Below, piece after piece: positions 1-64,000 of a DNA stretch of 64,000 nt. Source of the DNA: a virus; the IMG/VR virus record IMGVR_UViG_3300023178_000017, positions 1 through 64,000 of that record. One strand, 5' to 3'. A model generated the notes under the pieces. It saw only the letters and a list, made by a program, of their open reading frames with translations, was not told the DNA's origin and ran no database searches. Position numbers and translations under genes: made by a program. How positions within the stretch are numbered: position 1 is the first letter of the stretch; each line of letters opens with the position of its first letter.

Positions 1-513
1 GATAAATGTATTATTGTTTCCGTGTATATCTAATCTCATATACATTCCACCATATTCATCATTGTCGATATAAAAATCACCTGTATCCGTGACTCTAAAT
101 CCTTGTCCAAATTTTACTGTATTATAATTACCTTGAATATGAAATCCAAAATAGTTATTTGTTGGATTGTTTCCTGTTGAAGTGTTTTGTTTAATAGTTA
201 GAACATTATCAGTTCCATCTAAATCACCACCCCAACTATAACCTGAACCCCATGTATCAGTCCACTTGACTGTATTGTTTGCACCTGTTTGAAGTATGTC
301 TATGGTGTTGTCTGCACCACCGATTGAAAAGTAAACCTCTTGGTCAAAACCTCTCTGTTCAATTGTAAGGTTTAAATCATCAGATGCAGTTGGTGTTTGA
401 ATATTGATTTCATTGTCGTCTGCAAAAGCAAGAGATCCCCAAACTAATAAAATACACCACCCTATCCATAAGAGTGGTGTATCTTTTGTTTCTTTATTAT
501 CTAAATTATCCAC
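1..513 (-). CDS. curlin-repeat secreted protein (CsgA/CsgB-like), 3' part cut by window edge
   Basis: The frame is open from 513 to the window edge. After a cytoplasmic stretch it shows a hydrophobic signal segment ending in LAFA, then DDNEINIQ. Curlin-like repeats follow, for example TIEQRGF, IDILQTGANNTVKW and FHIQGNYNTVKFGQGF, which fit the I-x-Q-x-G-x-x-N-x-V pattern of CsgA/CsgB. The likely start is a GTG at 513 overlapping the end of the 48-aa gene; the frame also extends to an ATG at 600, but that would overlap most of that gene. It is the last visible gene of the curli-like cluster and would be an exported fibre subunit or nucleator. The family call is good; the role in the phage is unknown. 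Confidence 0.7.
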   Translation of the reverse strand, partial: MDNLDNKETKDTPLLWIGWCILLVWGSLAFADDNEINIQTPTASDDLNLTIEQRGFDQEVYFSIGGADNTIDILQTGANNTVKWTDTWGSGYSWGGDLDGTDNVLTIKQNTSTGNNPTNNYFGFHIQGNYNTVKFGQGFRVTDTGDFYIDNDEYGGMYMRLDIHGNNNTFI

Positions 514-647
514 ATTAATAATAATCCTATAACCAGTCCTTCGAAGAATGCAAACCACATTACTCCGTAGTGACTCATGTCGAATTGGTTCATCCACCAT
601 TCAACATTTTTTTCATGCCACTTAAAGAATTTTTTAAGTATATCCAT
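501..647 (-). CDS. 48-aa membrane protein in curli-like cluster
   Basis: A small ORF preceded by a very strong Shine-Dalgarno (AGGAGG, 7 nt before the ATG at 647). The protein begins MDILKKFFKWHEKNVEW and ends in one hydrophobic helix (MWFAFFEGLVIGLLLMWII), so it is a basic/aromatic amphipathic N-terminus plus a single membrane span. It sits 20 nt downstream of the FecR-like gene, and its end overlaps the GTG start of the curlin-repeat gene, so it is probably co-translated with the cluster. I do not recognise the family. A holin-like or export-accessory role is possible but unproven. Confidence 0.65.
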   Translation of the reverse strand: MDILKKFFKWHEKNVEWWMNQFDMSHYGVMWFAFFEGLVIGLLLMWII

Positions 648-667
648 AAGTTGCCTCCTGCTTATAT

Positions 668-1813
668 TTAGTTAGATTGATTAATGTAAATCTCAATGGT
701 TGGGTCACCATTACCAAATTCTATGACTCCTTGATAACCTTCAACATTTGTATCAATAAATCCAGAGTTGTCTCCAGCAATTATGATTTCAATAACTCCG
801 TTTACATTTCTGTATAGATATAGATCACCGTCTTGTATAAAGATATTGTATTGTGAATCTTTGTTGAAACCTAATTGAGCACCCTTAAGTGTTACTGTAC
901 CTGACCCAGCGCCTTTTTGTACATCACTCAATGATACTGTAGTCTTTGTTAGATCATCAATAACATCTAAGAGATCGGTAAGAAAATCTACGTCTAATAA
1001 GTCTATGTCTAATTCTGAAAACTCTAAATCGCCCTTAGTATCCTCTAATGCATCTTGTTCTAATTCGTTAAATTCTAAGAAGTCAACGTCTAATATTCCT
1101 TGATCTTGGTTCTGATCGTCTCTAGCGCCTTCTTCTATTTGTTGTCTGATTTCTGTAGGTGGATTAACAATGAACATATTGTCAATCATGTTTGGTGTTA
1201 TGTTTGCTAAAGTTAGTGGTGTCGCTGGTGTTTGATCAAATGATACGACCATAGTTGCCTGATATGCCTGGTCCAGCGTGACGCTACCGCCGTCATTAAA
1301 AACTTCTATAATTCCAGATGGATTTCCATCCTGATCAGGAAGCAAAATTACTAATGTTCTTCCGATCTCATCTATGGTTGTGGTAAAATCTGTACCTTTA
1401 ATTGATATTTGAGCAGCAGGTGTTGATACGTCTACGTTTGCTTTTTTAATTTTCTTTCCTGCGCCTGAGGTGAATCTTGCTGTGCCTCTGACCATGCGAA
1501 TTGCCATTTCAGATTTGTTTGGGTCAGGATCATAATATGCTTTATCGATATAAGCATAGGTGTGTTCTGTCATATCCAGAACTTCATCATCTAAGAAGAC
1601 GATCTTCATTCGACCGTTACCAGTCTTTGCTTCGTCTTTGAGTAGTATGTCTAAACCTACATCATTGCCAATACTCTCTGTATTACGAGTGATATTACCA
1701 ATGCCTGTGGATTCACGGATATCACCAATGGGATTGCCAAAAGCAACCCCACTGAGTAATAAAAAATTAAGAATCGGAGTTCGAATCTTTTTGTGTAAGT
1801 TGAATGATTGCAT
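668..1813 (-). CDS. FecR-domain secreted protein
   Basis: About 381 aa. A short basic N-terminus and hydrophobic core (ILNFLLLSGVAFG) look like a signal peptide. Residues ~20-180 fit a FecR domain: a beta-rich stretch with MKIVFLDDEVLDMTEH, then VRGTARFTSG and VDVSTPAAQISIKGTDFTT, the usual 'sequence-is-fixed-by-structure' FecR ending. The C-terminal half is acidic and Leu/Asp-rich (DIDLLDVDFLTDLLDV). The frame extends to a GTG at 1819; the ATG at 1813 is preferred. The 5' end overlaps the curlin-like gene. FecR domains are known periplasmic or surface sensor modules. Here it is probably a surface or periplasmic component of the exported fibre system, by inference from neighbours. Confidence 0.7.
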   Translation of the reverse strand: MQSFNLHKKIRTPILNFLLLSGVAFGNPIGDIRESTGIGNITRNTESIGNDVGLDILLKDEAKTGNGRMKIVFLDDEVLDMTEHTYAYIDKAYYDPDPNKSEMAIRMVRGTARFTSGAGKKIKKANVDVSTPAAQISIKGTDFTTTIDEIGRTLVILLPDQDGNPSGIIEVFNDGGSVTLDQAYQATMVVSFDQTPATPLTLANITPNMIDNMFIVNPPTEIRQQIEEGARDDQNQDQGILDVDFLEFNELEQDALEDTKGDLEFSELDIDLLDVDFLTDLLDVIDDLTKTTVSLSDVQKGAGSGTVTLKGAQLGFNKDSQYNIFIQDGDLYLYRNVNGVIEIIIAGDNSGFIDTNVEGYQGVIEFGNGDPTIEIYINQSN

Positions 1814-2501
1814 TATCACTAGTTACATCTAAAACAATGACACCATTAGGTGTTGAACAAGATGCATTAGATGGTGAACAAGTACCAGATATCTGAGTGA
1901 TATCTACATCAGCACTGTCTCCGTCTAAAACAAAATCTATACTACCTGCACCGTCATTCTGTAGTGTATTGATATTACTAGAACCGCCTGTAATGTCAAA
2001 ATTCCAAACTAGGTCATCTGCTTCCCAATCAATGTCAAAAACATTTGAACTACCAATAATTATGAGATCGGCATCAAGTCTTTCAGCACTGTAAACATAA
2101 CCTTGATCTAAGTCAAAAGTATTGCTACTTCCTGTTACATCAAAATTAATATCTGAACTGTCAGCACTACCGATGTATCCGATATTCCAGTCGATCTCGT
2201 TTGAATCACCTGTAAAGTTTAGCGTATAGTAAGAACTATCTGCAACTACAGGACCAAATAAAATGTTTGAATTACCAGTAAAATCTAAATCGAACTCAAG
2301 TGTAGTACCAGTTATACTCATAGAAGATAAACTTCCTGAACTTGCATCGTCTCCACCAATTTTGTTTCCAAAACCGATTTGGTCGATATAAAGTTTCAAA
2401 GTATCACCAGTTTGAGTGATCTTAATTTCGTTATCATCAGTGGCTTGTGCGAAAACGAATGATGTCGACATAAGTAAAAATAAACTAATTAGTTTTTTCA
2501 T
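1767..2501 (-). CDS. curlin-like secreted repeat protein
   Basis: 244 aa with a clear signal peptide (MKKLISLFLLMSTSFVFA, cut before QATDDNEIK). The mature part is Asp/Ser/Asn-rich with irregular beta-repeats of the form ...FTGNSNILF, FTGDSNEIDW, VTGSSNTFDL, IGSSNVFDI, about 20-25 residues apart. It ends with IIQLTQKDSN. The G-x-S-N-x-hydrophobic pattern resembles curlin-family or other beta-solenoid subunits. The start overlaps the CsgG stop by 17 nt, so translation is coupled. It is the probable export substrate of the CsgG/CsgF pore encoded just upstream. The repeats are more degenerate than in E. coli CsgA, so 'curlin-like' is as far as I go. Confidence 0.65.
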   Translation of the reverse strand: MKKLISLFLLMSTSFVFAQATDDNEIKITQTGDTLKLYIDQIGFGNKIGGDDASSGSLSSMSITGTTLEFDLDFTGNSNILFGPVVADSSYYTLNFTGDSNEIDWNIGYIGSADSSDINFDVTGSSNTFDLDQGYVYSAERLDADLIIIGSSNVFDIDWEADDLVWNFDITGGSSNINTLQNDGAGSIDFVLDGDSADVDITQISGTCSPSNASCSTPNGVIVLDVTSDNAIIQLTQKDSNSDS

Positions 2502-3414
2502 TTTCGTTATACCCCTCTATTTCCCAAAAACCTCTTCTGTGTCCTTGGTAGATTAATTCCAACACTGCAGCTTCAATAGCTGTTCGTGTTGCGTAAGTCA
2601 CCGATTCATTATTACCAACTCCGTCTTCATACTCCACTAGTCTAGTGCCTTGTTCGATGAATCTAAACACATCGCCTGTAGCACCATAACTCAGTATAGT
2701 TTTCCGAGTTTGTACATTAAGTAAAACTTCTCCAGTAAGAACTGAAACAGCTCTCATGGAAACTGTGACAACATCTTGTCGATATTGTCTCGCACTACCA
2801 ATTCCTAGATACCTTGCGCCTCGGCCTCCAGTTAAAATATTGGTATCATAACCAATTACACCACCTTCTATTATCATTCCTGCAAATAGAAGTGGTTGTA
2901 CTCCTTGTAGTTCTTCGCCTGTAGAGTCTGCGTATTCTTGTCTTGCAGTTCTAATGATTTGTCTTTCTCTTACAAGATGATCTAAACCATTTCTCTCTAC
3001 GACTCTGAACCATGTTCCGTTACCAGCAGTTTTAAGAGCATCAATAACTAACTCTGGTCCGCCTTGAGTTACTGCTGTACTAAATGATGCAATGTTGTCT
3101 ACACTTTTTCTTTGTCCTGTTTTATCTAAGAAATTATAGACAGTGACAATTGGTCTTTCTTTTGCTGGTGGTAATTGTAGCAACTCGATATAAGAAGGTA
3201 ATTTAACAACTTCTGGTTCTTCAACACAAATGTAAGGCATTGCCCGTTCAAACGTTCTGCCAGCTGCCTTTGCCAGATTCCATACATCGTTTGGATAATC
3301 TACGCCTTCTTCCCATGTTGCTGGGTTACAGTCTTGAGGATTATCAGACCATCTTGGTACAGATGCACATCCACTTATTAGAAGTGTAAGTGCTAGTAGA
3401 TATCTAACCACCAT
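2485..3414 (-). CDS. csgG: CsgG-like outer-membrane curli secretion lipoprotein
   Basis: 309 aa from the ATG at 3414 (an in-frame ATG also lies at 3423). The N-terminus is a lipoprotein signal, LLALTLLISGC, with a lipobox Cys at residue 16. The body matches the CsgG family along its length: TVYNFLDKTGQ, FSTAVTQGG, WFRVVERNGLDHLVRERQII, GGVIGYDTN, GGRGARYLGIG, VSVLTGEVL, KTILSYGATGDVFRFIE and a C-terminal RRGFWEIE. CsgG forms a nonameric outer-membrane channel (type VIII secretion). The neighbours CsgF and curlin-like proteins confirm the context. No CsgE or CsgD is visible. A phage-borne pore could export fibres or permeabilise the outer membrane; the purpose is inferred. Confidence 0.92.
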   Translation of the reverse strand: MVVRYLLALTLLISGCASVPRWSDNPQDCNPATWEEGVDYPNDVWNLAKAAGRTFERAMPYICVEEPEVVKLPSYIELLQLPPAKERPIVTVYNFLDKTGQRKSVDNIASFSTAVTQGGPELVIDALKTAGNGTWFRVVERNGLDHLVRERQIIRTARQEYADSTGEELQGVQPLLFAGMIIEGGVIGYDTNILTGGRGARYLGIGSARQYRQDVVTVSMRAVSVLTGEVLLNVQTRKTILSYGATGDVFRFIEQGTRLVEYEDGVGNNESVTYATRTAIEAAVLELIYQGHRRGFWEIEGYNENEKTN

Positions 3415-3889
3415 TTCCACCATCAGGATCTTGTGCGAAGTTTCCTGTTCCTACTGGTATGGTGATCTCTGTGGTTGTACCATCTTCTGCTACAACAATC
3501 AGTCTGATAAACTCAGCACCTGTTTCATCTGTGATAACTTCCCATGTAATGGTGTTACCTTCTAATACAAATGAACCGAAACCTGCTGGGTTATCATTTG
3601 CGAACATAGACTCTACTAATTGCTTAGCAAATTGAGCGTAGATTCTACTTTCTAAGTTACGTATAAATTTTGCTAGGGTTGAATTTTCTGCCTCTCTTTC
3701 AGCTGCCTTTCTGGCCGATTCAAGTGCATCTTCAATTGCCTTTTTTCTTGAGAACTCTTGGTTTTCAATGGTCAGATAGTGTGCGCCTGTGCCGACACCA
3801 CTAAAGGATGGATTTTTAAATCCAAATTTAATCTCGTCTGCTAAAACTGGTAGTGATAGTAGACTAAGAACTAGAACTCTTTTTATCAT
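3404..3889 (-). CDS. csgF: CsgF-like curli assembly factor
   Basis: 161 aa with a signal peptide (MIKRVLVLSLLSLPVLA). The mature protein starts DEIKFGFKNPSFSG, matching the conserved CsgF N-terminus (F-x-F-x-N-P-x-F-G-G) that plugs into the CsgG channel. A helical neck follows (KKAIEDALESARKAAEREAE), then a beta-rich C-terminal domain with TTEITIPVGTGNF. It ends in Gly/Asn and overlaps the CsgG start. In bacteria CsgF sits at the cell surface and couples the nucleator to CsgG. Gene order CsgF then CsgG is as expected for a functional pair. Confidence 0.85.
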   Translation of the reverse strand: MIKRVLVLSLLSLPVLADEIKFGFKNPSFSGVGTGAHYLTIENQEFSRKKAIEDALESARKAAEREAENSTLAKFIRNLESRIYAQFAKQLVESMFANDNPAGFGSFVLEGNTITWEVITDETGAEFIRLIVVAEDGTTTEITIPVGTGNFAQDPDGGNGG

Positions 3890-4154
3890 TGGTTTTTACC
3901 TTGCCCTTTTTCTTCTCGTTTTCTCTATACTCTAAAACTACATCAACCTTTTGTTGTAGTCGTATAAGGTCTTGGTCTAACATTCTAGTTTGGTCTATTA
4001 CTCTTATCAATGCAAAATGCATCTTTTCAATTTCGGGCTCTATGTGTTCACCAATGAACCACCACACATAGTAAATAAAGTAACCTAGACCAATTGCTAG
4101 TATAATAGGAAATCCGTACTCTTGGACTTTTGAGATAATGTCAAATTCTTCCAT
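3864..4154 (-). CDS. small membrane protein, YvrJ/holin-like, paralogue of the next gene upstream
   Basis: 96 aa. MEEFDIISKVQEYGFPIILAIGLGYFIYYVWWFIGE forms one N-terminal membrane span; the rest is a charged coiled-coil-like helix (LIRVIDQTRMLDQDLIRLQQKVDVVLEYREN) with a Lys/Ser-rich tail. The start is TAATG-coupled to the upstream paralogue, and the end overlaps CsgF by 26 nt. The 'YGFPIxLAI' opening resembles YvrJ-type and BhlA/UviB-type small membrane proteins. It may be a holin or an inner-membrane partner of the CsgG/F exporter; sequence alone does not decide. Confidence 0.65.
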   Translation of the reverse strand: MEEFDIISKVQEYGFPIILAIGLGYFIYYVWWFIGEHIEPEIEKMHFALIRVIDQTRMLDQDLIRLQQKVDVVLEYRENEKKKGKVKTNDKKSSSS

Positions 4155-4447
4155 TAATCTCTTCTCACATCCAATTTACCGTCTTCGATAAAGTTCTCTG
4201 CACGAGCAACTCTCTCAATATCAGGTCGAAGTTCCAATGCTGACGATACTAACATGTCTATCTTAATCATTTCATTAGACATGGTTCTTGCACGATTCTC
4301 TAGTGACTTACAGAACATAGTAAGCGTCTGAATGTCATCAACTATACCTTGAAGTATTTGTTTAATGATAATGAATATAAAACTTCCCATAACTAAGGCG
4401 ATAGCTACAGGGAAGCCCAACTCAGTTATCATTTCGAATACATCCAT
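4154..4447 (-). CDS. small membrane protein, YvrJ/holin-like
   Basis: 97 aa from the ATG at 4447 (a longer in-frame start exists at 4483, but it lies inside the promoter and riboswitch). MDVFEMITELGFPVAIALVMGSFIFIIIKQIL makes one membrane helix; a helical cytoplasmic or periplasmic tail follows. It shares its plan and the 'LGFPVAIAL' opening with the downstream gene at 3864-4154, so the two are probably an ancient duplication. It opens the curli-like operon, 9 nt behind a TATAAATA late box. Confidence 0.65.
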   Translation of the reverse strand: MDVFEMITELGFPVAIALVMGSFIFIIIKQILQGIVDDIQTLTMFCKSLENRARTMSNEMIKIDMLVSSALELRPDIERVARAENFIEDGKLDVRRD

Positions 4448-4455
4448 TATACTCT

Positions 4456-4469
4456 TATTTATATAAATA
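4456..4469. promoter_or_regulatory. palindromic bidirectional T4-type late promoter
   Basis: The 14-bp perfect palindrome TATTTATATAAATA contains TATAAATA, the T4 late -10 box, on both strands: 4462-4469 on plus and 4463-4456 on minus. The minus copy would start the curli-like operon within a few nt of its ATG (4447). The plus copy would start transcription around 4475, exactly at the first riboswitch aptamer. A gp55-type late sigma factor is encoded at 16917-17468. Confidence 0.65.
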
Positions 4470-4475
4470 AAGGTA

Positions 4476-4526
4476 TCGTTCAACCCTTTTTCTAGGGTCG
4501 GAAGTAGTCATAAGACGAAGGAACGC
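4476..4526 (+). promoter_or_regulatory. glutamine riboswitch aptamer 1 (glnA-type)
   Basis: The sequence follows the glnA RNA consensus: CGTTCA at 4477-4482, a small CCC/GGG hairpin, CGGAAGTAG, and GAAGGAACGC closing the P1 stem (CGTTC 4477-4481 with GAACG 4521-4525). This class binds L-glutamine and is known from cyanobacteria and marine phages and metagenomes. It is the first of two tandem copies directly after a late promoter. Confidence 0.85.
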
Positions 4527-4532
4527 ATTGTT

Positions 4533-4581
4533 ACGTTCATCTATTTTTAGACGGAAGTAGGCAATGGTGCTGAAGGAACGC
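4533..4581 (+). promoter_or_regulatory. glutamine riboswitch aptamer 2 (glnA-type)
   Basis: A second, independent match: CGTTCATC, a short hairpin, GACGGAAGTAGG, then CTGAAGGAACGC. P1 is CGTTC 4534-4538 with GAACG 4576-4580. It is closer to the consensus than copy 1. Two aptamers in series usually sharpen the response. Its last base touches a hairpin that covers the ribosome-binding site of the downstream peptide gene. Confidence 0.88.
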
Positions 4582-4598
4582 AATCTTTTCGGAGATTG
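4581..4598 (+). promoter_or_regulatory. RBS-sequestering hairpin, likely riboswitch expression platform
   Basis: CAATCT (4581-4586) pairs with AGATTG (4593-4598), loop TTTCGG. The stem includes the second half of GGAG (4591-4594), the only good Shine-Dalgarno before the ATG at 4601. It starts at the last base of aptamer 2, which suggests translational control by glutamine. The direction of control cannot be read from sequence. Confidence 0.5.
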
Positions 4599-4600
4599 AC

Positions 4601-4753
4601 ATGACTAAATATCAAGCAATGCTCTTTCAAAGAGCAGTCAAAAAATCTCTTAGGGAAAAACATCTAAGCTCTAGGGCTAAGAATTATAAAATTGAAAAGA
4701 AGGAATCTGTAGAATTACCAAAGTATATTACAGATAACCCTTTTTATCCTTAA
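4601..4753 (+). CDS. 50-aa basic peptide under glutamine-riboswitch control
   Basis: A 50-aa ORF beginning MTKYQAMLFQRAVKKSLREK, continuing with HLSSRAKNYKIEKKESVELP and ending in ITDNPFYP. It is strongly basic in the first two thirds. A GGAG motif lies 6 nt before the ATG, two glutamine aptamers lie upstream, and a terminator follows 8 nt after the stop. Small ORFs behind this riboswitch class are known ('downstream peptide'), and in cyanobacteria a glutamine riboswitch controls the glutamine-synthetase inactivating factor IF17. Small size, basicity and an L-x-S-R-A motif are reminiscent of such factors. That link is my inference, not a homology result. It is one of only two plus-strand genes here. 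Confidence 0.75.
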   Translation: MTKYQAMLFQRAVKKSLREKHLSSRAKNYKIEKKESVELPKYITDNPFYP

Positions 4754-4756
4754 GAT

Positions 4757-4793
4757 AAAAAAAAGGGGACGTTATGTCCCCTTTGTTATTTTT
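4757..4793. terminator. bidirectional rho-independent terminator
   Basis: AAAGGGGAC (4762-4770) pairs with GTCCCCTTT (4776-4784) around a 5-nt loop. On minus it is followed by eight T; on plus by TTTGTTATTTTT. It ends the plus-strand peptide transcript and the minus-strand transcript from 4803-5084. Confidence 0.85.
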
Positions 4794-4802
4794 AACTAAA
4801 AA

Positions 4803-5084
4803 TTACTTTAGTTGAGAATGGATCTCATTGATTACTTCAGCTTTTGTTCCTGATCTCTTAACTTTGAGATTCTTCTTCTCTGCCATATCAAGTAGTTGAA
4901 CTTTCGTTAACTTCTTTAGCTCGAATTTAGAAACAGCACCGTCAGCATTTCTATCTACAGAGACACCTGGTCTTGTAGAAGGAACTGGAGATGGTGTGAC
5001 AGTGGTAGAAGTATTACTTTTACCTCTGTTTACTATGAAGTAACCGATCACAAATACTGCAACTGCAATCAAAAAATATTCCAT
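4803..5084 (-). CDS. membrane-anchored protein with EF-hand loop and SAP/HeH-like C-terminus
   Basis: 93 aa in three parts. Residues 1-18 are a membrane anchor (FLIAVAVFVIGYFIV). A Ser/Thr/Pro linker follows. Residues 44-55 form a canonical EF-hand loop (D44, N46, D48-G49, S52, E55). Residues ~57-93 (LTKVQLLDMAEKKNLKVKRSGTKAEVINEI) look like a SAP/HeH or Rho-N-type helical domain. A Ca2+-responsive membrane-tethered nucleic-acid or protein-binding role is possible. No named family is claimed. It is preceded by a possible TAGGAT promoter and followed by a strong terminator, so it ends a transcript. Confidence 0.7.
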   Translation of the reverse strand: MEYFLIAVAVFVIGYFIVNRGKSNTSTTVTPSPVPSTRPGVSVDRNADGAVSKFELKKLTKVQLLDMAEKKNLKVKRSGTKAEVINEIHSQLK

Positions 5085-5113
5085 AATGTACTCCTAATTA
5101 GGTTTTAGTTACC

Positions 5114-5142
5114 ATCCTATCAGATCGTTACTTATCTAACAA
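5114..5142 (-). promoter_or_regulatory. possible sigma70-like promoter
   Basis: On minus, TTGTTA (5142-5137), a 17-nt spacer and TAGGAT (5119-5114), upstream of the gene starting at 5084. The -10 matches the TAGGAT boxes before the CobS- and CobT-like genes; the -35 is weaker. Confidence 0.4.
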
Positions 5143-5334
5143 GGGGTTTTTATCTTTTGCTTTACCAATTGCTAGGGCAAGTACTTCTAACCATTTGTAG
5201 ACTTTTGCCCATAATTTGTCATCTGCTGGTGTTGGTGTCATAGCGACAATAACACTACAAATTGAGATAACAACTGGAACTATCATAAGTAGATTCCAGA
5301 TTCCCATTATAAAATCAATTATGCCTGAAAACAT
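5128..5334 (-). CDS. 68-aa membrane protein
   Basis: MFSGIIDFIMGIWNLLMIVPVVISICSVIVAMTPTPADDK: one long hydrophobic stretch, then a soluble helix (LWAKVYKWLEVLALAIGKAKDK). Good Shine-Dalgarno (GGAGGTC) before the ATG. Its size and layout are those of phage holin-like membrane proteins, but no family is certain. It lies between regA and the EF-hand membrane protein. Confidence 0.65.
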   Translation of the reverse strand: MFSGIIDFIMGIWNLLMIVPVVISICSVIVAMTPTPADDKLWAKVYKWLEVLALAIGKAKDKNPLLDK

Positions 5335-5359
5335 ATTGACCTCCTATTTTTTATGGTAT

Positions 5360-5767
5360 TTAGTTGTTTATATTACCAATTGAATACTTAGTTGTAAGTT
5401 TCCAATCTGATTTTTCTTTATATGATACTACCTTTATTTGAGATAAAGGCGACTTAGGTTCTGATATTTTAGATGGATCATTAACCTTCAATAAGTTCCA
5501 TTGTTGTAAAAGATCAATGATTGTGTTTCTTCTACCAATGTCTGACTCATCAATATTGGTTTGTTTACCGTCTAGTAAAAATAGTTCTTTAAAGTGTACG
5601 ATATAATACTTGCCTTTTTTATGAAGAATGTGACATGATTGAAATAACTCTTTGTCTTTCCTCGAAGCTACGCCTATACGTGATAAGGTTTCTCTTATCT
5701 TTAAAAAATCGTCTTTTTCGGGGAATGTTATTTCGATTAAGTCTTTTACTATATCGTGTTCATCCAT
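5360..5767 (-). CDS. regA: RegA translational repressor
   Basis: 135 aa from the ATG at 5767. It matches T4 RegA across its length: LIEITFPEKDDFLKIRETLSR, KDKELFQSCHILHKKGKYYI, VHFKELFLLDGKQ and a C-terminal SDWKLTTKYSIGN. RegA binds early mRNAs at their ribosome-binding sites and represses translation. It has about nine extra N-terminal residues compared with T4. The start overlaps the gp62 stop, keeping the T4 order 45-44-62-regA. Confidence 0.93.
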   Translation of the reverse strand: MDEHDIVKDLIEITFPEKDDFLKIRETLSRIGVASRKDKELFQSCHILHKKGKYYIVHFKELFLLDGKQTNIDESDIGRRNTIIDLLQQWNLLKVNDPSKISEPKSPLSQIKVVSYKEKSDWKLTTKYSIGNINN

Positions 5768-6152
5768 TATTCTTACCACCAGTTTTCATACTCTCTTTCA
5801 AGTCACGGTATTGTTTATCGTCTAATAACTCTAAATACTCTTTCGCTATTTTAGTTGATACACCATAAGATTCTCTTACAGTGTCTATTTTTTTAGATTC
5901 ATATGGCTTCTGCCACTTGCTGAACCTTTTTCTTTTTCTAAGAGTATTTATTAAAAAAGAGTATTGAAGACGACTGTCCAGACTGTGCCGGACATTCATT
6001 TCGTTGACGAAAAAGAGCGAATCTTGGTGATAAGATAATGCTCGATTTACTAGGAATGGTTGATAAGACTTCTCTTCTACCTCATCAACCATGATATCGA
6101 CTTTGTCAAAACTGACATTTTTAACATAGTCGAATGGATTTCTTTTGGACAT
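5760..6152 (-). CDS. 62: gp62 clamp-loader small subunit
   Basis: 130 aa starting MSKRNPFDYVKNVSFDKVD, the opening typical of T4-like gp62, and located between gp44 and regA as in T4. It is shorter than T4 gp62 but usual for marine T4-like phages. With gp44 it loads the gp45 sliding clamp. The start is TAATG-coupled to the upstream gene. Confidence 0.8.
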   Translation of the reverse strand: MSKRNPFDYVKNVSFDKVDIMVDEVEEKSYQPFLVNRALSYHQDSLFFVNEMNVRHSLDSRLQYSFLINTLRKRKRFSKWQKPYESKKIDTVRESYGVSTKIAKEYLELLDDKQYRDLKESMKTGGKNNG

Positions 6153-6451
6153 TAAGCAAGTGCTTGTTGTGTGACAGAAGGCAATACTTTTCTTTGATAT
6201 TCATTAATCAGTTCATCGCCTTTAAGTTCTTTACCAAAGTATACGATAGAACCATCATCAAGTGTTCTTTCAATAAGTCCACTATTGAAACTTCTATCAA
6301 CGACACCTTTACCATCTTGAGTATCTTGTGGTCTAGTGTCGTACCACATACTACTCAAACTATGAGCATGAATGCCTGAAACACCTTTTGCCCATTCTTC
6401 TGCTTCTAAGAGAACTCTTTGTCTCTCTACTTTATTTTTAAACTCCGTCAT
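6152..6451 (-). CDS. conserved hypothetical, clamp-loader operon
   Basis: 99 aa, soluble, beginning MTEFKNKVERQRVLLEAEEW and containing WYDTRPQDTQDGKGVVDRSF. No transmembrane segment or motif that I recognise. It is tightly coupled at both ends (ATGA with the 41-aa ORF, TAATG with gp62), so it is translated with the replication genes. Function unknown. Confidence 0.7.
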   Translation of the reverse strand: MTEFKNKVERQRVLLEAEEWAKGVSGIHAHSLSSMWYDTRPQDTQDGKGVVDRSFNSGLIERTLDDGSIVYFGKELKGDELINEYQRKVLPSVTQQALA

Positions 6452-6573
6452 GTATTGTCTCCATCATTATATTTAACCCTTGACTTGTCAAACTGTCGAT
6501 TTGCTGTTCTTTGAAAAGACTTTTCAATCTGTCTGTCAAACCACCTTCTAAACCATTGTCTAAGTTTACCCAT
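6448..6573 (-). CDS. 41-aa basic peptide, clamp-loader operon
   Basis: ATG at 6573, stop TGA at 6448-6450. The protein begins MGKLRQWFRRWFDRQIEKSF and is rich in Arg/Trp/Phe, like a nucleic-acid- or membrane-binding amphipathic helix. Both ends are coupled (TAATG with the upstream ORF, ATGA with the downstream one), which supports real translation. Function unknown. Confidence 0.6.
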   Translation of the reverse strand: MGKLRQWFRRWFDRQIEKSFQRTANRQFDKSRVKYNDGDNT

Positions 6574-6749
6574 TATGACCAACCTCCGTCTATCTCTTGT
6601 AAGACTTCGTTAGTTGCACCTAGGATATCGGTAAGAGGTTCGTCAAAGATTGCGATATCTTCATGACCCTCTTCTATTAATGCTTTAACTATTTCACCAG
6701 CATCAACAATGATTTGTAGCTGGTATTTCATTTCTTCTGATATACTCAT
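6573..6749 (-). CDS. 58-aa acidic protein, clamp-loader operon
   Basis: Begins MSISEEMKYQLQIIVDAGEI, ends VLQEIDGGWS; acidic and helical. It overlaps the gp44 stop by ATGA and the next ORF by TAATG, an unbroken chain of coupled starts from gp44 to gp62. No recognised family. Confidence 0.65.
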   Translation of the reverse strand: MSISEEMKYQLQIIVDAGEIVKALIEEGHEDIAIFDEPLTDILGATNEVLQEIDGGWS

Positions 6750-7687
6750 TTGAATTTACACTCCGACATAATTTCTGTTAAACATGCAACGAAATTGATT
6801 TCTGAATCCATTGCAAAGGCAGACTTATGTTGATAGTCTGCTATTAATAAAACTGAAGCAGGTATACTAGATGGTTGTAATTTCTTTTCTAAAGCATTGA
6901 ACAACTTCCTATATAGAGTGTTGAAGTCCTGATCAGAATTCTGACCGACCCACTTTCTCATACCAGCCCAATCTTTGTCCTTTAACATGTCAAGTAATGG
7001 TGTTAGTTTCTCTTCTGATAAAGTTGCAAGAAGGCCTGAGTCAATCTCACCACTTGCACCATATCTTTGCACTTCATTTAGACATCTTCTAAAGTCAGGA
7101 AAGAATTTGAGAATAAGTTCTACTAGTACTTGTGTATCATATTTGATGCCTTCACTATCACAAATCTCCATGAGACGTGAGAGAAATACACTTGCTAGTC
7201 TTTGTTTCTCTTCTGGTGTGATACTGAAATCTATAACAGTACAACGAGAATGAAGAGCAGGAATAATCCTGTTCTTATAGTTACACGTGAATATGAATCT
7301 ACAGTTAGAAGAGAACTCTTCAATAAAGTTTCTCAATGCAGGTTGAACTGAGTCAGCAGATATGTAATCTGCCTCATCTAAGATAACAACTTTAGGACCA
7401 CCTGCAAGTGATACTGTAGATGCAAAGTTTTTGATCTTTGTTCGTAGGGTGTCAATCAAACGGCCCTCGTCTGAGCCGTTAATGACAATAAAGTCTGCAC
7501 CCAATTCATTACATAATGCTTTTGCAACTGTAGTCTTACCAACCCCAGCAGAACCACTTAGTAATAGATTTGGTATTTCACCATTCTTTACGAACTCAAA
7601 GAATGATTTTTTGATAGATGCAGGAAGTATCGTGTCCTCAATTGTTTGAGGACGATACTTTTCAACGTAAAGAAATTCCTTACTCAT
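6746..7687 (-). CDS. 44: gp44 clamp-loader AAA+ ATPase
   Basis: 313 aa from the ATG at 7687 (MSKEFLYVEKYRPQ); a TTG nine bases further upstream is in frame but unlikely. It has Walker A GSAGVGKTT (~44-53), Walker B VVILDEADYIS, and an SRC-type arginine finger region (HSRCTVIDF). It drives loading of gp45 onto DNA together with gp62. A GGAGGGG Shine-Dalgarno lies upstream and may pair with CTCC next to the ATG. Confidence 0.95.
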   Translation of the reverse strand: MSKEFLYVEKYRPQTIEDTILPASIKKSFFEFVKNGEIPNLLLSGSAGVGKTTVAKALCNELGADFIVINGSDEGRLIDTLRTKIKNFASTVSLAGGPKVVILDEADYISADSVQPALRNFIEEFSSNCRFIFTCNYKNRIIPALHSRCTVIDFSITPEEKQRLASVFLSRLMEICDSEGIKYDTQVLVELILKFFPDFRRCLNEVQRYGASGEIDSGLLATLSEEKLTPLLDMLKDKDWAGMRKWVGQNSDQDFNTLYRKLFNALEKKLQPSSIPASVLLIADYQHKSAFAMDSEINFVACLTEIMSECKFK

Positions 7688-7803
7688 GGAGACCAAACCC
7701 CTCCGAATGGTCGTGTAGAATACCCAAGATTGATGATGAGATCACTCTACTCCCATGATTGAAGCGGAGACTGGCACTTCTATCACACTTATTAATATAT
7801 ATG
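7688..7803 (-). other. gp45-gp44 intergenic leader, no ORF
   Basis: 116 nt without a gene. It contains the gp44 ribosome-binding site in a short potential hairpin (GGAG with CTCC just before the ATG). No T-tract terminator or late box. In T4, gene 44 is translationally controlled by RegA; a similar operator here is plausible but not shown. Confidence 0.35.
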
Positions 7804-8469
7804 CTAAACATTATATTTTGAATCAGGTTCTAGTGCAATAAAGTACTCTAAGTCCACATCTTTGTTTTTGAAGTTTGATATACCTTTAGAAGATACAAAC
7901 ACTTCATAATTACCTTGTAAGATTTTTAAATTTTCAATTTTGAAGTTCATAGAGAATGAAACACCATTGCCTTCACCTACAATTCTACTGAATGTATTAG
8001 ATGTTGCATTCTTCTTATCAGTAACTACAAACTCAATCTTGGTACCATCTGATTTAAGAATTAAATCATTTACACCTAGAACACTTGCAGCTTTCTGTAG
8101 TTCATCTAGTAGTGTTGATGATAAATCAATCTTGACCTCTGCATCTGGCATTGTGATCATCTTTTCAGGTGAAGTCACCATACCCTCACTTGCATAGAAG
8201 TAAGTCATAGCAGAATCATTGTCTGAGATAGATGCTGAACTTTCATTGAAATTGAATTCAGGATTATCCAATAACGAAGTTGCACCTAAGAACTCTGCAA
8301 GATTGTAGATACTAAACTCTTGGCTGAATGTTTCAGGCACCGTTGCCACTGCCAAGATATTTTTCATATTCGAGATTGTCTTAAGTTGATTACCTGAATC
8401 GACTTTGATTCCCGAATTTATAGTTGCGAAGTTTTTTAATATACTTCTAGTTTCATTACTTATTTTCAC
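7804..8469 (-). CDS. 45: gp45 sliding clamp
   Basis: 221 aa from a GTG start at 8469, chosen because a strong AGGAGG lies 7 nt before it; the longer frame to 8511 would put 14 odd residues in front. It begins VKISNETRSILKNFATINSG, the T4 gp45 opening, and has the usual clamp length (T4 is 228 aa). It is the DNA polymerase processivity factor and, in T4, the activator of gp55-dependent late transcription. The start overlaps the upstream gene by 14 nt. Confidence 0.92.
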   Translation of the reverse strand: MKISNETRSILKNFATINSGIKVDSGNQLKTISNMKNILAVATVPETFSQEFSIYNLAEFLGATSLLDNPEFNFNESSASISDNDSAMTYFYASEGMVTSPEKMITMPDAEVKIDLSSTLLDELQKAASVLGVNDLILKSDGTKIEFVVTDKKNATSNTFSRIVGEGNGVSFSMNFKIENLKILQGNYEVFVSSKGISNFKNKDVDLEYFIALEPDSKYNV

Positions 8470-8764
8470 TGTTAGCCTCCTTGTCGTGAACGTGTAACAT
8501 GAACATGGCATAATGAATTACTTTAAGTAAGTCTGCCCTATTCTTCCCATTTTTCTTTCCGTATCTTTGTGCATATTTCATTATGTTTCCGATACAGAAA
8601 CCTTCACCATGTCCACTGTCAATAATAAATTCAGTGGATTGGTATTTGTTCAGTGAGTAATGTTGATCATACGTCTTATCAATATAAGAGGACAACTCCT
8701 TCAGGAGTTTGTCCTCGTTATACTTGTAGTCAATCTTTCTCTTAAACATACTCATCGGTATCAT
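8456..8764 (-). CDS. DUF3310-like small protein
   Basis: Up to 102 aa. The core (GFCIGNIMKYAQRYGKKNG, then RADLLKVIHYAMFML) resembles the DUF3310 phage family (GN-x-I-K-Y-x-x-R-Y plus a helical pair). Three in-frame ATGs (8764, 8755, 8749) are possible starts; the C-terminus overlaps gp45. Biochemical role not known to me. Confidence 0.6.
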   Translation of the reverse strand: MIPMSMFKRKIDYKYNEDKLLKELSSYIDKTYDQHYSLNKYQSTEFIIDSGHGEGFCIGNIMKYAQRYGKKNGKNRADLLKVIHYAMFMLHVHDKEANSENK

Positions 8765-9956
8765 TATACTCTGAAGTCTCTGATTCGTCTAGAGGATTTT
8801 CATCATTAAGTGAAACACCCTCATCGACTTTAGTGTAGAGGTCAAGAACAGCAGCTCTTGTCTCTTCATCGAACCTTGAGATACACATTTCGATTGACTT
8901 GAGTTTGTCGTCAAACATTCTGAAAGCGTTGACGATGTGAACAAGTCTTCTTGTTGTGATAACATCATCGATTGCACCCTCGTAGTATGTCTTTCTGATT
9001 ATGTCAGCCCAATCTACTAACTTGGTTGTGAACTCAGTGTCGACTTCACCAGTCAATGCCATTTCTTTCTCAAGAATTTTTCTCTCAGTTGTCACTGGAG
9101 GATATTCTTGTTGCATAGTGATCGCAAACCTTTCAAGCATCGCTTCGTTCATGATCTGAGTTCCGATGAACTTGCCATCTTCTGAACCTTGACCTTTAGT
9201 GTTTGCAGTCGCAAGAATAGTGAAACCCTCTTTAGGTGTCACCCACTCACCAGTTTTCTTGATCAAGTAACCTTTACCTTCAAGAACTGATTGTAAACAC
9301 ATAAGTTTGTTAGAACCAAGATCGACTTCGTCTAAGAGAAGAACAGCGCCTTTTCTCATTGCCTTGATAACAGGGCCTTCTCTGAACTCAATGTTACCAT
9401 TGACTAGAGTGTGACCACCCATTAGATCATCTTCATCGGTCTCAATAGTGATATTGACTCTGTAGAGTTCTCTCTTCAGTTGAGCACAAACCTGTTCGAT
9501 CATCAAAGTCTTACCGTTACCAGAAAGACCTGTGACAAAAACAGGGAAGAAAATCTTCGACTTGATTATGTTCTTGACATCTTTGAAATGTCCGAAAGGA
9601 ACATAATTAGTCATTTTCTCAGGAACAATTTTGACATTGTCTTCTAAGATGTTAATCGATTCTGTCTGAGCAGCAACAGGCATGTTGCTTTGAACTTTAG
9701 CAGGAATCGCCCTTGTTGTCATAGGAACAACATTACTATTGATCAAAGGTGTTAGATCAAAAGTAGTTTTAGTATCATTCGTAAATGGATACTTTTTAGA
9801 TTTTACCCAATAGGGTACATAATCCAGAGTGTCTAAATCCTCTTTCGAGAAAACAGACTGATCTGGAAAATTAGTTTTTAGAGTGTTTATAAACTCTACT
9901 TTATCTGGTGATAACCTAAAATTCTTATCACCTAGATTGATAACTTCACTTCTCAT
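8742..9956 (-). CDS. cobS: CobS-like AAA+ (MoxR-type) ATPase
   Basis: 404 aa. Residues ~1-120 are a poorly conserved N-terminus; the AAA+ domain follows, with Walker A GLSGNGKT (143-150), Walker B VLLLDEVDL, ATANTKGQG sensor 1 and an ERFAITM region. This matches the CobS-like ATPase common in T4-like marine phages and pairs with the VWA protein encoded upstream (10302-12635). CobS/CobT are cobaltochelatase subunits in bacteria, but in phages without a CobN the pair is more likely a MoxR-VWA protein-remodelling machine. It has its own early-type promoter. Confidence 0.88.
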   Translation of the reverse strand: MRSEVINLGDKNFRLSPDKVEFINTLKTNFPDQSVFSKEDLDTLDYVPYWVKSKKYPFTNDTKTTFDLTPLINSNVVPMTTRAIPAKVQSNMPVAAQTESINILEDNVKIVPEKMTNYVPFGHFKDVKNIIKSKIFFPVFVTGLSGNGKTLMIEQVCAQLKRELYRVNITIETDEDDLMGGHTLVNGNIEFREGPVIKAMRKGAVLLLDEVDLGSNKLMCLQSVLEGKGYLIKKTGEWVTPKEGFTILATANTKGQGSEDGKFIGTQIMNEAMLERFAITMQQEYPPVTTERKILEKEMALTGEVDTEFTTKLVDWADIIRKTYYEGAIDDVITTRRLVHIVNAFRMFDDKLKSIEMCISRFDEETRAAVLDLYTKVDEGVSLNDENPLDESETSEYNDTDEYV

Positions 9957-9997
9957 ATAGTCTCCTTAAAAATATCAGTTAATCTCATCATGATTCC

Positions 9998-10027
9998 ATC
10001 CTACTAAAAAACAGCACCCATTGTCAA
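9998..10027 (-). promoter_or_regulatory. sigma70-like early promoter for the CobS-like gene
   Basis: On minus: TTGACA (10027-10022), 18-nt spacer, TAGGAT (10003-9998), 42 nt before the ATG at 9956. The block TTGACAATG is shared with the promoters at 12642 and 12935. Confidence 0.65.
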
Positions 10028-10032
10028 CCATG

Positions 10033-10302
10033 TTATTCGATTGGTTTCAATAGTCTGCCTAGATCAACATCAATAGATGTCTTCTTCTTTTTTCTCATAG
10101 TGAAATAAGAATCGTTGTTGACCCAATATCTGAATGCCTTACATTCTACTTTTTCTAAGGCACATTCTTCTTGCCTCTTACAGTCAAACTTTACACATGG
10201 GCCTTTACCCACCTGAATCATCGCTTCTGCAAGTTTATTTGTATTAAATCCTGGATCTCTAGGACTTTCATACTCGGTTATATCAATTGCTAAATTTCTC
10301 AT
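10033..10302 (-). CDS. conserved hypothetical, Cys-rich
   Basis: 89 aa, beginning MRNLAIDITEYESPRDPGFN. Four cysteines lie close together in CVKFDCKRQEECALEKVEC, which could bind a metal or a cluster, followed by KAFRYWVNNDSYF. The start overlaps the CobT-like stop by one base, so it belongs to that operon. No family recognised. Confidence 0.65.
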   Translation of the reverse strand: MRNLAIDITEYESPRDPGFNTNKLAEAMIQVGKGPCVKFDCKRQEECALEKVECKAFRYWVNNDSYFTMRKKKKTSIDVDLGRLLKPIE

Positions 10303-12635
10303 TATGCGATCTCCTTTATGAACTCGTTTGTTAAAAATCTAGAAGTAGTTTTAGATTTCTGATTTCTTTTGAAAGCAGAAAGTACTTTAGACTTCTTAGC
10401 ACCCACTAAGTCTGTGTCTAACTCATCATCACCTGAAGCAAGTAGGTTGTTTGATGTAGTTAAGAATAGTTTGTTGTAGCCTTTTGAGTTAACTACTAAA
10501 CCTGTTTTTTTCATTTGTCTCCAAGAAGAAGCTTCTTCTGACCATGAAATCTCTTTGAGATAGTAAACTAGGTTTGAGAAGTCTCTCTTTTTACTGAAGA
10601 TAAAGTAACCTGTGATAGTGACACCAGTTGTATCTGATATCCATTCTAATAAATTGCAAGTTCTATTCCATGCATCAATGTAATTACCATCGAACAGATA
10701 AGACGCCTTTGTGTACGGATCTTTTAGATATCTGTGAGACGTGCCTCTCCATGAATCTTCTGTTTCTTGTGATCTCTGATCAGCATACTCTTCATCTGTT
10801 TTCTTTAACATTTGAGATTCGTGGGAAAAACCGTCAGTAACAACTGTTAAGATTGATTTTTCAATACCATATCTTTTGTTAAATGCAGGTACTAACTTTC
10901 TCATAGCAATGATACTGTGATCAAGTGGAGTACCACTGAAATTGTATTTGTTAGGAACAATATTCCAAGTTAATGATCCTGAGTCTTGTGTAAGGTCATA
11001 ACCAGTTGCTTCAAAGAATGCTTCTGTCTTCTCATTAGTTTGCCAGTAGTTAATGTTTCTTGCCCATGACCCAATGTAAAGTTGAGATATAGCATTCAAA
11101 GCTTTTTTATGTTCTCTACCTGTCATTTCATTTGAAAGAATCTCAATTAATCTTCCGTCATGGTCATACCAAGAACTGTCTGGTGAATAACAATCTGAGA
11201 ACAAATAAACTCTGTAAGGTAGTTGAACTTTTCTACAGAACTCAGCAAGAATAATTGCTTGTTCTAAGATATCTTTTGCTTCGTTAGCAATCGAACCAGA
11301 CCAGTCAAGTAAGACTTGCACACCGTGATTCTTACCTTTAGGAAGATATGTCATTTGTTTGAACACATCATCAATAATCTGATACTTAGCAAGTTTGTTC
11401 ATGTCAAGTTTACCAGACTTAGCAACTCTAGCTCTCACTGCAAGTTTAGCTGTTTGTCTCATATCAAATTCTTTTGCCATATGCATGACAACTTTTTTAC
11501 TTTTGTCGCTTAAGTATTTTGTAACCTTCTCTGACATTTCAATCCATCTAGGATATTCTTTATTGTGCCATTCACTTCTATATTCTTCAGCAGGTTTAGG
11601 TCCATTGTGAGCATCAAAGTCTTTGAAAACATCTTTGTAACCTACGATTATCTTGTCGACAACACCGTCTTTTGCGAAGAATGTGTCGAGGTTACAATAA
11701 GTTTTGATACTTGCATTTTCATCAATAAAATCGTTCTCGTTACTGTGAGCATTGTGTTCTGTGATTGACTCTCTAGCACCATCTTCTGAATCGAACTCAC
11801 CACCCATTTTACCAGAAGTATCTTTACTTAAGTCTCTTTCTTCTTCTGATTCTTCTTCGGTGTTTTGTTCAGAAGAATCATCGCCTTTAGACGCTTGTTC
11901 TTCATCTTCTCCGTCTTCTCCAAAAGTATCTTCGTCTTCATTGTCTTCGTATTCATCGTCTGTGTCCTCCCATTGATCACCAAAAGTTGGTTCTTCATCT
12001 TCTTCATCAAGGTCGATATCGAAGTCGTCACCTAGGAGTGTCTTAACAAGTTGACTATCATCTTCATTTCTTGACTCGTTTTCTTTTGACCATTCATAGA
12101 TTGCATTTGCAACTTGAACAACATCTTCCCATGTCTCACACTTGTAAGAGGCATCTAAGAATGCTTGTTCTACATCATTAAGTTTGATGTTAACTCTTGA
12201 ACCTACTTTTGTAATTAAGTTAATTTTATCAATCAAAGATAGAGATTGAAGGTCTCTATTTTTGATACCAAAGAAATCTTTTTGCATTAGTTCATCATAT
12301 GCTTTGAAGAAAGACTTTCTTAGACCTGCAAATTTGTCTCTGATCTTTCTCTCAATTCTAACGTCTTCTATCACATTGAGATAACCTTTCAATGTTCTAT
12401 TGTTTTTGATAGTAGAGTGTAGACCCTCATAAGGAGTATACAAAGCATGACCTACTTCGTGACCCATAAACAGATCATAAAGTTCGGATGAAATATCATC
12501 TTTGAATGTAGGACAGGCAAGAACCCTGTTCTTAACATCAAAGTATGCAGTTGGAATTGCTTTGTGAACAACAGTAATATTCTCTGTTGCCATTAGTTTT
12601 GCAAGCGTGTCTTTTTGTTGTCTTATCTCAGTCAT
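10302..12635 (-). CDS. cobT: CobT-like VWA protein with N-terminal HExxH
   Basis: 777 aa. The N-terminus carries a metallopeptidase-like HEVGH (H59, E60, H63) followed by ALYTPYEG. An acidic low-complexity stretch follows (~210-280, rich in Asp/Glu/Ser), then a CobT-type von Willebrand A domain with a MIDAS motif (LLDWSGSIAN, ~440) and TVVTDGFSHES. It pairs with the CobS-like ATPase just downstream. In marine T4-like phages this pair is common but its role is unknown; the zinc motif suggests proteolysis. A TTGACA/TAGGAT promoter lies directly upstream. Confidence 0.85.
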   Translation of the reverse strand: MTEIRQQKDTLAKLMATENITVVHKAIPTAYFDVKNRVLACPTFKDDISSELYDLFMGHEVGHALYTPYEGLHSTIKNNRTLKGYLNVIEDVRIERKIRDKFAGLRKSFFKAYDELMQKDFFGIKNRDLQSLSLIDKINLITKVGSRVNIKLNDVEQAFLDASYKCETWEDVVQVANAIYEWSKENESRNEDDSQLVKTLLGDDFDIDLDEEDEEPTFGDQWEDTDDEYEDNEDEDTFGEDGEDEEQASKGDDSSEQNTEEESEEERDLSKDTSGKMGGEFDSEDGARESITEHNAHSNENDFIDENASIKTYCNLDTFFAKDGVVDKIIVGYKDVFKDFDAHNGPKPAEEYRSEWHNKEYPRWIEMSEKVTKYLSDKSKKVVMHMAKEFDMRQTAKLAVRARVAKSGKLDMNKLAKYQIIDDVFKQMTYLPKGKNHGVQVLLDWSGSIANEAKDILEQAIILAEFCRKVQLPYRVYLFSDCYSPDSSWYDHDGRLIEILSNEMTGREHKKALNAISQLYIGSWARNINYWQTNEKTEAFFEATGYDLTQDSGSLTWNIVPNKYNFSGTPLDHSIIAMRKLVPAFNKRYGIEKSILTVVTDGFSHESQMLKKTDEEYADQRSQETEDSWRGTSHRYLKDPYTKASYLFDGNYIDAWNRTCNLLEWISDTTGVTITGYFIFSKKRDFSNLVYYLKEISWSEEASSWRQMKKTGLVVNSKGYNKLFLTTSNNLLASGDDELDTDLVGAKKSKVLSAFKRNQKSKTTSRFLTNEFIKEIA

Positions 12636-12641
12636 GTGTAT

Positions 12642-12671
12642 ATCCTACAATTTTTTGGTGGTCATTGTCAA
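12642..12671 (-). promoter_or_regulatory. sigma70-like early promoter for the CobT-like gene
   Basis: On minus: TTGACA (12671-12666), 18-nt spacer, TAGGAT (12647-12642), with the ATG only 6 nt after the -10 box. The mRNA would be almost leaderless. Confidence 0.65.
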
Positions 12672-12678
12672 GCGTCTC

Positions 12679-12906
12679 CTAACCCATTGGGCCAGGGGCT
12701 TCCATCGCTTCTTCAAAAAATTGTTCAGAGATTCTATTGATTAGAAACTCTCTTGCTTCATCTAAGTCTAGCTTCCACATTGGTATATTGATACCAAAAT
12801 TTAGATGTAGAACCTGTTTTACTTTGATATTTGACATTGCATCGACTACATCGATTGCATCTGAAATTGCTTTATCAGCAATTAGATCGTTTGAAAAATG
12901 TGACAT
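12679..12906 (-). CDS. 75-aa hypothetical protein
   Basis: Begins MSHFSNDLIADKAISDAIDV, ends EEAMEAPGPMG; soluble, helical, acidic. GGAG upstream of the ATG. It lies between two TTGACA-type promoters, so it is probably an early gene. No family recognised. Confidence 0.6.
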   Translation of the reverse strand: MSHFSNDLIADKAISDAIDVVDAMSNIKVKQVLHLNFGINIPMWKLDLDEAREFLINRISEQFFEEAMEAPGPMG

Positions 12907-12934
12907 AATTTACTCCTTTTTTTATTTGATGGTA

Positions 12935-12964
12935 ATGGTACCAAAAAATGGAGGTCATTGTCAA
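12935..12964 (-). promoter_or_regulatory. sigma70-like early promoter, weak -10
   Basis: On minus: TTGACAATGACC with TTGACA at 12964-12959, then 18 nt and TACCAT (12940-12935). The -35 block is identical to the one before the CobT-like gene; the -10 is poor. Confidence 0.45.
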
Positions 12965-12967
12965 GCT

Positions 12968-13627
12968 TTACAAGCGTACTGAGTCTTCGTCTAGGTCTAA
13001 GTTGTGAATAGGGTGTTGTATCATTTGTTTGTCTGGATCTGTAGAGAACCAAAATGATATTGTGTGACGTGAGTTTCTTCTCACTTTTGAGACACCATGA
13101 GGAATGTAGATGCCTTGAAACAATAGTCCTGTACCTGCTTCTGGTTCAAATGTTTCACCATCTGGAATGTATGTTCTACCACCTTTGAAGTCATCGTTCA
13201 AATATAGTATACATGTCCATTCTCTGGCAGGTACTATTGTATCTTTTCTTTTTATTTTTGTTTCTTGGTTTGAATATGTATCTAAGTGTGGGTCTTGTAT
13301 ACCACCGATTGGCCATTCGTTTAGAGATATCATTTCAGGCCAAACAGTTTGACGTGAAGTAAGTTTAATTTCTCCAACTAAATCGTAGATGCAACGAAAT
13401 ATAAGGTCTCTGACCCATTGAGTTTTAATGTGTAGAAATCTGATACCTACGTAATCAGAACCGTCTCCAACAGTCTCTAAGTTTCTATGCGCTTTGTGAA
13501 ATAGTATCAGATTCTTCGCTTCTTCCTTCGTCAACAGATGTTGAATCATCTGAGGTTGAAACGGACTCTGACTCTGCGAGTTCTTGTTGTTGTTGGATGA
13601 ATCTTGCGATTGCCATTCGTTTTTCAT
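12968..13627 (-). CDS. 2-oxoglutarate/Fe(II) oxygenase
   Basis: Up to 219 aa; the ATG at 13549 (MIQHLLTKEEAKNLILFH) may be the true start, since the first 26 residues are Gln/Ser-rich and overlap the deformylase gene. The iron ligands fit a prolyl-hydroxylase-type fold: HLD in the DPHLDTYS region, and the distal HGVSKVRRNSRHTISFW with His and the 2OG-binding Arg. ILYLNDDFKGGRTYIPDG is typical of the family. One of four such oxygenases in the window. Substrate unknown; protein or nucleotide hydroxylation are both possible. Confidence 0.85.
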   Translation of the reverse strand: MKNEWQSQDSSNNNKNSQSQSPFQPQMIQHLLTKEEAKNLILFHKAHRNLETVGDGSDYVGIRFLHIKTQWVRDLIFRCIYDLVGEIKLTSRQTVWPEMISLNEWPIGGIQDPHLDTYSNQETKIKRKDTIVPAREWTCILYLNDDFKGGRTYIPDGETFEPEAGTGLLFQGIYIPHGVSKVRRNSRHTISFWFSTDPDKQMIQHPIHNLDLDEDSVRL

Positions 13628-14129
13628 ATTCTAATCGTTTTCTTTCTTCCTTTGGTCGTGCTTTCAATGCTCTTTCGAGTTTTAATCTTGAGGCACGTTG
13701 TAAGAAGATTACACCATTTAAGTGATCTATCTCGTGTTGTACACATCGAGCTGCTAGACCATCTAGCACTAACGTATGTTTTTCACCATCACTATCTTGG
13801 TATTCAAACTCTATTGTCTTTGATCTTTTGATCATTAGATAGATGTCTGGAAAAGAAAGACAACCCTCTTTCATAAGATCGGTATCTTGTGATGCTTTAG
13901 TTAACTTAGGGTTAAAGAAACCTACTGTACCTTTATCAGCAGTTTTCATAACAAACATTTTGTATGGTAGACCAACCTGATTTGCTGATAGGCCAATACC
14001 ACCGAATTTATCCATCGCCTCTGCCATATTCTTTTCGATTTCCTTAGGGTCTTCCTTAGGGTTCTCAAAGTCAAACTCGGGTGGTGGAGTTCTGAGTACT
14101 TTACTTGCTTCTTCTATAAGTTCATACAT
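13485..14129 (-). CDS. def: peptide deformylase
   Basis: 214 aa with all three deformylase motifs: GIGLSANQ (44-51), EGCLS (88-92) and QHEIDH (131-136), supplying the Cys and two His metal ligands. It removes the formyl group from N-terminal Met of nascent proteins. Phage-encoded versions are common in marine myoviruses. About 65 extra C-terminal residues are charged, then Ser/Glu/Asp-rich, and are encoded where the downstream oxygenase gene overlaps. Confidence 0.95.
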   Translation of the reverse strand: MYELIEEASKVLRTPPPEFDFENPKEDPKEIEKNMAEAMDKFGGIGLSANQVGLPYKMFVMKTADKGTVGFFNPKLTKASQDTDLMKEGCLSFPDIYLMIKRSKTIEFEYQDSDGEKHTLVLDGLAARCVQHEIDHLNGVIFLQRASRLKLERALKARPKEERKRLEYEKRMAIARFIQQQQELAESESVSTSDDSTSVDEGRSEESDTISQSA

Positions 14130-14137
14130 AGTTTTAT

Positions 14138-15856
14138 TTATTGCACTGAAATTCTTGAGAAGTTCTTATACTTCTCAAATCTAATGACCTCTTCAAACTT
14201 ATCGTAGAGTTGGTCGCCTTTGTGTGATATGATGAAAGCATTTGTCTTCTCTGATAGAGTATTTAACAATCTTAAGAAGTCATCGGTACCTTGAGCATCT
14301 AATGAAGAATCAAAAACCTCATCTAATATTAATAGGTTAGTGTTCACCGAATTCTTCATTCTTGCAACTGCTCTCCATGTAAAGAGAAGCGCAAGGTCAA
14401 TTCTCATCTTTTCACCTTGTGAGAAGTTATCATATTTGAAAACGTCTCTAAATCTGGACTTGATAGTCTCTTCGAAACCTTCATCAAGTTCAAACCCAAC
14501 ATAAAACTCCAATGATGATAGATACTTGTTGATTAACTTGTTCATCACTGGAACATATTGTTTAATAATTTTTTGTTTGACACCCTCGTCTCTTAAGAGT
14601 AAGGCTGCTATCTCATAGTAATGACTCTTTTCTGTTAGAGATTTCTTTTTACTCTCTAGTTTATCTAGGTCGTCTTCACTTGAGGTTAGTCTGTCCTGTA
14701 CACCACCGTCACTCTGGATGCTATTTCTAAGTTCTTCTATCTGAGAGGTTATCTTCTGTATGTACTTTTGATTAGACAACACTTCGGTCTGTAGAAGTCC
14801 TATTTCTCTTTGGACTTCTGTAATTTCTGATTGTATTCCTGTGATTCGATCAACTTCGTCATTGAGTTCTTTAAGTTGGTCGTCAAGAGTAGACATCGCC
14901 GTCTTGATCTCAGAGATTTTATCAGATTTTTCCTGAATGTGTTTCTTCTTGTGTTCATGATCTAAACCTTGTTTACAGGTTGGGCAGTTGTCATTGTTTT
15001 CGTAGAATTCAATATCTGCAAGTGCTTTCTTTCTAGCTGCTTCGAGTTGTTTCTCCACATCAATAACTTGTTTAAGTTTATTTTCTGTAGAATCTTTACT
15101 CTTGATGGCGGATTCTTTCTCCACCACATTTTCCGTCTTTTCATTGATTTTCCCCATTAAAGATTGAATATTAGTTTCAGTTTCTTTCACGGTTTTTTCA
15201 TACTTATCAATTTGTTCATCACGTGTTTGTTGAAGTGCATTCATCTGATCAGTCAAGCCAGCAATTCTTTCTTCCATAATCTCGACTTGATGTTCAGTGT
15301 CTTTCAGTTCAATTCTATGATCTGCAAATTTCTTCCTTAGTATGTCTTTCATAGTAGAGAAGATAGAAATATCTAATAGGTCTTCAACTAGTTTACGTCT
15401 ATCACGAGCTCTTAGCTGCATGAATGGAGTAAAGTTAGCTGAACCTAAAATTGCCACTTGAGTGAAGGAACGATAACTCATTTTGAGTATGTTCTTTTCT
15501 AAGTGATCTTGGTAGTCTCTCATTGTTGCATCTTGGTTGATCAGGACATCACTAAGATAGAGTTCGAATTTATTTGGTTTTGCACCACGAATTACTTTGT
15601 AGTTTTTCTTACCTACAGAAAATTCGATCTCAACAATGAGTTCTTTTTCATTTATTGAATTGATTAATAGTTCTTTCTTAAGGTTTCTAAAACCTTTACC
15701 ATATAAACCAAAACAAAGGGCATCAAGTAAAGTAGATTTACCTGCACCATTTTCACCAAGAATTAGTGTTGTTTGTGAACGATCTAATTCGATGGTGGTA
15801 AACTTATTACCAGATGAAAGTAGATTCTTCCATCTAATCTTTTTAAAATGTATCAT
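14138..15856 (-). CDS. 46: gp46 recombination endonuclease subunit (Rad50/SbcC-like)
   Basis: 572 aa. Walker A GENGAGKST (34-42), a long coiled coil with a zinc-hook NCPTCKQG in the middle, and a C-terminal signature FSQGEKMR plus Walker B LLILDEVFDSSLD. It forms the Mre11-Rad50-type nuclease with gp47, needed for recombination-dependent replication and host DNA breakdown. The start overlaps the gp47 stop by ATGA. Confidence 0.95.
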   Translation of the reverse strand: MIHFKKIRWKNLLSSGNKFTTIELDRSQTTLILGENGAGKSTLLDALCFGLYGKGFRNLKKELLINSINEKELIVEIEFSVGKKNYKVIRGAKPNKFELYLSDVLINQDATMRDYQDHLEKNILKMSYRSFTQVAILGSANFTPFMQLRARDRRKLVEDLLDISIFSTMKDILRKKFADHRIELKDTEHQVEIMEERIAGLTDQMNALQQTRDEQIDKYEKTVKETETNIQSLMGKINEKTENVVEKESAIKSKDSTENKLKQVIDVEKQLEAARKKALADIEFYENNDNCPTCKQGLDHEHKKKHIQEKSDKISEIKTAMSTLDDQLKELNDEVDRITGIQSEITEVQREIGLLQTEVLSNQKYIQKITSQIEELRNSIQSDGGVQDRLTSSEDDLDKLESKKKSLTEKSHYYEIAALLLRDEGVKQKIIKQYVPVMNKLINKYLSSLEFYVGFELDEGFEETIKSRFRDVFKYDNFSQGEKMRIDLALLFTWRAVARMKNSVNTNLLILDEVFDSSLDAQGTDDFLRLLNTLSEKTNAFIISHKGDQLYDKFEEVIRFEKYKNFSRISVQ

Positions 15857-16920
15857 AGATAAGCGTGTTCATCCAATGCTTCATTATACAACGAAGTTAT
15901 CATTTCTGACAATTGGGTTTTGTCACCTTGTATCTCCAGAGAGTCAATATATTTACTGAGTATTGTTAATGTATCTTCCACGCCTTCGAGTTCTTCATCT
16001 GATAGTAAGTCCATGTGTTTATGGTCATCTACTACAGTCATGTGTAAAGGATTAACTGCATGTAACTTATCTATCATACTGTCAAATAGATATGGATTTT
16101 CTTTGTTGACTACGACCACCTTAACAAATTTGTTTGAGTACTTGTCGTAATCTTTATTCATAATGGTCTCAAAGGTTTCTTTTTCATCATCATAGAATAC
16201 CTTTTCAAACATTGTTAAAGGGTTTAAAACTGGTGTTAACTCTTGTGTTTCTGTATCAAAGATATGGAAATATTTTGGGTCTCCATAATCTGACCATGTA
16301 AATTGCATTTGACTTCCTAGATATCTACAGTTCTTCACTTCAGATTTACTATGAAAGTGGCCACTGTAAACTTTATCGAATCTTTTTAAGTAACTGATAT
16401 CTAAACCGTGAGAACACACGGCACCAGGCATCATCAATGCACCTTCGATTTCAAAGTGACCCATACAAACACTAGCATTTGCTGATAACAGAAAGTCTAC
16501 TGAGTCTGCATAGTTTTCATTATTAATCCATGGTACAAGTGCAATATTAAAACCATCGTATTCTTTTACTGAAGGTTCTGTGATCACATTGATTGAATCA
16601 TCACCAAATAGTAATAACTCTGGTGCATTCACATCGTTTGTTGATTTATAATAGACATCATGGTTACCTATAATAAGGTCCATAGATATGCCTTGTTCAA
16701 GCATAGGTTTAATAAAGTGTTCTCTATTTGCCTTAAGACTTGCAAAGTTTACATACTTACGTCTATCAAAGTAATCACCCAAATGAATGATGTGTTTGAT
16801 GTCATGTTCAGCTAGGTATGGAAAGAAGACTTCATTGTAGAAACGACCTTGATATTCGGCCATTGCAACCATGTCACCTCTGACACCTGCATGAGTATCA
16901 TTTAATAGAGCTATTTTCAT
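15853..16920 (-). CDS. 47: gp47 recombination endonuclease subunit (Mre11/SbcD-like)
   Basis: 355 aa with metallophosphoesterase motifs in order: LNDTHAG, HLGDYFDRR, IGNHDVYYK and GHFHSKS. Partner of gp46. The start overlaps the gp55 stop by ATGA, so recombination and late-transcription genes are coupled. Confidence 0.95.
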   Translation of the reverse strand: MKIALLNDTHAGVRGDMVAMAEYQGRFYNEVFFPYLAEHDIKHIIHLGDYFDRRKYVNFASLKANREHFIKPMLEQGISMDLIIGNHDVYYKSTNDVNAPELLLFGDDSINVITEPSVKEYDGFNIALVPWINNENYADSVDFLLSANASVCMGHFEIEGALMMPGAVCSHGLDISYLKRFDKVYSGHFHSKSEVKNCRYLGSQMQFTWSDYGDPKYFHIFDTETQELTPVLNPLTMFEKVFYDDEKETFETIMNKDYDKYSNKFVKVVVVNKENPYLFDSMIDKLHAVNPLHMTVVDDHKHMDLLSDEELEGVEDTLTILSKYIDSLEIQGDKTQLSEMITSLYNEALDEHAYL

Positions 16921-17468
16921 TCAGTAAAGTTATCTAAGTTTTTTTTCGTTGTTGCTTTCTTTGTTCTTTTTGATTTTCTTGGTTCGTACTCGACTGGATT
17001 CATATTCTCTTGCATCCACTCAACGTTTGTATTTGACAAACTAGGGTCATATACTCCATCTATTGTATCGAATCCTACCTCTGTTAAGCCTGTTTCATTG
17101 ATAAGTTTTTGCTTTACGAATACTTGTTTTTTCTCCTTTTGTATTCTTCTTAAAAATGCATAGTAACAAATCTGTGTTACGTAGGCAAAGGCATTGTCTG
17201 ATTTTTCTCTGTTGAAATTGTTGATATATTGTATGCAGTTTTCAATTGCATCACAAATCATTTCATCCCTATAAGTATAGTTGATGAAGTTTGGTCTAGT
17301 AGATAGTCGTGTAGCGATCTTATAGATGCATTCGCCTATGTAGTTTGACATTTGGGGAGGTGTTTTCCCCTTTGACTCGGCAAGTTTAACTGACTCATTA
17401 AACTCGGCGACAGCTGCTGTGAACTCTTTGTTGTTTACATAGTGTTCATTTTGTTTTTTCGTAGTCAT
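16917..17468 (-). CDS. 55: gp55-like late-transcription sigma factor
   Basis: 183 aa. A region 2-like core is visible: YRDEMICDAIENCIQYINNF, then AFAYVTQICYYAFLRRIQKE, as in T4 gp55. The C-terminal third is charged and basic (RKSKRTKKATTKKN), ending LDNFTE, which resembles the clamp-binding tail. It directs RNA polymerase to TATAAATA promoters, many exact copies of which occur in this window. Confidence 0.88.
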   Translation of the reverse strand: MTTKKQNEHYVNNKEFTAAVAEFNESVKLAESKGKTPPQMSNYIGECIYKIATRLSTRPNFINYTYRDEMICDAIENCIQYINNFNREKSDNAFAYVTQICYYAFLRRIQKEKKQVFVKQKLINETGLTEVGFDTIDGVYDPSLSNTNVEWMQENMNPVEYEPRKSKRTKKATTKKNLDNFTE

Positions 17469-17482
17469 AAAGGGATATTACA

Positions 17483-17514
17483 CTAAAAACGTTGATCCTG
17501 TAAGGGGTTTTTAG
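17483..17514. repeat. inverted repeat in the gp55 upstream region
   Basis: CTAAAAAC (17483-17490) and GTTTTTAG (17507-17514), loop 16 nt, 15 nt upstream of the gp55 ATG. It could fold in the gp55 leader. The rest of 17469-17600 is AT-rich and has no gene that I can support. Confidence 0.35.
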
Positions 17515-17600
17515 GTATTTATTAAATCTAATTTTTTTTGGAAAAGGGGGTGTTTGGATTTCAAATCATATGATATGATTATTATGTTCGCTGAGAAGCC

Positions 17601-17825
17601 TTATCCTATTAGGTAGCCACTCAACATCATTACTGCCCCCATTGCAAAGACACAACTTAATTGAATGATTGTTGGTATTACTACAAACAAAAGAAGTGGA
17701 TCGAAATCACCCTTTGAAAAGAAGTCTTCTTCTCTCCACTTCTCAAACTCTTCAGGCGTAGCGTCTGTAGTTTTATTTAGTTGTAGTTGTAACTGTTGCG
17801 GATATCTCATCTTTATGTTTTGCAT
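17601..17825 (-). CDS. 74-aa membrane protein
   Basis: A soluble N-terminus (PEEFEKWREEDFFSKGDFD) and one or two hydrophobic segments at the C-terminus (LLLFVVIPTIIQLSCVF, then AMGAVMMLSGYLIG). An alternative ATG is at 17810. The 5' end overlaps the 53-aa gene. Family unknown. Confidence 0.55.
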   Translation of the reverse strand: MQNIKMRYPQQLQLQLNKTTDATPEEFEKWREEDFFSKGDFDPLLLFVVIPTIIQLSCVFAMGAVMMLSGYLIG

Positions 17826-17934
17826 TACTGCTGTTTTGTTGATATAAAATATATTCGATCTCGCTCATAGGAGCGTGCTTCAAATACGCAACACTTATTA
17901 CAATACTTGTGAATAAAATAAGTAAAACTTCCAT
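17773..17934 (-). CDS. 53-aa membrane protein
   Basis: Begins MEVLLILFTSIVISVAYLKH: an N-terminal signal anchor, then a polar tail ending TVTTTTK. Its ATG overlaps the EF-hand stop (TAATG), so it is translationally coupled. It competes with a longer minus-strand frame at 17825-18043, which overlaps the EF-hand gene and is rejected. Confidence 0.5.
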   Translation of the reverse strand: MEVLLILFTSIVISVAYLKHAPMSEIEYILYQQNSSNAKHKDEISATVTTTTK

Positions 17935-18185
17935 TATGCCCTAGGACATCTTCTACGAATGATGTAGTCAGATGCTTTTCGTAGTTCTTTTTTCGATAAT
18001 ACGCCATCGCCGTTTTTATCGGCAGCTTTAAATAGGCCAACACGTACCGTACAACCTGAATCTCTCAATTCTTGTTGAGTAACGAAACCGTTACTATCTA
18101 GGTCAAATTTTCTCATTCTCCAATCATCGGCGAAAGCCTCACTTGTGATCAAGAGCATTGTAGTTAAAGCAAATAATTTTTTCAT
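17934..18185 (-). CDS. secreted EF-hand calcium-binding protein
   Basis: 83 aa. A signal peptide (MKKLFALTTMLLITSEAFA) is followed by two EF-hand loops: D28-x-D30-x-N32-G ... E39, and D56-x-N58-x-D60-G ... E67. The tail has RRRCPRA, and the other Cys (C45) could form a disulphide with it. AAGGAG lies before the ATG. A periplasmic Ca2+-binding protein is the simplest reading; the loop type also recurs in the membrane protein at 4803-5084. Confidence 0.8.
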   Translation of the reverse strand: MKKLFALTTMLLITSEAFADDWRMRKFDLDSNGFVTQQELRDSGCTVRVGLFKAADKNGDGVLSKKELRKASDYIIRRRCPRA

Positions 18186-18194
18186 GTTTTCTCC

Positions 18195-18329
18195 TTAGAC
18201 TATTGGCGCAATCGCTACTGTGCATGAAATGAATACAAAACATAGAACAATAAGTTCTAAGGCATCTACTAAGTTAGATTCATCCAACTCAGAAATTTCA
18301 TCTTTTAATTTTTTAACTAGCTCAGTCAT
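18195..18329 (-). CDS. 44-aa membrane protein
   Basis: Begins MTELVKKLKDEISELDESN, then one membrane helix (ALELIVLCFVFISCTVAIA). GGAGAATC precedes the ATG; the stop lies 9 nt before the EF-hand gene and within its Shine-Dalgarno region. No family recognised. Confidence 0.6.
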   Translation of the reverse strand: MTELVKKLKDEISELDESNLVDALELIVLCFVFISCTVAIAPIV

Positions 18330-18422
18330 GATTCTCCATTAATAAGTAAATTATATAATATAATATAATTCTTGGTTATAAACGCAATTATTTAGTAAGT
18401 TAATGAACCTAACAAATAGGTT

Positions 18423-18935
18423 TTAGTGAATTTTTTTAGGGTCTTTTGGAACTTCTGCGAATTCAAAATCATCGTACTCAGACATTACTTCTTCAAACTC
18501 ATCTAGTTCTAGGTCAGTTGCATTTTCAATGAGTTCATCCATAGCTTTTCTAATCTTGCTATCGAGTTTATTCATAAAACTACCTTTGACTGGTATCGGT
18601 CTACCATCATCTAAAGGTATACTGCCCTCTTCAATCATCTTAAACCATTTTGATGAAGCACTATCATAAAATGGAATGAATTGATCATTCATAATACTTC
18701 TATGCACCACATGATCTTTTGGTATTGTAATCTTTTCATCTGAGGTCAAAGGCGCATATGGGTAGAATGTTGCCTGAGTTTTTGGTGTGCCTGGTATTAT
18801 AGACAAATGGCAGATCATTGGCAATGTGATTTCTAAAGATGTGTCGGTTTCTCTGGTCATACCTACAACTTCAGTGCCAGTTTTAAGTTTAATTACTTCA
18901 TATCTTGTTGGTAATAAATCTTTTGGTGATGCCAT
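18423..18935 (-). CDS. conserved phage hypothetical, possible Sm-like N-terminus
   Basis: 170 aa. The N-terminal half (YEVIKLKTGTEVVGMTRE ... LEITLPMICHL) has the beta-strand rhythm of a small Sm/Lsm-like barrel. The C-terminal third is helical and acidic (DELIENATDLELDEFEEVM). It overlaps the UvsW stop region and lies in the recombination cluster. No function claimed. Confidence 0.6.
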   Translation of the reverse strand: MASPKDLLPTRYEVIKLKTGTEVVGMTRETDTSLEITLPMICHLSIIPGTPKTQATFYPYAPLTSDEKITIPKDHVVHRSIMNDQFIPFYDSASSKWFKMIEEGSIPLDDGRPIPVKGSFMNKLDSKIRKAMDELIENATDLELDEFEEVMSEYDDFEFAEVPKDPKKIH

Positions 18936-20341
18936 TAGTCTAAGTCAAATTGTTTGATTTCGTATGGAAATTGTTCTCCATTATAGATATTTATCCTTTC
19001 TTTCAGGTGTTCAAGGGTATAATTATCACATTGGAGATCATCGGCAATATCGAACAATCTCATAGCATCTTTGCCTTCTGTCTTACGTAGACCTCTACCA
19101 ATAGACTGTAGATTACGAATACGTGATTTAGAAGGACTTGCAAAAACAATATTATCAATCTTTTTAATATTGACACCTGTAGAGAAAGTTCCGTATGACG
19201 CTAGTATGACACTGTCATTAGATTGCTCAACAAGTTCTCTGACTTTCTCTCGGTCTTCGGTGTCTGTACCACCATAGACATAGTGTAAACTGTTCACTCT
19301 CTTCTCAATCATTGGGTACAATACTTCACCGTGTTTTTCTACGTATTGGAACAACACTAGGGTATTGCCTTTGAGAGAGGCAACTAAATTAGTTATGAAT
19401 GCATTACGTTTCTCATTAGAAACTAGATAATCCATTTCTTCTTGGTATGACATTTTATGACACTTTTGATGTTTAAGTATAATACAATCAATGTTAATAT
19501 TTGCAATTGTGCCTTCTTCAATTAACTGAGCAGAAGATATAACTTTCTTTACAGGCCCAAAAAGACCCTCAAGTTGTAATCGGTGTACTTCACTACCGTC
19601 TAACGTACCTGTTGTACCAAATCGTACAGCAGTCTTCTTCATTTTCTCTAAAATGCCTTTTAAAGTTGTTGCTTTAAATAGATGTGCTTCATCTCCTATT
19701 ACTACGTCAAATCCTTCCAAGATTTCTTTAGGTGCTTTACTAAAACTCTGCCATGTCGATATCGTAATGTCAGCAGAAAATACAGGTTGACCACTATAAA
19801 TTTTACAAATGTCTTTATCATATCCATAATCTTCGAAGTCCTTTGCCATCTGTTCTACCAATGATGTAGTAGGTACAATGACAATTGTTTTTTTGTTGTA
19901 ATATCTTGCAAGTAGATATATGATTAATGATTTACCACTTGCAGTTGGTGAGAGTAGAAGTTGTCTGCCATATTGAATAGCAGTATTGAATGCATCTATC
20001 TGATATTCTCTAGGTTCAAAGGGAAGGTTTAAATCTGCCAACCATGATTGACTACACTTGTCTCTTTGTTTTGTTCCAAGTACTTCTTCAACACCTTCAA
20101 ATTCATATCCTCTTTCTCTACAAAACTCATCGACATATGGTAATAATCCAATATAGATTCTTTTTGTTTTAATTGAAAATAATCTTACTTTACCATCCCA
20201 ATATCTGTTCTTAACAGAAGGCATAAACTTTGCATTTGGTACTGTAAAAGAAAAGAAGTCATATAAATCACGTGCAAGACCATCATCACAATTGACCTGC
20301 ATGAAAACTTCGTTGACTTTAGAAACTGTTACTTTAGACAT
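18935..20341 (-). CDS. uvsW: UvsW recombination helicase
   Basis: 468 aa, SF2 helicase. An N-terminal DNA-binding region is followed by motif I (LSPTASGKS), motif II (GDEAH), motif III-like FGTTGTLDG and motif VI (QSIGRGLRKTEG). UvsW unwinds R-loops and branches, and in T4 ends origin-dependent replication. Neighbours UvsY and gp46/47 agree. Confidence 0.95.
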   Translation of the reverse strand: MSKVTVSKVNEVFMQVNCDDGLARDLYDFFSFTVPNAKFMPSVKNRYWDGKVRLFSIKTKRIYIGLLPYVDEFCRERGYEFEGVEEVLGTKQRDKCSQSWLADLNLPFEPREYQIDAFNTAIQYGRQLLLSPTASGKSLIIYLLARYYNKKTIVIVPTTSLVEQMAKDFEDYGYDKDICKIYSGQPVFSADITISTWQSFSKAPKEILEGFDVVIGDEAHLFKATTLKGILEKMKKTAVRFGTTGTLDGSEVHRLQLEGLFGPVKKVISSAQLIEEGTIANINIDCIILKHQKCHKMSYQEEMDYLVSNEKRNAFITNLVASLKGNTLVLFQYVEKHGEVLYPMIEKRVNSLHYVYGGTDTEDREKVRELVEQSNDSVILASYGTFSTGVNIKKIDNIVFASPSKSRIRNLQSIGRGLRKTEGKDAMRLFDIADDLQCDNYTLEHLKERINIYNGEQFPYEIKQFDLD

Positions 20342-21005
20342 AGGGTTTGCCGTGAAACCAACTCACTAAAGATATTCTAGTACCCTTAGTTACAGGTGTC
20401 ACTTGGTGATATACAAAAGAAGGAAACACAATTAAAGTACCAATCGACTTGGCTGAAAATGGAACTGTGTTTATATAATTGCCTGCATCTATATTTGTAT
20501 TGCGCCCTAATTTATCAAATACTCCTTGATAATTGATATATTGAAAATGACCACCTTCGTAGTCATCTGGATGTGATAGTTGAACTGTAGAACTTAGTTT
20601 TCTGATACCATGATCACTCTGATTCATATCAGATGAATCTGTATGCCATGTGTAATGATCTCCTGTTACAGGAGAATCTGGTCTATGATTATACACTGTA
20701 TATTGATGTGGTTCAGGCCAAGTCCATTCATGATGCCAACCTGCCTCTGCATTTGCCATATCAATACCTGCATGAAGTTTTTCTGTAAGTTCTTCAGGTA
20801 AAAAGTCTTGTTCAAACCATTTTACATCTGATTGTCTGATATGAGAGTCTTCTGTACCACCCTCTGTTTCACCATCTGGATCTTCTGCCTTGTTACCAAC
20901 TTTACCAATTTGGAAAGGCACTTTTTCACTCATAGCATTGATCGTTTTGACCTCTTCTTCAGTGAAATAGCTTTCGTAAATCCAAATATAGTTTCTTAAA
21001 TTCAT
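20334..21005 (-). CDS. 2-oxoglutarate/Fe(II) oxygenase (PKHD/prolyl 4-hydroxylase type)
   Basis: 223 aa. HTDSSD gives the HxD iron ligands; HQVTPVTKGTRISLVSWFHG gives the distal His and 2OG-binding Arg; HPDDYEGGHFQYI is the usual middle segment. Inserted between uvsY and uvsW and overlapping both neighbours by a few bases. Substrate unknown. Confidence 0.9.
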   Translation of the reverse strand: MNLRNYIWIYESYFTEEEVKTINAMSEKVPFQIGKVGNKAEDPDGETEGGTEDSHIRQSDVKWFEQDFLPEELTEKLHAGIDMANAEAGWHHEWTWPEPHQYTVYNHRPDSPVTGDHYTWHTDSSDMNQSDHGIRKLSSTVQLSHPDDYEGGHFQYINYQGVFDKLGRNTNIDAGNYINTVPFSAKSIGTLIVFPSFVYHQVTPVTKGTRISLVSWFHGKPYV

Positions 21006-21448
21006 TATGCACCTGACATAAATTTACGCCACTCTATTGTGTTCTTAATAGTTTGGTGACGCCATGTTATGTTGTCCATTGCCCTTTTTAGAAAGTCGAT
21101 TACTTCTTTAAAGTATTCTATTTGTGCTCTTGCTTTCTGTAGATCGGGATCAGCGTCAAAGAAAACAGGCATATCATTTTTCATAATTTTTAGACCATCA
21201 AAAGGGTCATCTTCCCAGCCAAGTTCTTTGATTTTTGTTTGGTCCATTTTACCATGAAACCATAACCACTTATCTTTTAAAAGTAGTTGGTATTTTAAGT
21301 TGGCATTTTTGAGTTGAATTGATGCATCGGTCAATAACTCTGAGTACTTAGCATGTAGTTTTGGTACTTCTAAACTAGACGTATCTAATTCGATATCATC
21401 TACCTTACAATCTTCTTTCCACATTGCTTTTAATTCATCTAAGTTCAT
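21005..21448 (-). CDS. uvsY: UvsY recombination mediator
   Basis: 147 aa, helical, with the family features KYSELLTDASIQLKNANLKY, LWFHGKM and a C-terminal TWRHQTIKNTIEWRKF. It loads UvsX recombinase on gp32-covered DNA. A possible -10 TAGGATAT lies right before the ATG. Confidence 0.88.
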   Translation of the reverse strand: MNLDELKAMWKEDCKVDDIELDTSSLEVPKLHAKYSELLTDASIQLKNANLKYQLLLKDKWLWFHGKMDQTKIKELGWEDDPFDGLKIMKNDMPVFFDADPDLQKARAQIEYFKEVIDFLKRAMDNITWRHQTIKNTIEWRKFMSGA

Positions 21449-21494
21449 AAAATATCCTATAATATACCCTATAGTATATCATATTTATTACGAT

Positions 21495-22034
21495 TTAAGA
21501 AGTTGTTTTTATCTCGTAGTAGGTAAATCTAAAAGATACAGTACAGATAACTGCTTCTGCATCGGCACCAGACTCTAATTCAATAGAACCTAATGATATA
21601 GGGAAACAGTCATGGAATCTAAAATATCTATTTGGTATATTTTTATTTGTATTTGTTACCAATGTGATATCTGAATACTGATTGAGGTCGTTTTCTACGG
21701 CACTTAACGTACCTGTTTGTGTTTTGATTGTACGTGTATAGTTTTCATACAGTCTAGGGTCAGCAACAGGAACAATAGAATCCATCCAATCATATATTTC
21801 TTTGAAGTTTTCTAAGTCTTCATCTACTAAAAAGGATACATCTAGTGTATCATAAGATACCTTGTCGCCTGGAAAATAAGCATCGATACCAACACCAGCA
21901 GCTTGAACTGTTTCACCAAATGTAAGTCCTGGTATGTTGACCGTTCTTACATAGTATTCAACTGCTGGTACTTTATCAATAAGAAGTCTGAAATTATTCT
22001 TATTGAGAATCGATTTATTAATACTAGTTTCCAA
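21495..22034 (-). CDS. tail-tube-like structural protein
   Basis: 179 aa. Its opening (NNFRLLIDKVPAVEYYVRTVNIPGL), an extended middle and the closing VSFRFTYYEI follow the gp19/gp54 tail-tube plan. The genuine gp19 is at 28848-29345, so this is probably a tube initiator, completion or baseplate-hub protein. It is coupled to the small gene upstream. Confidence 0.6.
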   Translation of the reverse strand: METSINKSILNKNNFRLLIDKVPAVEYYVRTVNIPGLTFGETVQAAGVGIDAYFPGDKVSYDTLDVSFLVDEDLENFKEIYDWMDSIVPVADPRLYENYTRTIKTQTGTLSAVENDLNQYSDITLVTNTNKNIPNRYFRFHDCFPISLGSIELESGADAEAVICTVSFRFTYYEIKTTS

Positions 22035-22242
22035 GTTTTATAATCCTTTTATTAGTAGTTGTATCATGGTAGTCATCGCCTTTGTAAACTCTTGTTACAG
22101 TCTCTTCACATAGAAAACCATCTTCTACGTATTGAGTTGTGATTGTACGATTCAATACATTTGTTGTTTCTTTGCCTTTAGGAAAAGCACTTCTTTCCCA
22201 CGGTCCTTCTAACACTGTTACACTTTTTGCATACTCTGACAT
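22024..22242 (-). CDS. 72-aa conserved hypothetical
   Basis: Soluble, beta-rich (NRTITTQYVEDGFLCEETVTRV). GGAGAAAATT before the ATG; an exact TATAAATA lies 20 nt upstream, so it is a late gene and likely a virion component together with the tail-tube-like protein. No family recognised. Confidence 0.65.
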   Translation of the reverse strand: MSEYAKSVTVLEGPWERSAFPKGKETTNVLNRTITTQYVEDGFLCEETVTRVYKGDDYHDTTTNKRIIKLGN

Positions 22243-22261
22243 AATTTTCTCCGTATAGTAC

Positions 22262-22269
22262 TATTTATA
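22262..22269 (-). promoter_or_regulatory. T4-type late promoter
   Basis: TATAAATA on minus, followed by GTAC; predicted start about 13 nt before the ATG at 22242. It directly abuts the G/C hairpin at 22273-22291. Confidence 0.7.
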
Positions 22270-22272
22270 TAG

Positions 22273-22291
22273 GTGGGGCATTGCGCCCCAC
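22273..22291 (+). terminator. G/C hairpin with plus-strand T-tract
   Basis: GTGGGGC (22273-22279) pairs with GCCCCAC (22285-22291), followed on plus by TTTTT. On minus it is followed not by T but by the late promoter at 22262. It may stop antisense transcription, or insulate the promoter. Confidence 0.55.
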
Positions 22292-22294
22292 TTT

Positions 22295-22513
22295 TTATTT
22301 CTCGTTTACAAAATCATTGAACTGTTTTGCAGTTTCAATAACATCTTGAGCAGTATAAGTCCTCAAAGGAATTTCCTTTTTAGACTCAGCATGATTGTCA
22401 TTCCATGAATATATGGTCTGCCTCTCATTCTCAATATTATTGATAATAAGACTTTCTGCTAGATTAAGTAAGTTGGCACGAATCTCGTACCCAGATTTTT
22501 GTGAATTAGTCAT
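22295..22513 (-). CDS. 72-aa conserved phage hypothetical
   Basis: Helical and soluble, beginning MTNSQKSGYEIRANLLNLAE; strong AGGAGG before the ATG. A TG-rich tract (22524-22542) and the palindromic late box at 22547 lie upstream, giving a leader of about 30 nt. Function unknown. Confidence 0.7.
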   Translation of the reverse strand: MTNSQKSGYEIRANLLNLAESLIINNIENERQTIYSWNDNHAESKKEIPLRTYTAQDVIETAKQFNDFVNEK

Positions 22514-22546
22514 AATTTCCTCCTGTGTGTGTTTGTGTGTGTATGA

Positions 22547-22561
22547 CTAAATAGTATTTAG
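22547..22561. promoter_or_regulatory. palindromic late-promoter variant between divergent genes
   Basis: CTAAATAGTATTTAG is a perfect palindrome around a central G. It gives a late-like CTAAATA box on each strand: plus reads straight into the GTG at 22561, minus serves the gene starting at 22513. The first base of each box differs from the TATAAATA consensus. Confidence 0.5.
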
Positions 22562-23400
22562 TGAATATTTTTATATCAATTGCCTCGTTTATGGACCCAC
22601 AACTTGAAGATACCATATCTTCATGTTTGGATAATGCTGACTCTAATAGAATTCATATTGCAGTATGTGATCAATCAGAACAGTACAACGAAAACGTTGC
22701 AAAAATGGTCAAGTACTATAACTTCATGGACTGGCGTAGTGCTAGAGGTCCATGTTTCGCTAGACATCTAATTCAGAATCTTATAGAAGATGAACAGTGG
22801 TATCTACAGATAGATTCTCATACTAAATTTGAAGTAGGTTGGGATACTATTTTACTCGGTCAAATGAGTAATCTTCCACCTAATTCTATAATAACTGGTT
22901 ATCCTAGAGATGTAAAAGACCTAGGTGTTAAAAGTAGTCACACACACGTTCTTAGAGTCGATAAGAACAATCTATGGCAGTATGACACACATTTCAATAC
23001 TCAAATCTCTGTTTCAGATACTCCAAACATTCATCAAGGTTATCTGTTATCAGCAGGCAATCTGTTCAGTAGTACAGACTTCTGTAGAGATGTGCCATAT
23101 GACCCTCACTTTTACTTTGAAGGAGAAGAACCCTCGTTAGCTCTCCGTGCATATTGTATGGGTTATGACATATATCATGTACCTAATAACCCAATATTTC
23201 ATGATTATAGAAAAAACATTAGACCACTACATTGGGAGAAACACCAAGATTGGGGTAGAATGAGAGATAGATCAATGCAAAGATACAGTGATATCATTCA
23301 CGGAAAGATCAAAGGAGTCTATGGGATAGGGTGGAAAAGATCGCTCAATGATTATAAGAACTTCTCTGGTATAGATTACATCAATAAAACAATCGTATAA
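22561..23400 (+). CDS. GlcNAc-type glycosyltransferase (family 2-like)
   Basis: 279 aa from a GTG start; the ORF begins MNIFISIASFMDPQLEDTIS, the exact opening of the Skp1 GlcNAc-transferase-like family, which rules out the later ATG. RHLIQNLIEDEQWYLQIDSH holds the D-x-D-type metal site (IDSH), and YFEGEEPSLALRAYCMGYD is the catalytic/acceptor region. It may modify phage or host surface glycans. It is one of two plus-strand genes, framed by a palindromic late box and a bidirectional terminator. Confidence 0.88.
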   Translation: MNIFISIASFMDPQLEDTISSCLDNADSNRIHIAVCDQSEQYNENVAKMVKYYNFMDWRSARGPCFARHLIQNLIEDEQWYLQIDSHTKFEVGWDTILLGQMSNLPPNSIITGYPRDVKDLGVKSSHTHVLRVDKNNLWQYDTHFNTQISVSDTPNIHQGYLLSAGNLFSSTDFCRDVPYDPHFYFEGEEPSLALRAYCMGYDIYHVPNNPIFHDYRKNIRPLHWEKHQDWGRMRDRSMQRYSDIIHGKIKGVYGIGWKRSLNDYKNFSGIDYINKTIV

Positions 23401-23430
23401 AAAAAGGGGTCTAAAAAGACCCCTTTAAAA
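23401..23430. terminator. bidirectional terminator
   Basis: GGGGTC (23406-23411) pairs with GACCCC (23418-23423). Minus reads into a run of T; plus into TTTAAAA. It separates the plus-strand glycosyltransferase from the converging major capsid gene. Confidence 0.8.
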
Positions 23431-23445
23431 TTCAAAAAAGAATTA

Positions 23446-24750
23446 TTACAGAATGTTAGAAACTGCCATCTTTCTGAAGTACTGGTTGTTACCTCTACCA
23501 CCTGAAACTGAACTCAATGGAGTTGAAGTTACGAATGGGTTAGGGATCATTCCATATCTGGTTTTGAAACCGATTTTTGGTTGGAATGTATTCTCGCCAA
23601 CTGCACGAACCATTTGTAAAGGTACGTATGGGCAATAGAATAGACCAGCGTCATAAGGATTTGAACCTCTGTAACCAACTGTCATATAATCTGAACCAGC
23701 ATATGGATCGATATAGACTTTAACTCTACCGTTAAGAAGACCAGCAAATGTGTTGCCTGTGTCGTCTACGTTTAAGTTTGTTGATAATGCAGGTGCGTAA
23801 TCTAATACGCCTGCCATTGAAAGAGCAGATGCTACGTCTGAAGAACAAAGGATAAAGTTACCTTTTCCTCTTCTTGTGTCTTTAGCGATAACATTTGATT
23901 CTCTTTCGATTTGGAACAATAACCCTTTGAATTTCTCAACTGACCAACGACCATTTGCATCAACGTCTAAGTTGAATGTGCCTGGTGAAGCTGTTGCGGA
24001 AGCACCTGTTTTTGCTTGTAGGTTTACTTCTCTTACAACTTCTCTGTTGATTTCAGCAAGAATTTCAGCTGAAAGGATGTTTGCAAGTTCTGATTCTGCA
24101 TCAAGACCGTGGATTGCTTTTAAGTCTTGTGCAAGTTCGAGTGTGTACTCGGCTTTAAGTGCTCTGGATACTGCTGTAACAGTTGCCTTTTCAATTGTGA
24201 AAGACATTTCGTTGAAAGCATTTGAGGCTGAATCGCCTAATGCTTCAGCAGAAGCTGTGCTCATACCTGAAGATGTATCAGTTGCATATGCACCAGCGAA
24301 AGGATCGCCAGATGGATCTGAATCAACACCAGCAGAACTGTTAGGCCCAGCAGTTGCTGAGTTTGAAGTTCTTGCTTCGTTGAATAATGCTTCTGATTGA
24401 CTTTCTCTTCCTGCGGAAGGATAGTCGGCATATCTTGCTTTCATAGCAAAGATAAGACCTGTTGGTCCTGTCATTGGTTGAACACCGCAAATGTCGTATG
24501 CAACGAGATTTGGCATAGCTCTTCTTACTAGAGAAATTAGGATTGGGTCCCAATTTGAAATAGCTGAAGAACCAGTAGCATTTAAAGGTGCAACCTCGTC
24601 AAGTTGTGATCTTTCTTCTGAAAGAGCTTTCTCTTGGTTTTCGAGGATAACTGCTGTAACGGCTTTCTTGTAGTTGTCACCGATCTCTGGAAGATCGTTG
24701 TGTTCTAGAATAGGCTGCCACTTTTCTACTAAATTTTCTGATAAAAACAT
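23446..24750 (-). CDS. 23: gp23 major capsid protein
   Basis: 434 aa. Typical features: N-terminal LVEKWQPILEHNDLPEI and delta-like region, SNWDPILISLVRRAMPNL, DICGVQPMTGPTGLIFAM, and the C-terminal PNPFVTSTPLSS. It forms the capsid lattice after cleavage by gp21. The following gene is the scaffold gp22, as in T4. Confidence 0.95.
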   Translation of the reverse strand: MFLSENLVEKWQPILEHNDLPEIGDNYKKAVTAVILENQEKALSEERSQLDEVAPLNATGSSAISNWDPILISLVRRAMPNLVAYDICGVQPMTGPTGLIFAMKARYADYPSAGRESQSEALFNEARTSNSATAGPNSSAGVDSDPSGDPFAGAYATDTSSGMSTASAEALGDSASNAFNEMSFTIEKATVTAVSRALKAEYTLELAQDLKAIHGLDAESELANILSAEILAEINREVVREVNLQAKTGASATASPGTFNLDVDANGRWSVEKFKGLLFQIERESNVIAKDTRRGKGNFILCSSDVASALSMAGVLDYAPALSTNLNVDDTGNTFAGLLNGRVKVYIDPYAGSDYMTVGYRGSNPYDAGLFYCPYVPLQMVRAVGENTFQPKIGFKTRYGMIPNPFVTSTPLSSVSGGRGNNQYFRKMAVSNIL

Positions 24751-24773
24751 TTTAGTTTCCTGTTTCCTTTAAA

Positions 24774-26144
24774 TTAACCTAATGGTTTTAGTTTTGATAT
24801 TGCAGTAGAATATCTGTTCATTGAAGGATCAAGAACTTTCTCTTCGCTAGTTGCGAATTCGCCAGTTCCTTCTTCAACTACAGTTTCTTCTGCGATAGTT
24901 CCGCCCTCTGAAGGAAAGTATGCTTCTTTTAACTCAGAAACTTTCTCTGCGAAATCTTCTGAATCTGTGAAGTCTACACCTTTTGAAAGTGAAACTAATT
25001 TCTCTTGCTGTGACTCAGACAAGTCTTTACAGGCTTCTCTGATCACTCCGTCTCTTTTAAGACTTTCGTTTTCCTCAACGATTTCCATATTTTTAGATAC
25101 TTCAGCGTCAAGTTTATCTTCCATCTCATCGAGACGATTTGCGAGTTCATCAATAACGTTGTACTTATCTTCTGGTACTTCTACATAATGTTCAACGAAC
25201 AATGTTTTAAGTCCTTCAATGAAGTTCTCGGTCATTTCTGATCTCAAACCTCTTTCAATTGCGAGTTCGTTTTCTTTTGTCCACTCTTCTGCACAATATG
25301 ATAGATACTTATCAACTGCTTCTGCGAGGTCGCCTTTGACTTTTTCTACTGAGGTTTTTAATTCTTCTGAGTACTGAGACTCAAGTTGTTCTTTAACTTC
25401 TTCAACTTTTGAAGATACAGCTGCTTTGAAGATTGTTCTAGCTTTCTCTTGATTCTCTTCTGATAGTTCAAGAGCTTCTGAGATTTTCTCTAGGTCGTCT
25501 TCTACTTCGATCTCAACTAATGAAGCTTCAAGTGCTGATGTTGACTCTTTGACTTCTTCTTCGTCTTCGTCTTCATCTTTATTCTCTTCAACTTCTTTTT
25601 CGTCTTCGTCTTCTTTATCTTCTTCTTCTGTGAAGAATGCGTTGTAAGTTTCGTCTACTTCTTCCTCATCTTTTTTCTTCATGAGTTCAACGATTGATCT
25701 TGCGATCTCTGCTTTAGTCAAGGATTCATCAACGTCATCTTTTTCATCAGACATTTTACCGTACATTGCCTGAAGTTTTTCTTTATCCATATCTTTCATA
25801 GCGTTGACCATAGCCTTGATCATTTCCATTTTTGAAGGTTTCTCATCTTCTGAGTCTTCTTCTTCTGAAACTTTTTTCAACTTAGGTTGTGCATCAGGCT
25901 TTGATTCACCTTTTTGTTGTGCATCACCAGAAACTTCTTTAGTTCCTTTTTCTGCACTTTTAATGCTAGCAACTGCTTTGTCAACAGGATTTTCTTCAGG
26001 TTTGACGACTTCACCTTTGCCGCTTTCAATTTTTTCAGCATCGGATGAACCTTGCTTAACAGGTTTTTTGTCACCGTCTACAGCTTTAGCGTTGGGCTGT
26101 TGACCCTCTTCAACTGTTTCTAGGTTATTTTCTAACTCTGCCAT
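24774..26144 (-). CDS. 22: gp22-like prohead scaffold
   Basis: 456 aa, much longer than T4 gp22 (269 aa). The N-terminal two thirds are very acidic and Lys/Glu-rich, with stretches such as EEDKEDEDEKEVEEN; the rest is helical coiled coil (VKEQLESQYSEELKTSVEKV) and ends DPSMNRYSTAISKLKPLG. Placed between gp23 and gp21 as expected. Removed from the head by gp21 during maturation in T4. Confidence 0.8.
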   Translation of the reverse strand: MAELENNLETVEEGQQPNAKAVDGDKKPVKQGSSDAEKIESGKGEVVKPEENPVDKAVASIKSAEKGTKEVSGDAQQKGESKPDAQPKLKKVSEEEDSEDEKPSKMEMIKAMVNAMKDMDKEKLQAMYGKMSDEKDDVDESLTKAEIARSIVELMKKKDEEEVDETYNAFFTEEEDKEDEDEKEVEENKDEDEDEEEVKESTSALEASLVEIEVEDDLEKISEALELSEENQEKARTIFKAAVSSKVEEVKEQLESQYSEELKTSVEKVKGDLAEAVDKYLSYCAEEWTKENELAIERGLRSEMTENFIEGLKTLFVEHYVEVPEDKYNVIDELANRLDEMEDKLDAEVSKNMEIVEENESLKRDGVIREACKDLSESQQEKLVSLSKGVDFTDSEDFAEKVSELKEAYFPSEGGTIAEETVVEEGTGEFATSEEKVLDPSMNRYSTAISKLKPLG

Positions 26145-26173
26145 TTTTTTCTCCTGTTTGAGTAATACTCTTT

Positions 26174-26181
26174 TATTTATA
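26174..26181 (-). promoter_or_regulatory. T4-type late promoter before gp22-gp23
   Basis: TATAAATA on minus between the gp21 stop and the gp22 ATG (26144); leader of about 22 nt with a GGAG site. Confidence 0.7.
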
Positions 26182-26183
26182 TA

Positions 26184-26837
26184 TTATAGGTTCTCAATGA
26201 ACTTTTTCCATAGATTTAATTTGGTTTCCTCAAGTTTATTGCGCTTAGCAGTTCTGAGAGTATCTCTCATTTTGCCTGCATCCACTGCTTTAAGGATACC
26301 TGATTCATATATCCACTCTACTCCTTCCATGATGCCCTCTACGAAAGCCTCTGGAGCAGACGGATCTGCAACGATATCAGCGGCTGTTGCCAACTGAAAA
26401 TCATTCTTAACAACTTGTGCGCCACCTTTTTGTTCTAGTGAACCTAGACCTCTAGAGGATACTCCAAGTTTTGCACCATCGTCAATCAAATTTCTCACAA
26501 TCTGACCATTTGGTGTTGATAAAATTTTTGCTCGTCCCACATAATTATCACCGTCTGATTCTAATTTGGTGATAAGGTGAGATACTTTGTCTAAATTAAT
26601 TGTTGGTCCATCTGGATGACCAAGTTCGCCGAATGCTCTGTCCTTTTCAACGAATTCTTTAACGTAACGATTTACTTCTTTATCCATTACGTCTTTAGGA
26701 TATATTCTACCGTTTCTGTTTTTAATCGCAGCTTGCATGAATATTCCCTCGATGAAGTAATCTTTTTTACCTTGCTCGTTCTCTTCAACGATAATTGGTG
26801 ATACTCCGTAATCTACAAATTCAGATATTAGTTTCAT
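26184..26837 (-). CDS. 21: gp21 prohead protease
   Basis: 217 aa, S21-type protease: FIEGIFMQAAIKNRNGRIYP, AFGELGHPDGPTINLDKVSH with the catalytic His, and GVSSRGLGSLEQ with the Ser. It cleaves the scaffold and capsid proteins. The start overlaps the upstream gene by 17 nt. Confidence 0.95.
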   Translation of the reverse strand: MKLISEFVDYGVSPIIVEENEQGKKDYFIEGIFMQAAIKNRNGRIYPKDVMDKEVNRYVKEFVEKDRAFGELGHPDGPTINLDKVSHLITKLESDGDNYVGRAKILSTPNGQIVRNLIDDGAKLGVSSRGLGSLEQKGGAQVVKNDFQLATAADIVADPSAPEAFVEGIMEGVEWIYESGILKAVDAGKMRDTLRTAKRNKLEETKLNLWKKFIENL

Positions 26838-27123
26838 TTATAACTCCTAAAATTTCTTCTAATGAGATGTTTTCTTCACCCATTTGTAACATTACATTCT
26901 TAATATTCTTCATCTCTTTTTCGGCCTCTTTTACATTTTTATATGTGCCGATTTCTATATCATCCATATAAACATGGATTTTTTTTCTTCTGTCTTCAGC
27001 GTATACGATGTTGACAGTTTTGCCTGAAACTTTTTGTGTTTCACGCTTAACTTCCTTTTGATCTTTAGGAAGTGTAAACTTCGCTTCGTTTAACTCAGCT
27101 GTTATCTGTGTCCAAGTTTTCAC
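26821..27123 (-). CDS. conserved hypothetical in the prohead operon
   Basis: 100 aa, basic first half (TLPKDQKEVKRETQKVSGK) and helical second half. Overlaps gp21 and the 59-aa prohead-core-like gene. Located where T4 has gene 68; no motif proves it. Confidence 0.6.
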   Translation of the reverse strand: MKTWTQITAELNEAKFTLPKDQKEVKRETQKVSGKTVNIVYAEDRRKKIHVYMDDIEIGTYKNVKEAEKEMKNIKNVMLQMGEENISLEEILGVINETNI

Positions 27124-27274
27124 TTTTGTTTACCCAATCGACCTGCATTTCGACACGTTTCATGTCTACTACGTCAGCAGCTTTTGCTTTAATACCATCA
27201 AAAATACTATCTTTAGCATCTTGTAGTTTACCTGCTTCAATTTGGTCTACTATTTTGTTTGCTATATCACTCAT
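27095..27274 (-). CDS. gp67/68-like prohead core peptide
   Basis: 59 aa, helical: MSDIANKIVDQIEAGKLQDA, then KDSIFDGIKAKAADVVDMKR. Located directly after the portal and before gp21, the place of the small core proteins gp67/68 in T4-like phages. Overlaps the next gene by 29 nt. Confidence 0.65.
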   Translation of the reverse strand: MSDIANKIVDQIEAGKLQDAKDSIFDGIKAKAADVVDMKRVEMQVDWVNKSENLDTDNS

Positions 27275-27277
27275 TTA

Positions 27278-28804
27278 TTAAAACCCCATGTCATCGTCTT
27301 CTCCGTCACCGTCAGCATCAATCTGTTGTTGCATGTTTTCGATGTCTTCATCTGACTGTTTTAAGAAGAACTTTTTAACATACTCTTTAGAGAAATATGA
27401 ACCTACATATGACTCTGCTTGTGAGAGTAAGTCTAATCTTTCTTTAAATAACTCTTGCTCTTTTAACTCTGTAAAGTAGTTATCAGTAGCAAAGTCATAA
27501 CGTATAAAATCTTTGACTTCGTCAAATTCATCGCTAGATACAATATTCTTAAGAATCAATTGTGTTCTTAATAGATCAGTGAAGCATCTAGCAAACTTCA
27601 CCTGAAGTCTATGTGTGAACTTGTTAAACTTAAGTTCATCTCTACTGATCTCTGAAGAACGGCCCATATTGAAGCCGTTATCTGATTCCATTCTGGAAAC
27701 AGGTACATTCAGTGATCGATATAGTTTCTTTTTAAAGTATTCTATATCATCAATCTCTGAAAGATTCTGTCCACCTGGTAATGTAGAGATTTCTGTACCT
27801 CTACCACCTTCTCTACGTGGTAACCAAAAGTCTTCCATCATCGACATGTGGCGTCTATCATCTTTGATTTCGCCTGTATCTGCATTATAAACAAGTTTGT
27901 TTCTGTACTTGTTCATAACATCGGCAAGATACTGTTCTGCCTTTGCCTTTGGAAGGTTACCTACATCGATGTAGAATATTCTTCTTTCAGGTGCTCTTGC
28001 AATTCTGTAAATTACTAGAGCGTCTTCTAACATTGCTAACTGATTAGCAGTTTTCAATGCCTTATGAAGATGTCCGATTACGATGTTCTGTGTGTAATCT
28101 AACATACCAGAAGTTGTATAACTTACTGCTTCTGGTGCAATTTTAAGAGTATTGCCTTCTGTTGCACTACCCTTGTCAAAACCTTTATCGTTGAAGACGT
28201 AAAACTCTTCAACCTTTTTAATGACCTCTACTTGGGTCTTTTTGTCTTTATCTTTTTCGACATTTCTGATCTTCTTAATTTTTAGAGGATCAACGTTTCT
28301 AATGTCGACCATGCCCGCTTGAGGACGTGAAGAATCTACTACTTTATGAAAGTAGATTCTACCATCGATGTACCATTTTCTGAATAATTCATGAGAGTTC
28401 ACATTGAACTTCATTAAAGATAAGATATGTTTAAACTCTAGTTGCATCTTCTTCTTGATGCTATCACTGAGCTCAACATCTTTGAGATCGAGAGACACTA
28501 TCCTATCTTCAGTATCAGAAACAACACATTCGTTGACTATGTCTTCGATAGCTGCATCACATTCAGGTACTAGAGAAGTCTCTCTGTATCTGCGAATAAG
28601 AGCAACTTCATTCTTGATGCCGCCTTCCATATCAACGTAGGTGCCATATGCACCACCTGATATGAAGCCTGATTGCGAAGTTTGAATGACAGGTGTGCCG
28701 TCATCTTCCACTGGCGCAACGAAAGAAGGAGCTGACTTCTTCTCTACGTCTACTTCTCGTAACTCGTCTTTTTTACGAGTTATTTCAAACCCAAATATTT
28801 CCAT
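27278..28804 (-). CDS. 20: gp20 portal protein
   Basis: 508 aa. Family features include IRRYRETSLVPECDAAIEDI, RAPERRIFYIDVGNLPKAKA, MNKYRNKLVYNADTGEI, SMMEDFWLPRREGGRGTEI and LSEIDDIEYFKKKLYRSLNV. It forms the dodecameric head vertex for DNA entry. The ATG is only 6 nt behind a TATAAATA box, with no Shine-Dalgarno. Confidence 0.97.
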   Translation of the reverse strand: MEIFGFEITRKKDELREVDVEKKSAPSFVAPVEDDGTPVIQTSQSGFISGGAYGTYVDMEGGIKNEVALIRRYRETSLVPECDAAIEDIVNECVVSDTEDRIVSLDLKDVELSDSIKKKMQLEFKHILSLMKFNVNSHELFRKWYIDGRIYFHKVVDSSRPQAGMVDIRNVDPLKIKKIRNVEKDKDKKTQVEVIKKVEEFYVFNDKGFDKGSATEGNTLKIAPEAVSYTTSGMLDYTQNIVIGHLHKALKTANQLAMLEDALVIYRIARAPERRIFYIDVGNLPKAKAEQYLADVMNKYRNKLVYNADTGEIKDDRRHMSMMEDFWLPRREGGRGTEISTLPGGQNLSEIDDIEYFKKKLYRSLNVPVSRMESDNGFNMGRSSEISRDELKFNKFTHRLQVKFARCFTDLLRTQLILKNIVSSDEFDEVKDFIRYDFATDNYFTELKEQELFKERLDLLSQAESYVGSYFSKEYVKKFFLKQSDEDIENMQQQIDADGDGEDDDMGF

Positions 28805-28810
28805 AATATG

Positions 28811-28818
28811 TATTTATA
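28811..28818 (-). promoter_or_regulatory. T4-type late promoter before gp20
   Basis: TATAAATA, then CATATT and the ATG at 28804. The transcript should start at or next to the initiation codon, i.e. a leaderless message. Confidence 0.65.
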
Positions 28819-28839
28819 TCGCCCTAAAAAGGGCGATAT
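28816..28839. repeat. hairpin overlapping the gp20 late promoter
   Basis: ATATCGCCCT (28816-28825) and AGGGCGATAT (28830-28839) form a 10-bp stem with an AAAA loop. Its proximal arm runs into the TATAAATA box. Without a T-tract on either side it is not a standard terminator; the same hairpin-then-late-box layout exists at 22262-22291. Confidence 0.65.
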
Positions 28840-28847
28840 TCAAAAAA

Positions 28848-29345
28848 TTAAACGACTCTTTCCCAGTGTGAGTATTGGAATTCAACATCAAATGTCTCCA
28901 ATGCATCGACTGTTTCGTAAGATAGGTCAATCGCACCAATATTGGTTGGGAACATGTTGAAGAATTCGTATCTTGCTAACACTGAATCGTCTTTGTTAAG
29001 TTGTTCGACAAATGCTCTGTCTACGAGGTAATCTAATGATGTGATACCTTCACCAGAATCTAAAGCTTGAATGTCTTGTTGCCAATTTTCAATAGCTGTT
29101 CTTGATGAAAACTCAATATCATTAATAATTGTAACAGTCCAAGGTTCGAATGTTCTATCTCCTGCGAGTTTAAGAACATGTCCTCTGAACTGTTGTTCAA
29201 CTACACCTACTGTAGCAGCTGGGATTTGTGCAGCCTGACATAAGAATTCAATCTTATTGCCAGATCGTGGTATAAAAACTCTGAATCGGTTAGCTCTTGG
29301 CCCACCGCCGAGTAATTGTGCTTTAAATTGATCTATAGTTGCCAT
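28848..29345 (-). CDS. 19: gp19 tail tube
   Basis: 165 aa, MATIDQFKAQLLGGGPRANR opening and KIEFLCQAAQIPAATVGVVE as in T4-like tube proteins; C-terminus DVEFQYSHWERV. Polymerises into the inner tail tube. Confidence 0.93.
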   Translation of the reverse strand: MATIDQFKAQLLGGGPRANRFRVFIPRSGNKIEFLCQAAQIPAATVGVVEQQFRGHVLKLAGDRTFEPWTVTIINDIEFSSRTAIENWQQDIQALDSGEGITSLDYLVDRAFVEQLNKDDSVLARYEFFNMFPTNIGAIDLSYETVDALETFDVEFQYSHWERVV

Positions 29346-29356
29346 TCTTTACTCCC

Positions 29357-31360
29357 TTAAACTGCTCCGTATATTTCTTCGAACTCTACGCCACTTCTTG
29401 CAGCTACAAAGTTCAAGGTTATATAGTTGATTGACTTAGCAGGTTTCACAAAGATTGAACAAACAAATTCGTTTCTATCAATCACTGTGTCTGTGTTATT
29501 TGTTTCGTCACAAAGAACTGAGAAGTCTACTAAACCTCTTCTATTTTTAACGTCTCTTAAGAAAGGTTCTACCGCAGCTCTAAATTGTGCTCTTGTGAAT
29601 GCATCGTTGAATTCAAAGAGTTGTGCTTTAGCAGCTGTTGCTATTGCTTTCTCTAATACTATGAACAATCTTCTAACGTTAATTCTGTCAAAGGCGCTTG
29701 GTACTGATAGTGCTGTTTTGTCACCGAATAGTACTGTACCTTGTCCAGCAAATGTTACGATTGGGTTGATTCTGTTTCTATACAGATCGTCTCTTGAGGA
29801 TTGTGAAGGATTGAAAGCAAGTTTTGAAATACCAAGATACTGACCTCTATTAAATCCTGCTGGTGAGAACCATGGATCTTGTAGTAAATCTGATCTTGAC
29901 ATAACTCCTGCTGTGTGTCCACAACCTGGTACCCATACGTACTTGTCGTTAAATCTGTCATATTGATATACCCATCCTGAGTCTATAACTGCATATGATG
30001 ATGAAGTAATGCCTGCAAAGTCAGCAATAACGTTTGTTGCTTGAGTTGACTCTGAAGATACTCCAACTACAGATGCTCTATCTGGTGAACAAACTACTAA
30101 ACAATCTTTTCTTAATTCAGCAATGTTGATCGCTTCGTTAATTAAAGAATTTGAATGTACTTGAGCTGCCCCACCGTCAATGTGCATAGCTGCGCTTTCA
30201 TATACTCTGTTTGAACCTACGATTAGGAAAGAGATATCTACTGTTTCTGCATCAGCAAAGTGTGTGTTCCATGCTGAGGTTTTTTCTGCTACTGAGTTGT
30301 AATTACCGTCTGCACCACCTGATAGTGATGAATTCTCTGGTAATGCTGGTCTTAAGAAAGCAGTACCTACTGCTGTTGCAAGTGTTCTGTGTTCACTAGC
30401 TGTTGTCAACATTGCTGTTGAGTGACCTGACCAGTATATGTAATTTGAGTCTCTTGCTATTACGTCTCTGTAATAGTTTGATGAACCTTGTGAATCTTTA
30501 GCGTCTGAGGCTAACGATACAAATCCAAAGGTTTCTAAAACTTCGTTTTTAGTTCCAGATATTACGCCATCTTCGTCTACGACTACTACGTGAATTTCAT
30601 CGTTAGATGCACCTACTAGAGCAGCTGATGCTGAACTTCCTGGTGCTTTGTCGAATAGGTTATAAAATTCCCAATATCTGTCAATATTTGTGTTGTCCAA
30701 AACGTCTTCTACCAAACCTGTACCTGATGGTTTGTTTATTGCTTCGATTGAAAGATCATTAATCGCAATAGCTGTCACTCTGTATAATTGTGAATGACTT
30801 GCAAATTTAATGATATCTCTAACTAAGAACGCTGAACCATCGTCAACTGCGATTGTTGAATCGCCTTTTGAATAGTTCAATGCGTTGTCTACAGCTGAGA
30901 CTGCATCATTAAAATAAGCATTGCTAGATGCACATACTGAAACTTTAATTGAGTTTCCTAATGCACCTGCGTATTTTGAGATCCATTTTCCGACTGTTGC
31001 TGATGATGAGCCGCTTTCAAATGAACCTTCATAATCACTTTCGTTCTTTAGAAGTGTTGCTGAGTTTCCTGCTTGGTTTGCACTAAAGAGACCAGAATTA
31101 TTAATTCTAACCACTCTAAGAGCAGAACCGTATCGCAAAAATGAGTCTGCTGAGTAAAAATCTTCAGCCCCAGCGTCTGAGTCTGCTGGTTTGTAGAACT
31201 CATCAACTAACTGTTGTCCGCTTGAAACTGTCTTTACCTCATCAACAGGGCCCCATTGAAAAACACCAGCGAATGCACCTACTGTAGAAGATACTGCTGG
31301 AACAACATTCGAAAGGTCAACTTCTCTGACCTGTACGCCTGGTGATACTTGAAATGCCAT
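29357..31360 (-). CDS. 18: gp18 tail sheath
   Basis: 667 aa: MAFQVSPGVQVREVDLSNVV and VGAFAGVFQWGPVDEVKTVS at the N-terminus; VWVPGCGHTAGVMSRSD and RINVRRLFIVLEKAIA near the C-terminus. Contractile sheath around gp19. Served by the late box at 31399. Confidence 0.96.
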   Translation of the reverse strand: MAFQVSPGVQVREVDLSNVVPAVSSTVGAFAGVFQWGPVDEVKTVSSGQQLVDEFYKPADSDAGAEDFYSADSFLRYGSALRVVRINNSGLFSANQAGNSATLLKNESDYEGSFESGSSSATVGKWISKYAGALGNSIKVSVCASSNAYFNDAVSAVDNALNYSKGDSTIAVDDGSAFLVRDIIKFASHSQLYRVTAIAINDLSIEAINKPSGTGLVEDVLDNTNIDRYWEFYNLFDKAPGSSASAALVGASNDEIHVVVVDEDGVISGTKNEVLETFGFVSLASDAKDSQGSSNYYRDVIARDSNYIYWSGHSTAMLTTASEHRTLATAVGTAFLRPALPENSSLSGGADGNYNSVAEKTSAWNTHFADAETVDISFLIVGSNRVYESAAMHIDGGAAQVHSNSLINEAINIAELRKDCLVVCSPDRASVVGVSSESTQATNVIADFAGITSSSYAVIDSGWVYQYDRFNDKYVWVPGCGHTAGVMSRSDLLQDPWFSPAGFNRGQYLGISKLAFNPSQSSRDDLYRNRINPIVTFAGQGTVLFGDKTALSVPSAFDRINVRRLFIVLEKAIATAAKAQLFEFNDAFTRAQFRAAVEPFLRDVKNRRGLVDFSVLCDETNNTDTVIDRNEFVCSIFVKPAKSINYITLNFVAARSGVEFEEIYGAV

Positions 31361-31398
31361 ACTTTTCTCCTGTTAATGTAAAAAGTTGTTTACACTTT

Positions 31399-31406
31399 TA
31401 TTTATA
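31399..31406 (-). promoter_or_regulatory. T4-type late promoter before gp18
   Basis: TATAAATA on minus between gp17 and gp18; leader of about 34 nt with a GGAG Shine-Dalgarno. Confidence 0.7.
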
Positions 31407-31418
31407 TTATTATGTACT

Positions 31419-32999
31419 CTAAGACTGCTCTAAAAACCATCTATCGCCATTTGAGTCAACAAAAGTATCATTTTCTTCTTGACCAAATACGCCTGGTGGC
31501 AAGATATCATCTTCAATTAACTTCTGCTGTTCAGCATACAGTAAGTTTTTTACCGCATGATCAGTTAAATGGAAGAAGTAGTCGGTTGTAATAAACCAAC
31601 TAAAAAGAACTAAATTCATGACCATGTCGTCATGATATCCTCTATCTGCTTCGAATGATGAACCCTTGTTAACAAAGGTCATTAACTCCGTGATTGTAGC
31701 ACGGTCTACGAGTAATAGTTTATTTTCCTCTAATAATTCTTTCATGGTAGAACAACCAACCCTTTTGATTCTTCTACTCATTGTTATCCCTATGTCATCT
31801 GCTTTAGTCTGTCCTTGAACAAATACGTTTGGGTATTCTATATCATAATGTAACTGTTTTGCTACCATGCCACCTTCGGCATTGTTCTCAATAATAACTA
31901 ATGCATCATTATAGGGTCTGCAATACTTATTTATAAAATCTGGGTAGAGCATAGGACTTATAGTATTATCTCTATAAGTACACACTTGTTTAAATGGTTT
32001 AGATGTAACATCGAAGATACTAAATGTAGAGAAGTCAATACCTCTTCCTTGAGATACATCAACGGTACAAACATATACGTGGTCCTTAATAGGTTTTTCG
32101 TAGACGTTAACACCATCTCTATTCCAATCTGGATCAACTGCTCTCATACCTAATAAAGTATTACTATTGATCAGTGTGTTACCTGTACCTAAGAAACTAT
32201 TACCATACTCTTGTTCAAACTGTGCTTCTGAGGTGTTTGCAATGGTTTCTTTCTTCCATTCTTCATCTCTGCCAGGCACATCATACCAGTTGATTGTGAA
32301 TGGTTTATACTCAGATTGTTCATGTATTGCAGATTCGTATATCTTATGGAACATATTACCCACACCATTTGCAGTTGATGTAATGATAACTTTAGAGTCT
32401 TTACCTGAGGTAACTACAGGATATGTAGCAGTATAGAATGTCTCTGCATCTTCTACGAATGCAAACTCATCGAGGTATAACATGTTAATTGACATACCAC
32501 GAATAGATGATGAAGATGTTGCAGCTGCCACGATCTTGGAATCGTTACCAAATTCTATATTACCCTTGTTAAGTATCTTTACACCTGGTTGGAGAAAGAA
32601 TGGAACAGTCTCCAACATGGTTACGATACGTGCTATCATCTCCCTTGCAATTGCACCTTTGTTCGCTAGGATCGCAACCGTGACTTCGGGAGTGAACAGT
32701 AGATACCATAGTAGATATGCACAAGAAGTAATAGATTTACCTGACTGTCTAGCAGCTAGAACTACACTAAAACGACTATCTTTGAAATGATTAATTAACT
32801 TTTCTTGGTAACCACGAAGATTAAATGGTACAAGACCTTCATCTAGTGATATAATTTGTGTATAGTTTTGAATAAAATGACAAGGGTCAGTAGAACACTT
32901 CATGTATTCTTTCAACTCTTCTTCGGTATATTGGTGTTCTACTCCTGCACGTTTGACAAGATTATTACCAAGATAACCTTCGTTTTTTGCCTTAACCAT
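31419..32999 (-). CDS. 17: gp17 terminase large subunit
   Basis: 526 aa. ATPase Walker A AARQSGKS (82-89), Walker B MLYLDEFAFVE, coupling motif IITSTANG, then an RNase H-like nuclease domain with TVDVSQGRGID and VIIENNAEGG. Packages DNA with gp16. Its start shares bases with the gp16 stop. Confidence 0.97.
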   Translation of the reverse strand: MVKAKNEGYLGNNLVKRAGVEHQYTEEELKEYMKCSTDPCHFIQNYTQIISLDEGLVPFNLRGYQEKLINHFKDSRFSVVLAARQSGKSITSCAYLLWYLLFTPEVTVAILANKGAIAREMIARIVTMLETVPFFLQPGVKILNKGNIEFGNDSKIVAAATSSSSIRGMSINMLYLDEFAFVEDAETFYTATYPVVTSGKDSKVIITSTANGVGNMFHKIYESAIHEQSEYKPFTINWYDVPGRDEEWKKETIANTSEAQFEQEYGNSFLGTGNTLINSNTLLGMRAVDPDWNRDGVNVYEKPIKDHVYVCTVDVSQGRGIDFSTFSIFDVTSKPFKQVCTYRDNTISPMLYPDFINKYCRPYNDALVIIENNAEGGMVAKQLHYDIEYPNVFVQGQTKADDIGITMSRRIKRVGCSTMKELLEENKLLLVDRATITELMTFVNKGSSFEADRGYHDDMVMNLVLFSWFITTDYFFHLTDHAVKNLLYAEQQKLIEDDILPPGVFGQEENDTFVDSNGDRWFLEQS

Positions 33000-33397
33000 T
33001 AATCTTTATTCTTTTTTAAAAACTTTTGCAACTCAGACGTTGACCCAACATACAAGTGATTGTGTTGTGTTCCTATCTTTTGTGTTTCTTCGTCTTCTAG
33101 TTTCTTTAACTTGCTTTGTAGGTCTATAAGTTTTTCTGCTGTTTCACCCACTGTTTTAATAAGTTGACCTGCAACTTCATAGGCCCGTGGATGTTCTGTC
33201 TCTTTGGATAGTTCTAAGATGCCATCGATTGCATCTTGTCCTCGTTCTACGAGATTATAGAGATTCTCTCTAGCGTATCGGTAGTCTGTTTCAATGTTGT
33301 CTGTTCTATCAGGCAACTTCTTAACAACCTCAGCTGTTTGAGTTTTAATTTCTGATTCGATATCCAAGATATCGTTTAATTTTTCGTCTGTGTTCAT
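32999..33397 (-). CDS. 16: gp16 terminase small subunit
   Basis: 132 aa, helical: DYRYARENLYNLVERGQDAI and AYEVAGQLIKTVGETAEKLI are typical of T4-like gp16. Located between gp15 and gp17 as in T4. Confidence 0.9.
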   Translation of the reverse strand: MNTDEKLNDILDIESEIKTQTAEVVKKLPDRTDNIETDYRYARENLYNLVERGQDAIDGILELSKETEHPRAYEVAGQLIKTVGETAEKLIDLQSKLKKLEDEETQKIGTQHNHLYVGSTSELQKFLKKNKD

Positions 33398-33411
33398 ACT
33401 ATATTTGACTA

Positions 33412-34458
33412 TTATGTAGAGTCTGTTGTAACTGTATCGGCATAATCGATGTTTGTACCATCGTCATAGAACGTTACAGTTTCAGCAACTACAAAGGTGT
33501 CACCTGGTTCTACAGAACCTACAAACATAATAGTTTTAGGTTCATCTAAAGTTATTGCAGCTGATAAAACTATTGATAATCTATCTTCTGCAATACTACT
33601 AATCGTTGGATTAGGTGTGTTACCTGTATAAAAAACTTCGTCTTCTACATTTATCTTACTATTTATTGCAGTATCAAAAGTCACTGTTGTAGAATTAGAT
33701 ACGACATTTGCAACAGCTGAAAATGCAGGTTCATAGTGTTTGACTTCTTTAACTAGACCAGAACTATTGATTTGAGATGTTGTAAACTGTCCAGATCCGT
33801 CTGATATAAAGTCTCTTTCGATAACATTAGTAATGATATCACCTGTGTAAACTGGTCCAAAGAAGTATAACTTCATTGTAAACCCTAATGTATATTCTAT
33901 AACTCTTCTACTTTCAAAGTCTGCCTCGTAATCGTCTGTCATAGACACACTGTTTAAAACAATAGGCACGTCTCTGACCTCAGACATATCATCTATCATC
34001 TTCATTGTTACTGTATATTCAGGTTGAAAATATGGTAATATTTGTTCTACAATCTGCAATGCATCGTTTTGATTTTTAGCTAGTACTGATAACTCAAACT
34101 CTATATCATATGGTGCTGGTGAATACTGAAATTTTCTATCGGTGTTGTTTGTCTCTATTGTTGCTTTCTTTGTTCTTATTAACTTGTTCTGTTGTCTATT
34201 TGCATCGTAGTTAAATGCTGAAATTTGGAATGCCATTCTTGGCAAACTAATAGCACTTCTATTGTTATCTGTTAGATCAGGCTCTTCTGCTAGTCTGTTT
34301 ATAAATTTTTGAGCAGGACCATATGAGATTGGCACTAATGTTCGAGATAGTACTGTACCATCTGATTTTGTTTTTTTGATATAGATATTATTGAACAAGG
34401 TACCAAATATTGATACCGATCTCTTAATAGTTTCGTTATAAAAATAAGTACCGAACAT
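33412..34458 (-). CDS. 15: gp15 tail sheath stabiliser
   Basis: 348 aa; the N-terminus MFGTYFYNETIKRSVSIFGT is diagnostic, followed by ALQIVEQILPYFQPEYTVTM. It caps the sheath at the head-tail joint. ATG overlaps the gp14 stop. Confidence 0.9.
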   Translation of the reverse strand: MFGTYFYNETIKRSVSIFGTLFNNIYIKKTKSDGTVLSRTLVPISYGPAQKFINRLAEEPDLTDNNRSAISLPRMAFQISAFNYDANRQQNKLIRTKKATIETNNTDRKFQYSPAPYDIEFELSVLAKNQNDALQIVEQILPYFQPEYTVTMKMIDDMSEVRDVPIVLNSVSMTDDYEADFESRRVIEYTLGFTMKLYFFGPVYTGDIITNVIERDFISDGSGQFTTSQINSSGLVKEVKHYEPAFSAVANVVSNSTTVTFDTAINSKINVEDEVFYTGNTPNPTISSIAEDRLSIVLSAAITLDEPKTIMFVGSVEPGDTFVVAETVTFYDDGTNIDYADTVTTDST

Positions 34459-35312
34459 TATGGTTCACCAAATGGATTAGTTTCACTGAAGTCTAAGTAT
34501 GAAGACTCAGCATCTTCAAATTCTTTATTGTCTGCCTGAGGATCGTTAGACATAGTCATAACGTCATCAACCGATGAGACTGTAAATGAGGCTGATGAAA
34601 CAGCACCTAGTAATACATCACCAGTCTCTAGTGTTGTTGTATTATCTTTAAGTCTGAGTAATCTTGTATCTGCTCTCCATAGAACAACTTCACCCACAAC
34701 TGTACCATTTAGTGTGACATCTTCATTGACTGCAAACGTTCCTGTACCACCAGCATCCATTGTTAGATCAATGCTGTATGCTTGTTCGTCTTCTATCTGA
34801 TCTATGCCTGAGATATCTGTATCAAAATCTTCACCACTATATTCAAACAATTCACATCTAAGTTTAAATACAAATAGTTTACCAACTTGATAGAAAGGGT
34901 CTTCGTGTTCTACAAATTTGATTTCAAACATTGAACCTGATAAAGGAAAATATATCAGATCGCCTTCGTTAGGTCTTAGTGATGTTGCAAGGTTTGTATC
35001 TAAAGAAATGAATCTTTCCCATGACCTCAGAGAAATGACAAAGGTCGCTTGATCTCTAACTTGAATACCAAACTTAGACATGAGATCGCCTTCGCCTTCA
35101 AAACCATCAGTGTTTTCGATATACATCTCAACACTGTATGCATCACCAAAAGTGGACTGAACATCTTCATTAAAGATTGTGTCTTCTTCTACAATTTCTC
35201 TTGGTAAATAAAATGTTTCATGACCATACATACGTAGAGCTTCGACAACGATATCTTCATAAAGATGTTGCTCAGTGTTAACTGCATGATTAAAAAACAC
35301 ATTTGTTGGCAT
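34458..35312 (-). CDS. 14: gp14 neck protein
   Basis: 284 aa, with EALRMYGHETFYLPREIVEE and VRDQATFVISLRSWERFISL as in T4-like neck proteins. It works with gp13 to join head and tail. Confidence 0.9.
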   Translation of the reverse strand: MPTNVFFNHAVNTEQHLYEDIVVEALRMYGHETFYLPREIVEEDTIFNEDVQSTFGDAYSVEMYIENTDGFEGEGDLMSKFGIQVRDQATFVISLRSWERFISLDTNLATSLRPNEGDLIYFPLSGSMFEIKFVEHEDPFYQVGKLFVFKLRCELFEYSGEDFDTDISGIDQIEDEQAYSIDLTMDAGGTGTFAVNEDVTLNGTVVGEVVLWRADTRLLRLKDNTTTLETGDVLLGAVSSASFTVSSVDDVMTMSNDPQADNKEFEDAESSYLDFSETNPFGEP

Positions 35313-35314
35313 AA

Positions 35315-36130
35315 TTAACCTATCATATCAAGTACTGGCATTTCGTGGTTCAGTCTTGATTCTTCTTCTAATCTTCGAATTTCTTCCTGTGCTTCTGATT
35401 TCATTTGAGAAGCATCTAATTGTACACCACCTGGCAATGCAATACCTGTAAACTTGGATAAATTTTCACCCCATTGATACTTGACTAATGCTGTGGCATA
35501 TTTCTTTAACCACATATCATCGTATACATCTGTAAATGTAGTTGGGTCTAACTTTCTATAACACTCAATGATAATGTATTCATTGGCGCTAATACTATCG
35601 ACATCCATATCTAGGTACAATCTGTTCATATGTTGATTGTATCTAATTGGTTGTCTGCCAACTAACACTCTATCTAACAACTGAATGTGTTGTTGTACTT
35701 GTGTGTAGTATAAGATATTTGTTGAAGTTAAATCCCAAAGATCATTCAATCTTAATTGATATCTAAGATCAAACATATTGAGGTTGTTTTTGTCGTGGAA
35801 TGGAAAGATGTTCATTACTGCTGTAACAAACTCAGGCAATACGATATAGTTTTGTTGAAGTTCAAATGCTTCATCATCGTATGCATGTGTACCAGCTGCA
35901 CTCTCAGTTAAAGACTCATTCGTCTTCATAGTAGTTTTTTTGGCACTGGTTATCTTGTGCTTTAGATACACCTTCATCGAGCCATCGTAATGGTACTGAT
36001 AAAAGTACTGTAGCGCTTCGTCTACTCTATCATCTAATTGATCTTCATCAACGTTGATTTCAAGAACAGGCGCACCAAGTTTTCTTTTGATGTATTCTTT
36101 TAATTCGTCTTTGGTTGTTGGTTTTGCCAT
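35315..36130 (-). CDS. 13: gp13 neck protein
   Basis: 271 aa: KEYIKRKLGAPVLEINVDED, VDEALQYFYQYHYDGS and LYLDMDVDSISANEYIIIEC. A late-box variant (CATAAATAG) lies just upstream. Adaptor between portal and tail. Confidence 0.9.
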   Translation of the reverse strand: MAKPTTKDELKEYIKRKLGAPVLEINVDEDQLDDRVDEALQYFYQYHYDGSMKVYLKHKITSAKKTTMKTNESLTESAAGTHAYDDEAFELQQNYIVLPEFVTAVMNIFPFHDKNNLNMFDLRYQLRLNDLWDLTSTNILYYTQVQQHIQLLDRVLVGRQPIRYNQHMNRLYLDMDVDSISANEYIIIECYRKLDPTTFTDVYDDMWLKKYATALVKYQWGENLSKFTGIALPGGVQLDASQMKSEAQEEIRRLEEESRLNHEMPVLDMIG

Positions 36131-36169
36131 AAGTAGTATTCCTGTCTGCTACTACTATTTATGCAAATT

Positions 36170-36430
36170 CTAATCTTGGAAATATGTTTTAGTTTGGAGT
36201 CTATCAAGTTTTTCGTCAATTCTCTCCATAGTTTCGATGATACGACCTAAATCTTTGTCTAGTTCAGTTCTGGTGACATATTCTTTTGCTACTTCTTCAC
36301 GTGTCTTATTGATTAAAATATCTAATCTTTTTTGTTCGGACAATATGTTACGTACTAGCAAACCTATCGGTGCTAATATAAACGTAAGAAGTACATTCCA
36401 TATGATGTGAGCGTCTATAACTATTTCCAT
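36170..36430 (-). CDS. small membrane/coiled-coil protein
   Basis: 86 aa: an N-terminal membrane segment (IWNVLLTFILAPIGLLV), then a coiled coil (LDKDLGRIIETMERIDEKLD). Small proteins with this plan are common beside gp13 in marine T4-like phages; holin or lysis accessory function is possible. The ATG stands 6 nt after TATAAATA, with no Shine-Dalgarno. Confidence 0.7.
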   Translation of the reverse strand: MEIVIDAHIIWNVLLTFILAPIGLLVRNILSEQKRLDILINKTREEVAKEYVTRTELDKDLGRIIETMERIDEKLDRLQTKTYFQD

Positions 36431-36436
36431 ATAATC

Positions 36437-36444
36437 TATTTATA
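36437..36444 (-). promoter_or_regulatory. T4-type late promoter, leaderless spacing
   Basis: TATAAATA, then GATTAT and the ATG at 36430. Same 6-nt spacing as at gp20. Confidence 0.65.
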
Positions 36445-37135
36445 GGATCAAGTTGCCGCTTTCGTCTATATCATACTCAAAATTTGAATCATTCCAACCA
36501 ATTCGTGAATTTTTATCATCCATGCAATTGACATCTAAATTAAAAGATATACTGTATCGATCTTTGTTTGTTAGATTGGGTTCGACCATATGCATTAACC
36601 CACTAGGAAAAATGTATAAGTGACCTGTCTTAGGTTGTATCTGATAAGATTCAATCATTCTATTGTTGCCAGGAAATGCTCCTGCAACTTTATGATTTGT
36701 ATCTATGAAAGTTAAATCGCCTTCGTCACCATCAGCATGTATATAAAATACACCTGAATAGAAACAACCATTGTGTAAGTGAGGTCTGTTCCATGCACCA
36801 TTGTCATTAATGTTAGCCCATGAGTTATGCATATCAACACGGTGTGCATCTTTGTTTAATCCCATGAAAGGTAATAACTCGTCTCTGACTAAACGTTTAA
36901 TTGATCTTATACATTTAATAAAAGTTGGATGTTGATCGCAACCATCATTTGATTGCCAACCTGTATATGCATTTGATATCTTTCGACCAACAGGATCTTT
37001 CTTTCGCATACCATCAATCTCTCTTTTTAAGAGATCAAAGTATTCTGCATTCATCAATGTAGGTTCTTTATCTGCATCTTTGCCTAAAAAATCTCTATGA
37101 AAAACAAATGCAGGAAATAATAATTTTACACTCAT
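36440..37135 (-). CDS. 2-oxoglutarate/Fe(II) oxygenase-like protein
   Basis: 231 aa: NSWANINDNGAWNRPHLHNG with the first His and acid region, YSGVFYIHADGDEGDLTFID, and LYIFPSGLMHMVEPN ... RYSISFNLD with distal His and Arg. Fits the 'putative 2OG-Fe(II) oxygenase' family of marine T4-like phages. Overlaps the next gene by 4 nt. Confidence 0.85.
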   Translation of the reverse strand: MSVKLLFPAFVFHRDFLGKDADKEPTLMNAEYFDLLKREIDGMRKKDPVGRKISNAYTGWQSNDGCDQHPTFIKCIRSIKRLVRDELLPFMGLNKDAHRVDMHNSWANINDNGAWNRPHLHNGCFYSGVFYIHADGDEGDLTFIDTNHKVAGAFPGNNRMIESYQIQPKTGHLYIFPSGLMHMVEPNLTNKDRYSISFNLDVNCMDDKNSRIGWNDSNFEYDIDESGNLIL

Positions 37136-37980
37136 TCTTCTACCTCATTATGAAAAGGACATTCAGGTGGTGGTTCATCTTCTTTGAAGTATTTACCTTT
37201 TTCTTGCCAATAACCTTCGTTTCTATATGGCCCAAGTTTAGTTCCCCTTAGTCTTGATTCATCGGAGTATTCTCTTCTACCTTGTTCATCCATAGACATC
37301 ATTTCTGCATGTGAAGTTACTGAACTTCTGTTGTCCTGAAATTCTCTAGGACTACGTAATGTATACGTAGAATTCCATTCTTCTCTTTTAAAAGGAATAA
37401 CCTGACACAATGGTGTGCCTTTTTTTATAGTAAATGAATGATTAACTCTAGGATAAAAAATTATTTGTGAATTATCTTGGCTCACATTGAACTTATCTGT
37501 ATCGATAATTCCTTGCCATGTAGCAAAGTATCTATTTTGAAATAAGAAAGGGTCTAAGTAAAGACATGAATAACCCTCTGGTGTTATAATGTTCCATGGG
37601 TTTCTCATTTTAAATGCATCTTTGACAGGACCATCATCGCCAAAATAATCGAAAGCATTTTCAAATTGTTCTTTGGGGTGTGTAGGTGAAGCGTAATGTT
37701 CTCCTGAAGGATCGAAAGTTCTAACGTCTGTTGTACTTACACCGTCTTTTGCATTGTTACCTACGATAACTTCCATGTCTCTGTTTGCAAGTAGGTACCA
37801 ACCACTCTTTAACCAATCATCCATAGCAGGACATGCTCTGATAGTTTGAGTATTAACACCACGTACTACTGCATTTACTTTAATTCTTTTCCACCAATCT
37901 GGATGCCATTTCTTTGCAAGAACTGGTTTAAAGTCTCTGAGAGTCTTCTCGTTATATGTAATAAAGTCTATCGTTGGCAT
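37132..37980 (-). CDS. conserved marine-phage protein (DUF6065-like)
   Basis: 282 aa: RACPAMDDWLKSGWYLLANR, MRNPWNIITPEGYSCLYLDP and FTIKKGTPLCQVIPFKREEW are the recognisable blocks. Family members lie near glycosylation and hydroxylation genes in marine phages; biochemical role not known. Coupled to both oxygenase neighbours. Confidence 0.65.
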   Translation of the reverse strand: MPTIDFITYNEKTLRDFKPVLAKKWHPDWWKRIKVNAVVRGVNTQTIRACPAMDDWLKSGWYLLANRDMEVIVGNNAKDGVSTTDVRTFDPSGEHYASPTHPKEQFENAFDYFGDDGPVKDAFKMRNPWNIITPEGYSCLYLDPFLFQNRYFATWQGIIDTDKFNVSQDNSQIIFYPRVNHSFTIKKGTPLCQVIPFKREEWNSTYTLRSPREFQDNRSSVTSHAEMMSMDEQGRREYSDESRLRGTKLGPYRNEGYWQEKGKYFKEDEPPPECPFHNEVEE

Positions 37981-38689
37981 TATAAAACTCTTCGCTAACT
38001 CCTATCTCTACTTCATCGCCTCTTAAAACAATTGATCTTCTATCCATGTATCTAGCAGTTTCATTTGGTGCATCTGCACCGTGTGGTATTCTGCCGTCAA
38101 ACATTACTAATCTATTTGGTACAAACTCCACTTCAGCGATTTGGTGGTTTTTAATATGTTCGTTTCTACCTTCTAAACCCTGTTGAGGTTCATCATATAA
38201 TCTTAATGTGCCACCCCATTCGGGATTCCAATATGTATTGTAATAGTATAAGAAAGATAAATTCCATGAATCATTAGTATCACAATCTGCATGAGTTGTT
38301 CCATGACAACCCATTGTCTGTGAGTTTAAACCCATGTACTGAAATCTTTTCCATTTGAAACCGAAATCTGTACATATTCTTCTATTTAGATAGTGAGCAG
38401 GATAAGAATCTTTCTTATCAATATCTCCTTCAACATTGTGAAATCCGAAATCTTTATTGTCCCGATCAGCCTTGAAGAAACTTGCACCCCAAAAACTATG
38501 GTGAGGTAATCCTGTTGGGCTTTCGCTACCCACTTGATTTGTTTTAGACCAAATATTACTGCTTGTAAATCTTTGATTAATCCAATGCCATATAGAAGTC
38601 TCTAAGTAATTATCAATTATGTAGACTTTATCTAAAGGTAATGATTGAATATGAAAAGGAGAATCAACCTTTTCTACAAGCAGGCTCAT
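37952..38689 (-). CDS. 2-oxoglutarate/Fe(II) oxygenase
   Basis: 245 aa. HADCD (HxD) lies in MGCHGTTHADCDTNDSWNLS; EWGGTLRLYDE; and MFDGRIPHGADAPNETAR gives the distal His with Arg. Fourth oxygenase of this superfamily in the window. Substrate unknown. Confidence 0.85.
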   Translation of the reverse strand: MSLLVEKVDSPFHIQSLPLDKVYIIDNYLETSIWHWINQRFTSSNIWSKTNQVGSESPTGLPHHSFWGASFFKADRDNKDFGFHNVEGDIDKKDSYPAHYLNRRICTDFGFKWKRFQYMGLNSQTMGCHGTTHADCDTNDSWNLSFLYYYNTYWNPEWGGTLRLYDEPQQGLEGRNEHIKNHQIAEVEFVPNRLVMFDGRIPHGADAPNETARYMDRRSIVLRGDEVEIGVSEEFYNANDRLYYI

Positions 38690-38690
38690 T

Positions 38691-39242
38691 TTATGCTATT
38701 AATGACTTTTGAGGTGATGGAAAATTATTTGAATAATACTCAAAGTCTTGTAGTGTGTCTTCTCTTGTTTCGCCTATTTCATTACATACATTAACGTATA
38801 CATTCCATATAACGTCTGAATATTCCATAACTCTTCTTGCATCTGATCTTAAAGGGTGATTTGAGCCCTCTCTTCCTGCTATAGTTACTTCTAGTAAATC
38901 ACGGAAACCATATGCTTGTACTTGATCATCGATATAGTTTTGAGCCATATCAGATAGTTTGTTTGCATACTGATTGTTTAATGAAACACCAGCAGGTGGT
39001 TCAGACTGATTGATATATTCTTCGATAGCATCTATTTCATCTGAGTTTAGATTTATTTTGACCTGATCGTTAAAACATTTATCTTCTTCCCATTTCTCAA
39101 TTTTAACTTCGATGTCATCGTACACCAATACATCATATTCAAAACCAAGATTTGGTCTATCTGTGTTTTCGAAAGAGTATTCTAATCCATTTGGTTTTCT
39201 AATGATTAGATTACTGTTTTCATCATAAATTAACATATTCAT
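38691..39242 (-). CDS. hypothetical protein in oxygenase/glycosyltransferase cluster
   Basis: About 183 aa from the ATG at 39242, which has TGAGGT 5 nt upstream (the frame runs to 39260). The N-terminal half is beta-rich and charged (MLIYDENSNLIIRKPNGLEY); the second half is helical. No recognisable motif. Placed between the oxygenases and the fusion glycosyltransferase. Confidence 0.6.
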   Translation of the reverse strand: MNMLIYDENSNLIIRKPNGLEYSFENTDRPNLGFEYDVLVYDDIEVKIEKWEEDKCFNDQVKINLNSDEIDAIEEYINQSEPPAGVSLNNQYANKLSDMAQNYIDDQVQAYGFRDLLEVTIAGREGSNHPLRSDARRVMEYSDVIWNVYVNVCNEIGETREDTLQDFEYYSNNFPSPQKSLIA

Positions 39243-39276
39243 AATTACCTCATTATACACTTGTGTGTGTTAAATT

Positions 39277-40881
39277 TCAAGAGACTTTATTCGCTCTCGC
39301 ATACGCTCTTTCATATACGTCTAACATATTTATATCACTGGTATCCATGTCTTTTATCCATGGGCCACCACGTGTCCAGTGAATTGCTAAAGCATGTGGT
39401 TTGTCTAAATGTGTTTCATATCCTTCAGTTATAATATGTCTAGGTGGTATTCTACTGATCTTGTCTGTCCATTCAAATTGATGTAAATACTTTCCTGACT
39501 CTGTATTCACTACTTCTGGTGTTAACTTCTTACAGTCTTCGTGTGCATTATTGAATACCATAAGACTAGACCACAATTTCTTAGGATAAGAAACATTCTT
39601 TTCGCCATCAAATTTAGTATCACTATGATTTTCGAAATCGTATTGTACACAAGCAATAGCATCTTTTGGGTCTAAGAAATAGAATAGTGGTAGTATAGAC
39701 TTACTAAACAATATGTCATCATCTAAGAAGATACTGAAACCTTCATAATTTTCTAGGTAAGGTATTAAGAATCTACTATATGTAAACTCTGTTGATTGAT
39801 TAGCATACTCTCTAGTGTATTCAGGTATCTTTGATACATCTAGTATCTTAATATTAGGTTGCCAGTCTTTTATAAATTCATACATGTCACCTTTACCAAA
39901 ACCATATTCAATTCCTTTTTGAAGCAACTTAACATTTGTTTCAGCAAGATCACCATGACGACTATCGTAACCCACATAGATTGATATAGGTTTGCCTTTT
40001 GCCATTTTCATAATGTTTTTATTGAAGTCTGTAACTGTACTTCTAAAACCGATATCAGCAAAAGCACTATGCATTTCTATAAAACCCTCTGTATATGTAA
40101 ATGAAAGATGTGTTGGTTTATCTTTCTTTTCAACAAAGGCTTTCCATAATTCAATTACTTGTTCAGCTGATAGAACTTCTGAATCAAATAAATCAAACTT
40201 ATCCCATACAAACATTTCCATATCTGGATCATCTATCATTTCAAATACTGCTGATCTTACAGAACCTGGATGTATTCTAAGAGTGTATCGTTCTTCTTCT
40301 GAAGAAGGTTTGTTCACTACACCTTGGATTGGATTCCAAAGGCCTTCATGTTTGATACTATCAATTAACCAGTGTGCTTTAGCACTGTGATAATAAGTTG
40401 AATTATTGATTTCTAATTGTCTTTCAGTTGGGCCTTCTGCACCAAAAACATATTTTGTATAGTCTGTTATCTTTTGATATTCATCATTTCGGTTTTTGAA
40501 ATCAAAGCCAGAATGACCAGGTATTGGTGTTTCAGGTTTTTCAGTATAACCGTACTGCAAATAATATTGATAGACATATGCTTGATGTTGTAATTGATTA
40601 AACGGTTGTAATTTTGTTGTATCAGAATAATCGTATAATCTTTCGTCTATCAATTTAGAAGCTTCTTTCCATTTAACATGCTTTAGTTTTGGTAATTTAT
40701 TCTTCATCAACCAATCTAAAGACTTATATGCTTCAGTTTCCTTGTAGTCTTTGGATAGTTCGATACTACCAATATGACAATGATCCATGAAAATGACTTC
40801 ATCGCCACTATCTGGCCCAAATGGTGATCTTCTATTTTGAAATGCTTCTTGTACGGCTTCTAAGGTTTCTAATTTTCTCAT
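39277..40881 (-). CDS. ParB-like / glycosyltransferase fusion protein
   Basis: 534 aa with two parts. The N-terminal ~270 residues include AHWLIDSIKHEGLWNPIQGV and TLRIHPGSVRSAVFEMI, resembling a ParB-like nuclease/ATPase core. The C-terminal part is a GT8-like glycosyltransferase: ISIYVGYDSRHGDLAETNVK, FTYSRFLIPYLENYEGFSIF and the metal-binding FLDDDILF, then AIHWTRGGPW. It could attach sugars to a phage or host target chosen by the first domain. The domain split is my reading; the glycosyltransferase half is the firmer call. Confidence 0.75.
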   Translation of the reverse strand: MRKLETLEAVQEAFQNRRSPFGPDSGDEVIFMDHCHIGSIELSKDYKETEAYKSLDWLMKNKLPKLKHVKWKEASKLIDERLYDYSDTTKLQPFNQLQHQAYVYQYYLQYGYTEKPETPIPGHSGFDFKNRNDEYQKITDYTKYVFGAEGPTERQLEINNSTYYHSAKAHWLIDSIKHEGLWNPIQGVVNKPSSEEERYTLRIHPGSVRSAVFEMIDDPDMEMFVWDKFDLFDSEVLSAEQVIELWKAFVEKKDKPTHLSFTYTEGFIEMHSAFADIGFRSTVTDFNKNIMKMAKGKPISIYVGYDSRHGDLAETNVKLLQKGIEYGFGKGDMYEFIKDWQPNIKILDVSKIPEYTREYANQSTEFTYSRFLIPYLENYEGFSIFLDDDILFSKSILPLFYFLDPKDAIACVQYDFENHSDTKFDGEKNVSYPKKLWSSLMVFNNAHEDCKKLTPEVVNTESGKYLHQFEWTDKISRIPPRHIITEGYETHLDKPHALAIHWTRGGPWIKDMDTSDINMLDVYERAYARANKVS

Positions 40882-40889
40882 AATATAAA

Positions 40890-40910
40890 ATATAGTTTAT
40901 TTAACTATAT
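40890..40910. repeat. AT-rich hairpin between genes
   Basis: ATATAGTT (40890-40897) and AACTATAT (40903-40910); on minus followed by TTTATATT. A weak terminator or leader hairpin for the repeat-protein gene and the fusion glycosyltransferase. Confidence 0.35.
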
Positions 40911-42041
40911 TTATGACGTAATTGGAGATGCTGGCCACTGTTGTGACAATACACCGTCCCAACGATTCACTGGTGTTCTACCTTGTGTAGCGTAAGTACT
41001 TGGTGATCTATGTTGATAGGTAAACGGAGTTCTACCTTGTCTAGAATATGTACTTGGTGATCTATGTTGATAGGTAAACGGAGTTTGACCTTGTCTTGCA
41101 TATGTCACAGGTTGCCTATGTTGATATGTACTTGGCGATTGTGTTATTCTAGGATCTCTGTAAGTACTTGGTGATCTGTGTTGATATGTGCTAGGTACAC
41201 GATATGCTCTAGGATCTCTGTAAGTACTTGGTGATCTATGGTTATACGTGCTAGGTACTCTATAACTTCTTGGATCACGATATGTAGATGGTGATCTGTG
41301 TTGATATGTGCTAGGTACACGATATGATCTTGGGTCTTGATATGTAGACGGCGATCTATGTTGATATGTGCTAGGTACACGATATGATCTAGGATCACGG
41401 TATGTAAATGGCGATCTATGGTTATATGTAAACGGTGACCTATGTTGATACGTAAACGGTGATCTATGTTGATAAGTCGAAGGTTGTCTAGCGCCTCTAA
41501 TATTAGGTTCTTGTGCTGATACAGGGTGTCTGTAACCTGCTGGTTGTTGTGCTGATCTAATATTAGGTTCTTGTGCTGATACAGGGTGTCTATAACCTGC
41601 TGGTTGTCTAGCATTACCAATTACTGGTTGTTGTGCTGATACAGGTGCTCTATATGCTGCTGGTTGTCTAGCATTTCTAATATTAGGTTCTTGTGCTGAT
41701 CTGATATTAGGTTCTTGACCGCTTCTAATATTAGGTTCTTGTGCTGATCTAATATTAGGTTGTTGACCATTCGCAATATAAGGCGACTGGAAAGTAAACG
41801 GTTGCCTTGCGTTATTAGGTTGTTGAGCATTTGCAATATAAGGCGACTGGAAAGTAAACGGTTGCCTTGCGTTATTAGGTTGTCTAGCATTTGCAATATA
41901 AGGTGACTGATATGTAAATGGATTCTGGAATGTAAATGGATTCTGGAATGTAAATGGATTCTGGAAAGTAAAAGGTGTCTGCACAGGAACAGAAGCCTGT
42001 GTAATACCTTGAGCATTTGCTGGATAAAAACCTGTTGCCAT
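40911..42041 (-). CDS. short-repeat Pro/Tyr/Arg/Gln-rich protein, copy A
   Basis: 376 aa, almost entirely repeats of about 7-9 residues with a Pro in each: PFTFQNPFTFQN, then QEPNIRSAQ and HPVSAQEPNIRS blocks, then YQHRSPSTYRDPRSY blocks. N-terminus MATGFYPANAQ resembles copy B (MATGSQ). No enzyme motif. Probably an elongated virion or surface fibre. The repeats are also clear in the DNA. Confidence 0.75.
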   Translation of the reverse strand: MATGFYPANAQGITQASVPVQTPFTFQNPFTFQNPFTFQNPFTYQSPYIANARQPNNARQPFTFQSPYIANAQQPNNARQPFTFQSPYIANGQQPNIRSAQEPNIRSGQEPNIRSAQEPNIRNARQPAAYRAPVSAQQPVIGNARQPAGYRHPVSAQEPNIRSAQQPAGYRHPVSAQEPNIRGARQPSTYQHRSPFTYQHRSPFTYNHRSPFTYRDPRSYRVPSTYQHRSPSTYQDPRSYRVPSTYQHRSPSTYRDPRSYRVPSTYNHRSPSTYRDPRAYRVPSTYQHRSPSTYRDPRITQSPSTYQHRQPVTYARQGQTPFTYQHRSPSTYSRQGRTPFTYQHRSPSTYATQGRTPVNRWDGVLSQQWPASPITS

Positions 42042-42052
42042 TTTACTTTAGA

Positions 42053-43828
42053 TTACTTAGGTGATGGTTTAAAGAAGAAGAAGTTGTGAGCTAATACACC
42101 ATTTGCAAAGAAATTGTGATTGTCGCCAACGTTCTTCAAGTTATACACCTGTTGTGAATCTTTCTCCTCTATTTTAATTATTTCTAGTCCTATTTCTGTA
42201 CCTAGTACAGCATCTGTCATGGTCATCAAATGATCACCGACTGCGATTTCTGAATTTACAAATTCATCTCCACCTTCTTCTTTGTGGAATTCTTTAAATT
42301 TCTCTAAGTTGATAACACCCCATTCACCATTCATTGTTCTAAATGGATGTTCTGAAGTTGTTTCAAGTATTCTACCGTCTGATAAATGTATCTCATGTAT
42401 TGATACTTCTCTTGGTTGCATCAACTCTTCGACTACACCGATCTCTAATTTATTTGTCTCTTCGTTCCAAGTCATTACGTCTTGACCAACTTCTACTGTT
42501 TCAATTGGTACATGACTGCCATCGCCCAACCATATCATTGTGCCGGCAACAAAACATCCTTTGCCACCTCCAGGAATGTTACCAGGTATTGGACCAAACG
42601 GTTGATAGAAGTACACTGCTGGGAAGATAAATGGATATCTTGCTGTTTGTTGTGTAGTACTTGGTTGCCTTGCGTTATTTGGTTGCCTTGCGTTGTTTGG
42701 TTGCCTTGCGTTATTAGGTTGTCTAGCAGCAACTGGTTGTCTTGCCTGATACGTAAACGGCGCACGGAATGTAAATGGAGTCCTTGCGTTATTAGGTTGT
42801 CTTGCCTGATACGTAAACGGCGCACGGAATGTAAATGGAGTCCTTGCGTTATTAGGTTGTCTTGCCTGATACGTAAACGGCGATCTATGGTTATACGTAA
42901 ACGGTGATCTGTGGTTATATGTAAACGGTGATCTGTGGTTATACGTATACGGTGATCTATGTTGATACGTAAATGGCACCCTATATGATCTTGGATCACG
43001 GTATGTAAATGGTGATCTGTACGCATACGTAAACGGTATCTGATATGATCTTGGATCACGGTATGTAAATGGTGATCTATGTTGATACGTAAATGGCACC
43101 CTATATGATCTTGGGTCTCTATATGTAAATGGTGACCTATGTTGATACGTAAACGGTGTTTGTGCGTTTCTGATATTTGGTTCTTGTGCAGACCTAATAT
43201 TTGGTTCTTGACCGCTTCTAATATTAGGCTCTTGAGCAGCAACTGGATGTTGATAAGATGCTGGTGTTTGTCTATTTCTTATAAACGGAGTCTGAGCACT
43301 TACAGGGTGATTATACCCAGCTGGTGTTTGTGCGTTTCTGATAAACGGATTCTGTGCATTAACAGGATGTTGATAAGAAGCAGGTTGTTGTGCGTTTCTG
43401 ATAAACGGATTCTGTGCATTTACTGGATGTCTATAGAATGCTGGTGTTTGTCTATTTCTTATAAACGGATTCTGTGCATTAACAGGATGTCTATATGATA
43501 CAGAGTTTTGTGCATTCGCAATATAAGGCGATTGAGCATTCGCAATATAAGGATACGGCTGTTGTGCATCTCTTATAAATGGATTCTGTCTATTAGCAAT
43601 ATAAGGATACGGCTGTTGTGCATCTCTTATAAATGGATTCTGTCTATTAGCAATATAAGGATATGGTTGTTGTGTAGGTTGTTGACCTGATGCGTTATTC
43701 CACCCACTAGGAGTTTTAATGTAAATTTGATCTACATCTTTCCAAGTGTTTGAAGCAGTTTTAACCCATGCACCTTGGGTTGAATTCCAACCTGAGGGGG
43801 TTTTTACTTTCTGTGAGCCTGTCGCCAT
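42053..43828 (-). CDS. short-repeat protein with C-terminal Hint domain, copy B
   Basis: 591 aa. Residues 1-60 have two K-T-P-S-G-W motifs (VKTPSGWNSTQGAWVKTASN). Residues ~60-400 are the same Pro/Tyr/Arg repeats as copy A (YIANRQNPFIRDAQQPYP, QHRSPFTYRDPRSY). Residues 425-582 are a Hint domain, with Cys425 opening (GCFVAGTMIW), TSEHPF and a terminal HN (581-582). The nine residues after it begin with Phe, so full splicing is unlikely and cleavage is more plausible. I know of no standard annotation for this combination. Confidence 0.85.
   Translation of the reverse strand: MATGSQKVKTPSGWNSTQGAWVKTASNTWKDVDQIYIKTPSGWNNASGQQPTQQPYPYIANRQNPFIRDAQQPYPYIANRQNPFIRDAQQPYPYIANAQSPYIANAQNSVSYRHPVNAQNPFIRNRQTPAFYRHPVNAQNPFIRNAQQPASYQHPVNAQNPFIRNAQTPAGYNHPVSAQTPFIRNRQTPASYQHPVAAQEPNIRSGQEPNIRSAQEPNIRNAQTPFTYQHRSPFTYRDPRSYRVPFTYQHRSPFTYRDPRSYQIPFTYAYRSPFTYRDPRSYRVPFTYQHRSPYTYNHRSPFTYNHRSPFTYNHRSPFTYQARQPNNARTPFTFRAPFTYQARQPNNARTPFTFRAPFTYQARQPVAARQPNNARQPNNARQPNNARQPSTTQQTARYPFIFPAVYFYQPFGPIPGNIPGGGKGCFVAGTMIWLGDGSHVPIETVEVGQDVMTWNEETNKLEIGVVEELMQPREVSIHEIHLSDGRILETTSEHPFRTMNGEWGVINLEKFKEFHKEEGGDEFVNSEIAVGDHLMTMTDAVLGTEIGLEIIKIEEKDSQQVYNLKNVGDNHNFFANGVLAHNFFFFKPSPK
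42083..42556 (-). other. Hint (intein/BIL-like) autoprocessing domain in copy B
   Basis: C425-FVAGTMIWLGDG (block A), IETVEVGQDVMTW, TTSEHPFRT (block B with T-x-x-H), QVYNLKNVGDNHNFF (block F), GVLAHN (block G). All Hint blocks are in order and the catalytic residues are present; there is no homing-endonuclease insert. The following residue is Phe, unlike the Cys/Ser/Thr of splicing inteins. Confidence 0.9.
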
Positions 43829-43861
43829 TTAATCCTTTCTCGCTTTTTATCTATTTATCAA

Positions 43862-46159
43862 TTATGAATAAAGAATCCATAGATCACCAACTGCTCCGTC
43901 ACCTGAAGTAGGTGCAGAAGTTGATTGATATATGTTTCTCGCAACACCACCACTATTTGAAGCGTATGATGTTGAAATTTGTGATGCTCTAAAGTTTGCG
44001 TCTGTTAATGTTAACGAACCTGTAGAAGCACCAGTTGCAGTTGTTGTAGCAACTACAAACTCATCAGCACTTTCGTCCCAACCCATAAATGCGTTGTCGC
44101 CAGTTGAACCTCTTTCTAACACAAGACCAAGGTCATTTGAGTTAGCACCTGTGTTACCAGACCCTAATTCAATCAATGCATCACTGATTGTTGTATTTGT
44201 AGAATCTACAGTTGATGTAGTACCATTAACTGTTAGGTTACCAGATAATGTTAAGTTACCAAATTGTACGTTACTTGTTGTAGCAACTGCCTGACCAATA
44301 CTTATTTCACCTGAACTAATTGAGACACCAGTTCCTGCACTAATATGACTTCTAACTTCTGAAGCGCTTGGGCCAGTATATGTGATTACACCAGTAGATG
44401 AATTGTATGCTAAACTTCCATCACCACCTGAATCAGTAACAGAGATTGAACCTCTTGCATCTGAATCAGCATATTGTGTAATTGTTGTTGCAAGTGTTAA
44501 GGTACCATTTACATCATCGTATGTTGATGTGATGCCTGTACCTGCTGTTACTAAAGCATTTACTCTGTCATCAACTCTTTCGTCTGTGAAGTATAAGTTT
44601 GATGAACCTTCTGTTAACGAATCTGTATCTGGTAATAATGCATTAACTCTAGCATCTGCTCTAGCGTTTGTAAAGTAAAGGTTTGAACCTTCTGAAATAT
44701 GAGCAGTTGTTGAAGGTATTGTAATAGCACCTGTACTTGAATCATATGCACCTGCACCAGAGTTTGTACTTAGAGATGCTCTTGCTCTAGCATCTGTATA
44801 GAATAAGTTTGTTGAACCTTCTGTAATGTCATCTGAATCACCACTTAGTTCACTTAATGCATCTGCTGTATCTACTTGTGCATCAACATAAGTTTTGACT
44901 GCTAACTGAGAAGGTACTAAAGTATCTGAAGCACTACCAAAATTAACATCTGTATCGATTGCATTTTGAACTCTAGCGTCTGCTCTTGCATTTGTAAAGT
45001 ATAAGTTTGTAGAGCCTTCTGTTATTTCATCTGTATTGTCTTTACTTGCGACTTGTGAATCTACATATGCTTTAACTGATTGTTGAGAAGGTATTCTTGT
45101 TTCACTATTAGACACCATATTATCTTCATCGATAAGAGCTGCTGTGATTCTAGCATCTGCTCTAGCGTCAGTGAAATATAAGTTTGAACCTTCTGCTAAA
45201 TCACCAGTGTCATGGTTAGCAATACTAGTAACTGTACCAGTTACGTTACCAGTTAAGTTTCCTTCGAATGTTCCTGCAACAAAAGTTTCTGAACCGACTG
45301 TCCATTTATCGTTGGTCTCATCCCATAAGAATGTTTTTGCAGTTGAACTACCTCTAGTTACACTCAAACCAGCATCTTCTGTTGGTGAACCTGAAGTAAA
45401 GTTACTGTTTAATGCGATTGTGTTGTCTGCAAGGTTAATTGTCTCTGAGTTTACAGTTGTTGTTGTACCTGAAACTGTTAGTGAACCTGAGATTGTAACA
45501 TCATCGTTAAGTGAAATAACACCATTTCCGTTACCACTCAATACTAAGTTAGTATCAGCTGATCTGGACACGATTTGATCAACTGCAATATTGTTACTAA
45601 ATGTGATGTTGTTTCCTGCACTGTTGGTAATATTGTTACCGTCTTCGATTTGAACTGGACCTTTAAGTGCAATAACACCTGATCCTGTTGCATCTAACTC
45701 TAAATCACCAGAACCACTTGTCTGTATAGACATGTTTTGGTTAGAGTCAGCACTAAAGACGATTGTACCTGAGTCATCTGAAATAACCTGTTGTCCGTTA
45801 ACATATAAAGAACCAGGTCCAACGTATACGTCTTTCCATGTTCTACTTGATGAACCTAAGTCGTATGTGTTATCTGCGCTTGGTATGATGTTACCTGCAA
45901 ATGTACCACCACCTAAGTATGATAATACATCTGAGTCGCCGTATTGGGCTGCACCTGCGATTGTTAGTGTGTTAGCAGAATCATCGTATGTTAATGTGAT
46001 GCCTGTACCTGCTGTTAAAAGTTGAGCGACTCTATCGTCTACTGACTCATCTAATGCTGATGCTGAAATTGAACCAACGTATGATCCAGAAGAGCTAATA
46101 ACCTCTGTTCCACCGATTGACAGGCCGTTTTTAATATTAAAATTCTTTTCCCCTGCCAT
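43862..46159 (-). CDS. tail-fibre-like protein
   Basis: 765 aa, with repeats of TEGSTNLYFTNARADARV and [15 protein letters not shown] type, as in marine T4-like tail fibres. Ends TSAPTSGDGAVGDLWILYS. N-terminus (NIKNGLSIGGTEVISSSG) is shared with the 86-aa gene upstream. Probably a host-recognition fibre. Confidence 0.8.
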   Translation of the reverse strand: MAGEKNFNIKNGLSIGGTEVISSSGSYVGSISASALDESVDDRVAQLLTAGTGITLTYDDSANTLTIAGAAQYGDSDVLSYLGGGTFAGNIIPSADNTYDLGSSSRTWKDVYVGPGSLYVNGQQVISDDSGTIVFSADSNQNMSIQTSGSGDLELDATGSGVIALKGPVQIEDGNNITNSAGNNITFSNNIAVDQIVSRSADTNLVLSGNGNGVISLNDDVTISGSLTVSGTTTTVNSETINLADNTIALNSNFTSGSPTEDAGLSVTRGSSTAKTFLWDETNDKWTVGSETFVAGTFEGNLTGNVTGTVTSIANHDTGDLAEGSNLYFTDARADARITAALIDEDNMVSNSETRIPSQQSVKAYVDSQVASKDNTDEITEGSTNLYFTNARADARVQNAIDTDVNFGSASDTLVPSQLAVKTYVDAQVDTADALSELSGDSDDITEGSTNLFYTDARARASLSTNSGAGAYDSSTGAITIPSTTAHISEGSNLYFTNARADARVNALLPDTDSLTEGSSNLYFTDERVDDRVNALVTAGTGITSTYDDVNGTLTLATTITQYADSDARGSISVTDSGGDGSLAYNSSTGVITYTGPSASEVRSHISAGTGVSISSGEISIGQAVATTSNVQFGNLTLSGNLTVNGTTSTVDSTNTTISDALIELGSGNTGANSNDLGLVLERGSTGDNAFMGWDESADEFVVATTTATGASTGSLTLTDANFRASQISTSYASNSGGVARNIYQSTSAPTSGDGAVGDLWILYS

Positions 46160-46419
46160 TAGATAGTACCTCCGTCAACTTGCGGTAATGAAAACTCACC
46201 CGTTGATGAGTTATAAGATAAATTCGTTTCTCCAGATGCTAATGAAATAGCACCTCTTGCTTTTGCGTTAGTAAAATATTGATTCGTTGCACCTTCTGTG
46301 ATGTCATCTGAGTCTAGTGCGGATACTGATCCAGCGGTAATTTTACCAGCACTAGTTATGACCTCTGTAGAACCGATGTTTAATCCGTATTCTATAACAA
46401 AATTATTTTGTGTTGCCAT
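46159..46419 (-). CDS. short tail-fibre module
   Basis: 86 aa, NFVIEYGLNIGSTEVITSAG plus one DDITEGATNQYFTNAKARGA unit, ending VDGGTI. It looks like a minimal version of the fibre N-terminus downstream, with coupled TAATG. May be an adaptor or a remnant of a split fibre gene. Confidence 0.65.
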   Translation of the reverse strand: MATQNNFVIEYGLNIGSTEVITSAGKITAGSVSALDSDDITEGATNQYFTNAKARGAISLASGETNLSYNSSTGEFSLPQVDGGTI

Positions 46420-46507
46420 GGTTAGTGTGTCCTAATTGAGTGTATACAGTATTATTTAGTAGAGATTACTCTTCAAAAAGGTGGTTTAAACAAAATTTAA
46501 ACAAAAA

Positions 46508-47248
46508 TCATACTTTAATTAATTGACGTGACCATTTGAATACAGTCGAGTTTGCAGAAGCAGGTGTAATCTTTAAAACTACATTACCACTTTCAACTGC
46601 AACTGATACTGAATACAACGAACTATTTGTAACTATCTCAGCGTATTGTGTAAAGTAAGCAGTTGAACCGTCATGAATTACAACAACTTCAGATGTGTGA
46701 TAGTTTGTACCCTCTGTTGCTTGTAAAATATACTTAGCACTTCGATAATTTGATAAAGAAAACGAATCTAAGTCTGTTTCCGATGTTGTAGTGGTTGTTG
46801 TACCTGTATTACTATCAACAACCAAACTATCGATTGTTAATGTGTCTGAAGCAGTGATAGTAGTGCATGTTAAATCACCAACTTCTAAAGCTGCTTTAGC
46901 GTAACCTGTGCCTGAAGTGTTAACTGTTGTAGTAGGTTCTACTTCTAAACCGTCAAATAATTTCCATGTAGAATCACTAGCATCTCTAAAAAGACCTGTG
47001 AACTCATTGCCGCTGTCTGATAAACCATCATCGTAGTTACCATATAACCCTATGTCAACTGTATCTGAACTCGTGTTTGAGTTCGCAAGTTCGATCATTG
47101 AGTCTATAACAGACGTGGTTGTACTGTTAACGGTAGTTTGTGTACCATTAACTGTTAAATTGCCTGTGATTGTCGCATCGCCATCGACCAACAGGTCTTG
47201 ACCTGTTTCTAGTCCTATGTCTGCATAAAATTTTGATTTTGTTGCCAT
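46508..47248 (-). CDS. tail-fibre-like protein with shared C-terminal domain
   Basis: 246 aa. N-terminus ATKSKFYADIGLETGQDLLV, then [20 protein letters not shown]. The last ~85 residues (SAKYILQATEGTNYHTSEVV ... TPASANSTVFKW) recur in the next two genes. Confidence 0.75.
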   Translation of the reverse strand: MATKSKFYADIGLETGQDLLVDGDATITGNLTVNGTQTTVNSTTTSVIDSMIELANSNTSSDTVDIGLYGNYDDGLSDSGNEFTGLFRDASDSTWKLFDGLEVEPTTTVNTSGTGYAKAALEVGDLTCTTITASDTLTIDSLVVDSNTGTTTTTTSETDLDSFSLSNYRSAKYILQATEGTNYHTSEVVVIHDGSTAYFTQYAEIVTNSSLYSVSVAVESGNVVLKITPASANSTVFKWSRQLIKV

Positions 47249-47304
47249 AATAATCTCAAAAATATATTCTCAGTACTATTTATGACTTTTTGGAAGTAAA
47301 AGAA

Positions 47305-47336
47305 AGGGGATCATGTGATCCCCTCTCAAGAAAGTT
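47305..47336 (-). terminator. terminator of the tail-fibre genes
   Basis: AGGGGATCA (47305-47313) and TGATCCCCT (47316-47324). On minus the hairpin follows the stop at 47345 and is trailed by TTTCTTTTACTT (below 47305). Confidence 0.6.
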
Positions 47337-47344
47337 GCTTAGTT

Positions 47345-47755
47345 CTAAGCGCCTACTAAAGTCCTGTGGAATTTAATAGTTGTACTGTTTGCTGAGGCAG
47401 GTGTAATTCTGAGTCTCAAGTCGGAACCATTAATGTCAGCATCGAATGATGCAACACTAGTGTTTTTCAATGTACCGTATTGAGTCATGGTTACTGCGCT
47501 TCCGTCATGTACTAATACTATCTCAGTTGAATGATAGTTAGAACCTTCTGACATTGCAATAACATATCTAGCAGCTCTAAAGTCAGCATGGGCAAAAGTG
47601 TCCAAGTCGACTTGAGATGTAGATGTTGTTGTTAATGCTGTAGACGTTCTATGTTTAGTATCCAACTCTTTAGAAGTAGTGATGACATCATTAGATGAAT
47701 CGTAAGACAATACTCTAATTAACTCAGCGACTTTAAATGCATTTGTTTTAGCCAT
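47345..47755 (-). CDS. small tail-fibre-like protein, shared C-terminal domain
   Basis: 136 aa, MAKTNAFKVAELIRVLSYDS, then the shared domain AARYVIAMSEGSNYHSTEIV ... ITPASANSTTIKF. Little more than the domain itself. Function inferred from the paralogues. Confidence 0.7.
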   Translation of the reverse strand: MAKTNAFKVAELIRVLSYDSSNDVITTSKELDTKHRTSTALTTTSTSQVDLDTFAHADFRAARYVIAMSEGSNYHSTEIVLVHDGSAVTMTQYGTLKNTSVASFDADINGSDLRLRITPASANSTTIKFHRTLVGA

Positions 47756-47765
47756 TGTCTACTCC

Positions 47766-48593
47766 TTATGATAACCTAATTTGGAAGGTTTTGAATGTTG
47801 TATTAGTATTTGCAGGAGTCACAAGCAATCTCATGTTTCCTGAATTTACATCTGAACTTAACGTGAATAATGAAGACGCTGAATATACATCGCCATATTG
47901 AACGAAGTAAGAATTCGAGCCATCATTAATCAATAATACTTCTGCTGAATGTGTGCCAGCTGATGCATGTGATGCCATGATCACATACTTAACTGCCTTG
48001 TTGGCAATTGCGTTTGCTGATAACACCTGATCTGCTGTAGTAGCAGTAGCTGATAATGTAGTGAAGTAACCTTGAACAAGGTTAGCTGCACTAGTAATAG
48101 CGACTACTTCAACAACATCACCATTTAAAGCATTTTCCGTTAATGTGATAGTTGATGAGCTGGTAGCAGTATAGTCTGCACCACCACCTACTAACTTAAC
48201 ACCGTTAATGTACACTTGTTCATAACCTGAGGTATATGAAAGTGAATTACCATTATCATCGTTACCTGTAATTGAAGTACCAGTTGATGATATAGTGTAA
48301 GTGAATGTTTGTACACCCGAAGATGGTTGGTCTGACCAACTCAAAGTTCCTGAACCATCAGTTTTTAAAATCTGATTTGAGGAACCATCACTTGTAGGAA
48401 AAGAGAAAGCATCATTAACAGTTAAAGAAGCTGGATTCGATCCAACTTCTACAACAGCAGCTGAGCCGTCATTCTTCTCGGTATAAAATCTACCATGATA
48501 AGTATTGACAGCTAATTCACCTAGTGATAGATCACCTATACCAGGCAAAGCGCTTTGTGTAGAACTCCTTTTAAATTGTATTAATGTTGCCAT
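47766..48593 (-). CDS. tail-fibre-like protein, shared C-terminal domain
   Basis: 275 aa, IQFKRSSTQSALPGIGDLSL (fibre-type N-terminus also seen in the 522-aa neighbour), NGVKLVGGGADYTATSSSTI, and the shared C-terminal domain (AVKYVIMASHASAGTHSAEV). Confidence 0.75.
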   Translation of the reverse strand: MATLIQFKRSSTQSALPGIGDLSLGELAVNTYHGRFYTEKNDGSAAVVEVGSNPASLTVNDAFSFPTSDGSSNQILKTDGSGTLSWSDQPSSGVQTFTYTISSTGTSITGNDDNGNSLSYTSGYEQVYINGVKLVGGGADYTATSSSTITLTENALNGDVVEVVAITSAANLVQGYFTTLSATATTADQVLSANAIANKAVKYVIMASHASAGTHSAEVLLINDGSNSYFVQYGDVYSASSLFTLSSDVNSGNMRLLVTPANTNTTFKTFQIRLS

Positions 48594-48621
48594 TGTTCTC
48601 TCCTATAGATTAGATGTTAAA

Positions 48622-50190
48622 TTAGAATGTACCACCGTCTATAGCAGTAACAGATACAGCACCTGAAGAGACTGTAAAGTTACTTGAGTCGAATGAAGCA
48701 ATACCTTTAGCAGATGTTGTAGCATCATCGATTGCAACATCACCAGATGTTACAGTAAAGTATGAAGCTGAGAAAGATGCGATACCTTTATTAGCGTCTG
48801 TTGCATCTTCACCTGCTATTGTTATACTACCGTCAGCGTTTGTTACATCGATACCTTCGCCAGCTGAAAGAGCAGCAAGTTCCATATCTCCGTTAGAACC
48901 ATTACCAATTAGTAATTGTCCTGCTGTAGGAGCTGCACCGTCTATAGAAGTAATTGAACCTGAAAGTGCAAGTCCTGAAACTTCTAAGTTACCGAATACT
49001 GCGTTACCTACTGAACCAGAGAATACTGAAGATGTGTCTGTAGCGTCTTGGATAAATTTAAATTTACCGTCAGAATCATCCATACCAAAGAAACCAATTT
49101 TAGCAGTAGAACCATTGTGCCACTTAAATTTGATACCTCTGTCTAGGTTGTCATCTGAAGCGTCATCACCGATTTCAAACACTGGATCTGCAACTGAAGT
49201 AGTTGTAGAGTTTACAGTAGTTGTAGTACCGTTAACAGTCAAGTTACCTGAAACTGTTAAGTTACCTGAAGCGGCAATATTTGTTGATGTAATGTCATCT
49301 GAAGTTAGTGTACCATCTACTTGTACGTTGTTAAACTGTACGTTTGATGATGTGCCAACATCCTGACCGATTGCTAATGTTACGCCGTTGCCTGAAGCAG
49401 TTGATGAAACACCAGTACCACCTAAAACAGAAAGTACTTCTGAGTCAAGGTCGATAGCAATAGATGTAGTACCATCTGAGATGTCTAAATCTTGTGCTGT
49501 TACTTGTGAATCAACATATGCTTTAACAGATTGCTGTGTAGGAACTTTAACGTCTGAATCAGAAGCCATGTTGTCTTCGTCAACTAAGAAGTCAATGTTT
49601 CCTACTTGAACTGCGTTAGCTTGAATTGCAGTAACACCTGAAGCGTTAACTGTTATGTCACCTGAAAGTGAAACGTTATCAAATGAATCTGTACCATCAT
49701 AGATCAAAATTTGACCTGATGAAGGAGCAGAAATATCTGAGTCTGATGCACCAGCAAGTGTTGAAGTTGTAGATACGAAAGAAAGGTTTCCTGAAGCATC
49801 TGTTGCAAGAACCTGGTTAGCAGAACCATCAGCTGATGGTAATGTAAAGGTTACTGAACTTGCAACTGAATCAGGAGCTTTCAGACCAACGAAGTTTGAA
49901 CCGTTGTCTGAATCTTCTCTAAGTTGTAATGAAGCACCAGAAGTTGCACCGTTACCAACAATAAAGTTTGAAGGCGTTGGAGCATCACCGTCTACGATAT
50001 CGGTATAATATTTACCGCCGATTTCGTGAATAACAGCTGATGAGCCTGAGTCTACTGACTCGATATACAATTTAGCAGAAGCACCGTCATTCGATCTATC
50101 CTGTACATACGCTAATTCGCCTTCGCTCAAGTCTGAGACTGTTGGCGCACTCGCTCCTGTACTTCTTTTAATTTGAATAACTGTTGCCAT
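48622..50190 (-). CDS. tail-fibre-like protein
   Basis: 522 aa, N-terminus [20 protein letters not shown], then many [18 protein letters not shown]-type modules; ends VTAIDGGTF like its 80-aa neighbour (VIDGGTF). Preceded by an unusually long leader after the late box at 50330. Confidence 0.8.
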
Positions 50191-50329
50191 TTTTTTCTCC
50201 TAAAAAATGAATTGGGTTTAATATAAAATTTGCAAATTTCTAGTTCACATATCCCTAGAAGATCATTATCTATCTCGTCCTCTCACAATGAGGGTCGTGT
50301 CTCACTGAATGACACCTTGATTGTAATAG
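50191..50329 (-). promoter_or_regulatory. long structured leader after late promoter
   Basis: About 130 nt between the late box and the ATG. It contains GTGTC/GACAC (50297-50315), CCTC/GAGG (50279-50293) and the palindrome AAATTTGCAAATTT (50226-50239), before a GGAG Shine-Dalgarno. Most late transcripts here have leaders of 0-35 nt. Confidence 0.4.
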
Positions 50330-50337
50330 TATTTATA
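50330..50337 (-). promoter_or_regulatory. T4-type late promoter, distal
   Basis: TATAAATA on minus, 140 nt before the 48622-50190 gene and just after the 80-aa gene stop. Confidence 0.6.
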
Positions 50338-50340
50338 AGA

Positions 50341-50583
50341 CTAAAATGTTCCGCCGTCTATAACAGTGGTAGTAACCCACTTATCAGACGATGCGTTATA
50401 TGCCAATAGGCCGTTATCTGTTTCACTAGCATCTACATCTGATAGTTCTTGTATAGATTTAGCTGATAGATTGACATTAGTAGATGAGTTACCAATTGCA
50501 ACTTGTTTTACTCTAAAGTTACCTTGACCTTGCACCTTTCCTGAGATGCCTGCTACTCTTCCTACTACACCTTTAATTGCCAT
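50341..50583 (-). CDS. small fibre-associated protein
   Basis: 80 aa: AIKGVVGRVAGISGKVQGQG, LSDVDASETDNGLLAYNASS, ending VIDGGTF as in the large fibre. A fibre module or adaptor; co-transcribed with the 111-aa gene. Confidence 0.65.
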   Translation of the reverse strand: MAIKGVVGRVAGISGKVQGQGNFRVKQVAIGNSSTNVNLSAKSIQELSDVDASETDNGLLAYNASSDKWVTTTVIDGGTF

Positions 50584-50585
50584 AC

Positions 50586-50921
50586 TTAACTCCTAGTTAC
50601 ACCTGGCGTTATAATAGCTTGTCCTTCGACAACTCTACTAGTTTGACCACCAGAACTTGTTATGTTTAAGTCATACAGATATCTGCCTGGATTTAGAGCA
50701 GTTGTTTGTGTATCTGTTAAAGACAAAGTGACCTGACCTGAAGCCTCTGAAATAGATGTAGAAAATGTTGCACTTACTGAAGAAGACGTATATGTTTTTC
50801 TCATTTGTGCAGCTGCTGAATAACCTGATAGGTCTAAAACTGAACCATCAGAGTTTGTTACATCTACTGTAATGCTGAAGTCTGAACCTTGATCTATGTA
50901 AAGATTTGCTATAATTGCCAT
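50586..50921 (-). CDS. Ig-like/BppU-type small structural protein
   Basis: 111 aa: IANLYIDQGSDFSITVDVTN, MRKTYTSSSVSATFS, TALNPGRYLYDLNITSSGGQ. All-beta, as in the small baseplate-upper/fibre proteins of marine phages. The ATG stands 5 nt after TATAAATA, with no Shine-Dalgarno. Confidence 0.65.
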   Translation of the reverse strand: MAIIANLYIDQGSDFSITVDVTNSDGSVLDLSGYSAAAQMRKTYTSSSVSATFSTSISEASGQVTLSLTDTQTTALNPGRYLYDLNITSSGGQTSRVVEGQAIITPGVTRS

Positions 50922-50926
50922 ATTAC

Positions 50927-50934
50927 TATTTATA
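50927..50934 (-). promoter_or_regulatory. T4-type late promoter, leaderless spacing
   Basis: TATAAATA, then GTAAT and the ATG at 50921; third example of this tight spacing. Confidence 0.65.
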
Positions 50935-50938
50935 CGGA

Positions 50939-51868
50939 CTAATTATTTAATTGGGAATATGGGACTTTTGTATGTATTTTTTCTACTGTAGTTGGATCAG
51001 TTTTTACGTATGCTTCTTCTAATTGTTTTACAGTACCGTCTGCATCTTTAACATAAACTTGTTTAACTTCTGCTACAGGACCTATAGGTCTTCTGCTAGA
51101 ATATGTTATCTGATATGTAAATGGTGATCTATGTTGATATGTAGTTTGTACAACAATGTTACCACTTCTTGTATTCTGAGCATTTGCAATATATGGTGAA
51201 GGTTGAGAAGCAGAAACCCTATATGTATCTGGCGATCTATGTTGATACGTAAATGGTATTCTATGTTGATAGAACGATGGTGATCTATGTTGATACGTAA
51301 ATGGTGTTCTACCTGTTGTAGGATATGTTATAGGTTGCCTATGTTGATATGTTGTTGGTGTTCGCCCTGTTGCCTGATATGTTGAAGGCTGTCTTGCATC
51401 TCTAATAAATGGATTCTGTCTATCAACAGGATGTCTGTAAGTTGTAGGTGAAGGTTTATTTCTTATAAACGGATTCTGTTTATTTACAGGATGTCTGTAA
51501 TTAGCTGATATACGATAGCTACCAATTATCGGATTCTGTCTGTTAACAGGATGTTGATAAGCTGCTGGTTGACGTTGATTTGCAACATAAGGTGATGGTC
51601 TATTTCTAATAAACGGATTCTGTTGTTGTGCAATGTATGGTGATTGAAATGGACTTCTTGCGATAGCAGCTGTCTGTGCGTTTGCTATGTAAGGAATAGG
51701 CACTCTAGTATTAGCAACTGTCTGAGCGTTTGCTGATGCACGGGCATTAGCAATGTACGGCACAGGCGTAGTACCGTTAGTAGAATTTTGTCTATTAGCA
51801 ATATAAGGATACGGCTGTTGTCCTGGCGTTGCGTTTGAATTGCTATATGTTACTTGTACGGTTGGCAT
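50939..51868 (-). CDS. short-repeat Pro/Tyr/Arg-rich protein, copy C
   Basis: 309 aa, same repeat class as copies A and B (YQHRSPFTYQ, RQNPFIRDARQPSTY). The K-T module is at the C-terminus here (VKQVYVKDADGTVKQLEEAY), the reverse of copy B. No Hint domain. Confidence 0.75.
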   Translation of the reverse strand: MPTVQVTYSNSNATPGQQPYPYIANRQNSTNGTTPVPYIANARASANAQTVANTRVPIPYIANAQTAAIARSPFQSPYIAQQQNPFIRNRPSPYVANQRQPAAYQHPVNRQNPIIGSYRISANYRHPVNKQNPFIRNKPSPTTYRHPVDRQNPFIRDARQPSTYQATGRTPTTYQHRQPITYPTTGRTPFTYQHRSPSFYQHRIPFTYQHRSPDTYRVSASQPSPYIANAQNTRSGNIVVQTTYQHRSPFTYQITYSSRRPIGPVAEVKQVYVKDADGTVKQLEEAYVKTDPTTVEKIHTKVPYSQLNN

Positions 51869-51869
51869 T

Positions 51870-53534
51870 TTATACTATTATTGGCCCCCCACTACCTGCA
51901 TTATATGCTGCTCTTAAACTTATGGGGCTTGATGACCAAGAACCGTTGAAGTATGAAGCTATATGAAAATATGTATAATAAGTGTCTGTGCCTTTTGTTG
52001 CTTTTATTCCAAAATAAACATCATTTGATGTTAATTGTACTGGATTACCTGTGCTGTCGTATACACCCCACTTAAAAAATCTAGCAGTGCGAGTACCATT
52101 AAATCCACCCCTTGAAGTTGAACCAGACCAGAAATTATAATATTGGCCTCTGGTTTTTCCACAAACATGTGGATAAAATCCATAACTGTTTCCACCTCCT
52201 CCGTAACAATTTGTTTGAGCTTGAGTACCTGATACCGATTCACCACTTGCATAATATGCTACATCAAAATTCCAAGTATCGTCAATTATACCATTAGCAT
52301 TCAAATCGGTAATAGGCATATAAAATCTATAATAAAAACTCCAACCACTATTACTAAAAGAGTTATAATGACCATACGATATTCTAAAAGCCCCTAAAGG
52401 ATTTGTCTGAACAGTATTATTGTTAGCTGCAAAATCAAATTGCATATAACAACCACATTCGGTATGATTAAAACCAGGATTACCAGTTGCTAATTGAAGA
52501 GTATTCCAACTTGGTACACTAAACATAGAAGCAGTTCCTGAAGGTGGGTCAGAATTTATATAATTCGTACTACCACCAAAAGGATATACATCCCAAACAG
52601 GATTACTTATACCTGAGCCCCAAGGTTGAGGGTTCGGTTGATTAGCTAAAGTTGCACTTGTTGCTGTTGAACTTCCAGACAGTGCTGATTCGCCTACAAT
52701 ACCTTCATATGATGTTGGTACCTGAGCAGTCGATGGTGACTGATATATGTAAGGCGTTTGGCCTTGTGCTGAATAAGTCGAAGGCGATTGATAAATGTAA
52801 GGCGATGGTCTTTGCGCCTGATACGTAAACGGATTTTGATAAATCGATGGCACCCTATATGTTTGAGGACTTCTTTGTTGTGCTTGATAAGTTGAAGGCA
52901 CTCTATAAGGTACAGGTTGTTGATTTGACTCCTGTGCGTTTATATTTGCTGGTGACTGGTGTTGATACGTAGTAGGTTGTTGTGCCTGATATGTTACAGG
53001 ATTTCTGTAACTTCTTGGGTCACGATATGTACTAGGTGATCTATAAGCATAACTTACAGGATTTCTGTAACTTCTTGGGTCACGATATGTACTAGGTGAT
53101 TGATGTTGATACGCAACTATAACCTGTGCATTTCTTGGGTCTCTATAAGTTGAAGGACTTTGATGTTGATACGTAAACGGTGTTTGTGCGTTTGCAGGAT
53201 ACGGATACGGATTCTGTCTATTAGCAATATAAGGTGATTGTGCATCGGCCTGATAAGTATACGTTTGTTGTGCGTTTCTTATAAAAGGATTTTGTCTCGA
53301 TCTTATGTTAGGTTGCTGTGCGTTTCTTATAAAAGGATTTTGCCTATTAACAGGATTTCGATAAATTATTGGTTGTTGATTCTGATAAGTCGAAGGAGAC
53401 TGAAACGTATAAGGAACAATCGATGGTTGTTGTCTTATATTTGGTTCTTGAATGTTAGCAGGTTGCCTTGCTATGTAAGGTTGCTGAAAACTACCGCCAT
53501 TTAAATTGTGTTTAATGTAAATTTTATCTGCCAT
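51870..53534 (-). CDS. short-repeat protein with globular C-terminal domain, copy D
   Basis: 554 aa. MADKIYIKHNLNGGSFQQPY and Pro/Tyr/Gln repeats to about residue 275, then about 280 residues of non-repetitive, Cys-containing, aromatic-rich sequence (FNHTECGCYMQFDFAANNNT, YGGGGNSYGFYPHVCGKTRG). The tail looks like a receptor-binding or lectin-like head, but no family is recognised. Confidence 0.75.
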   Translation of the reverse strand: MADKIYIKHNLNGGSFQQPYIARQPANIQEPNIRQQPSIVPYTFQSPSTYQNQQPIIYRNPVNRQNPFIRNAQQPNIRSRQNPFIRNAQQTYTYQADAQSPYIANRQNPYPYPANAQTPFTYQHQSPSTYRDPRNAQVIVAYQHQSPSTYRDPRSYRNPVSYAYRSPSTYRDPRSYRNPVTYQAQQPTTYQHQSPANINAQESNQQPVPYRVPSTYQAQQRSPQTYRVPSIYQNPFTYQAQRPSPYIYQSPSTYSAQGQTPYIYQSPSTAQVPTSYEGIVGESALSGSSTATSATLANQPNPQPWGSGISNPVWDVYPFGGSTNYINSDPPSGTASMFSVPSWNTLQLATGNPGFNHTECGCYMQFDFAANNNTVQTNPLGAFRISYGHYNSFSNSGWSFYYRFYMPITDLNANGIIDDTWNFDVAYYASGESVSGTQAQTNCYGGGGNSYGFYPHVCGKTRGQYYNFWSGSTSRGGFNGTRTARFFKWGVYDSTGNPVQLTSNDVYFGIKATKGTDTYYTYFHIASYFNGSWSSSPISLRAAYNAGSGGPIIV

Positions 53535-53535
53535 A

Positions 53536-55443
53536 TCATATCACAAACCATAAATGTCCAACTTCTTTACCTGTACCACTTGGTGTACCAGATAGTGAAG
53601 AAGCACTAACAACTTCATAATCTAACTCAACATCATCGCCGTCTAATTTAACACCGTTTGATGTGTTCACTGATAAAGTAGCAACACCATCTAATGAATC
53701 ACCTGAAGAACCTGCGTTATAAGATTTCGCAAGACCTGAACCAGCAGATATGACACTATTTACTCTATCATCTGTAAAGTATTTATTAGTTTGTTCTGAT
53801 ATAGAATCGGTACCTGTTGAGTTATCTGCAACTTGTAAATCACCATTAGAATCAAATACTAGTATTTGACCAGCAGATGCACTAGATGTACTACCTACAT
53901 CTGTTAAATCAGATATAGCAGAGTTCATTGTTGTGTTTATTGATACATTGCCTTTAGCAGTCTGTGTGACTGAACCTGTAACTGCACCAGTCAATGAAAA
54001 GTCTGAATTATCTAAAACTAAATCTAAAGTATTATCTGAGTCATCATAGGTAACTGAAAGACCTGATTCAGTGTTTGAACTAATCATTGTACCGACTGTG
54101 TCAGCAATTCTTTCTACAATGTCATCAACTACAAAACTAGAACCGTTGTACTTAAGAACACTATTAGTATTTGCGCCACTTGTATTTACATCTGAAAGAT
54201 CATCGATACTAGCAGCTGCGATTCTAGCGTCTGCTCTACCGTCTGTATAATAAAGATTAGAACTTCCTTCTGTTAAATCATCAGTGTCATGGTTTGATAA
54301 ACTTGAAACTGTACCTGTAAGATGTCCTGTTGATACATTTAAAACTGTTGTTGAACCGTCTGCTGTAATTGTAGATAATCTTGCAGTAGCATCGGTACCA
54401 TTTGTACCGTTATCGATGATTGTTTGACCACCACTTGATAGAACATCACCTTTTAGATTACCATTAAAAGTAGTTGCAGTCATGTCTGTTGCATGAATGT
54501 TCTGCCATTTTAGTATACTACTTCCAAGTTCGTGTGTGTTGTTAGCACTTGGTAAAACATCTGAGTCTATTGAACCTGTGAATGATATTGTATCACTAGA
54601 TGCGTTACCTAAATCGATGTTACAATTCAGTGATGATAATCCATTAACTGTTAAAGCGCCAGTAGTTGTAACTGTTGAGGCATTTAAATCACCGCCTGTA
54701 AGTGTTGCAGTTCCATCACTCAATGTACCCACGTTGACTGTTGCGCTAAAGTTTGCATTTACACCACCAGTAATACTACCTGAGTTGATACTCATGGTGC
54801 TATCAGTAATTGTAGGCGCAGTCATTACACCGCCTGTTGTGATTGTTATATCATCTTCTGCAAATGTTTTACCTGCAAGTTGAATGTTGAAACCAGTCTC
54901 TAATTCTGTTGTGTTATTTGTGTTTGAAGCATTAAGAATAACACCATTTGAGTTGTTGTTAAAGATTGAGTTTGTATCTGATAACTGCCAGTATGAAGCA
55001 CCTGTACTTGCTAATGCAGTACCTAAGTATGAACCTGTGTAAGAATATAGAACGAATCTATCGCCATTTGATAAACCAGAACCGTATGTAGCACCTTGTA
55101 AGTTAATTCTTCCATAACTACCATCTGAATTTTGGCTAGTGATCTGATAGTCTATACCTTCTATTAAGTGAGAACCGTTGACAAAGACCTGAATTCGGTC
55201 TTGTACAAATTTCATCACATTGTTAAACTGATCAGCGCCTTCGAAATGCGTTTCACCACCAGTTGCAATATACACATACTCTTGGAAGTAAAATGCTTTA
55301 TCTTCTACACTATTAACAGCGTCAACTAAAGTTGCTTGAGCAGTAGTTCTAAGACCACTAATATCACCCACGTCATTAGCCAACACATTATATTGTTGTC
55401 TAAAATTTTCTATAGTACTGAAACTGTCTACTGTTTTAGCCAT
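53536..55443 (-). CDS. tail-fibre-like protein
   Basis: 635 aa: N-terminus DSFSTIENFRQQYNVLANDV, VQDRIQVFVNGSHLIEGIDY (a fibre-type beta domain), TEGSSNLYYTDGRADARI modules, ending GTGKEVGHLWFVI. Overlaps the coiled-coil gene by 8 nt. Confidence 0.8.
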   Translation of the reverse strand: MAKTVDSFSTIENFRQQYNVLANDVGDISGLRTTAQATLVDAVNSVEDKAFYFQEYVYIATGGETHFEGADQFNNVMKFVQDRIQVFVNGSHLIEGIDYQITSQNSDGSYGRINLQGATYGSGLSNGDRFVLYSYTGSYLGTALASTGASYWQLSDTNSIFNNNSNGVILNASNTNNTTELETGFNIQLAGKTFAEDDITITTGGVMTAPTITDSTMSINSGSITGGVNANFSATVNVGTLSDGTATLTGGDLNASTVTTTGALTVNGLSSLNCNIDLGNASSDTISFTGSIDSDVLPSANNTHELGSSILKWQNIHATDMTATTFNGNLKGDVLSSGGQTIIDNGTNGTDATARLSTITADGSTTVLNVSTGHLTGTVSSLSNHDTDDLTEGSSNLYYTDGRADARIAAASIDDLSDVNTSGANTNSVLKYNGSSFVVDDIVERIADTVGTMISSNTESGLSVTYDDSDNTLDLVLDNSDFSLTGAVTGSVTQTAKGNVSINTTMNSAISDLTDVGSTSSASAGQILVFDSNGDLQVADNSTGTDSISEQTNKYFTDDRVNSVISAGSGLAKSYNAGSSGDSLDGVATLSVNTSNGVKLDGDDVELDYEVVSASSLSGTPSGTGKEVGHLWFVI

Positions 55444-55639
55444 TTATTTTCTCTTCTATCTTTCTAAGAAGTTCCTTAACTTCGGTTACTTCTTGTCTTA
55501 AACTATTTATTTCCTTTTTCTGAGAAGCAATGATTTGTCTTCTTCTCATTACCAATTTAAACTGTTCAACATCTGTATTGATAATTGCTTGTGAACTTTC
55601 TTCTCTAATTAGATTTGAATGTCCTTCAACCTTTATCAT
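55436..55639 (-). CDS. small coiled-coil protein
   Basis: 67 aa from the ATG at 55639, which overlaps the stop of the giant gene as ATGA. Mostly coiled coil ([20 protein letters not shown]). Could be a trimerisation or fibre-chaperone factor; position next to fibre genes only. Confidence 0.6.
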
Positions 55640-58600
55640 GCTAATGCTATACATCTAAGACCAGAAATTATTGGTACTTGAGATGTGTTTGTAGCCTGTC
55701 CTACAATCTTAATTATAAAACCTGTAAATTCAGGTAAGTTGTCTGCTGTGTATTCGTATTCTTTAAAGTTTCTAGCGTCTTGATCAATAGCTGTGTCAGG
55801 ACCACCAGTTGAGTTAAAGAATTCAAATCCTAAATCATCTACTGGTGTATCTTCATCGTTTTTGATGAGTTTGTATAAAACTTTAATGTCTGAGTTAGGT
55901 GGTCTAAAGTTATCTGATAAAACTTTCAATGATGTAGCAGGATTCTTTAAACTTACCAATCTTGTTGTGTATACCATTGCGTTGTTATCGCCATCTGGTT
56001 CTGTTGATGGTACGTAAACTTCACCATCTGATAGATCGGCAGCAGAATCAATATCATTAATTCTGTTCATAATACCTAGACAACCAATTGTACCTGTATC
56101 AATGTAAGGTGATACGTTTGGATTTGATGATCTCATTTGTAGTAATAATCTAAATGATCTCTGGTTACCCATTCTCTCTAATTCGTTGAGGGGTGATGCA
56201 ACAACACTTGGTCTACTGAAGTAAACGTTATCGTTTAATTTAATAAAGTCATTTGCAGTTCTTCTTACATATTCAGTATCTAAGTTTGAATCTTCTGGTG
56301 AACCCATACCTGTTCTATTAATACTTGAGAATATTTGAGTATTATTAAATGTTATAGAAGGTATCATTGTATGAATTGCATCATAATAGATGTTTCTTGT
56401 ACTTCTAACTTGACTACCACCGCCATCTACACTTTGAGTTGCAACAAAACTTGTGCCGCCTTCTAAGTCATAAGATGACATTACAGATGTTCTAGGTAGA
56501 ACATTAAATGAGTCTATACTATAATCTTGTAGACTCTCGTGTGTACCGTTAATAGCTGCAACTGGAATACCACCCAATGTGTTTTCAACATTGGTGACAC
56601 TTACTGTAAATGTTTGACTGTCGATTGTGACTGTAATAGTGTCGTTCACTGCGTAGTCACTACCTGGATCAGTAATCTTAATTGAGTTTACTGCATCTAA
56701 ATCTCCAGCGTCTACAACTACTTTGACTTTAAGACCTGTACCTGTACCACCTGTTACAACAGCATCATTACTTCCACCAGTCTCGTATGTCTGTGCTGTT
56801 ACGGCAGCACTAATAGCACTTGGTGTGCCAATCTCTACTACGCCATCTTCTTTATCGCCTTTCACGCCTGCTATTGTTACGTGTGAAGTTGTTTCGTACA
56901 TACCGTGTGAGTAGTTTAATATCTTAACATAACTTTGACCAGCAAATGTTTGAACTGGATTCTCTTGTAGTTTTACATCTCCGATAAAATCGTTTTCAAA
57001 CACAACTTCTGCAACTTTTGAGGTATCGAATTGTGCAATCTTAAGATTGAACTTGAGATCGTCTGTTTGTTCTGCTGTCCATGTTGATGCGTTTTGTGAT
57101 AAGAACAATGAACCAGCATATGGTTGTCCTGAAATTGTTTCACCAGTAATTAAATCGTTTTCGCCCATTCTGGATATGAAACATTCGTATTCGTTTGAGT
57201 TTGATAAAACTACGAAACAGTATTCTTTACCTTTCTCTAGGTATACAGGCGAATCAAATGTAAATGTTGTAGCACTTGAACCGTCTTCTGAAATATTAAC
57301 TTCGTTTGGATTCTTAGATACTGTTGAGAATGGTAATACTAACTGACCTGGATAACCATTCACCATGTTTCTAACTTGTACTGACACTGGTAGTGCATCG
57401 TCTTTAGTTCTAAAGAATAGATCAACTGAAGACAACATCATGCCACCATCCATATCTACTAAGAATGATTCTGCTAATGGATCGACCCACTCTGTCTCAC
57501 GCAATTCTCTCTCATCGAATATTCTAGGAATTCTAGGATCAACGTCCCAAAAATCTCTAGGGTCATCAATAGGCGGTGGTGACGGTATCGGCGTACTTGT
57601 TGGTGTCGGCGTTGGTGTCGGTGTCGGTGTAGGCGACGGTGTAGGCGCAGGAGTTGTTGTCGGCGCTGGCGTCGGCGTAGGTGTCGGTGTAGGACTTGGT
57701 GTAGGCTCTGGAGTCGGTGTTGGACTCGGTATAGGTGCCTCAGTAGGTTCTGGTGTAGGTGTAGGTGCTGGAGTTGCAGGTGGTTCTGGACTTGGCTCAG
57801 GTGGTGTACCTGTACCAGGTGTTACGTTTAATAACTCACCTCTTCTTACTATTTGTCTCTCAGCAGATAGCCTTTCAATAACTACTCTACCATTCCTTGT
57901 TGATACAATTTCAGTTTGTGAAGCTTGTAATAAACCTTGTGCTTGATAGATTGCATTACCTCGTGATGCTGGGTTAGAAAGGTTATTTGAACTTGATGTA
58001 ATAACCATTTCTCTAGCACCAGTTGGGAATCTCTGGAATCTATCGTTAGGTAAACTGAATGTTGCTCTTAATCTACCGTTACCATCTGTTTTTACTATTT
58101 GATCGTATGATGTACCACCATCTTTACTGTACAGTGTACTGAATGGTTTTACATATGAGTTTACATCGATACCATCAAAGAATACGTAATGGTTTGTGTT
58201 TGGTTTTAAGTTAACTGCATCTATTTCAATGTCTCTTGGTCTACAGAATGGTACAATTGTGACACTAACAATTCTATCGTTACGTGTTTCAACTAACTCT
58301 TCTACAACCGATGTTCTAACACCTGTTCTGATCTGAGACTCAGGTGTTTCTGTTACATTTCTTGTAACAGTAGTATTAGGTGTATATTCACCACCTTGTG
58401 AAGGATCACCGTTCCAAGCTGCTGGAACACTTGATAATGTCTCTGTCTCTACAACTGTAGGTTCACCTACCCATGTAGTCTGCCATGCGTTCCAAACAGT
58501 GCCTAATGCGTTTTCGTTCTCTGCTAATATTGCATCGAAGTTGCCTTCTCTGTTAACTCTTACTTCTGGTAATTGTTCTGTGTCTTGCCAGATGTCTGTC

Positions 58601-61600
58601 TCTGGACTTAGTTTAACGTGACCAATAAATGCAAACACAGCGTATGGGTTAACATTTAATGACCTAGATGCCTTATTTTGATTAACAAATGATCTTTCTG
58701 TATATGGTAATGTGATAATATCACCAGACTTCTTATAGTTACGTGACAATGCTGAGTTAGCAATGATATCAAAGAACTGAGTATGGTGTTTAGGTCTTAA
58801 TTGACCTAGTTTTGTATCGATAGCACATTCATAGTCTGGATGTGAAACATCACCAATCTTATGACCTCTAAAGTTATCTACTAAGAAGCCTGATTTATAT
58901 CTGTCAAATCCGTCTGCATCTAAAATTTGTTTTGATTGTGTATCTTTTTCTAATAAAGATAGTGCTGTAATTCTTTCAATGTTTGTAAGTCTTTGGTTTA
59001 TTCTACCAATATCTTTCATCGTATATCTACGATGATCAAATTGTTTTAAATTGATTTCTTTTAAGTTTGATGTGTAAGCAGGTATGAACAATTCGAACAT
59101 TTCAATTGCATCATCTAACTGATTTGGTTTTTGAGGACTAATATCAGGATAACCAATAGAAACTTCAAACTTACCATTTCTAGTTAAGAATACTTTATCA
59201 ATTCTAGGTACATAGAAATCTATATCTGCTGTCACTGAAGATGTAGGCATTGGACATGAAATTGTTCCATTGTCGACATCGTTAAACACCCTTGATGTGT
59301 ATACAAATGGTGCAGCTGTTACTTTTGTATTATCTGATAAGTTTAATGGATCGTTCTGATCATAAGCATTTGTATCATCATCTTGGAAATTAGTGCCAGG
59401 TAAAAAGTCTGTTGATGGTCTAAAGTCTACTGCATCTGATAATTCGAACTTACCGTCTGGTTCAAAACCACCTAAGTCTACTTTATTTGGTGAGTAATTT
59501 GGTATATCTTTGTACTCAACATCAGCACTGTTATAAGAATTTACTGAGTAGTAATCTCCTGTACCACCTCTACTAAACATGTCAAAGATAACAGTCACAG
59601 GATTGTTAGGTGCTGATCTACCTTGTTTTAAAACTAGTTTTGAGAAGTCATAATAACCATCTCTTTGGCCATTGTCTAAGAAATAGTTGTTCTTAATGTT
59701 TGGTGAACCTGCACTTAAGTTTGATAGTACAGCGATACCTGAACTTGTTTGGCCAACAATTGTCTCACCGTCAATGAAAGGTATATCATTTAAGTATACA
59801 AAGTATGATGTGTTTGTATCACCACCCCAATTGATCAATAATGCTCTTGCTGTTGATGATTGACCTACAATCTCTTCTTTTAATGCAAAAGAACCTGAAC
59901 TTATTGTTACAGTTGCGTTTGGTGGTGTTGCCTGACTATTTGAACCTGAAGTTGTGCCTGGAACTGCCTCTAAAACTGCATGTATTTTATAGACATCTGG
60001 TACACATAGATTCAATTCTTTGTGATCGTATGCAAGACCATAGAAAGGTTTATCACTATTAGATGATCTAAATGAAACTGATCTGAATTTTTCTAAAGCT
60101 TTTGACTTTACAGCAGGTGCTGTTCTCTTAACAGTATAAGTTGCTAATATTTGAGCACCTGATCCTGAATCACTGAATGTAACATCTAATGAAGTACCTG
60201 GTGTACCAAAAGTTACATCGTCTGCGACTAACACGTCACCTAATGCTACGACATCACCAGTTCCGTTTAGTGATAATTTAGTAAATTGATATTTGTCATC
60301 ACCAAAGTCTGAGAATGTTTCGTCTGACTCTTTTGTCAAAGTGATTGTACCATTTGACATTGAGAACAGTCCTTGTTTTCTGACTTCTACTGTTCCTGTT
60401 GGTGTTACATCTGAAACGTAATCTCTAGGCCATGCAAATATATTTGATGTCTGATCTTGGTCTGCAAGTTTTGCTCTTTTTCTGATAACTGCTACTTGTG
60501 TTGCCGCTGAAGGTGTCACTGCACCACCAGCTGTTGTAACTACATTTAACGATGTATCGTTAGTAACAACTGAAACTCTATGTTCTGTACCATTAACAAC
60601 GATATGATCACCAACTTTTACTTCTTTAGTAAACTGTGAACCAACACCTTGTAATTCATTTGTTGAGCCATTAAATGTACCTAAACCAGATATTACTGAT
60701 ATATCATCTAATACTACATCGGCACTAAAGTCTAGTCCTACGCTAGCAGGTGAAACTTGACCGACTGAGTGAGATTGACTTACATTAAAGACCTGAACAC
60801 TAGTTGATGCTACTGCTGATGCAGTTCCCTTACCTCTAACTGATACATTATTACCTGATACAAATTGTCCTACTACATCATGTAGATAAATGTTATTACT
60901 ATCGACATATGCAACAATACCTGTTGCGCCTGTAATATCGTCTGTTAGTTTATCACCGTTAGCATATAATGTTGAGGTTGCTGTTGTAACTCCAACTTTA
61001 GTAAACATTTTAATATCAAATAGATATAATTGATATTCATCTGTAGCTGACTCATCAAAATGTCTAACTCTTGCAAAACCAATATTCTCTGCACTACCAC
61101 TTAATGCTGATGCAGAAGATTTAGGTAGACTGTAAAGTTTGATTGGTTCGAAAGCATTTGTTGAAGCTGAATCACCAATTTCTGGCATTCCATAAATGTT
61201 GTTGATTTTTAATTTATTACCTATTCTAACTGGTGTTGATGCGTTAGATAGTTCTGCTGTTGTTCTTGCTTTATTAATTGTTAGGTTTGATGTACCTGCT
61301 TTTTCAATTTCGTATCCTCTAACATAAGCTTTACCAGCAGATATCTGCATGATAAACTTCTCTTCTTGTCCGCCTTCTGCTATTGGATAAAACCCTTTGT
61401 TATCTGAAGTTTTTAAATGTTCTCTGAAATTACTAGTAAATGGTCTTACAACAAAATCGCCATTGGCATCAAAGGTTCTTCGTGCCATAGTATTTTCTAT
61501 TTCAGAATAGATTGGTCTATTGATTGATAGTTCAATGATACCATTGTTAACTCTTGCTAATTCAATGAAGTTAACACTTGTAGTATCTGTTAGTGCTACT

Positions 61601-62403
61601 TTAGATAATGTAAGATCAAATTTTAATCTATCGGCACCAGGCGCATTATCGTTTGATGAGCCTTGTGCATTGTCTAAGAGACTATTATCTTCTGTTGATG
61701 ATATGATAGTTTCATTGATAGAAAGACCAACTCTATATGAAGGATTACCTGCATATTTTTCTAATACGATAAGTTGTTTGTCTACCTTTACAAAGAAACC
61801 TCTTGTAAAAACTACACCTTCTGAAATTTCTGCAATTGAAGCACGACCAGTTGGTGTTGATGATTGTGATAATGTTTTAAAGTAGTTGTTGTTTGTTGCT
61901 ACAGCAGAAGTTGATCCAAAACCGTCAGCTGAGAATTCTACTTCTCTTATTTCTTCTGAACCTTTGAATATAAAAGAACCATCGCTGTCTGTACCTTGTG
62001 ATAATGCTTTTACAAATAGTGTTATAGAATCATCTTCAGTTTCAGCAGTTGATGAAATAACTTTTGCTACTACACCTGTTGTTAAACCTTGAATGAGTTT
62101 GCCGTGAAAACTAGTTCTATAAGATTCTACGTTTAGATCGCCGTTTGCATTTGGATTTGAATTTTGTACTTTGACAAAATAGATGTCCATGTCAATGTTT
62201 GACTGAGCACCTGAAACAATAGAACCTTCTTTAAAGAAATGATCACCAAATTTCTCTACCTGATCTTGTAGAATAGATTGAGTTTGAGTTAACTCTCTCG
62301 CTTGAATTGGTCGACCAGCACGATACAGAACTTTATGAAATTTCTTGTCTGCATCGTAATCATCGTAATATGGTGTAATATTTAGATCCGTTTTCTCTGA
62401 CAT
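55636..62403 (-). CDS. 2255-aa structural protein (DUF4815-like) with PT-rich linker
   Basis: Begins [40 protein letters not shown] and [12 protein letters not shown], the DUF4815 opening of marine T4-like structural proteins. Many beta-rich modules follow, then a Pro/Thr/Ser/Glu linker (about 57,560-57,820) and another beta half ending [12 protein letters not shown]. Probably a baseplate or tail-spike component. The linker DNA is GGTGTCGG-rich, which makes spurious plus-strand ORFs. Confidence 0.8.
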
Positions 62404-62441
62404 AGTTTTAAATTTTATTTAATGTTGTTTAAAACAACTAA

Positions 62442-63965
62442 TTACATTTCAATGATCAGTTTGATATCTTCAATCTGATCGGCTGCCCTTGACACAGGAC
62501 CTCTATTCTCAACATAGAGAATATCACCAGTAAATCTTCTCATCTCTGGATGATCTGCATCTACACCAGCGGCATTCACTGAAGTTACAATTGAACCAGA
62601 AGCATTGATGTAAATATCATCATTGTTTTGGAACAATATAAACTCACCACCGCCATTTGCTATCGGTTGATAACTTATAATATTACCTGACTTAGATACA
62701 ACTCTACCAACTGCTGTTGATGCGTTGTTTGTTGTACTATCTGTTATAATATCATCTACTGATATACCTGAAGCACTACCAACTGTAATTCTATTTGTTA
62801 CAGTCATTGTTGATAGTGTTGAAATAGCACCGTCTGAGTCTTGTAAAGGATTTTTAATTAGACCAATTTGTCTAAAATCGTTGTCTGTTGGGAAATCACC
62901 TGAGCCTTCGCCAAACTCTAATCTTGAGTTTACTACTACGAAGTTACCGCCTAGTTCGTCAACTGGATTTGCACCATGACCACCAATTGGTGACATTACA
63001 ACGTGAACTTCTGCACCTGAACCTGATGCTATAGGTGTAGCAGCTGAGTCATCTACGATGTTTGCATCGATAGTATCTAATGATGCACGTCTGTAACCTG
63101 AACCGTATGATGATGAATCTTTAAAATATGCATCTACTAATTCACCTGAGTCAAATGATAATGTTACAACAGCACCTGAACCGTCACCTTGGACTGGAAT
63201 GTCACATGTGAATGTACTTGAACCTCCACTTGTCGCAGTATAACCTGAACCAGCAGATTTAACAATATATCTAAACACTGCACCGTCAACCGCATCGTTT
63301 TCTACATCCCATTGAGCAGAACCGTCATCGGTTGCTGATGAACCGAATCCACCGTTTGTACCGATACCAGCAATTCCTGATTTAGCACCGAGAGTCTTTA
63401 CAGGAATAAAATCGTTAGTTACAAATTTAATAACATCTGAGGCAGTAATTTGATACATAAATTTCCACATATATCCGTCTGAGGTAGTTTCAGGATCAGT
63501 GGTACTAACTGAAGTTGGTTGGTCTGTTGAATTAACAGGATTTACACCGCTATAAGGTGTTTTTAAACACTTATAGACTTTATATTCGTCTGTAATTATA
63601 TAACCCTTACCATCAAACCAGTTCACTATTGAACCGTCTGAACTTGAAGGTACTGCTGTACCTACACCGTAATCGTCTCTATACTCGTCATATACTGTAC
63701 CTGATGTCCAGTCATATCTTACAAGTCCGTGTGATACATCACCTGAAGAAACTTGTTTAAGAGCAATCATATTTGATTGTGCTCCTAATATTTCCTCTAC
63801 TGAATTGTTTGGACTTGGTGGGTTATTATCGTCAATTGATGAATCATCAGCATCTACCCATGCGTGTGATCTACCAATGAATATGTAATTTTTAGAATCG
63901 CTGAAATCTGCAACAAATTCTTTTGCATTGTGCGTTCTAAAATTCTCTAAAATTATTGCTGCCAT
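62442..63965 (-). CDS. 8: gp8 baseplate wedge
   Basis: 507 aa. NYIFIGRSHAWVDADDSSID and PPSPNNSVEEI match gp8's FITFGRSEPW and PPYPTDSV; the C-terminus DILYVENRGPVSRAADQIED matches the T4 gp8 ending MIYMENRPPI...DQTEEI. Longer than T4 gp8 (334 aa), as in cyanophages. Confidence 0.85.
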   Translation of the reverse strand: MAAIILENFRTHNAKEFVADFSDSKNYIFIGRSHAWVDADDSSIDDNNPPSPNNSVEEILGAQSNMIALKQVSSGDVSHGLVRYDWTSGTVYDEYRDDYGVGTAVPSSSDGSIVNWFDGKGYIITDEYKVYKCLKTPYSGVNPVNSTDQPTSVSTTDPETTSDGYMWKFMYQITASDVIKFVTNDFIPVKTLGAKSGIAGIGTNGGFGSSATDDGSAQWDVENDAVDGAVFRYIVKSAGSGYTATSGGSSTFTCDIPVQGDGSGAVVTLSFDSGELVDAYFKDSSSYGSGYRRASLDTIDANIVDDSAATPIASGSGAEVHVVMSPIGGHGANPVDELGGNFVVVNSRLEFGEGSGDFPTDNDFRQIGLIKNPLQDSDGAISTLSTMTVTNRITVGSASGISVDDIITDSTTNNASTAVGRVVSKSGNIISYQPIANGGGEFILFQNNDDIYINASGSIVTSVNAAGVDADHPEMRRFTGDILYVENRGPVSRAADQIEDIKLIIEM

Positions 63966-63984
63966 TTTTTTGTAACTCCTCGGT

Positions 63985-63992
63985 TATTTATA
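63985..63992 (-). promoter_or_regulatory. T4-type late promoter before gp8
   Basis: TATAAATA, then about 19 nt including AGGAG to the ATG at 63965. Confidence 0.7.
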
Positions 63993-64000
63993 AACTATTT

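Follow-up and report, generated by a model that had tools for sequence, protein, structure and literature searches.

What could a marine T4-like phage gain from two glutamine riboswitches in series, placed in front of a gene for a peptide of only 50 amino acids? The question is raised by a region near the start of the window, that is, the stretch of 64,000 nucleotides analysed here, which was taken from a virus record of 105,279 bases (IMGVR_UViG_3300023178_000017). The region is intergenic on the plus strand and is flanked by minus-strand genes near 4450 and 4802. A minus-strand open reading frame (ORF) at 4154-4483 overlaps the leader only by way of a TTG start; since an internal ATG near 4450 suits this ORF better, the unit occupies the intergenic gap. 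Its parts are as follows.

4462-4469, plus strand: T4-type late box TATAAATA, read from the sequence
4475-4529, plus strand: glutamine aptamer 1 (RF01739), cmscan 66.3 bits, E 1.7e-12, full model
4521-4538, plus strand: candidate alternative hairpin linking both aptamers, proposed from an inverted repeat
4532-4584, plus strand: glutamine aptamer 2 (RF01739), cmscan 56.8 bits, E 7.4e-10, full model
4581-4598, plus strand: hairpin CAATCTT-TTCG-GAGATTG that sequesters the Shine-Dalgarno sequence (SD), pair probability 0.94, covariation in viral leaders
4591-4594, plus strand: SD GGAG, inside the SD-sequestering hairpin
4601-4753, plus strand: ORF for a basic peptide of 50 amino acids, family 'NPFYP', under purifying selection and with SAR86 chromosomal relatives
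4762-4784, plus strand: intrinsic terminator stem-loop of 10 pairs with a loop of 3, then GTTATTTTTA

Next to the unit, two adjacent small minus-strand proteins (3864-4154 and 4154-4450) both match phrog_18771, as a tandem duplication in which a membrane segment can be made out by eye.

Both aptamers lie above the curated gathering cut-off of RF01739 (35 bits, cmscan) and are the sole matches to this family within the whole record. The original prediction, made from the letters alone, had named two Rfam families, of which RF01739 is present twice while RF01704 (Downstream-peptide, type 2) has no cmscan match in the window. The tandem glutamine aptamers are thus borne out, and the parts said to accompany them in a single plus-strand unit, namely a hairpin over the ribosome-binding site, a late promoter, a small basic ORF, and a terminator, were all found. 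The terminator closes a monocistronic unit.

From their family membership, the aptamers are predicted to bind glutamine. Tandem aptamers are present in 12 of the 13 distinct phage loci that encode the peptide, the remaining locus having a single aptamer, and tandem glnA RNAs as such were already described by Weinberg et al. in 2010 (PMC2864571). A spacing of a few nt between the aptamers is maintained across tandem leaders. The 3' strand of aptamer 1 P1 (GAACG) and the 5' strand of aptamer 2 P1 (CGTTC) make up the candidate alternative hairpin, which reaches -3.5 kcal/mol alone and has a low probability within the whole leader. Another pairing, between TAGTCA of aptamer 1 and TGACTA at the start, is kept in tandem leaders and is also part of the predicted free-state fold; it shows no covariation in these leaders and is mentioned as an idea only.

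The late box of the window ends 7 nt before the CGTT of the aptamer, as in a T4-like late unit. Of the 13 phage loci of the same peptide family (family A, NPFYP), 12 have the late box NATAAATA no more than 70 nt upstream, where shuffles would give 0.8, and the commonest gap between box and aptamer CGTT is 6-7 nt; at other loci the box was found in 33 of 100, with 6.2 expected. T4 late transcripts begin a few bases past the late box. Therefore, the transcript should begin with the aptamer, and transcription is expected to start near 4475, at the 5' edge of aptamer 1. It appears, from the identity of the aptamers and of the promoter, that glutamine would be sensed late in infection.

The record encodes T4-like portal, major capsid, SbcCD-type nuclease, and DNA helicase proteins, as well as a RegA-type translation repressor (5360-5779). 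The major capsid protein is 66% identical to that of Melnitz, 65% to that of HTVC008M, and 63% to that of Mosig, and the portal protein is about 55% identical to those of Melnitz and Mosig. A gene for curli CsgG, which is a mark of pelagimyophages (PMC7029224), is common to the window phage, HTVC008M, and Melnitz, with 49% identity to both. By these sequences, the phage belongs with the T4-like group of HTVC008M, Melnitz, and Mosig. The hosts of these nearest isolates are OM43 (Melnitz) and SAR11 (HTVC008M and Mosig), and tetranucleotides did not separate SAR86 and SAR11 as host candidates.

Searches of IMG/VR returned 13 distinct phage versions of the peptide, whose sequence in the window is MTKYQAMLFQRAVKKSLREKHLSSRAKNYKIEKKESVELPKYITDNPFYP, and the ORF is thus conserved among related phages. 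Lack of such conservation, or of covariance-model matches to the aptamers, had been named beforehand as a refutation of the original prediction, and neither was observed. The C-terminal motif P-x-Y-I-x-x-N-P-[FYW]-Y is kept in the phage versions with ten residues invariant, the tail being LPKYITDNPFYP or near it in most of them; the SAR86 version has YV in place of YI. Codons of the tail differ mostly at synonymous positions, changes in length are multiples of three, and pairwise dN/dS of about 0.05-0.25 (e.g. dN 0.056 with dS 0.49, and 0.035 with 0.195) indicates purifying selection. The predicted structure is a single long helix with a short turn (mean pLDDT 76.5, pTM 0.38), a fold so simple that a search with it would be of little use. 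PHROGs, Pfam, and NCBIfam hold no family for the window peptide, a PDB profile search gave chance matches only and no relative of solved structure, tblastn with the peptide gave chance Salmonella matches only, and the DNA of the cassette had no match among annotated phages. Since the aptamers exceed curated thresholds, since the peptide, the tandem aptamers, the hairpin, and the late box recur in independent contigs, and since the peptide is under selection, a chance origin is excluded and the tandem-riboswitch peptide unit is confirmed as real.

Between the aptamers and the ORF stands the hairpin over the SD, which forms without ligand in the free RNA at the probability listed above and ends 2 nt before the ATG at 4601. 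Its 5' arm begins at the first base past aptamer 2 P1, and the hairpin usually stops 2 nt before the ATG. In 91 unique viral leaders the two arms covary, with a mean helix of 4.59 pairs, whereas 500 trials with shuffled 5' arms averaged 3.43 pairs (sd 0.12) and none exceeded 3.78; the third pair over all leaders is CG in 65, TA in 12, TG in 8, and AT in 6. The same layout after P1 (CGCCTC...GAGGCG) is found in cyanobacterial leaders of DUF4278 and of short genes resembling inactivating factors of glutamine synthetase (GS), and it precedes gltB, the gene for the large subunit of glutamate synthase, in two SAR86 contigs. Leaders of glnA, glnII, and amt in the sampled bacteria have no such hairpin, and their start codon mostly lies 76-94 nt past the aptamer. 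For the cyanobacterial gifB class and for type 2 leaders, activation by glutamine is reported in a 2018 review (PMC6316151, citing Klahn et al. 2018), and activation of gltB by glutamine is to be expected, because glutamate synthase consumes glutamine. Since the hairpin layout is shared with this cyanobacterial class and with the SAR86 gltB leaders, glutamine probably acts as the ON signal for translation of the peptide.

The pattern is not confined to the window. Riboswitch scans were carried out on samples of 120 stretches each from viral and bacterial collections. The viral sample contained at least 115 distinct riboswitch loci and at least 104 distinct peptides, almost all loci preceding an ORF of roughly 26-80 codons. 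The sampled peptides have a median charge of +7 and a pI of 10.2, and 103 of the 104 carry +3 or more, whereas the charges of 18 small annotated proteins, taken from related phages as a control, lie around 0. At one exceptional viral locus, the riboswitch is followed about 114 nt later by a protein of 319 amino acids, which is of the ATP-pyrophosphatase/asparagine-synthase type by eye. Several peptide families recur in bacteria: the GTSGY family on a Pelagibacteraceae contig of 263 kb that also bears housekeeping genes, short W/YC peptides in two proteobacterial assemblies, and DUF4278-like YRG peptides, a viral family, in SAR86. A single peptide superfamily is not claimed, as the E values between families (0.13 for A and short-W, 0.14 for GTSGY and short-W) are not significant. 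At five SAR86 loci (L305 and L314-L317), a divergent glutamine-type aptamer whose 3' half carries a long insertion, scoring 26.9 bits and so below the cut-off, precedes YRG-repeat DUF4278-like peptides.

Glutamine riboswitches have been reported in the phages Melnitz, Mosig, and AG-345-P14, and the one in Melnitz was assigned to tmRNA, with lysis timing as a speculated role (PMC9004378). In Melnitz (MZ577097.1, 46398-46446), an unannotated ORF for a basic peptide of 32 amino acids, MTLYQQWCYLKAQKEYRRRQKILMYFRIRLKG, begins 26 nt past the riboswitch and has an SD hairpin of the usual kind; it is a stronger candidate target than the tmRNA, which lies upstream and overlaps. In Mosig (MT647606.1, 92197-92250), the riboswitch precedes a hypothetical protein of 51 amino acids, Mosig_00116, of the DPRLQ peptide type.

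Among bacteria, a 2018 review considered glutamine riboswitches to be restricted to cyanobacteria (PMC6316151). In the sampled marine heterotrophs, including SAR11-like, SAR116, and SAR86 bacteria (L257, L288, L296, L307, L325, L342, and others), they occur as well: tandem riboswitches lie before glnA, ammonium transporters, and the gene of a circularly permuted ATP-grasp protein, and single or tandem ones before glnII. In ten sampled bacterial genomes with a riboswitch-peptide locus, every above-threshold glutamine riboswitch is upstream of a peptide. The inspected riboswitches of 14 other bacterial genomes precede GS, amt, circularly permuted ATP-grasp, Gcw_chp, or unrelated large ORFs, and none of those inspected precedes a peptide. 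In one SAR86 MAG (G058), both arrangements are seen: one riboswitch belongs to glnA, and another lies before a small ORF that is cut by the contig end. It appears as if the riboswitch-peptide and the riboswitch-GS/amt arrangements replace each other. Aptamers were also seen before glutamate synthase genes in SAR86 (L280, L271) and in a gammaproteobacterial MAG (L181), where the large-subunit leader is of the SD-hairpin type and the small-subunit leader is different.

The peptide family of the window is itself chromosomal in bacteria. In an aptamer scan of bacterial genomes, the NPFYP peptide with its tandem riboswitch was found on the chromosome in 5 of 35 genomes of one SAR86 group, and the five copies each adjoin the same oxidoreductase gene; on one contig of 73.8 kb (L264), the peptide locus lies near ilvB, ilvH, and ilvC. 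A late box is absent upstream of all the SAR86 copies. The SAR86 leader shares 61 identical nt with that of one phage locus (L085) and 58 with that of another (L006), and therefore gene exchange is indicated. The window's own leader has only identical runs of 13-15 nt in common with the SAR86 leader, its aptamers being more diverged. Since the SAR86 copies sit in a chromosomal context, the bacterium is the likelier source of the cassette, and what the phage has placed behind a late promoter of its own seems to be a copied nitrogen-control peptide of the host. A tandem-riboswitch layout of similar appearance was seen in three more genomes of SAR86 or gammaproteobacteria (L178, L249, L250), before peptides that end in KKD-x-FFPYYL and are possibly distant NPFYP relatives.

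The favoured scheme, to which we assign a probability of about one half, describes the unit as a late-expressed, translationally controlled phage gene that derives from, or shares its source with, a host nitrogen-control cassette, acts as an ON switch, and makes a peptide that restrains nitrogen assimilation. With plentiful glutamine, the bound aptamers would block formation of the SD hairpin and the peptide would be translated; two aptamers in series may make the response to glutamine steeper. The peptide, consisting of a basic N-terminal helix and a fixed C-terminal tail, would bind a component of host nitrogen assimilation and restrain it, the most plausible putative target being glutamine synthetase or its control proteins. 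There would then be two routes to the same feedback, either to repress GS and amt directly or to induce a peptide that restrains them, and the copy under the late promoter may keep the host's glutamine feedback running once the phage has taken over transcription.

Other readings of the unit have to be weighed. If the ORF were a leader peptide or an untranslated spacer, only the RNA would matter, and the ORF is indeed short and has no homologue of known function; yet the low dN/dS, the synonymous variation beneath a fixed C-terminal motif, and the length changes in multiples of three speak against it. The unit, moreover, ends at a terminator directly 3' of the ORF and is followed by a gene of the opposite strand, which leaves a leader peptide no gene to regulate, so this reading is barely credible. 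It is easier to imagine, though still unlikely, that the switch works in the opposite direction: the glutamine-bound P1 would stack on the SD hairpin and shut off translation, the peptide would be made when glutamine is scarce, and it would ease nitrogen limitation during phage production. The hairpin begins right after P1, which makes coaxial stacking possible and would allow P1 formation to stabilise the hairpin, and the SD is occluded in the free-state ensemble, which alone gives no direction. However, the same platform is found in cyanobacterial leaders of the class reported to be glutamine-activated (PMC6316151), as well as before SAR86 gltB, where activation is the sensible direction.

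The action of the peptide may also lie outside nitrogen assimilation. Glutamine would then only signal the stage of infection or the nutrient state, for example for the timing of lysis or of late translation, and the peptide, being basic, would bind nucleic acid, ribosome, polymerase, or membrane. That phages place so many basic peptide families, unrelated by appearance, under this one switch, together with the late promoter, the lysis timing speculated for Melnitz (PMC9004378), and the basic helix, which suits binding to nucleic acid or membrane, makes this a possibility to be taken seriously, although a rather doubtful one: the NPFYP, GTSGY, short-W, and DUF4278-like families are also found under the same switch on the chromosomes of bacteria, in cells without a lysis programme, and in bacteria of the same kinds the riboswitch otherwise serves GS, amt, and glutamate synthase. 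A narrower proposal regards the peptide as a direct homologue or mimic of the cyanobacterial GS inactivating factors IF7/IF17, with which it has the type of switch, the hairpin layout, and a similar size and charge in common. This is improbable, since hhalign of four riboswitch-linked cyanobacterial short inactivating-factor-like proteins against the peptide family gave a probability of 0.1 and an E value of 0.48, the inactivating-factor core motif (ARxLM...R.QSMLxRA) is not shared by the family, and Pfam PF14105 (DUF4278 / IF17 N-terminal) matches neither the window peptide nor its SAR86 relative. The original interpretation is partly supported, with action on glutamine synthetase as a hypothesis, and it is extended in that the peptide is of a host type present on SAR86 chromosomes and that cassettes of this sort are widespread in marine phages. 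Restraint of nitrogen assimilation is still the best guess for the role of the peptide, because the peptide and GS/amt arrangements look interchangeable and because there is a cyanobacterial precedent.

More tentatively, marine phages of several lineages may each carry, controlled by a glutamine ON riboswitch and often with a late promoter of their own, a small basic peptide copied from the host that inhibits nitrogen assimilation, and the peptides may represent a large unrecognised class of metabolic regulators in SAR86, SAR11, and other streamlined marine bacteria. If so, this class would be functionally parallel to the cyanobacterial GS inactivating factors, yet unrelated to them. Glutamine riboswitches of phages were previously without a convincing target, and most of the sampled viral ones control tiny, basic, conserved peptides; as several such families are bacterial-chromosomal too, a concrete and testable role is at hand, and the target proposed for the Melnitz riboswitch is corrected. 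The NPFYP peptide with a tandem riboswitch on SAR86 chromosomes, the riboswitch-peptide pattern in the sampled viral contigs, and glnA, glnII, and amt as riboswitch targets in other marine heterotrophs are new. An overlooked small-protein layer of nitrogen control is thereby indicated in SAR86 and SAR11, which are abundant in the ocean and have few known regulators, and it is suggested that, late in infection, part of the host metabolism is maintained by phages and not simply boosted.

Among known systems, the cyanobacterial gifB/DUF4278 genes and the picocyanobacterial type 2 (RF01704) genes likewise have (PMC6316151) a glutamine aptamer and an SD hairpin before a small protein of the nitrogen system; the window differs from them in having no RF01704 match and a peptide that is neither DUF4278 nor a relative of the inactivating factors. 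The related Kyanoviridae phages Melnitz and Mosig have RF01739 as the window does, and the curli gene is common to Melnitz too; however, their aptamers are single and their peptides belong to other families. The SAR86 chromosomal locus has the same peptide family, tandem leader, and SD hairpin as the phage unit, and differs in that no late box lies upstream. Finally, both window aptamers fit the full model of the type 1 glutamine riboswitch (glnA RNA, RF01739), for which tandem copies are known, but whereas that riboswitch serves nitrogen genes of the cell, the one in the window governs a tiny peptide behind a late promoter of the phage.
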